A DNA stretch of 24,130 nucleotides from a virus, in IMG/VR virus record IMGVR_UViG_3300006805_000159, positions 1 through 24,130 of that record; one strand, 5' to 3'. Each line of letters starts with the position of its first letter. The first letter of the stretch is position 1. Below the pieces are notes generated by a model, which did not search any database, was not told the origin of the DNA, and was given only the letters and a program-made list of their open reading frames with translations. The translations under genes and the position numbers were made by a program. Below are positions 1-24,130 of the stretch, piece by piece.

Positions 1-1
1 A

Positions 2-160
2 AAATTTATAACGTGCTTTGCAGTCGCTTGCTTAAGTGAACTTTCTCCAGATTATAACCCGTATTCAAAATACAATCACGGATTTGCAATTGTAACTAAA
101 GGAAAAAATGGTTACTTTAGCGTGAACAATTATCGAATACATGAAGGTCAAATTTTATAA
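2..160 (+). CDS. C-terminal end of a probable phage metallophosphoesterase (5' truncated)
   Basis: An open frame enters from the left edge and stops at TAA 158-160, leaving 52 residues. The text includes NPYSKYNHGFAIV followed by SVNNYRIHEGQIL. The pattern of an N/W-H-G-F-A-V strand followed by a short strand and N-Y-R-I-x-x-G resembles the end of calcineurin-like phosphoesterases that are common in Bacteroidota phages. In that family the GH/NHGFA segment lies near the metal site and the last strands close the beta sandwich. The metal-binding N-terminal motifs would lie outside the window, so the call rests on recall of the tail of the family and is only moderately sure. It is the last full-size gene before two small membrane-protein genes on the same strand. 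Confidence 0.5.
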   Translation, partial: KFITCFAVACLSELSPDYNPYSKYNHGFAIVTKGKNGYFSVNNYRIHEGQIL

Positions 161-178
161 ACCTAAAAAAAAACAACT

Positions 179-292
179 ATGTTAATCGGAACAATCTTTT
201 CAGTCACTTTATTAATTGCAATTGTATGGGTGCGAGGTATCGACAAAATGTCGAAGGAACACCCAGACTACAAAGGCGAAGATTTTATCTAA
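179..292 (+). CDS. Small single-pass membrane peptide, 37 residues
   Basis: ATG at 179 is preceded by the A-rich leader AAAAAAACAACT, the same kind of leader seen before several minus-strand genes here. The product starts MLIGTIFSVTLLIAIVW, a hydrophobic segment of about 16 residues, followed by a charged tail RGIDKMSKEHPDYKGEDFI. It is probably an inner-membrane peptide with the tail in the cytoplasm. The stop at 290-292 lies one base before the next start at 294, so the two are probably co-translated. The following gene also encodes membrane segments, so a shared role at the membrane, for example in lysis, is possible. No family is recognised. Confidence 0.55.
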   Translation: MLIGTIFSVTLLIAIVWVRGIDKMSKEHPDYKGEDFI

Positions 293-293
293 T

Positions 294-875
294 ATGGACA
301 AAAGAGAATACCAACCCGACGCACTTGTTGTTGTAATTGCAACATCTGTTTTTTGGCTGCTTGTTTATTTTGCTTTTTCGAATTTAAAACCGAAAATTGA
401 AACGCAAGTTGAATTGAAAAAACAAGATAGCATTATAAATTATAACGAAGGTGAATATCAGATGTTACTTGAAGAAACGATTGAACTAAAAGAACAACTT
501 TCTTATTATGAAAACGCTCAACATTCAACCAAAACAACCTATCGCACTCGTCGTGATACTATTCTTCGTGTCGATACTATTCGTAAAATTGATGTTATCT
601 ATTTAGTTAACGCTTGCGACAGCGTTATTGCGTCCGATTCGCTTGTCATTAACAACTTAACGGAACAATTGAACATCGAAGAAAGAAAGATAAACAACTT
701 GCAAGAAGTGGTCGTTGCTTATGAACAGAAGGAGCAGTTGTTGACTGAAGAAATTAACACTTTAAACGTTGATAAAAAGCAATTGGACAAACAAAAAAGA
801 CGCAGAAACCGCGCCTTAGTTGTTACTTCGTCCGTCGCTATTTTGTCGACGTTTGTTCTTTCAATTTTACTTTAG
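294..875 (+). CDS. Coiled-coil protein with a membrane segment at each end
   Basis: This encodes 193 residues from ATG 294. An upstream in-frame ATG at 216 would run through the preceding small gene and gives a non-hydrophobic, unconvincing N-terminus, so 294 is preferred. Residues 9-29 form a transmembrane segment (LVVVIATSVFWLLVYFAF). Residues of about 37-75 and 117-170 are charged and heptad-like, with Lys, Glu, Gln and Leu. The last 20 residues form a second hydrophobic segment after a basic KRRRNR stretch. A central DTILRVDTIRKIDVIYL repeat of Asp-Thr-Ile is typical of periplasmic linker regions in Bacteroidota phage proteins. The build (membrane anchors around a coiled coil) would fit a lysis-associated or spanin-like factor, but no known spanin or holin motif is visible. 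Its 3' end overlaps the convergent gene at 838-1029 by 38 bases. Confidence 0.72.
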   Translation: MDKREYQPDALVVVIATSVFWLLVYFAFSNLKPKIETQVELKKQDSIINYNEGEYQMLLEETIELKEQLSYYENAQHSTKTTYRTRRDTILRVDTIRKIDVIYLVNACDSVIASDSLVINNLTEQLNIEERKINNLQEVVVAYEQKEQLLTEEINTLNVDKKQLDKQKRRRNRALVVTSSVAILSTFVLSILL

Positions 876-1029
876 ATTCTTCGACGTAGAACTTCAAAGA
901 GAACTCAATTGCTTCACTTAAGAAAGCGTTGCGACTATTCTCACCTCGTTTCTCGTCAATCTCGTTCCAAAGGTCTTTGTGCAAGTACACACAGATTCCT
1001 TTTTTAGTTTTGCTCTCTGGCATCTTCAT
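838..1029 (-). CDS. Ribbon-helix-helix DNA-binding protein
   Basis: This is a 63-residue protein with the layout of a MetJ/Arc-type ribbon-helix-helix domain. It has a short strand (GICVYL, residues 11-16), helix 1 (HKDLWNEIDEKRG), a turn with NSRNAFLSEAI, and helix 2 (SEAIEFSLKFYV). Such proteins bind operators as dimers through the antiparallel strand pair and often repress their own operon. Met1 and Met3 are both possible starts; Met3 gives MPESKTKKG. It is the last gene of the long minus-strand operon. Its start overlaps the preceding gene by 26 bases, and its end runs 38 bases into the convergent membrane protein gene. A role as a phage transcription regulator is inferred from the fold only. 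Confidence 0.7.
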   Translation of the reverse strand: MKMPESKTKKGICVYLHKDLWNEIDEKRGENSRNAFLSEAIEFSLKFYVEESKVKLKEQTSTK

Positions 1030-1228
1030 TATTTTTAGTCATCATTGAACCAATCATCAGAGAACAATAGATTTTCTCTTTTGCATTCATATCTTTTCGT
1101 TGTGATAATTCAAGCAATACGTCGCCTAAAACCTTCCCTTGTTGGAAGTATACAGCTACTGAATTGATTATTTCGCGCTCACGCTCCTGTGTGATTTTTA
1201 ACGCTTCGTATAGTGGTGTTGGTTTCAT
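1004..1228 (-). CDS. Hypothetical helical protein, 74 residues
   Basis: The product is small, mostly helical and charged, beginning MKPTPLYEALKITQERE, with no membrane segment and no motif I recognise. Its start overlaps the stop of the upstream gene as ATGA (1225-1228). Its end overlaps the start of the ribbon-helix-helix gene by 26 bases. These overlaps support a real gene that is translationally coupled at the tail of the minus-strand operon. Function unknown. Confidence 0.62.
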   Translation of the reverse strand: MKPTPLYEALKITQEREREIINSVAVYFQQGKVLGDVLLELSQRKDMNAKEKIYCSLMIGSMMTKNNEDAREQN

Positions 1229-1419
1229 ATTTTTTCTATTTCTTGTTTTATTTTAACAACGTAATTTATACTCTCTGGTTTATGTGAATGTAACCCATCT
1301 GTATGGTAGATTATCCAAGAATTAATAAATTCAACTTCATTTTCATTGCAGTAATCTATAAATTCTTTATGGTCTTGCATACCCATAGTACCTGTGTGAA
1401 ATCTTAAATGTCTAATCAT
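1225..1419 (-). CDS. Hypothetical protein, 64 residues
   Basis: The product begins MIRHLRFHTGTMGM and contains an aromatic and acidic middle (FIDYCNENEVEFINSWIIYH). No family is recognised. It follows the terminase stop by 24 bases and is coupled to the next gene by ATGA. Its DNA is visibly richer in A and T than the terminase gene, like several of the small cargo-type genes in this operon, which may mean recent acquisition. It has four His in a small protein, but they do not form a recognisable metal motif. Confidence 0.58.
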   Translation of the reverse strand: MIRHLRFHTGTMGMQDHKEFIDYCNENEVEFINSWIIYHTDGLHSHKPESINYVVKIKQEIEKI

Positions 1420-1443
1420 TTCGTAAATGTATGCTAAATAATT

Positions 1444-2754
1444 CTAACCAACGACGTATTGTCCATAACTTGGATTGAGTTCGAAGTACATTCTCATCAT
1501 GATTGCGTCGGCAACGTCAGGTGAAATACCTTCACGGTTCTTGATTACGTCCTTCGGAGTGACTTGTAACTTTCCATCAACATCTGCGCGATGTCGCTTA
1601 ATCATTTCTAACTCACGAACGATTTGTTCTTTGCGCGTACTGGATAGAATAGTCACCTTGTTTTCTTCGACGTACTGAGCCAATTTGTAGTAACATTCGC
1701 TTTTTAGATTTTGGTATTGTGGGTGTTTGGGTTTAGATCCATTGACGAACCCGCGACATTTTAAGAAGTCAACCACACCACCACCAACACCGTCTTCGTC
1801 GCATACTACGTCTTGAAGTAAAATTGAGTGCTGTTGACAGGTTAAGCGAATTTTGTTCACGACTTCATCCAACGCTGCTCTATTGAGTTCAATTATATCA
1901 ATGATAGTTAGACCTTCCCAAACGCAAATGATCGTTCTATCCTTCCCGAAACGCGCTATATCGGCTGTGATATACTTCTTTCCTTCATTGATTACTTCGT
2001 TTCTAAACATTCGAAGTAAGTTCTCCGTTTGGAACAACTTGTCGCTGTCGTCGTCGAACTCCCAATTCCCTTCTAAAAGTCTTTTGCGGTCGTATTCAGG
2101 AAGGCGTCTAAGAGATTCGATGTAGGCAACAGGAAGGAAGGGGTTATCTTGCGGTAACGCTTGCACGAACGCGCGGTGTGAAGGTAGTTCATTGCGGTTG
2201 TTCTTCATGTAAAACTCGTTGTAAAGCCACCCCTTCGACGGATTGCAGGACAAGAAACCTTTCGGAATAAGATTGAACTCGTTCAACTTGTAACGGCATC
2301 TGGAGTGAACAATGCTGACTGCCTTTTCTGTTACTTCGGAACACTCGTCAATAAAATAATCTGTGATTTCTAATGAACCAAGTGAATTGAAGTTAACGTC
2401 TGAAGGGTATGCAAATAAATCTTTCAAAACTATTTCGCTTCCGTTAAAGAACTTTATTACGTTGGATTGTCCGTTGAACGTGTAGTGTTTATTCGCTATC
2501 AATCCAAACTCCTCAGCCGTTTCAAAGAACGTGTTTAAGGTCGTCTTTTTCAACGTATCTAATTTGCTACGTCCAATTAAAGAACGTGTCCCTGCGTACT
2601 TCAAACGACGTTGTATTTGCCACATACAACCGAACTTCGTCTTACCACCACCTGCCGCGCCACCGTAAAGTAATTGTTCAACGATGCTATCGGTGTTCAA
2701 GTAGTTTAACGCTTCAATCTGACGCGGCAGGTATGTTGGTTTATAAGGTTGCAT
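1444..2754 (-). CDS. terL: Terminase large subunit (packaging ATPase and nuclease)
   Basis: This 436-residue protein packages DNA into the prohead, using ATP hydrolysis and an endonuclease that cuts the concatemer. The N-terminal ATPase domain shows a Walker A loop at residues 31-40 (GGAAGGGKTK) and a Walker B with catalytic Glu at 133-137 (YFIDE). A coupling motif with SCNPS lies at about 169-173. The C-terminal RNase H-like nuclease shows its acidic residues at D265 (ITADIARFG), D319/D321 (VCDEDGVGGG) and D413/D416 (SPDVADAIM). Length and motif order are normal for the Terminase_6 class. The start is fixed by a one-base TAATG overlap with the preceding gene. It is unusual that it lies at the end of a replication operon on the strand opposite to the head and tail genes; the small subunit candidate is at 10627 on the other strand. 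Confidence 0.96.
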   Translation of the reverse strand: MQPYKPTYLPRQIEALNYLNTDSIVEQLLYGGAAGGGKTKFGCMWQIQRRLKYAGTRSLIGRSKLDTLKKTTLNTFFETAEEFGLIANKHYTFNGQSNVIKFFNGSEIVLKDLFAYPSDVNFNSLGSLEITDYFIDECSEVTEKAVSIVHSRCRYKLNEFNLIPKGFLSCNPSKGWLYNEFYMKNNRNELPSHRAFVQALPQDNPFLPVAYIESLRRLPEYDRKRLLEGNWEFDDDSDKLFQTENLLRMFRNEVINEGKKYITADIARFGKDRTIICVWEGLTIIDIIELNRAALDEVVNKIRLTCQQHSILLQDVVCDEDGVGGGVVDFLKCRGFVNGSKPKHPQYQNLKSECYYKLAQYVEENKVTILSSTRKEQIVRELEMIKRHRADVDGKLQVTPKDVIKNREGISPDVADAIMMRMYFELNPSYGQYVVG

Positions 2755-3509
2755 TATTGCTTACTCAAATATAATTTGTACAACTCACGCATTCCTTCGA
2801 AGCGAATTGATTCCTTCAGCAACATTCTTTTCCTGTCGCTCATTCGCTCAACCATTGACTGAACGAGTTGTTGTTCAAAGTAAATGTTCTTCTTCGCGTT
2901 TGCTTTGCACAACCTGTATTCTTCTTCGGTAAAGGTGTCAACAGTTATCTGTTTGCTTTCTTCCAACCACCGCATAAGCGACACCGCACGAATCTCAATG
3001 ACCGTGTACTTTCCTTGTTTGTAGTTGTGCAAGTCTTCTGCGAGCATCCTTCTCCAGCTATCGTCGTTTACCGCCATTTCTTTTTCTTTTAGTTGTTTTG
3101 ATTCTTCTTCTTTTGATTCTGCAATCTCTCTCTGAATTTGCAGGTTTACTTTATCGCGATGTGGTTTGTAGTGCGTCAACACGTCACCTATAAACGAAAC
3201 ACTCAACGCTCCGAAGTGTTCGGTTTTCTTTGACAGTTCGTTCGCTGCATTCAATTCAAATGCAAGGTTGAAGTGTTCAAACGTAACCCAACGAAAGTGC
3301 TTGCCTATAAACTCGTGCAATATTTGCAACAGTTGAGCTTCGGGTAACGCGATGCCGTACATAGCGCAGACCTTTGAGCATAGTTTTACGAACGCAGGTA
3401 GTTCGTAATCGGCAACAAACGCGCTTTCACGTTCCGCACGATCAACCCTTTGTGTAGTTGTGAGCGTCGTTGTAGATGCGTTGCGCAGCATCGGAATCGA
3501 ATTTTCCAT
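2754..3509 (-). CDS. Phage protein of unknown function, probably replication-associated
   Basis: This encodes 251 residues, mostly helical. The N-terminal part (about residues 34-125) has the text WVTFEHFNLAFELNAANEL and GALSVSFIGDVLTHYKPH. This layout (helical domain, then F-x-x-A-F-x-x-N/A-A, then S-x-x-F-I-x-x-V-L-x-x-Y) recurs in Bacteroidota phages next to replication genes. The C-terminal half is charged and possibly coiled coil. A role as helicase loader or replisome partner of the preceding gene product is only an inference from position. It overlaps the preceding gene by 68 bases; Met7 (nt 3491) is an alternative start that shortens the overlap to 50. It is coupled to the terminase by TAATG. 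No catalytic motif is visible. Confidence 0.78.
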   Translation of the reverse strand: MENSIPMLRNASTTTLTTTQRVDRAERESAFVADYELPAFVKLCSKVCAMYGIALPEAQLLQILHEFIGKHFRWVTFEHFNLAFELNAANELSKKTEHFGALSVSFIGDVLTHYKPHRDKVNLQIQREIAESKEEESKQLKEKEMAVNDDSWRRMLAEDLHNYKQGKYTVIEIRAVSLMRWLEESKQITVDTFTEEEYRLCKANAKKNIYFEQQLVQSMVERMSDRKRMLLKESIRFEGMRELYKLYLSKQ

Positions 3510-3864
3510 TTTTGATTTTAGTGTTTTGGTTTGTTGTTACAAAGGTAGATAAATCCCACTTGCGCACGGCTGCCTTCCAGTCTTTCATCTGATTTCTTCC
3601 GACCTTCCACCCGTTCGCCTCGTAGTGTGCATGAAATTTTTCGGTAAATTTAAGCGCGTCGTCGTTATTTAGTCGCTCGCAAGCATATTCGTAGATTTCA
3701 ACGACAGTAGGTTTCTTAAATGTCGCCTTCTTTTCTTTTGTTGGTGCTGGTAGGTTAGCAGTTGGAACGGATAAGCGAATAAGAATATCATTTATCTTTT
3801 GTTCCTGTTCTTGCATTGCAGCTTCAAGCTGAATGATACGTTGTTTGAGTTGTAGTATTAGCAT
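3442..3864 (-). CDS. Replication-initiator C-terminal-domain protein
   Basis: This encodes 140 residues. Residues 1-30 are a likely coiled coil (LKQRIIQLEAAMQEQEQKI). Residues 50-104 match a domain seen at the end of many phage replication initiators: KKPTVVEIYEY at the front, then HYEANGWKVGRNQMKDWKAA, then RKW. In larger initiators this domain follows a DNA-binding winged helix and is thought to contact the helicase or DNA. Here it stands alone behind a coiled coil, so the protein may be a split initiator that works with a partner such as the DnaA domain-IV protein of the same operon. It starts just after a strong GGAGG site within the cassette at 3868-3884, and ends inside the next gene. 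Confidence 0.78.
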   Translation of the reverse strand: MLILQLKQRIIQLEAAMQEQEQKINDILIRLSVPTANLPAPTKEKKATFKKPTVVEIYEYACERLNNDDALKFTEKFHAHYEANGWKVGRNQMKDWKAAVRKWDLSTFVTTNQNTKIKNGKFDSDAAQRIYNDAHNYTKG

Positions 3865-4103
3865 TATTTACCTCCGTAAGTTTCGTTGTAGTAGTCTTCG
3901 GGTTTGTAATTATTAATTGAAAGTGGTGCAATCATCTCTCCTTTCATACCATTCAACCAACCATCAACAATCTGCTCCTTCTCCATTTGCTTGGCTTGGT
4001 CAAATGCTGTATCAATTTTATTCCATTCTTCCTTACTGAATCCATCTAATTGTTTTGGGAATAAATGTTGGTATAACCATTCAACCGCAGTTTGTTTACT
4101 CAT
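3864..4103 (-). CDS. Conserved small phage protein, 79 residues
   Basis: The start chosen is ATG 4103 (MSKQTAVEWLYQHLFP), which overlaps the TAA of the previous gene and follows GGAGGTAAC. A start at 4133 would add ten residues that are only the previous gene read in another frame. The product contains DTAFDQAKQMEKEQIVDGW, a segment I recognise as very common in small proteins of Bacteroidota phages and prophages, whose function is unknown. It ends NETYGGK, where the last codons encode the ribosome-binding site for the following replication gene. Mostly helical, acidic, soluble. Confidence 0.76.
   Translation of the reverse strand: MSKQTAVEWLYQHLFPKQLDGFSKEEWNKIDTAFDQAKQMEKEQIVDGWLNGMKGEMIAPLSINNYKPEDYYNETYGGK
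3868..3884 (-). promoter_or_regulatory. Ribosome-binding cassette, copy 1 (GAAACTTACGGAGGTAA)
   Basis: On the minus strand the 17-base text GAAACTTACGGAGGTAA lies just before ATG 3864 and contains a strong Shine-Dalgarno GGAGG. It is identical to 4106-4122. The bases TTAC-GGAG-GTAA can fold as a 4-base-pair stem that puts GGAG in the loop. It is also the coding end (ETYGG) of the preceding gene. Confidence 0.6.
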
Positions 4104-4323
4104 TGTTACCTCCGTAAGTTTCATCCAAATCAATAATCCAACCTATCGCTTTCATCCAAAATCTAAATGTCGGAACTCCGATAATTAAAACTGCTAAAAG
4201 CCAACCAAAAAATATCCAACCATCTGTTGTTTGGCTTAAATTTGTTTCAATACCCCAAATTCCAATTCGTACAATTGCCATTGAAACAATTATGGCTATC
4301 AAGTATTTCAATAAGTTTTTCAT
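4096..4323 (-). CDS. Small protein with two membrane segments, 75 residues
   Basis: Two hydrophobic segments are visible: residues 5-24 (LKYLIAIIVSMAIVRIGIWG) and about 37-52 (WIFFGWLLAVLIIGVP). They are separated by a polar turn with NLSQTTDG and followed by FRFWMKAIGWIIDLDETYGGNNE. This is the shape of a small hairpin membrane protein. Holins can look like this, but the gene sits among replication genes rather than beside an endolysin, so no function is given. The start overlaps the previous stop as ATGA; the end overlaps the next start. Confidence 0.68.
   Translation of the reverse strand: MKNLLKYLIAIIVSMAIVRIGIWGIETNLSQTTDGWIFFGWLLAVLIIGVPTFRFWMKAIGWIIDLDETYGGNNE
4106..4122 (-). promoter_or_regulatory. 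Ribosome-binding cassette, copy 2 (GAAACTTACGGAGGTAA)
   Basis: This is the second identical copy of the 17-base cassette, placed just before ATG 4103. It encodes the ETYGG near the C-terminus of the membrane protein gene and supplies GGAGG to the following gene. Two exact copies 238 bases apart, at successive gene junctions, suggest duplication of an expression signal. Confidence 0.6.
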
Positions 4324-4592
4324 AGTTGTTTAGTTTTAATAAGTTCTAAGAATTGTTCTCTCTCATAGTCATTTAAAAATGCATCGTAAATGCTTTTTAC
4401 AAAATCTACATCTGATTTTCCATTGAAACGACTACAATCATTGGCTGCTGTTATAAAATTCTCAATAGTTTTATCGGGTACTATCCATCCACTAACAGTG
4501 CATACTGTTAAATCTTCCGTAAATGTCATATTACTTGACTCAATTCTAAGTTCAACATATGACTCTGACCTTGTTCTTACTGAAATGTCCAT
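4320..4592 (-). CDS. Hypothetical acidic protein, 90 residues
   Basis: The product begins MDISVRTRSESYVELRIES, probably beta strands, and continues with a helical, acidic C-terminal half (DFVKSIYDAFLNDYEREQFLELI). It ends KTKQL, where these codons are the A-rich leader (AAAACTAAACAACT) of the next gene, and its TGA overlaps the next ATG. No family is recognised and there are no membrane segments. The DNA is AT-rich, like the two genes around it. Confidence 0.65.
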   Translation of the reverse strand: MDISVRTRSESYVELRIESSNMTFTEDLTVCTVSGWIVPDKTIENFITAANDCSRFNGKSDVDFVKSIYDAFLNDYEREQFLELIKTKQL

Positions 4593-4606
4593 AGTTATTT
4601 AGTTTT
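4590..4606 (-). promoter_or_regulatory. Recurrent A-rich gene leader AAAACTAAATAACTATG
   Basis: This leader precedes ATG 4592. Identical copies precede ATG 4778 (4776-4792). One-base and two-base variants precede ATG 4323 (4321-4337) and ATG 7319 (7317-7333). There is no Shine-Dalgarno sequence. This agrees with the Bacteroidota habit of A-rich initiation regions. Confidence 0.55.
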
Positions 4607-4778
4607 AGATTATGTAAATTGTTTCTATTTGGAATTTACCATCTTGTCTGCTGATGAAATCTTCAGCATCTTCAAGTGTTTCAAATATGTAAGCCGAGTG
4701 GGATGAAGCCCAACCAAAATCCCAACCTTGATAATAAGTTCCCACTTCAAAGTTTTTTACCACAAATCTCTTTTCCAT
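4605..4778 (-). CDS. Hypothetical protein, 57 residues
   Basis: ATG 4778 is preceded by an exact copy of the AAAACTAAATAACT leader, and the frame stops at 4605-4607. The product begins MEKRFVVKNFEVGTYYQGW and contains a helix ETLEDAEDFI before a final strand FQIETIYII. The alternation of strands and one helix suggests a small alpha/beta fold. It is aromatic-rich in the middle (YYQGWDFGWASSHSAY). Family unknown. The leader copy and the tight fit between neighbours are the main support. Confidence 0.6.
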   Translation of the reverse strand: MEKRFVVKNFEVGTYYQGWDFGWASSHSAYIFETLEDAEDFISRQDGKFQIETIYII

Positions 4779-4796
4779 AGTTATTTAGTTTTTAAT

Positions 4797-4991
4797 TTAG
4801 TCCCATCCTTCGCCTTTGTAATCGTCTGCATCTTCTTCTTTCTGACAGTCATAACAAAGTCCTATTTCATCTTCAAATAGTTCCTGAATGTCACTATCAT
4901 CCCAGTCACGATATCTTCTATTAGTTGATTTAATCTCTGCAATTCGTTCTTCAATTTGGTCTGAATCGCAATAGCGGCAGTAGTCACTCAT
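4797..4991 (-). CDS. Small acidic protein with paired CxxC motifs (zinc-ribbon-like)
   Basis: This encodes 64 residues, strongly acidic. CRYC near residue 5 and CYDC near residue 46 form two CxxC pairs, the minimal set for a zinc-ribbon or treble-clef site. The text between them is helical (IEERIAEIKSTNRRY). The start overlaps the stop of the DnaA-like gene as ATGA (4988-4991), so the two are translationally coupled, and a role in the same replication step is possible. Function not known. Confidence 0.68.
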   Translation of the reverse strand: MSDYCRYCDSDQIEERIAEIKSTNRRYRDWDDSDIQELFEDEIGLCYDCQKEEDADDYKGEGWD

Positions 4992-5518
4992 TTCTTTAGT
5001 TGTTTTTTAAGTTTCATTTCTTTTTGATGTTCCAGATGCTCGACAAACTTAGTAAAAAACTTCATTGGTTTAGCATAACCCATATCGTTTAATAAATAAC
5101 AGATTCTTTTCACGTTAGATGCGTAGTTTTTATCACACTCAATCTGCCAGCTTACCTGCTTCACTCCATGCATTACCGTTGCGTGATCCTTACCGTAGTG
5201 CTTACCTATCGATTCATAGCTTTGAAGGTAGCAAGGGCGGATAATGAAGAATATAATTTGTCTTGCAGTTACAATATCACGTCGTCTTGTTGGTGTGTAT
5301 AACGATTGCGAAGGTATTCCCAACACGCTACACGTTATATCTTCAAGTGCTGACCAAAATATCTCACGCTCATTCTCCAGTTCTTGTTGTTGTTTGATTT
5401 GTTCCGTTGTCAATCGTTCGTAGCGTGGCGTCAGCATCAACCACAATGTTTCGAAGTGTTCCATGTGACGGAAGGGAATCATATCAATTAACTCTTGTCT
5501 TATCTGTTCGTTAGTCAT
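4988..5518 (-). CDS. DnaA domain IV-like DNA-binding protein lacking the ATPase
   Basis: This encodes 176 residues. Residues of about 56-155 match the C-terminal helix-turn-helix of the initiator DnaA, with the signature IGKHYGKDHATVMHGVK at 104-120 and the basic helix TPTRRRDIVTARQIIFFI before it. In DnaA this domain reads the 9-base box TTATNCACA. The AAA+ domain III is absent: the first 55 residues are a short helical segment (LTTEQIKQQQELENEREIFW). The protein may thus mark or mask DnaA boxes at the phage origin, or recruit host initiator. A perfect DnaA box lies inside the gene. It is coupled upstream (8-base overlap) and downstream (ATGA). Confidence 0.88.
   Translation of the reverse strand: MTNEQIRQELIDMIPFRHMEHFETLWLMLTPRYERLTTEQIKQQQELENEREIFWSALEDITCSVLGIPSQSLYTPTRRRDIVTARQIIFFIIRPCYLQSYESIGKHYGKDHATVMHGVKQVSWQIECDKNYASNVKRICYLLNDMGYAKPMKFFTKFVEHLEHQKEMKLKKQLKK
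5294..5302 (-). promoter_or_regulatory. Perfect DnaA-box match (TTATACACA)
   Basis: The minus strand reads TTATACACA, fitting the consensus TTATNCACA, within the gene for the DnaA-like protein. By rough calculation about 0.7 such matches would be expected by chance on both strands of a 24 kb window of even composition, so function is not established. Confidence 0.3.
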
Positions 5519-5750
5519 TCTCTTCGTTTATTAATTTGGTTGGTGTAAAGGTGCTGAATACTTCTTCGCGTGAAAGACCAGTGTGAAGGCAAATGTTGTT
5601 AAAGTCTTTGATTCTCATTCGCTCTGGGTGCATAACATAAAGTCGTGCCGTTGGATCGCTTATGCGTAACGCTGTCTTGAAGTTCGTTAGCGTCTTGAAG
5701 TTAATCTTGACAAGGCGACCGAATGGCGTTTTGTAAATTGCTTTATTCAT
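5511..5750 (-). CDS. Hypothetical protein, 79 residues
   Basis: The product begins MNKAIYKTPFGRLVKINFKT and carries a segment MRIKDFNNICLHTGLSREEV that could be a helix-turn-helix, though no family is recognised. It is basic at the start and acidic at the end. Its stop overlaps the DnaA-like gene by 8 bases and its start overlaps the preceding gene as ATGA, so the three genes 6136-4988 form a coupled set. A DNA-binding partner of the DnaA-like protein is possible but unproven. Confidence 0.68.
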   Translation of the reverse strand: MNKAIYKTPFGRLVKINFKTLTNFKTALRISDPTARLYVMHPERMRIKDFNNICLHTGLSREEVFSTFTPTKLINEEND

Positions 5751-6136
5751 AAGTTAAAAAGAGATTTCACCACGCGTTGAATGAAGTTCAATTGTCTTTT
5801 CTTCGCTTTCATTGTTGGCGCGTTGGTGGTTGTTTGTTTTGATTTAGGTTGACAAAAGAGGTTCGTTTGCTTTGGTAGTTTTGTCTTACCTAACTTCTTT
5901 AATTCGTTGTACTGGTCTTTCTTTTCAGTAAACAACAAGTAACGGTCGGTGTGAATGCGCTCAACTGCTTTATAAGTTCCGTTTTCTTTCCAATAGAAAC
6001 CTGCTTCAAATAATGGACGGCAATATCCACGACTGCTATTCATTTTGTAAATGGCTTCAGACGGCGTGTGTCCTTCGTTAACTAACTTGCAAAATTCACG
6101 TACTCTTTCGATGTTAAATTGTTTTCTTGTTTTCAT
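5747..6136 (-). CDS. Hypothetical basic protein, 129 residues
   Basis: The N-terminal half is helical, with FCKLVNEGHTPSEAIYKMN, which looks like a small helix-turn-helix (a helix, GHTPSEA, a helix). The C-terminal half is a basic, low-complexity linker (KQTNLFCQPKSKQTTTNA) ending in a basic amphipathic helix FIQRVVKSLFNL. Nucleic-acid binding is plausible. The start is preceded by an A/C-rich leader (ATCAAAACACAACACA). It is the first gene after the 6187-6224 hairpin on this strand. Confidence 0.68.
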   Translation of the reverse strand: MKTRKQFNIERVREFCKLVNEGHTPSEAIYKMNSSRGYCRPLFEAGFYWKENGTYKAVERIHTDRYLLFTEKKDQYNELKKLGKTKLPKQTNLFCQPKSKQTTTNAPTMKAKKRQLNFIQRVVKSLFNL

Positions 6137-6186
6137 TGTGTTGTGTTTTGATTGTATGGTTTATTATTCATTAAGTTATTGTGGCT

Positions 6187-6224
6187 TTATAAGGGACGGG
6201 AATTCAATCTTTCGCCCCTTATAA
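6187..6224 (-). terminator. Intergenic inverted repeat (possible weak terminator or mRNA processing site)
   Basis: TTATAAGGG at 6187-6195 pairs perfectly with CCCTTATAA at 6216-6224, a 9-base-pair stem with a 20-base loop. It lies 13 bases after the stop of the SSB-like gene in the largest gap (about 100 bases) within the minus operon. No T-tract follows, so a classical terminator is doubtful; it may set a 3' end or protect the SSB-like message. Confidence 0.4.
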
Positions 6225-6236
6225 GACACATTAAAT

Positions 6237-7028
6237 TTAGAACGGCATATCGTCCGTGTCGTTTGTTGAAGTTGTCAGACCGCTTTCTTCCAACATTTCT
6301 TTTGCTTTGTTCATTTGATCCGCAGCTTTGTCTAATCGTTGGCTAAATTCAGCCGAAGAACTCACTTTGTTTTGCAGCCATTCAGGTAGCATCTTAAAAC
6401 GAAGGTCGAAGTCTTGCGAATCGTAGTCTAAAAGAAACGCGCTGTTCACCTGTGGTGGGCAAGTCATTCCCTTAGCAAGCGGCGAAGCTCCTTTTAAGTC
6501 TGCGTAAGTTCTTCCTGTGTTCGCTGTGCGATGCATTACGGACACCATTGCTTCTTTGCCTAACAAAGTACCAATGTCGAATTTAGATGCTTCAGAATCG
6601 CTCATTGCTTTTCCTAACCACGATTGAACAAATGCACGTAATCCACTCTTTTCGTGCATCGACAATGTGAAGTCACGACCAATTGAGAACGGTTGTTCGC
6701 CTTTGCCGAAGTCGGCAGTTTCTAAAGGTAGTTCGAATACTAAGCGAACTTTGTTTACTAACTTTTCTTCACCCTGATAGGTGTCGACAATCGTTCCTAT
6801 GTGAATGATTTGGTAGCAGCGCGCTACATGTGTGCCTGCGGGTACTGTTTGACCGCCGCCGTTGTTTGTTTGTTGGGCAATGATGCTCATGTTGTTGTTG
6901 TTTATTTGATGATTAAATGAATTTAGATATTGTTCGAACTTTATAGCGAGTTCGTGGTCGCTTTCGATGTGCCTCAACTGGCTGTCGTGGATGTCGCTTT
7001 GCTCGTTGATTCGTTTGAAGTACCCCAT
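6237..7028 (-). CDS. Single-stranded DNA-binding-like phage protein
   Basis: This encodes 263 residues. From Met47 (nt 6890) the text MSIIAQQTNNGGG, then VPAGTHVARCYQIIHIG, and later FTLSMHEKSGLRAFVQSWLG and GMTCPPQVNSAF match a family common in Bacteroidota phage replication modules. The tail is acidic and ends DTDDMPF, the same kind of tip by which SSB proteins bind partner enzymes, so a role in coating single strands at the fork is inferred. The first 46 residues are in frame and open, and ATG 7028 directly follows the TAA of the previous gene. However, ATG 6890 also has a strong leader (CAAATAAACAACAACAAC). The shorter 217-residue form is likely the core family length; both forms may be made. 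Confidence 0.8.
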   Translation of the reverse strand: MGYFKRINEQSDIHDSQLRHIESDHELAIKFEQYLNSFNHQINNNNMSIIAQQTNNGGGQTVPAGTHVARCYQIIHIGTIVDTYQGEEKLVNKVRLVFELPLETADFGKGEQPFSIGRDFTLSMHEKSGLRAFVQSWLGKAMSDSEASKFDIGTLLGKEAMVSVMHRTANTGRTYADLKGASPLAKGMTCPPQVNSAFLLDYDSQDFDLRFKMLPEWLQNKVSSSAEFSQRLDKAADQMNKAKEMLEESGLTTSTNDTDDMPF

Positions 7029-7319
7029 TTAGATATGATCGTCAAAGATGTTCACGTCAAAGCTAAACGAGATGCCGTCTTTTTCTAACGTCACGAAGTC
7101 AAGGTCGAACTCAGGTTCATCGTTGCGAAAGAACCGACCGCGCAAATTGATGTTGTACATATTGTCAAGGTCGTCGATGAACACGAGGTGTTGTTCTTGG
7201 TCTACTTCAAACCAACCTGTTTGGTCGTCGTTGTAGTTGTTGGCGATGGCTTTGATGCGTTCGTTCAACGTGCGTATATCGTCGTCGCTGAAGCAATAAG
7301 TGATTTTAGGACAGTACAT
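7029..7319 (-). CDS. Hypothetical acidic protein, 96 residues
   Basis: This is a strongly acidic, strand-rich product (MYCPKITYCFSDDDIRTL, later FDLDFVTLEKDGISFSF). It could be a DNA mimic or a small adaptor, but nothing specific is recognised. The start is preceded by the recurrent leader variant AAAATCAAATAACT (7317-7333). The stop TAA abuts the ATG of the SSB-like gene. Its composition follows its neighbours. Confidence 0.68.
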   Translation of the reverse strand: MYCPKITYCFSDDDIRTLNERIKAIANNYNDDQTGWFEVDQEQHLVFIDDLDNMYNINLRGRFFRNDEPEFDLDFVTLEKDGISFSFDVNIFDDHI

Positions 7320-7331
7320 AGTTATTTGATT

Positions 7332-7467
7332 TTAGTTGTTGCAAATGTATTCAATTAAGTTGTCGTTCCAACGCGCTTCCGAAAGTTTATGACATTTTTC
7401 GATGTTGGCTGCGACTTCGTTGTGAGTTAGGTTGTACGCGTTCGCTGAGGAATAAACACAAACAAAA
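7332..7467 (-). pseudogene. Orphan open frame without a start (frameshift product or remnant)
   Basis: After the stop of the 75-residue gene, the +1 frame stays open and encodes about 45 residues that look like genuine protein (VYSSANAYNLTHNEVAANI, then EKCHKLSEARWNDN) before TAA at 7332-7334. No ATG, GTG or TTG lies in this 45-codon stretch. The same frame can be traced upstream to ATG 7688, but that part overlaps the 75-residue gene and reads poorly. Either a +1 frameshift joins the two, or an indel broke a longer gene, or the sequence contains an error. Confidence 0.35.
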
Positions 7468-7695
7468 CTAGATTTCTTCGTTTGGCTCTGGTAGTTCTTT
7501 GAAAGGCGTTGTATCAAGATTGTACAATACTCGTTCAAGTTTGTCAATTCGGAACGCACAATACGAATCCCAATCCAATGTTCCATTTCTCTTATCACCC
7601 CAATAATTTTGGGTGATGATAATAGCTTCACGAATTTCTTGAAACTCTTGTTCGAATAATAGCGGAGTAACATAAAGATTTTTTTCATTGTTCAT
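7468..7695 (-). CDS. Hypothetical protein, 75 residues
   Basis: The product begins MNNEKNLYVTPLLFEQEF and continues EIREAIIITQNYWGDKRNG and LERVLYNLDTTPF, an acidic alpha-helical protein. It is preferred over the 118-residue frame from ATG 7688 because its composition is protein-like along the whole length. The leader before ATG 7695 is A-rich (AAACCCAAAAACAAA). No family known. It may be extended by the orphan frame that follows. Confidence 0.6.
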   Translation of the reverse strand: MNNEKNLYVTPLLFEQEFQEIREAIIITQNYWGDKRNGTLDWDSYCAFRIDKLERVLYNLDTTPFKELPEPNEEI

Positions 7696-7709
7696 TTTGT
7701 TTTTGGGTT

Positions 7710-7880
7710 TTATATTTCTTTTGATAACATTACTTCTTCGCGTGGTATGGCTGTCTTGATGCGGTCGTAAGCGCGCACTGCTTCGTCGTAATCGTTGTAC
7801 GACATGTGAAATTCTCCGTTGACTACGATCTTATAGTACATATCGGTTAGCGTTGTTTTTTGAATTAGTTCTACTTTCAT
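7710..7880 (-). CDS. Hypothetical protein, 56 residues
   Basis: The product begins MKVELIQKTTLTDMYYKIVV, then NGEFHMSYNDYDEAVRAYDR and KTAIPREEVMLSKEI. The layout is two strands then a long helix. It resembles many small Bacteroidota phage and host proteins with the text Y-x-I-x-V-N-G-x-x-x-x-S/x-N-x-x-E-A-x-x-x-Y, of unknown role. The start overlaps the preceding stop as ATGA (7877-7880). Confidence 0.68.
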   Translation of the reverse strand: MKVELIQKTTLTDMYYKIVVNGEFHMSYNDYDEAVRAYDRIKTAIPREEVMLSKEI

Positions 7881-7990
7881 TTTGTGTAGTGATTTGGTTG
7901 TTGTTCTAATTGTCTTGTTTGTTCGTCAATCGTTCCTGCGATTAACATTGCTCCGAAAAGAAGCGCGATAAAGAGTAGTGTTTTTTTCAT
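7877..7990 (-). CDS. Small signal-peptide-like membrane protein, 37 residues
   Basis: The product begins MKKTLLFIALLFGAMLIAGT: two Lys, then a hydrophobic stretch of about 15 residues, then a polar Gln-rich tail (DEQTRQLEQQPNHYTK). It is either a one-pass membrane peptide or a small secreted peptide; no lipobox Cys is present. It is the first gene of the minus-strand operon, about 25 bases after the predicted transcription start. First genes in phage early operons are often host-takeover factors, but no evidence beyond position supports that here. Confidence 0.62.
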   Translation of the reverse strand: MKKTLLFIALLFGAMLIAGTIDEQTRQLEQQPNHYTK

Positions 7991-8001
7991 TTGTTTTTGT
8001 G

Positions 8002-8009
8002 TATCTTTG
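8002..8009 (+). promoter_or_regulatory. Candidate -7 element TATCTTTG for the plus-strand nuclease operon
   Basis: TATCTTTG matches the Bacteroidota -7 consensus TAnnTTTG. A TTTG at the usual -33 distance is not visible. It would start transcription near 8016, about 80 bases before the VRR-NUC gene. It is divergent from, and overlaps, the region of the minus-strand promoter. Confidence 0.35.
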
Positions 8010-8021
8010 GTTTGTTGAGTA

Positions 8022-8051
8022 CGAAAGTATGCTAACTTTTCCGAAAGTCAA
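8022..8051 (-). promoter_or_regulatory. Candidate promoter of the minus-strand replication operon
   Basis: On the minus strand, TTG (8051-8049) is followed after exactly 19 bases by TACTTTCG (8029-8022). This is the spacing of the Bacteroidota sigma factor consensus TTTG-N19-TAnnTTTG, with one mismatch in the -7 element. The predicted start lies near 8015, giving a leader of about 25 bases before ATG 7990. Confidence 0.55.
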
Positions 8052-8097
8052 TACATAAAATGAAAATAAATTGAAAATAATTTATAACTGATTGAAA

Positions 8098-8502
8098 ATG
8101 AACGTGAAAACTTTTAAGAAAACTTATAAAAAAAGTAGTTCGAAGCGTAAAATTGCACCCGAAAGCGAATCAAACCAACAAGAAATCGTAATAAAGTACC
8201 TACGTTTAGCATATCCTGACGCTCTTTATTGTGCTTCAGCAGGTGGAATGAGGACAAGTTACTTGCAAGCGATCAAGATGAAGCGCACAGGATACGTCAA
8301 AGGCTTTCCCGACCTATTCATTTACGAACCACGCGGAGCTTTCTTTGGTCTTGCTATTGAAATGAAGAAAGAAAAGGGGGGTATTGCATCACCTGAGCAA
8401 AAGCGGTGGCAAGAACAATTACGAAACAGAGGCTACGCTTCGTATATTTGTAAAGGTAGCGAGGAAGCAATCAAAGTAATCGACGAATACTTCAATGAGT
8501 GA
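8098..8502 (+). CDS. VRR-NUC domain nuclease
   Basis: This encodes 134 residues from ATG 8098; a TTG six bases upstream is less likely. The protein matches the VRR-NUC family of PD-(D/E)XK nucleases: Q27-Q-E29 in the first helix, then GFPDLFIYEP with D72, then LAIEMKKEKGG with E88 and K90, then the trailing EQKRWQEQL helix. These residues bind metal and catalyse phosphodiester cleavage. Stand-alone phage VRR-NUC proteins are thought to act on branched or structured DNA during replication or packaging. The N-terminus is very basic (KTFKKTYKKSSSKRK), fitting DNA binding. It is coupled to the next gene by a GTGA overlap. Confidence 0.92.
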   Translation: MNVKTFKKTYKKSSSKRKIAPESESNQQEIVIKYLRLAYPDALYCASAGGMRTSYLQAIKMKRTGYVKGFPDLFIYEPRGAFFGLAIEMKKEKGGIASPEQKRWQEQLRNRGYASYICKGSEEAIKVIDEYFNE

Positions 8503-8999
8503 CACTTGACAAATATATAGAAGGACATTACAAGAAGTTCAAAGAACTTGCGAAGAACATTTCGCGAGGCGAGGACTACTACGAAGATTTGCTTCACGAC
8601 TCTTTATTATCCATGTTCGGTTCGAAACACATTGAGAATCTAATCGACACAGGCGACTTTGAGTTCTATCTAATTCGCGTTATGTATTTATCGGTTAACT
8701 CACCAACGTCACCATTCTACAAGCAAACAATCGCCTGGAATAGAAACAGACGTGACTTCAAAGAATATGCGCACGAAGTGGACAAGACGTGGTTAGGCGC
8801 ACGAATGACCAACGAGCAACTGGACATTCTCATTAGTCGATTGAGCGAGTTTGAACGGCTAATCTTTCAAGAATATATCTTCGAAGGTTTCACCTACCGA
8901 GAACTATCCAAACAAACGGGTATACCAATGCCGTTCCTTTACCGCACAATAGATAATATCAAACAAAAAATAAGAGCCAATGTTATTCGCAAAAAGTAA
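8499..8999 (+). CDS. Sigma factor-like protein (region 2/region 4 layout)
   Basis: This encodes 166 residues from a GTG start that overlaps the nuclease stop (8499-8502); no ATG in frame is nearby. The N-terminal part (residues about 10-65) is helical with ISRGEDYYEDLLHDSLLSM, like region 2 of ECF-type sigma factors. The C-terminal part has a region 4 helix-turn-helix: LSEFERLIFQEYIFEGFTY, RELSKQTGIPMPFLYRTI, then a basic helix. It may redirect host RNA polymerase to phage middle or late genes, or be a derived regulator. The core-binding part is diverged, so sigma activity is inferred. It overlaps the next gene by 20 bases. Confidence 0.75.
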   Translation: MTLDKYIEGHYKKFKELAKNISRGEDYYEDLLHDSLLSMFGSKHIENLIDTGDFEFYLIRVMYLSVNSPTSPFYKQTIAWNRNRRDFKEYAHEVDKTWLGARMTNEQLDILISRLSEFERLIFQEYIFEGFTYRELSKQTGIPMPFLYRTIDNIKQKIRANVIRKK

Positions 9000-9420
9000 C
9001 GAGTACAAAAGACGACTTGAAATTTGTCGCACCTGTAAATTCTTCGAACCTTCAACGCAGTCCTGCGGATCATTGATCGTTGGCGACGAAGTAGAAACCG
9101 AAGTCCTATTCCGAAAGAAGTCAATCAAACTTTGTGGGTGTGTGATGCCTATCAAAGCAAAGCTCGCCTTCGCATCTTGTCCTGCGTCTAAATGGAACGG
9201 TGTTCTTTCTCTTGAAGAACAAATAGAGTTCAAACGATTCTTGCTTGATATGAAAGCGCAAGGACGTTTAGAACAGAAAGATATGCTTAAGTTCTATTCG
9301 TTCAAGGACAAAGCCACAGGAGCGTTCAATGAGCGTTCTACTTGTCCACCTTGCGTGAAGAAAGACATCAATACGTTTCTTGAATCAATGAAGGATGTCG
9401 ATGTTGATTTGAACAATTAG
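8980..9420 (+). CDS. Cysteine-rich, probably zinc-binding phage protein
   Basis: This encodes 146 residues. Cys16 and Cys19 (CRTC), Cys29, Cys52 and Cys54 (CGC), and Cys67 (CPASKW) form a pattern I recognise from Bacteroidota phages, where it precedes or follows regulatory genes. Cys122 and Cys125 (CPPC) add a further pair. The first cluster likely holds zinc. The rest is helical (FKRFLLDMKAQGRLEQKD). Function unknown; a nucleic-acid-binding or transcription-linked role would suit its place after the sigma-like gene. It is the last gene before the 365-base gap. Confidence 0.75.
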   Translation: MLFAKSNEYKRRLEICRTCKFFEPSTQSCGSLIVGDEVETEVLFRKKSIKLCGCVMPIKAKLAFASCPASKWNGVLSLEEQIEFKRFLLDMKAQGRLEQKDMLKFYSFKDKATGAFNERSTCPPCVKKDINTFLESMKDVDVDLNN

Positions 9421-9468
9421 AAACTTAAAACTTTGAAGGCAACCTTTGAAGCAACGAACGTATATTTG

Positions 9469-9540
9469 TATAGCCAAGTAATAAGTTATTACCCCCTTTT
9501 GTTTTTGCTTGGCGGCTATAAACAATTGGGGGTATATTTT
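9469..9540 (+). terminator. Structured 3' element: terminator or pseudoknot RNA
   Basis: ACCCCC (9491-9496) can pair with GGGGGT (9528-9533), followed by ATATTTTTTT, which would serve as an intrinsic terminator for the 8098-9420 operon. TATAGCCAAG (9469-9478) can pair with CTTGGC plus TATA at 9508-9520, with a three-base bulge. TAATAA/TTATTA (9479-9491) forms a small inner hairpin. The order of arms is A-B-A'-B', so the full set would be a pseudoknot. Confidence 0.5.
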
Positions 9541-9648
9541 TTTAAGTAAATGAAACAAACTGGATAAGAACACAAACTACCTTCGTAAGTCACAGCGAAG
9601 TAACCAATGACTATACTTGCAATACATCAATGCTTGGATCGTGCAACT

Positions 9649-9662
9649 GCCCTTTTAAGGGC
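9649..9662 (+). other. Perfect hairpin GCCCTTTTAAGGGC
   Basis: This is a 14-base palindrome giving a stem GCCCT/AGGGC with a four-base loop. It is followed 9 bases later by TCTTTTTC and then by GGGGGAGCTTTTTC. It may be a weak terminator or part of a longer RNA fold. Confidence 0.4.
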
Positions 9663-9750
9663 GAGAGTAATCTTTTTCGGGGGAGCTTTTTCTTTTGTTC
9701 TTTCTTTAAAGTGCTTACACGTTTTCTTTGTTCTTTTCTTTTCTTTGCAT

Positions 9751-9791
9751 ATTTAGTGACATACTAATAAATTTAATGACATAAAATGACA
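9751..9791 (+). repeat. Phased direct repeats (TGACA) ahead of the 149-residue gene
   Basis: ATTTAGTGACATA (9751-9763) recurs as ATTTAATGACATA (9771-9783), 20 bases apart with one mismatch. A third TGACA follows 10 bases later (9787-9791), overlapping the ATG at 9786. Spacings of two and one helical turns are typical of operator half-sites or iterons. Confidence 0.4.
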
Positions 9792-10235
9792 CTTACTGAA
9801 ACAAAACTTGTAATAGTTCCAGAACATCAAATAAAATGGTTTGATAAAAACTATGGATTCATTAATGACGATGACTTTCAAACTGACGGTGCTTCTTGGT
9901 CTATGTTGGTAAGCAACATTAAAGGTCGCAATGATAGATTTTTAAATTACAATGGCAATTCAAATAGTTTGATAGAAGGATTTTGGTTAGGATATCACGC
10001 AGGTAATCAATCAACTATTAATACTCAATACTTTTTGGACTGTTGCTTAATGGCTGAAGCAGATGCTATTGAATTGGAATTTTATGAAATTGCTTCTAAC
10101 ATTAATACTCTTCATAAAGAAATTTCAAATTATATTGCAGAAGCAGAATACAAATTGTATTCAATATTTCATCCAGAAAATCAAAAAGAATTAAAAAAAA
10201 TATTCGATTCAATCACATTGAACTTAAACAAATGA
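9786..10235 (+). CDS. Hypothetical protein, 149 residues, AT-rich
   Basis: The product begins MTLTETKLVIVPEHQIKWFD and includes SLIEGFWLGYHAG and a long C-terminal helix (IAEAEYKLYSIFHPENQKEL). No family is recognised. The N-terminal half is strand-rich with many Asn and Asp. The gene is clearly richer in A and T than the genes after it and is preceded by the only long non-coding gap with direct repeats, so it may be an acquired cargo gene with its own control. It is nevertheless coupled to the next gene by ATGA (10232-10235). Confidence 0.72.
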   Translation: MTLTETKLVIVPEHQIKWFDKNYGFINDDDFQTDGASWSMLVSNIKGRNDRFLNYNGNSNSLIEGFWLGYHAGNQSTINTQYFLDCCLMAEADAIELEFYEIASNINTLHKEISNYIAEAEYKLYSIFHPENQKELKKIFDSITLNLNK

Positions 10236-10585
10236 TAATCATTCCAGCTCAACTCGAAGCAGTAGGTACGCGAAAGGACAAGACTTTAAAGCTAACCTTT
10301 GGAACGAATGAACTTTCACCTTCACAAGCGTCCGAACTATTTACAATCGCAAATCAATTCGGTTATCTTGCTTTCAAAGACGAAGACTTTAAGCGCGAAG
10401 AACTAGACGCAGTAGAAAGTTTAAAGAGTGAGTTAGAAGATACGTTAAAGAAACCTTCACAACGTTTACGCAATGTTCTATTTAGAATGTACGAACAAGA
10501 CAACGACGGCTTCAAGACCTTCTCGAAATACTACGACAGCAGAATGGAACAACTTATTAACCACTACAAAAGTAAATTGGGGTAG
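10232..10585 (+). CDS. Conserved Bacteroidota phage protein of unknown function, 117 residues
   Basis: The product begins MIIIPAQLEAVGTRKDKTLK and includes LTFGTNELSPSQASELF, FGYLAFKDEDF, then PSQRLRNVLFRMYEQ and FSKYYDSRMEQLINHYKSKL. I recognise this layout from many Bacteroidota phages and prophages: a beta-strand N-terminal half that resembles an OB-like strand pair, then a helical half ending Y-Y-x-x-x-M-x-x-I-I-x-H-Y-K-x-K. It usually sits just before the packaging or head genes. Its function is not known to me. It is coupled to the preceding gene. Confidence 0.78.
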   Translation: MIIIPAQLEAVGTRKDKTLKLTFGTNELSPSQASELFTIANQFGYLAFKDEDFKREELDAVESLKSELEDTLKKPSQRLRNVLFRMYEQDNDGFKTFSKYYDSRMEQLINHYKSKLG

Positions 10586-10626
10586 TTCTTATATTTACAT
10601 TTTAGCACAATAAATTATTGTCACAT

Positions 10627-10905
10627 ATGGAAAGGGACGAACACGGACGATTGAAGAAAGGACACGGCGGTTTAAAGCCTAAGGGCGCATTAAGCAAGAA
10701 GACTGAAATGTGGAATCAGTTAGGTGACTATGTCGTGACGCAAGGAGCAGAACGTGCAATGGCTGTTCTTCATTCAATGGACGATGAAGACTACTTGCAC
10801 CACTACCTTGCAATGCTCGAATACTTCAAACCTAAACAGGCGAGAACTGTTCACGCGGGCGATAGCGAAGCACCAGTACAGATAATCATTAACGACAAGC
10901 TGTGA
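10627..10905 (+). CDS. Putative small terminase-like DNA-binding protein
   Basis: This encodes 92 residues from ATG 10627; a TTG nine bases upstream is less likely. The N-terminus GRLKKGHGGLKPKGALSKKT is the basic, Gly-rich segment seen at the front of many phage small terminase-like and DUF5681-like proteins. It is followed by helices WNQLGDYVVTQGAERAMAVL and LHHYLAMLEYFKPKQART and an acidic, strand-like end. Small terminases recognise the packaging site and regulate the large subunit. The large subunit lies 8 kb away on the other strand, so the pairing is an inference. Coupled to the next gene by GTGA. Confidence 0.6.
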   Translation: MERDEHGRLKKGHGGLKPKGALSKKTEMWNQLGDYVVTQGAERAMAVLHSMDDEDYLHHYLAMLEYFKPKQARTVHAGDSEAPVQIIINDKL

Positions 10906-11147
10906 CCAAAGCAACATTAACATTTGACCTAAACGATTTAGACGATCGTATTGAGTTTGATCGCATGATAAAGGCACTTGATATGGCGATGATGTTGTGG
11001 GAACTTCACATGAACGGCTACCGTAAGTTCACTAAGTACAACGACAGGCAAGAAGGCGCGTATCAAGAAGGCATCGAAGAAGTATTTGAATACATTCGTA
11101 AACTAATGCGAGAACACAACATCGACGTTGAACAATTGATTGTATAA
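10902..11147 (+). CDS. Conserved small phage protein, 81 residues
   Basis: The GTG start at 10902 overlaps the previous stop. The product begins MTKATLTFDLNDLDDRIEFD and continues with two long helices (MIKALDMAMMLWELHMNGYR; YQEGIEEVFEYIRKLMREHN). The opening T-L-x-F-D-L-N-D-x-D-D and a following K-A-x-D-M-A-x-x-L-W-E recur in phages of this group, next to small-terminase-like genes, without known function. The protein is probably a soluble helical dimer. Confidence 0.75.
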   Translation: MTKATLTFDLNDLDDRIEFDRMIKALDMAMMLWELHMNGYRKFTKYNDRQEGAYQEGIEEVFEYIRKLMREHNIDVEQLIV

Positions 11148-11176
11148 CACGCCAAAACACATAAAAAAAACAAGTA

Positions 11177-11245
11177 ATGGCGGATTATACGCAAAAGAAT
11201 ATAATGGAAAATAATCTACAAAAAGAACGTTTTAGTGGAAAATAA
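11177..11245 (+). CDS. Possible 22-residue peptide
   Basis: ATG 11177 follows an A-rich run (AAAAAAAACAAGTA) and the frame stops at 11243-11245 after MADYTQKNIMENNLQKERFS. The A-rich leader and the tight spacing to the next gene argue for translation, but the peptide is too short to judge. Confidence 0.25.
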   Translation: MADYTQKNIMENNLQKERFSGK

Positions 11246-11256
11246 ACAACAAAAAT

Positions 11257-11400
11257 ATGCCAATACCTACACCAACATCAACAGAGCCGAAAGATGAGTT
11301 TCTTGTTCGTTGCATGAGCGATGAAAAGATGGTTTCTGAATATACAGACGCAAATCAACGTTACGCTGTTTGCATCGCAACATATAAAGAGAACAAATGA
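11257..11400 (+). CDS. Conserved small phage protein, 47 residues (CMSDE...QRYAVC)
   Basis: ATG 11257 follows the leader AAAATAAACAACAAAAAT. The product begins MPIPTPTSTEPKDEFLVRCM and continues SDEKMVSEYTDANQRYAVC. The pattern P-x-P, D-E-F-x-x-R-C-M-x-D-E/x-x-M-x-x-E-F/Y-x-x-x-x-Q-R-x-A-V-C is widely found in phages, alone or at the N-terminus of larger head or protease proteins. The two Cys may bind metal or pair. It is coupled to the next gene by ATGA (11397-11400). Confidence 0.78.
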   Translation: MPIPTPTSTEPKDEFLVRCMSDEKMVSEYTDANQRYAVCIATYKENK

Positions 11401-11753
11401 ACTACCTTGACAAAATAAGACGCAACCTAAATGCTCAGGAGCGCATCTCGTTTGACTTCGACGGAACGCTTTCCACACCACAAGGTAAGTCACTCGCTAA
11501 ACGATTCATATCAAAGGGATATATGGTTTACATCGTTACCGCTCGCAGTCCAAGATTAAGCAAAGCAGTCTACGAAGTAGCTGACGAGTTAGGAATATCA
11601 CACAATCGTGTTAAGATGACAGGAAGCAACAGCGCAAAGATTGACTTCATCGTAAGCAATCGCATTAGAAAGCACTACGATAACAACCCTGACGTTGTAC
11701 AAGAATTGAAAGACAAAGGAATTGAAGCAACACTTGTAAACTACGAAAAATGA
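11397..11753 (+). CDS. HAD-superfamily phosphatase
   Basis: This encodes 118 residues with the four HAD motifs. Motif I is DFDGTL at 20-25 (nucleophile D20, acid D22). Motif II is VTAR at 47-50 (T48). Motif III Lys is probably K81 (SAKIDF). Motif IV is HYDNNPDVV with D95. The reaction is hydrolysis of a phosphate ester through an aspartyl phosphate. The short length means almost no cap domain, so the substrate may be large, such as a DNA or RNA 5' or 3' phosphate; phage members include nucleotidase and polynucleotide phosphatase-like enzymes. It lies in a run of ATGA-coupled genes. Confidence 0.88.
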   Translation: MNYLDKIRRNLNAQERISFDFDGTLSTPQGKSLAKRFISKGYMVYIVTARSPRLSKAVYEVADELGISHNRVKMTGSNSAKIDFIVSNRIRKHYDNNPDVVQELKDKGIEATLVNYEK

Positions 11754-11905
11754 GCGATAATAAATTAAACTTCTTGCGGTCACAGATAGCGATGTTTCAC
11801 CCCGAATGGACGAAGGAACAAGTACACATGGAAGCGATACGCGTACACGAAGAAGCGAACACTATTGACGACGACGACGAAGGTTGTCTTTACTGCGGAT
11901 CATAG
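11750..11905 (+). CDS. Small acidic protein ending in a CxxC motif, 51 residues
   Basis: ATG 11750 overlaps the previous stop as ATGA. The product begins MSDNKLNFLRSQIAMFHPEW and ends with an Asp run and EGCLYCGS. A helical body (EWTKEQVHMEAIRVHEEA) with a C-terminal CxxC knuckle is a pattern of small phage proteins of unknown role. The stop at 11903-11905 is immediately followed by the GC-rich hairpin array. Confidence 0.68.
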   Translation: MSDNKLNFLRSQIAMFHPEWTKEQVHMEAIRVHEEANTIDDDDEGCLYCGS

Positions 11906-12090
11906 TACCTACTGCGCTACCCATAAGAACAGCGTCCCAGAGTAGGGCATTTATTGTACCTTCACTTCGAAAGAAGCGCCACGAAGAGTGCCTTGCATGC
12001 GGGCTAGACGTAACTGCAAGTAGCTGTGTTAGGTAGTCACACGCAACCGCTAACACATAACACCGAGCTAAAGTCGGGTGTATTATTTGA
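11906..12090 (+). ncRNA. Candidate structured RNA or DNA element: array of hairpins
   Basis: This is a non-coding stretch between two plus-strand genes. By my count about 49% of bases 11906-12085 are G or C, more than the surrounding genes appear to have. Perfect helices found by eye: CCTACT/AGTAGG (11908-11913 with 11941-11946), enclosing CGCT/AGCG (11915-11918 with 11931-11934); CTTC-GAAA-GAAG with a GNRA loop (11965-11976); CTTGCA/TGCAAG (11992-11997 with 12015-12020); TGTGTTAG/CTAACACA (12025-12032 with 12050-12057); and ACACC/GGTGT (12060-12064 with 12077-12081). No known RNA family was recognised. One frame stays open for about 50 codons but has no ATG. Confidence 0.45.
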
Positions 12091-12109
12091 AACAAACGAA
12101 AGAAAAAAT

Positions 12110-12703
12110 ATGAGCATAAAAGTAAGTATACCTGCTGACTATGAAAGTCTAAAAATCAAGCAATACGTTGACTATCACGCAGCGAAAAGCGACATTGAAC
12201 GCATTAGCGCAATAAGCAACCTAACGAAAGAACAAGCGGAACAGATTCCCTTTCAACACTTGCCGACGTTAATTGAAGCGTTTGAAGTAACGCTATTAAC
12301 CGAAAGCGCGAAGTTCTTCGAAGTGATAACAATCAAGGACAAAGACTTTGGTTTTATTCCTGACCTTTATTCTATCTCAATGGGTGAATATGCCGATATT
12401 TCAACATGGGCTTCCGACATCAACGCCAACATGATTAAGATAATGGGAACGCTTTACCGCCCCATTGAAAAGCGAATAGGTACAAAGTACACAATCGTAC
12501 CACATAGTAAGGCAAATCGTGAACTTGTTGAAGGCTACGTTGAGCAAATGACACTCGAACAATTCAACGGTGCGATGCTTTTTTTTTCGACTTTGCTCGA
12601 CGAACTAAACAACATTTCGCTAGACTTTTTGGAGAACGAAGTACAGAAGTTGACGAAGGAGATGCAGCAATTGAAGACCGAGAAGGACTCAACCAAGTCT
12701 TAG
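12110..12703 (+). CDS. Tail assembly chaperone (gpG-like)
   Basis: This encodes 197 residues from ATG 12110; an upstream in-frame GTG at 12026 would run through the hairpin array and is rejected. The text MSIKVSIPADYESLKIKQYV, then FEVITIKDKDFGFIPDLYSI, EYADISTWASDINANMI and TLYRPIEKRIG matches a protein that in Bacteroidota phages lies with the tail genes and is regarded as the tail assembly chaperone, which binds the tape measure during tail growth. The C-terminus is a charged coiled coil (ENEVQKLTKEMQQLKTEKDS). A nine-T run at codons 157-159 may let some ribosomes pass into the -1 frame. The leader is A-rich (AAACAAACGAAAGAAAAAAT). Confidence 0.82.
   Translation: MSIKVSIPADYESLKIKQYVDYHAAKSDIERISAISNLTKEQAEQIPFQHLPTLIEAFEVTLLTESAKFFEVITIKDKDFGFIPDLYSISMGEYADISTWASDINANMIKIMGTLYRPIEKRIGTKYTIVPHSKANRELVEGYVEQMTLEQFNGAMLFFSTLLDELNNISLDFLENEVQKLTKEMQQLKTEKDSTKS
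12579..12587 (+). promoter_or_regulatory. Candidate -1 frameshift site (run of nine T)
   Basis: The codons CTT TTT TTT TCG (Leu157, Phe158, Phe159, Ser160) contain nine consecutive T. Any slip of one base backward keeps full pairing. A second, poorer candidate is the five-T run at 12626-12630 (GAC TTT TTG). Confidence 0.5.
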
Positions 12704-12867
12704 GTCGCTACGGTTGGTATCACTTATTCATGGAAGCCTGCGGTCGTGACATAACAAAACTTGACGCAATTACGGAAAAAAGCGCGTGGGAGATATTTAC
12801 ATATATGACTTACTTAATTGATTACAACTATGTCGAACGTTCAAAGCTACAACGCGCTCATCGATAG
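12586..12867 (+). CDS. Frameshift extension of the tail assembly chaperone (gpGT-like)
   Basis: The -1 frame relative to the chaperone is open from the T run to TAG at 12865-12867. It encodes up to 93 residues, and the downstream part reads as real protein: NQVLGRYGWYHLFMEACGRD, then TKLDAITEKSAWEIFTYMTY. The pattern G-W-Y, G-x-D-I-x-K-x-D-x-I-T and a final helix is that of the second chaperone open frame in related phages. No ATG exists before Met at 12730, which would remove the conserved GWY part, so a ribosomal (or polymerase) slip is the likely way to express it. A fused product would be about 252 residues. It overlaps the next gene by 38 bases. Confidence 0.65.
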   Translation, partial: FDFARRTKQHFARLFGERSTEVDEGDAAIEDREGLNQVLGRYGWYHLFMEACGRDITKLDAITEKSAWEIFTYMTYLIDYNYVERSKLQRAHR

Positions 12868-15800
12868 ATTCAAGGCATTCGCCTCTGGACACTTTATATT
12901 AAAGACCTTTTCACACGGTCAAATAGATACGGCTGACCTTGAAAAGTTTACCGAATATCCGTTCATGCACGTCGTGCCGTCGAACGTTACTTACGCGAAA
13001 GGCATGAAGACTTTTAGTTTTCAGATTGTACTTGCGGATCTTCCACGCGACAAAGACGACAAGGTCGAGTTTCAACGTGAGGTGTTGTCCGACCTTCAAC
13101 GAATAGCTGAAGACTTGGTTGCTGAGATAACGAACCACCGTGTTTTGTTTGGTGACTTAATCACAGTACAAAATGTCACACTCGAACCTTTCCTTGAAGA
13201 ATTTCACAACACATTAACTGGTTGGACGATTAGTCTTGACCTGCTCGTTCCCTATTATTGGGACGCGTGTTCTATTCCTGCGGAGTGGAACGATATGTTC
13301 GAAAGTTCAACAGGTGGTACGGGTTCTATCTTGACGTTCATTGATTCAATAGTACGCGATGAGAACGGCAACGTTTCATTAGTCAACGATGAAGCAACAC
13401 CAGCACCGAACTACTACTACGGAACTAACGACGAGGGTGTTCGCGGTTGGTACTTGACAACGGACAACATCGGGTTGACGTGTGAAACAATCGGAACGTG
13501 TCAAACGATTATCGACATTGAAGCGGCGATTGACGCACTCGAAGAAGAAATACTTTTGAAGGCTGACATTACAAGCATAAGCGCGGTTGGTTTCTCGAAT
13601 GATTACAACGACCTTGACAACCTTCCAACCATACCAACGGCAACGAGTGACCTAACTAACGATAGTGGCTTCATAACGATAGGTGATGTTCCTGCTCAGG
13701 TGAATGCTGACTGGAACAGCGTTAGTGGAGTAAGTGAGATTCTTAACAAGCCAACTATCCCTGCTGCACAGATTCAATCCGATTGGACACAGGCAAACAA
13801 CGTAGCGTTAGACTTCATCAAGAACAAACCAACAATTCCTGCGGCTCAAGTCAATTCCGATTGGAACGCTGTTAGCGGAGTGGCGGAGATATTAAACAAG
13901 CCAACTATAACGAGTGGAACGGTTACGAGTGTAGGTGTAACAGCAGGAACAGGAATAAGCGTAAGCGGTGGACCTATTACAAGTAGTGGCAGCATAACTG
14001 TAACTAACTCTGCTCCCGATCAGGTAGTGGCTTTAACGGCAGGAACGGGCATATCTACATCAGGCACCTATCCTAACTTTACTATTACCAACTCAGCACC
14101 TTCATCAGGTGGAACAGTTACAAGCGTAGCACTAACAATGCCTTCCGCATTTAGCGTGGCGAATAGTCCTGTTACAACTTCGGGAACATTAGCAGTTACA
14201 GGGGCAGGAACGGTATCGCAATATGTGAGAGGTGATGGCAGTCTTGCCAACTTCCCTTCGTCAACGGGCGGTGGTGCTTCATTAGCTTTTTACCTGAACG
14301 GATCAGTAGCGCAAGGTACATTTGGCGGTGTAGCTTTTAAGGAAATGGACAGGACTCCTGTTTTGGGAGCAGGAACAGATTTCACAATAAATGCTAACGG
14401 CTACATTCAAAGTTTTATCACAGATGCCAATGTGCCTAATCAATTAGAGATACCAGCAGGCAATTGGAACTTCGAAACATATTTTAGCGCATCGAGTAGC
14501 GGTGGTACACCTTCATTTTATGTGGAGCTATACAAATGGAACGGCACGACCTTATCATTGATAGCATCCAACTCAGCTACTCCCGAAGGCATAACTAACG
14601 GAACGGCAATAGATGCGTATTTCAGCGCGTTAGCAGTTCCACAAACAACGTTATCTGCAACGGATAGACTTGCAATAAGAATCTACGTTACACATTCAGG
14701 AAGGACGATTACGCTTCACACCGAGAACAGTCATCTTTGCGAAGTAATAACTACATTCTCAACGGGGTTAACTGCGTTGAATGGCTTAACGGCACAGGTG
14801 CAGAACTTCGCAACGGGAACAGCAGGGACTGACTTCGGTATTTCGTCTGCGACAAGTACGCACACGTTCAATTTACCAACAGCAAGCGCAGCGAATAGAG
14901 GTGCATTGAGTGCTGCGGATTGGACTACATTTAACGGAAAACAAGCAGCGTTAGTTAGTGGTACAAACATTAAGACAGTTAATTCTACTACATTACTTGG
15001 TAGCGGAGATATAGCGGTTCAAGCAACGCTTGTAAGCGGAACGAATATTAAGACTATCAATAGCACTTCGCTTTTAGGTAGTGGAGATATAACGGTTGGA
15101 ACATTCACGCTACCTTCTCTCACAAGCGGAAGTGTTCTATTCAGCAATGGAACAACGATAGCGCAGGATAACACAGCGTTTAATTGGGACAATACAAACA
15201 AGCGTTTGAATCTTGTTAGTAGTGGAGATAACCTACTTAACCTAACACCACAAGCAAGTGGTAACGCTATTGTATTTAACAACAATAGTTACATTAAATG
15301 GGGAACAATTGGTTATACGAGAGGATTTTCAACAGCTACTACATTTGCTGTGTACAATTCTGCGTTTACTAATATTTTCAACATAGGTACTACTGCTGCT
15401 TGTTATGTAAATACAGGAAGTAATTTCCTCATCGGAACAACAACAGACGCAGGGTACAAGCTCGATGTGAATGGAACGGCAAGATTTACAGCACAAGTTA
15501 CATTTCCCAACTCTTCAAATATAAATGCTTCGGGTAACTTAACTATAGGTTCTTTTTCACTTCATGGTGGATCGGGTTATGCTACTTTTGGAGGCAATGT
15601 AACACTACCAATAACAGGTTCTGCATTTACATCAACAAGTGGAACGCAAATAGGTTTGAATTATACAAGTAGTTTTGCTCCCACAAGCGGAACGGCAATT
15701 TATTCAGCTTTTTCTATTACTACTACTTTAAACCAAACAGGAGGGGCTAATGGAATCACTCGTGGATTGTATGTGAATCCAACGTTAACTGCTGTAGCTG

Positions 15801-15985
15801 ATTATAGAGCAATTGAAGTAGCGAGTGGTATTACAATTTTAGGAGCAGCTACAACGGCTAAGGCATCGTTAAGAATACCAAGCGGAACAGCACCAACCTC
15901 ACCTGTGAACGGTGATATTTGGTTTGACGGAACTAACATAAAAATGCAAATAGGAGGAGTAACAAAAACATTCACTTTATTATAA
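12830..15985 (+). CDS. Tail protein fused to a long tail fibre
   Basis: This encodes 1051 residues from ATG 12830; a TTG four codons upstream is not preferred. Residues 1-158 (YNALIDRFKAFASGHFILKT; LTGWTISLDLLVPYYWDAC) match a tail protein that in related phages is usually a separate gene of about that size. Residues 288-360 hold three repeats with ILNKPTIP. Next come Gly/Ser/Thr-rich strand repeats (TSVGVTAGTGIS). Residues 505-640 look like a jelly-roll domain (IPAGNWNFETYFSASSSGG). A 26-residue repeat lies at about 708-759. A LDVNGTARF segment lies at about 877, and the end is GDIWFDGTNIKMQIGG. This is a receptor-binding fibre; no S74 protease motif is visible at the end. Confidence 0.85.
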   Translation: MSNVQSYNALIDRFKAFASGHFILKTFSHGQIDTADLEKFTEYPFMHVVPSNVTYAKGMKTFSFQIVLADLPRDKDDKVEFQREVLSDLQRIAEDLVAEITNHRVLFGDLITVQNVTLEPFLEEFHNTLTGWTISLDLLVPYYWDACSIPAEWNDMFESSTGGTGSILTFIDSIVRDENGNVSLVNDEATPAPNYYYGTNDEGVRGWYLTTDNIGLTCETIGTCQTIIDIEAAIDALEEEILLKADITSISAVGFSNDYNDLDNLPTIPTATSDLTNDSGFITIGDVPAQVNADWNSVSGVSEILNKPTIPAAQIQSDWTQANNVALDFIKNKPTIPAAQVNSDWNAVSGVAEILNKPTITSGTVTSVGVTAGTGISVSGGPITSSGSITVTNSAPDQVVALTAGTGISTSGTYPNFTITNSAPSSGGTVTSVALTMPSAFSVANSPVTTSGTLAVTGAGTVSQYVRGDGSLANFPSSTGGGASLAFYLNGSVAQGTFGGVAFKEMDRTPVLGAGTDFTINANGYIQSFITDANVPNQLEIPAGNWNFETYFSASSSGGTPSFYVELYKWNGTTLSLIASNSATPEGITNGTAIDAYFSALAVPQTTLSATDRLAIRIYVTHSGRTITLHTENSHLCEVITTFSTGLTALNGLTAQVQNFATGTAGTDFGISSATSTHTFNLPTASAANRGALSAADWTTFNGKQAALVSGTNIKTVNSTTLLGSGDIAVQATLVSGTNIKTINSTSLLGSGDITVGTFTLPSLTSGSVLFSNGTTIAQDNTAFNWDNTNKRLNLVSSGDNLLNLTPQASGNAIVFNNNSYIKWGTIGYTRGFSTATTFAVYNSAFTNIFNIGTTAACYVNTGSNFLIGTTTDAGYKLDVNGTARFTAQVTFPNSSNINASGNLTIGSFSLHGGSGYATFGGNVTLPITGSAFTSTSGTQIGLNYTSSFAPTSGTAIYSAFSITTTLNQTGGANGITRGLYVNPTLTAVADYRAIEVASGITILGAATTAKASLRIPSGTAPTSPVNGDIWFDGTNIKMQIGGVTKTFTLL
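13691..13909 (+). repeat. Triple fibre repeat (DWN..SGV.EILNKPTI)
   Basis: Three in-frame copies of about 24-25 residues: VNADWNSVSGVSEILNKPTI, IQSDWTQANNVALDFIKNKP followed by TI, and VNSDWNAVSGVAEILNKPTI. This repeat type is known from phage fibres and their host homologues. The middle copy is the most diverged and slightly longer. Confidence 0.8.
14951..15106 (+). repeat. Tandem 78-base repeat in the fibre gene
   Basis: Two in-frame copies of 26 codons: LVSGTNIKTVNSTTLLGSGD from 14951 and LVSGTNIKTINSTSLLGSGD from 15029. Over the first 23 codons, 11 differ silently, 3 change the residue and 9 are identical, by my count. Confidence 0.8.
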
Positions 15986-15990
15986 TAACA

Positions 15991-16242
15991 ATGGCTAAAA
16001 TTCAACCCGTTATCTTTCCTTTAAACGCAGGAACAGCAACAGAAATGAGCGTGCTTATTCTTCAACACACAACAGATGCAACAACTTGCGGAACTTACTA
16101 TGAATTAAAGACTGACGAAGGTGCAGTTCTAACGAATGGTAACTACACGCTAACCGAACAAGAGTTCGCAGCATGGGGAACAGACAACGAATACGTTGCT
16201 GAGTGCGTAGCGAAGGCAATAGGAGTAACAATAATAAAATAA
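15991..16242 (+). CDS. Hypothetical small structural protein, 83 residues
   Basis: The product begins MAKIQPVIFPLNAGTATEMS and continues TYYELKTDEGAVLTNGNYTL and EFAAWGTDNEYVAECVAKAI. It is strand-rich with a short C-terminal helix. Similar small proteins with an N-terminal V/I-F-P-L/x-x-A-x-x-L/M-x-V pattern lie directly after fibre genes in phages of this group, where they may cap or attach the fibre. The start is 6 bases after the fibre stop. Function is inferred from place only. Confidence 0.72.
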   Translation: MAKIQPVIFPLNAGTATEMSVLILQHTTDATTCGTYYELKTDEGAVLTNGNYTLTEQEFAAWGTDNEYVAECVAKAIGVTIIK

Positions 16243-16246
16243 GAAT

Positions 16247-16375
16247 ATGAACCTTACGGAAGAACACTTAAAGCAATTAGATGCTTTCATTCAAGAAATG
16301 CCTGTCAAATTTGGCTTACCATTGATTCAGTTTTTCAACAAGATAAAAGAGGAATCAGAAGCAGACAATGGCTAA
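16247..16375 (+). CDS. Small helical protein, 42 residues
   Basis: ATG 16247 lies five bases after the previous stop and the frame ends at 16373-16375, inside the start of the next gene (8-base overlap). The product is MNLTEEHLKQLDAFIQEMPV followed by KFGLPLIQFFNKIKEESEAD and NG: two short helices. No family known. The overlap and spacing support translation. Confidence 0.58.
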   Translation: MNLTEEHLKQLDAFIQEMPVKFGLPLIQFFNKIKEESEADNG

Positions 16376-16907
16376 CGAACAGAGCGCACCAAACTTCTTC
16401 GCTGTCGTTAACGACATGGCTAAACGCTTTGTCGAATTGATGCAGTCCGACTATCGCATGAAGCGAAAGGTAGGACGCAACTTCACGAATGCGGTAGCAA
16501 GTGGTACGCTAGAAAAGTCTTTGAAATACAGACTAAAAATAAAAGGCAAGAACATAAACGTTAGCATTTACGCAAAAGGCAAAGCGTCGCAGTATTTCTT
16601 AGCTCGTGAGAACGGAAGAAGACCAGGAGCGACACCGCCACCTGTGAGCGCGATTTTAGACTGGATGAGAATTAAACCAATAAAACTACGCGACAAAGAA
16701 AGCGGTAAATTTCAGAAGCCAACAGAAGCATTGAAAAGACAAGTTGCTTTCTTAATTGCTCGCAAGATAGGACGTGATGGAATCAAAGGTTGGAAGGCGT
16801 TTGACTACGCATACGAAAACATTTGGGATGAATATGAAGCGAAGATTTTTGAAGCATTTGGAAAAGACTTTGGAGCAAATTTAGATAACGAATTAAACGA
16901 CATATAA
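16368..16907 (+). CDS. Tail-completion / neck-like protein (HK97 gp10-like)
   Basis: This encodes 179 residues. A basic, strand-forming middle (SLKYRLKIKGKNINVSIYAK) is followed by ENGRRPGATPPPVSAILDWM, then AFLIARKIGRDGIKGWKAFD. The G-R-x-P-G-x-x-P-P-x-x-x-I-x-x-W-M segment and the A-x-x-I-A-R-x-I-x-x-x-G-I-x-x segment recur in HK97 gp10-like tail completion proteins of Bacteroidota phages, which join the tail tube to the head. Here it lies within the tail module, after the fibre. The assignment is by motif, moderately sure. Confidence 0.65.
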   Translation: MANEQSAPNFFAVVNDMAKRFVELMQSDYRMKRKVGRNFTNAVASGTLEKSLKYRLKIKGKNINVSIYAKGKASQYFLARENGRRPGATPPPVSAILDWMRIKPIKLRDKESGKFQKPTEALKRQVAFLIARKIGRDGIKGWKAFDYAYENIWDEYEAKIFEAFGKDFGANLDNELNDI

Positions 16908-16910
16908 AAT

Positions 16911-18146
16911 ATGGCAATTACAATAGACGACCAACCATACCAATACACTCCAGTCGGACAACGATTGATGCTCGTTGCATCTTCGACTAACGTAGCTAAC
17001 GCAGGCTTTCGTTTCGTGTTCGACTTCGGCTCTTTCCAAGTCAACGTACAACCTAACGCAAGTAGTAAGGGAATCTTAGACCTCGCACCTATATTTCGTG
17101 AATCGTTGCAACACGACGCGTCACTTTTGACAAGTACAAACACAACGGAAACTTCAAGTGTTGCTTTTATTTCTTGCACGATAAAAGAAGGTTGGTTGGT
17201 TGACGGAGTGTTCACAGTAAGCGGTAGCGGAATGGCTGACATCGACGATGTATTTGCTTTCCTTGCTGAATATCAAGTAAGCGACGGGTATAAGCCCGAT
17301 CCGAATGGACGCTATGCTTTAAGTGGCGCAAATAGATATGTATTGAGTGAGCGAACATACAACACGCACAAATGGATTGAAGCGTCAGCGCGCGGTCTTT
17401 CTAACGATTGGGTTTATATTCCAACGCGATTAGCTGACTACGGAATTATGTACACACCTTCAGCAACGGCATTGCTTGCATCTAACGATTTTGACATTGC
17501 AGTTTTTTCAACGTACGACAATAATAACGCTTTGATTGACACGGTAAAAGTTGAATTGAGTGATGAAAATAATATAGTCAATGTCATTGGTGCTAATCCA
17601 ATGAATTTGATTTCAGGTGGTTTAGATTTCACAAATGTCAAATACTACACTATACAAATTGGAAAAGTTATTGAATTTCCTATTTACACACCTTCTTCAA
17701 ACGTGTATTGTTTTTACATTATTCCTGACGATTGTCGCTTTGACAATGTGCGTTTGGGTTGGACGAACACTTGTGGCGGTGTAGATTACTTCAACTTCAC
17801 GAAGAAAAGTGAATTGTCGTTCAACTACGATCGTAAGCAATATCAAAAAGTAGTTGGAACATACAACGAATCGACGTTCGGTTTCAACACGTTTGACAGA
17901 GGTGCAACCGACCGCTACGTCACAACAACGAAAGGGCTACAAATAAACAGCGACTGGGTGTCGATTGGTGAGTTCAACTTACTTCAAACGCTTTGTCGTT
18001 CCAACGACGTGTACATAATCAACGACGACGGAACGCAAACGCCTGTATTGGTCGACACGCAGAATTTTGTTATTAAGGACGAACGCTATTCTAAATTATA
18101 CAACGTTACTTTGAATCTTAAATACTCACAACCTGTTGGCTTATGA
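16911..18146 (+). CDS. Baseplate/tail structural protein, 411 residues
   Basis: The product begins MAITIDDQPYQYTPVGQRLM and is mostly beta strand. The C-terminal third has NVRLGWTNTCGGVDYFNFTK, KQYQKVVGTYNES and SDWVSIGEFNLLQTLCRSND. The pattern R-x-x-W-x-N-x-x-G-G-x-D-Y-F-x-F-x-K is one I recognise from a large tail protein found next to baseplate genes in Bacteroidota phages and prophages. It likely forms part of the tail tip. The stop overlaps the next start as ATGA (18143-18146). Confidence 0.75.
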   Translation: MAITIDDQPYQYTPVGQRLMLVASSTNVANAGFRFVFDFGSFQVNVQPNASSKGILDLAPIFRESLQHDASLLTSTNTTETSSVAFISCTIKEGWLVDGVFTVSGSGMADIDDVFAFLAEYQVSDGYKPDPNGRYALSGANRYVLSERTYNTHKWIEASARGLSNDWVYIPTRLADYGIMYTPSATALLASNDFDIAVFSTYDNNNALIDTVKVELSDENNIVNVIGANPMNLISGGLDFTNVKYYTIQIGKVIEFPIYTPSSNVYCFYIIPDDCRFDNVRLGWTNTCGGVDYFNFTKKSELSFNYDRKQYQKVVGTYNESTFGFNTFDRGATDRYVTTTKGLQINSDWVSIGEFNLLQTLCRSNDVYIINDDGTQTPVLVDTQNFVIKDERYSKLYNVTLNLKYSQPVGL

Positions 18147-20776
18147 TGAATCAAGTAATACTAACGCTAACGGATAGCAACGGCAATAGCGCGATTCTCG
18201 ACCTTTACGAGAACGAGAAGATGCACTTGAACTACAAGTTCACGGACATTACCGACTTCGCTTCTGTGGGCAATTACTCGCAGGAATTTCGTGTTCCTGC
18301 AAGTGCGACAAATGTAGATTTCTTCGGTGCTATTTTCAACGTGAATTTCGACGGTTGGTTTGACTTTCGCAAGAAGGTCGACGCAGTGTTGACGGTGAAC
18401 ACTATCCCCATTGCAAGCGGTCACATTCAGGTCAAGAAGTTGTACTGGCAAACAGGCAAGTTGTTCGAATTTGAGATTGTATTCTTTGGTGAAGTGCCAA
18501 ACCTTGCACGACTACTCAACGAGAAAAAGTTAAAAGATATTAACAGCATTATTTTAGGCGACCTTGACTACGATTTACTTCATGAATATGTTGAGACACC
18601 ACCCAACGAACACACGATTTTAACGCTATGCGATAAATGGAATTTGACTGCAAGTAATCCAGAAGGACAACCCATTTATTGGAACGATGCTTTAGCGTTG
18701 CGCGTTGGTCAATTGACGCCCGCTGTTAAGGCTCAATACTTGTTCGACCAAATAATGAACGATGCAGGTTTGCAATACACAAGCGACAATTTAGCGGACT
18801 GTTTGGATAACGTTTACGTTCCTTTCGTGAATGGGCAGTATTTGAATAGTTCGTTAGGGTTGAATGACTTTGCAAGTAAACTAGCTTTGTCAACAAACCT
18901 TAACAATATAGCATTTGCAAACAACGATAAATTTTATAATATATATCCAAGTTTTACTGAATACGAAGATGCAGGTAATGATTGGAGTAGTGGAATTTAT
19001 ACCGCTCCATTTACAGGAGAATTTACTTTCAAATGCTGGATGAATGGACAAGCTATTTCAACAGGCGGAACAAATATAAGTGTTGTATTATTTGGTTTTG
19101 TTGCAAAGATTAACGATGTATTTTTTACAGAACAAGACACTATTATTTACTCATTAGGAAATAGCACAACAAACGACTTAAGCACAACAGGAAATATAAC
19201 GCTTTCTTTAGTTCAAGGGGACGAAGTGAAATTCATATTTGCAGCTGAACCATTTACAACAGGAAATGGAACAATGGAAATTGATTTTATAGGTAACGGA
19301 GCAAATGACTACACAGGAACAGGTGTTGAATTGGTAAGCGTTGGAACAGCATTGACAGGCGATACCGTATTAATGGAGTTCAATGCTCCAGACATGAAGC
19401 AAATTGATTTCATGACATCAATTCAAAAGATGTTCAACCTCGTTTTTGTAGCTGACAAGACGCTTCCAAACACGCTTCGAATAGAACCAATGGTCGAGTA
19501 TATCGCAAGTGGTAATACTCTCGATTGGTCGCAGAAACTCGACTTGTCGAAAGACATTATGTATTCACCAACAACCGACCTACAAAAGGCGAAGTTTACG
19601 TTTACATACGCAGAAGATGGCGACTACTTCAACGGAATATACAAAGACAATGGACGCATCTACGGACGTTATCAAGTAACAGAAAGCGACTTTGAAGTAA
19701 TTAACGAGTTCGCAACAGGTGAAGAAAAGGTTGAGTTGGCGTTTGCGTCTACACCTTCCGCACCTGTCGAAAATACAGACGTTGTTGTACCTCGTTTTAT
19801 CAATTCTGAAGGTAAATTTGTGCAACCGAAGCCACGCATTCTTTACTACTTCGCAGACTTCTTTGTAAGCATTTGGAACGAGGCGACAAGTAGCGTTCAA
19901 ACAACAGCGGTTAAGTGTTTGAATAACTACTCGACGATGAACGCAACGGTAAGCGACAAAGATTTAAACTTTGCTCCCGAAATACCACCGCACACAATCA
20001 TTGCGAACCCATACAACAACCTTTACAATCGTTGGTGGAGAAACTACTACCGCGAACTATTCGACGGACAAGCGCGCATTTTAGAAGGAATGTTCGCACT
20101 TACTTTGAACGACATATTCACGTTTCAATTTAGCGACAAAATATGGATAATCGATTCTTGGTGGAGAGTTCTTGAAATCAATGGCTACGTCGTAGGTGAA
20201 CAAGACATGACAAGCGTTAAACTTATTCGTATTCTCGACATTGACAATGGCTGCGAACTTCGACCTGTGTCAGCTAACTTAGACCAAACATTAAATTGGG
20301 AAACACCGAATGGAGATCCTGCGGTAATAACGCAAGAATGTTGTTTGCGTTTTGGCTACAACTGGAATAGTGCAAAGAACAACTGCTATTCACAACCAAA
20401 CGGGGGCACACGTTCCTTCATAACACAACAACCACCTTCGTTAGCACCAACGCGATTTGGCGCACCAGTGAACTTCGCGGCTTCAACAACGCAACCGTTG
20501 AAAACAATTACAACCGACTACGTTATAACAAATGCAGACCGCGTTGTAATAGCTGACGAAACAGCGGGTAACGTAACAATTTATTTGCCTTCAGCAACTA
20601 CGACAATAGGTCGTGAAATGATTATCCAAAATAAGACTGGAGTAAACGATGTAATCATAACGCCATACACGGGTGAATATATCAATGGTAGTCTTTCTTT
20701 AGTATTAACAAACGCGCGACAAACAGTAACATTAATTTCCGATGGAACAGACTTCACAACAACAACTGCAAAATAA
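18143..20776 (+). CDS. Large baseplate/tail-tip protein with inserted jelly-roll domain
   Basis: This encodes 877 residues; Met1 and Met2 are both possible starts. The N-terminal part (LHLNYKFTDITDF-like text, then YSQEFRVPASATN and FDGWFDFRKKVDAVLTV) is a known opening of baseplate proteins in this phage group. Residues about 261-413 form a separate domain with GIYTAPFTGEFTFKCWMNG, like C1q/TNF-type jelly rolls, and this part is AT-richer than its flanks. The core resumes at MKQIDFMTSIQKMFNLVFVA. Residues 790-877 form a strand-rich end domain (ADETAGNVTIYLPSATTTIG), typical of sugar- or surface-binding tail appendages. It overlaps the next gene by 35 bases if that gene starts at 20742. Confidence 0.78.
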   Translation: MMNQVILTLTDSNGNSAILDLYENEKMHLNYKFTDITDFASVGNYSQEFRVPASATNVDFFGAIFNVNFDGWFDFRKKVDAVLTVNTIPIASGHIQVKKLYWQTGKLFEFEIVFFGEVPNLARLLNEKKLKDINSIILGDLDYDLLHEYVETPPNEHTILTLCDKWNLTASNPEGQPIYWNDALALRVGQLTPAVKAQYLFDQIMNDAGLQYTSDNLADCLDNVYVPFVNGQYLNSSLGLNDFASKLALSTNLNNIAFANNDKFYNIYPSFTEYEDAGNDWSSGIYTAPFTGEFTFKCWMNGQAISTGGTNISVVLFGFVAKINDVFFTEQDTIIYSLGNSTTNDLSTTGNITLSLVQGDEVKFIFAAEPFTTGNGTMEIDFIGNGANDYTGTGVELVSVGTALTGDTVLMEFNAPDMKQIDFMTSIQKMFNLVFVADKTLPNTLRIEPMVEYIASGNTLDWSQKLDLSKDIMYSPTTDLQKAKFTFTYAEDGDYFNGIYKDNGRIYGRYQVTESDFEVINEFATGEEKVELAFASTPSAPVENTDVVVPRFINSEGKFVQPKPRILYYFADFFVSIWNEATSSVQTTAVKCLNNYSTMNATVSDKDLNFAPEIPPHTIIANPYNNLYNRWWRNYYRELFDGQARILEGMFALTLNDIFTFQFSDKIWIIDSWWRVLEINGYVVGEQDMTSVKLIRILDIDNGCELRPVSANLDQTLNWETPNGDPAVITQECCLRFGYNWNSAKNNCYSQPNGGTRSFITQQPPSLAPTRFGAPVNFAASTTQPLKTITTDYVITNADRVVIADETAGNVTIYLPSATTTIGREMIIQNKTGVNDVIITPYTGEYINGSLSLVLTNARQTVTLISDGTDFTTTTAK

Positions 20777-20960
20777 AGCAACGGCAATGGTCGCTTGTTT
20801 AGAGTTAATAAAACTAAACATCAAGAGCAATAGCAAAGAAGGACTAATCGCGCAAGGTTCGCGTAAGCTAAAAATATGGAAGCATTATGTATGGAAAGCA
20901 TTTTACATTTCGGCAAATATTTCGTTTTGGATATTTGTATTATATAACCTATTCACATAA
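20742..20960 (+). CDS. Small membrane-segment protein before the tape measure, 72 residues
   Basis: The C-terminal segment VWKAFYISANISFWIFVLYN is hydrophobic and probably spans the membrane; the N-terminal part is polar and Gln-rich. ATG 20742 overlaps the previous gene by 35 bases. ATG 20787 (MVACLELIKLNIKSNSKEGL) avoids the overlap and gives 57 residues. The stop overlaps the tape measure start by one base (TAATG). The function is unknown; possibilities include tail-tip membrane insertion. Confidence 0.66.
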   Translation: MEQTSQQQLQNKATAMVACLELIKLNIKSNSKEGLIAQGSRKLKIWKHYVWKAFYISANISFWIFVLYNLFT

Positions 20961-23038
20961 TGGCAACGAAAGAATTTAACATATCGAGCAACGCGGTAAC
21001 GGTCTTGAACCAAACCGCTGGCGCCGCAGAAAATACAACAAAAGCATTTTCAAGCGCGAAGGCTGAATTGCGCGCGTTACAACAACAGTTGTTGACAATG
21101 GATCAGAGCAGCGACGCCTTTAAAAAAGCGTCCGCTCGTGCTGCCGAATTGAAGGATAATATCGGCGACCTTTCCGCAGAGATTAACGCCAACGCGGGTA
21201 ACGCATTTGAAGGTCTTTCGAATAACGTTGGTTTGTTCGGCACTCGTCTTATGTCGCTCGACTTAAAGGGAGCAGGACAAGCGTTGAAAGGAATGGGTAG
21301 TGCTGTTGGAAAGATTGATTTTAAGACGCTTAAAGATGAAGTTGGTGGGTTGGCGAAGGGATTAGTTGACTTGGGTGTTTCGGTTGTTTCAAATCCATTC
21401 TTTTTAGCAGGTACTTTAATCGTTGGATTGATTGCCTACTGGAGTGAATTGCAGGGCGCGATTGAAACTTATACGTTCACTTATGAAGATGCGATGAATC
21501 GCATGAATAGCAGCAATGCTATGCAAACGGCAACAAAAGACGTAGCTATTCAAACAGCGCAAATTGAATTATTAACACGCACAGTTAACGACCATTCCAA
21601 AAGCGAAGAAGATAGAAAGAAAGCACTTGAAAAAGTCAACACTGCGTTAGAAGCAAATGGAATTGCAGCTATTAACGATATCAACGCAACGGGACAAGTG
21701 ATAGTCGCTAAAGATGCTTTGATTAAAAAGCTACAACAAGAAGCAAAAGTGCGTGGTAAGTTAGCGTATCTTGAAGAATTGTACGCTAAACAAGTGAAGT
21801 TGCAGGCAGGTGTTGGTACAACAACAAAACTTTCCGCTGCAAACAAAATGATTACAGATCAACTTGGAGAGGTAGGTAAATTCATGCAGACGACAAACGA
21901 CTTTCTGACAAGTGGTATGGGTACAACCGTAACCGACTTGGAGAATATCAAAAAGGAAATTGAATTTATTACTGAAAGTGTTTATAACGACCAAGAAGCA
22001 TTAAACGCATTACAGATTACAGGGTTAACAAATAGTGATGCTAACGATGCAAAAGCTAGAAAAGATGCAGCAGCAAAAGCCGAAGAAGAAAGAAAAAGAA
22101 AACGAACTGAAGCGCAAAAAGCACAAGAACAACTTCTTGAAGATAACGCAGTTCGTGCCGCAAAAGAACTAAAAATTGAAAAGGAACTTGCAGATGCGAA
22201 AATAAAACTAGAACAGGAATTAGTTAGAGCGAAATTAAGCGAAAAAGAAAAGGAACTTTACGATTTAGACCAAAAGAAAATAAAAGAAATTCAAACTTGG
22301 GAAGGTTCGGAAGAAGACATCTTGTTAATTGTCGAAAAATATAGACTTGCTCAAATTGATATAAATAAAAAATACGATGATTTAGAACTTCAACAAAAGA
22401 AAGAAGCAGACGAAAAGAAAAAGGCTCAAGATGAAAAAGCAGCGGCTGACGCTAAAGATGCTCAAGACAAACTAAATGAAAAGAACGCAATAGCAGCGGC
22501 AAAAGAACTCACCGAACTAAAAAAAGCAGAAGACGCGAAAGCAGGATTGCGCGTTGACGCAATGAAAACTTCATTGTCAATTATTAGTGATTTAGCAGGA
22601 GCTTTTGCAGGGAAGTCAGAAGCACAACAAAAGAAAGCATTTGAAATTCAAAAAGGAGTAAGCATTGCAACGGCTACAATAGATACATACTTAGCAGCAC
22701 AAGGAGCATATCGTTCGCAAATGGCAATACTTACACCAGACGCGCCCGTTCGCGCAGCAGTAGCCGCAGGAATAGCAATTGCTTCAGGTCTTGCGCGTGT
22801 GGCTATCATAAGCAAACAACAATTTAAAGGTAGCGGTGGTGCGCCAAGTGGCGGCGGTGGTGGCGGAAGCATACCAAACGGAGGTGGTACTGAAGCTCCT
22901 TCACCTGCGAACTTCGCCTTCTTGCAGAACCAACCCAACCAACAACCACCACTTCAGGCGTACGTTGTTGGAACGCAAGTGTCGAGCAACTTAGAAGCGC
23001 AACAATTAATTCAAAACCAATCTCGCTTAGGCGGTTAA
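20960..23038 (+). CDS. Tape measure protein
   Basis: This encodes 692 residues. Tape measure proteins set tail length and pass into the host envelope on DNA entry. Visible parts: a helical N-terminus, a hydrophobic segment at about 140-160 (VSNPFFLAGTLIVGLIAYW), a long charged coiled coil at about 365-540 (EEERKRKRTEAQKAQEQLLE and similar), then the C-terminal helices KKAFEIQKGVSIATATIDTY and AAVAAGIAIASGLARVAIIS, which are typical of tape measures in Bacteroidota phages. It ends in a Gly/Asn/Gln-rich tail. At the usual 1.5 angstrom per residue this suggests a tail of about 100 nm. The chaperone gene lies 8 kb upstream instead of directly before it. Confidence 0.92.
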   Translation: MATKEFNISSNAVTVLNQTAGAAENTTKAFSSAKAELRALQQQLLTMDQSSDAFKKASARAAELKDNIGDLSAEINANAGNAFEGLSNNVGLFGTRLMSLDLKGAGQALKGMGSAVGKIDFKTLKDEVGGLAKGLVDLGVSVVSNPFFLAGTLIVGLIAYWSELQGAIETYTFTYEDAMNRMNSSNAMQTATKDVAIQTAQIELLTRTVNDHSKSEEDRKKALEKVNTALEANGIAAINDINATGQVIVAKDALIKKLQQEAKVRGKLAYLEELYAKQVKLQAGVGTTTKLSAANKMITDQLGEVGKFMQTTNDFLTSGMGTTVTDLENIKKEIEFITESVYNDQEALNALQITGLTNSDANDAKARKDAAAKAEEERKRKRTEAQKAQEQLLEDNAVRAAKELKIEKELADAKIKLEQELVRAKLSEKEKELYDLDQKKIKEIQTWEGSEEDILLIVEKYRLAQIDINKKYDDLELQQKKEADEKKKAQDEKAAADAKDAQDKLNEKNAIAAAKELTELKKAEDAKAGLRVDAMKTSLSIISDLAGAFAGKSEAQQKKAFEIQKGVSIATATIDTYLAAQGAYRSQMAILTPDAPVRAAVAAGIAIASGLARVAIISKQQFKGSGGAPSGGGGGGSIPNGGGTEAPSPANFAFLQNQPNQQPPLQAYVVGTQVSSNLEAQQLIQNQSRLGG

Positions 23039-23048
23039 AAAAAACAAT

Positions 23049-23636
23049 ATGAAAAAAATTAAAGTAATTGAATACGGAATAGATGACACGGGACTACTCG
23101 GAGTGTTCGCAATCTCAGTTGTAGAGCAACCTGCAATAGGTGTTTCGTTTATTGCGCTTTCAGAACAACACAGCGTGAAGTTCAAAGAAGATTTTAGAGG
23201 TCTTTTGTACGGTGCTTTGCTTATTCCCGACCAACTGATTTACAGACGCGATGACAACACAAACGAAGAATACTATGTAAAGTATTCGAAGGACACGATT
23301 CGCGCCATTGCTTACAATTACTTAAAGCAATCAAATCAAAACAATGCAACAGTTGAACACGCGAAAGTTGTTGACGGTGTGTCGTTGGTTGAAACATGGA
23401 TAATCGAAGGCGAACACGATAAGTCAAAGAACTTCGGTTTTGATCTTCCTGAAGGAACGTGGTTTGGCTGCATGAAAGTCGAGAATGAAGAAGTAAAACA
23501 ACAGATACAAAACAAAGAAGTGTTGGGTTTCTCAATAGAAGGAAAATTCGCAGTAGAAAAAGAAATGTACATGAGTAAGCACGATGAATTTGCTGCCATT
23601 CTTGACGAAATAAACGAACTTCTAAAAGGTGAGTAA
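23049..23636 (+). CDS. XkdF-like prohead serine protease
   Basis: This encodes 195 residues. It begins MKKIKVIEYGIDDTGLLGVF and has AISVVEQPAIG, VEHAKVVDGVSLVETWIIEG with His104, then TWFGCMKVENEEV and VLGFSIEGKF with Ser162. The His in the V-E-H segment and the Ser in G-F-S-I-E-G fit the proposed catalytic pair of XkdF-type phage proteases, which mature the procapsid. The V-V-E-x-P-A opening is typical. It ends with an acidic helix (DEFAAILDEINELLKG). It is the first head gene after the tape measure. The stop overlaps the next start as TAATG. Confidence 0.85.
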   Translation: MKKIKVIEYGIDDTGLLGVFAISVVEQPAIGVSFIALSEQHSVKFKEDFRGLLYGALLIPDQLIYRRDDNTNEEYYVKYSKDTIRAIAYNYLKQSNQNNATVEHAKVVDGVSLVETWIIEGEHDKSKNFGFDLPEGTWFGCMKVENEEVKQQIQNKEVLGFSIEGKFAVEKEMYMSKHDEFAAILDEINELLKGE

Positions 23637-23812
23637 TGAACATCGAAACAGGTGGGTTCTTAAAGTTGGAGTTGTTCAACGACGACGCTAACCTGTTTCT
23701 TCTTGCACTAACTAAGATTACAAAGGAAAGTGCTGCAATGGGTTTTAAGACGTATGGGTTGAATGAACAGGAAGTGAAGGTACTGAATGACATTCTCGAA
23801 AATTTAGGATAA
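23636..23812 (+). CDS. Hypothetical protein, 58 residues
   Basis: ATG 23636 overlaps the protease stop by one base. The product begins MNIETGGFLKLELFNDDANL and continues FLLALTKITKESAAMGFK and EQEVKVLNDILENLG. It is helical and acidic, with no family recognised. The strict coupling and the protein-like composition support it. It ends just before the 23817-23840 hairpin. Confidence 0.68.
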   Translation: MNIETGGFLKLELFNDDANLFLLALTKITKESAAMGFKTYGLNEQEVKVLNDILENLG

Positions 23813-23816
23813 AAAA

Positions 23817-23840
23817 AACGGGGGTAACTACTCCCCCGTT
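23817..23840. terminator. Strong hairpin AACGGGGG/CCCCCGTT
   Basis: This is a perfect 8-base-pair stem with an 8-base loop (TAACTACT). On the plus strand it is preceded by a run of A and followed by CAAACC, with no T-tract. On the minus strand it is followed by TTTTTT, the classical terminator form. It may end plus-strand tail transcripts with low efficiency, or stop antisense transcription entering the tail module. Confidence 0.6.
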
Positions 23841-23936
23841 CAAACCTAAAATCAAAATCAACTAATGAAAAGTCGAATTGTGAAACAAATATACGTTCTT
23901 TTCTATTTAGGTACTAAACATTTAATAAACACTTAT

Positions 23937-24130
23937 ATGAATTTACGAGAAAAAGTAAACGCTCTTTTCGCTAAACACAATGTAAGCCTATCTGCTGAAG
24001 AAGTAGTTGAGGTGAAACAGATGGTTGAAGCGATACTACAAGACGGAACAAGTATCTACTCAGACAGCGACGCGTGGGCGGTTGGTGTTCGTGCATTCGC
24101 TAAAGACATGGACGGCAACGAGGTTGCGTT
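23937..24130 (+). CDS. Start of a probable scaffold/accessory head protein (3' truncated)
   Basis: The frame is open to the window edge. The chosen start is ATG 23937 with the leader TTTAATAAACACTTAT. The text MNLREKVNALFAKHNVSLSA, then EEVVEVKQMVEAILQDGTSI and YSDSDAWAVGVRAFAKDMDG matches a protein that commonly follows XkdF-like proteases in Bacteroidota phages. There a helical half precedes D-G-T-x-I-Y/x-x-D-A/S-x-x-W-x-V-G-V and a Gly-rich strand part; scaffolding or capsid accessory roles are suspected. ATG 23865 gives 24 extra residues that read poorly, though it also has an A-rich leader. The 124 bases before it hold the hairpin and possibly a promoter. Confidence 0.7.
   Translation, partial: MNLREKVNALFAKHNVSLSAEEVVEVKQMVEAILQDGTSIYSDSDAWAVGVRAFAKDMDGNEVA

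Follow-up and report, generated by a model that had tools for sequence, protein, structure and literature searches.

Comparison with relatives shows that the -1 reading frame running past the end of a putative tail-chaperone gene in the 24,130-nt stretch of viral DNA analysed here (the window) is coding, that its overlap with that gene is dual-coding from a run of nine T's onward, and that the run itself is under strong selection. The locus is a probable G/GT-type tail-assembly chaperone gene: default expression would give a 197-aa protein, G, while a fraction of expression events would slip on the invariant T9 run to give a 252-aa fusion of G with the -1-frame domain, T. Both the occurrence of slippage and its transcriptional nature are what we infer from these comparisons, and we think it slightly favoured that the fusion is made by RNA-polymerase slippage at the T9 run. 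The broader proposal, that polymerase slippage on an obligatory T9 or T10 yields the chaperone fusion in a large, unannotated set of Bacteroidota phages in place of the lambda-like ribosomal frameshift, with relatives encoding it as a single ORF, seems to us evenly poised.

Two reading frames and the T run that joins them

The features of the locus and its surroundings are as follows.

12110..12703, plus strand: frame-0 ORF G, N-terminal part of the probable tail-assembly chaperone (ATG 12110, stop 12701-12703, 197 aa; phrog_32199; AlphaFold mean pLDDT 83.6)
12579..12587, plus strand: T9 run, putative slippage site, read in frame 0 as CTT TTT TTT TCG, with the heptamer T_TTT_TTT inside it at 12580-12586
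12586..12867, plus strand: -1-frame T domain, 93 codons and a stop, with a conserved GWY motif; C-terminal part of the predicted 252-aa G-T fusion, probably collinear with single-ORF homologues
12588..12700, plus strand: dual-coding overlap of the last G codons (frame 0) with the first T codons (-1), depleted in synonymous variation from the T run onward
12625..12631, plus strand: CTTTTTG, an alternative slip site, rejected (in 4 of 81 close relatives)
12830..15985, plus strand: next gene, likely start ATG 12830, with a 38-nt overlap onto the end of T; its N-terminal domain shows weak similarity to phrog_30964
20960..23038, plus strand: probable tape measure protein, about 8 kb 3' of G/T (weak: phrog_1538, E 0.016; Flavobacterium phage 6H match)

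As an ORF, the -1 frame is open over 12544-12867 in the window, and read directly from the sequence a shift at the T run gives a 252-residue product, with 159 residues from frame 0 and 93 from the -1 frame. Whether the shift comes from a ribosomal -1 slip or from an inserted U, the product is the same, ...LFF-FDF.... No ATG, GTG or TTG occurs in the -1 frame between the T9 run and the GWY motif in the window, and the same holds for 68 of 114 distinct sequences. The initial annotation, which had described a hidden -1 frame, open over the end of the chaperone gene to 12867 and without a usable start, thus identified what proves to be real, conserved coding sequence.

Relatives were collected by IMG/VR protein searches with G and then with T (80 loci each), and on alignment both the T run and the order of the frames are kept. 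The nine T's are identical in all 81 close relatives, and more distant relatives likewise have T9 or T10. When an ORF rule accepting TTT or TTC for both Phe codons was applied to every fetched locus, T9 or T10 was present in 383 of 383 distinct G/T junctions, with no shorter run and with proteins down to ~20% identity, the loci having been fetched mostly via protein similarity and FFF junctions perhaps counting twice. A pattern scan of the whole collection, permitting TTC plus any third base of the preceding codon, yielded at least 115 family members, all with an uninterrupted run (T9 in 103, T10 in 12). The T10 runs look like flanking substitutions rather than indels, since the -1 relation is kept, and two apparent TTTTTTTC variants turned out to be T10 runs out of register. 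At three loci (L505, L521 and L559), probably one lineage, the T run lies in another codon phase, yet it is nine long and the relation is still -1.

Selection on the run is evident in a tree of 110 sequences, where upstream codons average 19.7 synonymous changes and the third positions of the run codons show none, and where Phe codons elsewhere in G alternate between TTT and TTC. Synonymous variation is nearly gone for ~14 codons, starting at the T run, and this loss, together with the contrast of 0 and 19.7 changes, shows that dual coding starts at the run and that the first ~17 residues of the -1 frame, which had been thought to read poorly, are conserved protein; indeed, the stretch just after the run (FFFDFAQRTKQHFARLFG) is nearly invariant in close relatives. 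That supposed weakness had led to a fallback slip site at 12626-12630. The corresponding CTTTTTG (12625-12631) is limited to the window, L003, L025 and L028 among the 81 close sequences, which rules it out, and by comparison the junction is the T9 run at 12579-12587, the site that the initial annotation had put first. Moreover, 3' of the frame-0 stop, mean pairwise differences in the -1 frame are 4.25, 1.62 and 9.4 at codon positions 1, 2 and 3, the third-position bias expected of coding sequence.

Several observations concern the surroundings of the locus. The gene at 12830-15985 (1051 aa) seemingly joins a phrog_30964-like N-terminal domain to long tail-fibre-like repeats; in Nonlabens phage P12024L, where phrog_30964 follows the G/T gene, this domain is a separate small gene (ORF42). 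Directly 5' of G, at 11910-12100, lie ~190 nt with no convincing ORF and no Rfam family or tRNA match. The large terminase is at 1444-2754 on the minus strand, far from the tail genes, and in P12024L the terminase adjoins the G homologue on its 5' side. The tape measure candidate aligned over a short stretch with the tape measure annotated in Flavobacterium phage 6H (E 4e-5 for a single comparison).

Relatives and the putative chaperone role

Several hundred viral contigs retain G and T as a conserved pair, as do the isolated Nonlabens phages P12024S and P12024L, whose homologue shares ~28% identity. The P12024L sequence has the same T9 and the same -1 frame; its annotation lists two separate hypothetical genes (ORF40/ORF41) and marks no recoding. 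The host of P12024 is Persicivirga/Nonlabens, which points to Bacteroidota hosts, and MAG contigs bearing the labels Winogradskyella and Bacteroidetes bacterium also contain relatives of T, in keeping with the earlier assignment to a Bacteroidota phage. Searches of bacterial genomes returned no relatives of G, and relatives of T on three contigs.

In still other phages, the two parts probably form one gene. Gp10 of Flavobacterium phage 6H has relatives that are each encoded by one ORF of 270-301 aa, in Flavobacterium phages 2A and laban6-1, in Cellulophaga phage Ingeline and, reached via the T part, in Bacteroides phage BT-TP2; in these homologues, the ORF is uninterrupted and the junction has no long T run. 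Profile comparison aligned G to the first two thirds of the single-ORF proteins, ending at the slip-site FF (95.5%, E 1.3e-8), and T, weakly (probability 12%, E 0.0024), in order with their C-terminal part, so that these proteins are probably collinear with G+T. Since distant Bacteroidota phages have a probably collinear G+T protein in one ORF, the best reading of T is that it forms the C-terminal part of a G-T fusion.

The gp10 gene of 6H itself (L300 10047-10927, minus strand) stops early, and its continuation, in another frame, carries no annotation; phage 2A (L583 1501-2382), by contrast, has one 293-aa ORF, and phrog_25418 covers both 6H pieces. The break is due either to a difference in the local sequence or to an error in sequencing 6H, and in view of the one ORF in 2A we dropped 6H as another example of a split gene.

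G matches phrog_32199 in all 20 members scanned and T matches phrog_38404 in some members, both of function unknown in PHROGs; these two separate unknowns are now linked as a pair. The initial annotation had seen a resemblance of T to the second chaperone frame of related phages. A search of Pfam, NCBIfam and PHROGs returned no named family for G or T, and the best chaperone-named match in BFVD had an E of 1.2. The G model had no match among solved structures (PDB) with Foldseek at E <= 0.001, and VIA-align gave it Z scores of 3.3 or less, a level that excludes nothing; it does match uncultured Caudovirales proteins and, more weakly, gp10 of 6H. The model of the T domain is poor (pLDDT 60), and its BFVD matches are weak.

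The tail-chaperone role is one that we infer from gene order and G/GT architecture. The second frame is conserved, open past the end of the first and without a usable start; a conserved slippery site lies at the junction; and the locus belongs to a tail module, 5' of the tape measure in Ingeline (portal, adaptor, hypothetical, GT-like, two hypotheticals, tape measure) and of the probable tape measure in the window. In lambda, tail assembly depends critically on the G:GT ratio, a textbook example of ribosomal recoding; by analogy, G would here bind the tape measure, with the T domain bringing in the tail-tube subunits.

Possible routes to the predicted G-T fusion

In the route that we slightly favour, RNA polymerase would stutter on T9 and add one U (U10), bringing T into frame. 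Baranov et al. take a 9T run whose length is kept in homologues to indicate purposeful transcriptional slippage (PMC1088944), and precedents are cited for T runs longer than 8 and for Shigella mxiE (PMC3711429); here the run is uninterrupted, about nine long and conserved in length. Its composition is also telling. At position 8 of the run, a C would leave the frame-0 residue unchanged (TTC, Phe), and likewise the -1 residue where that codon is TTA or TTG (CTA or CTG, Leu), yet it is never present. E. coli ribosomes are comparatively prone to shift on UUY codons (PMC4066793), and a ribosome might therefore be expected to tolerate TTC in the run, although its absence may be explicable by poorer re-pairing of UUC in the A site after a slip.

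Long runs are avoided elsewhere. In 694 kb of other ORFs of related contigs, with chaperone genes left out, no T run of nine or more is left against ~9 expected from synonymous shuffles (the sole match was itself a chaperone gene and was set aside), and A runs of nine or more number 16 against ~55 expected, depleted in all codon phases. This avoidance of long runs could also reflect replication slippage. In the same ORFs, T7 in the slippery phase is mildly depleted (53 against 82 expected, 0.65), no more so than in the other phases (0.41 and 0.62 of expectation). RNA structure after the run gave no signal in 23 diverse sequences (mean z about 0.1, pseudoknots lying outside the test), and no conserved upstream element or stimulator was seen among distant relatives. 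Taken together, the constant avoidance of TTC, a run that stays nine long even where its codon phase differs, the lack of structure or stimulator, the absence of T9 elsewhere and the mild depletion of the in-phase heptamer favour transcriptional slippage. The observation that the run never falls below nine is partly explained without transcription, since run positions 1 and 9 are partly fixed by coding.

The same 252-aa fusion would arise by a programmed ribosomal -1 frameshift on T_TTT_TTT, with P- and A-site tRNA-Phe slipping back one base on a faithful mRNA. The heptamer is perfect and in phase at all junctions, the phase-shifted variants included, the -1 direction and the G/GT layout fit the lambda paradigm, and the tail-chaperone shifts described in a review are ribosomal (PMC5009743); the shift-prone nature of UUY speaks for this route too. 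On the other hand, U_UUU_UUU is reportedly far less shifty than A_AAA_AAG in E. coli (PMC5009743), no ribosomal stimulator, an element that such shifts do not strictly need, is visible upstream or as RNA structure, substitutions within the heptamer are absent from the 383 junctions, TTTTTTC never being used, and other genes show no specific avoidance of in-phase T7. We consider this route a serious possibility, if somewhat short of an even one. What stands of the frameshift gene originally proposed is thus the two-frame architecture joined at T9, while for its ribosomal route the comparative evidence leans to RNA polymerase.

Alternatively, T could be translated as its own protein, by reinitiation or from an internal start, which is how P12024L is annotated (ORF41, ATG 8528 in L002). 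An ATG does lie shortly 5' of GWY in P12024L/S and one near relative, with a GTG there in many others; but the majority of distinct sequences, as counted above, have no start there, conservation and dual coding of the -1 residues extend 5' beyond any such start as far as the T run, and G+T is one protein in distant relatives, all of which makes a separate T very improbable. Homopolymers are error-prone, and a sequencing or assembly indel, or phase variation by replication slippage, might be suspected at such a run, as the initial annotation had itself warned for assembly error. As a general explanation this is contradicted by the data: two isolated phages and hundreds of contigs drawn from many samples share the identical run and -1 relation, and the overlap is dual-coding across many codons. 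We give it practically no credence.

Comparison with known systems

The G/GT architecture is known; the variant lies in the obligatory homopolymer, its breadth and the possibly transcriptional route. If polymerase slippage is indeed the route, evolution would have arrived at the two-form chaperone at two separate levels of gene expression, and the Bacteroidota would gain a natural, strictly conserved slippage signal for study. We found no report of recoding in this G/T family, and no case of transcriptional slippage in a phage tail chaperone, in the open-access literature searched.

As in lambda gpG/gpGT, two overlapping frames lie 5' of the tape measure and a start-less -1 frame extends a short protein into a fusion. 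Unlike lambda, the locus has no detected homology to named chaperone families, several genes separate G/T from the tape measure in the window, the junction is an invariant T9/T10 rather than a mixed slippery heptamer, and the mechanism is possibly transcriptional. With genes using T9/A9 transcriptional slippage (Shigella mxiE, Thermus dnaX, IS elements), it shares a conserved 9-nt homopolymer that links two frames and is avoided elsewhere. ORF40/ORF41 of the Nonlabens phages P12024S/L (Inhavirus) are direct homologues (28% identity, T9, -1 frame) that differ in being annotated as two hypothetical genes. The single-ORF GT-like proteins of Duneviridae (2A, laban6-1, Ingeline) and of BT-TP2 probably have the same order of G then T in a head-tail gene cluster, but in one ORF whose junction lacks a long T run.
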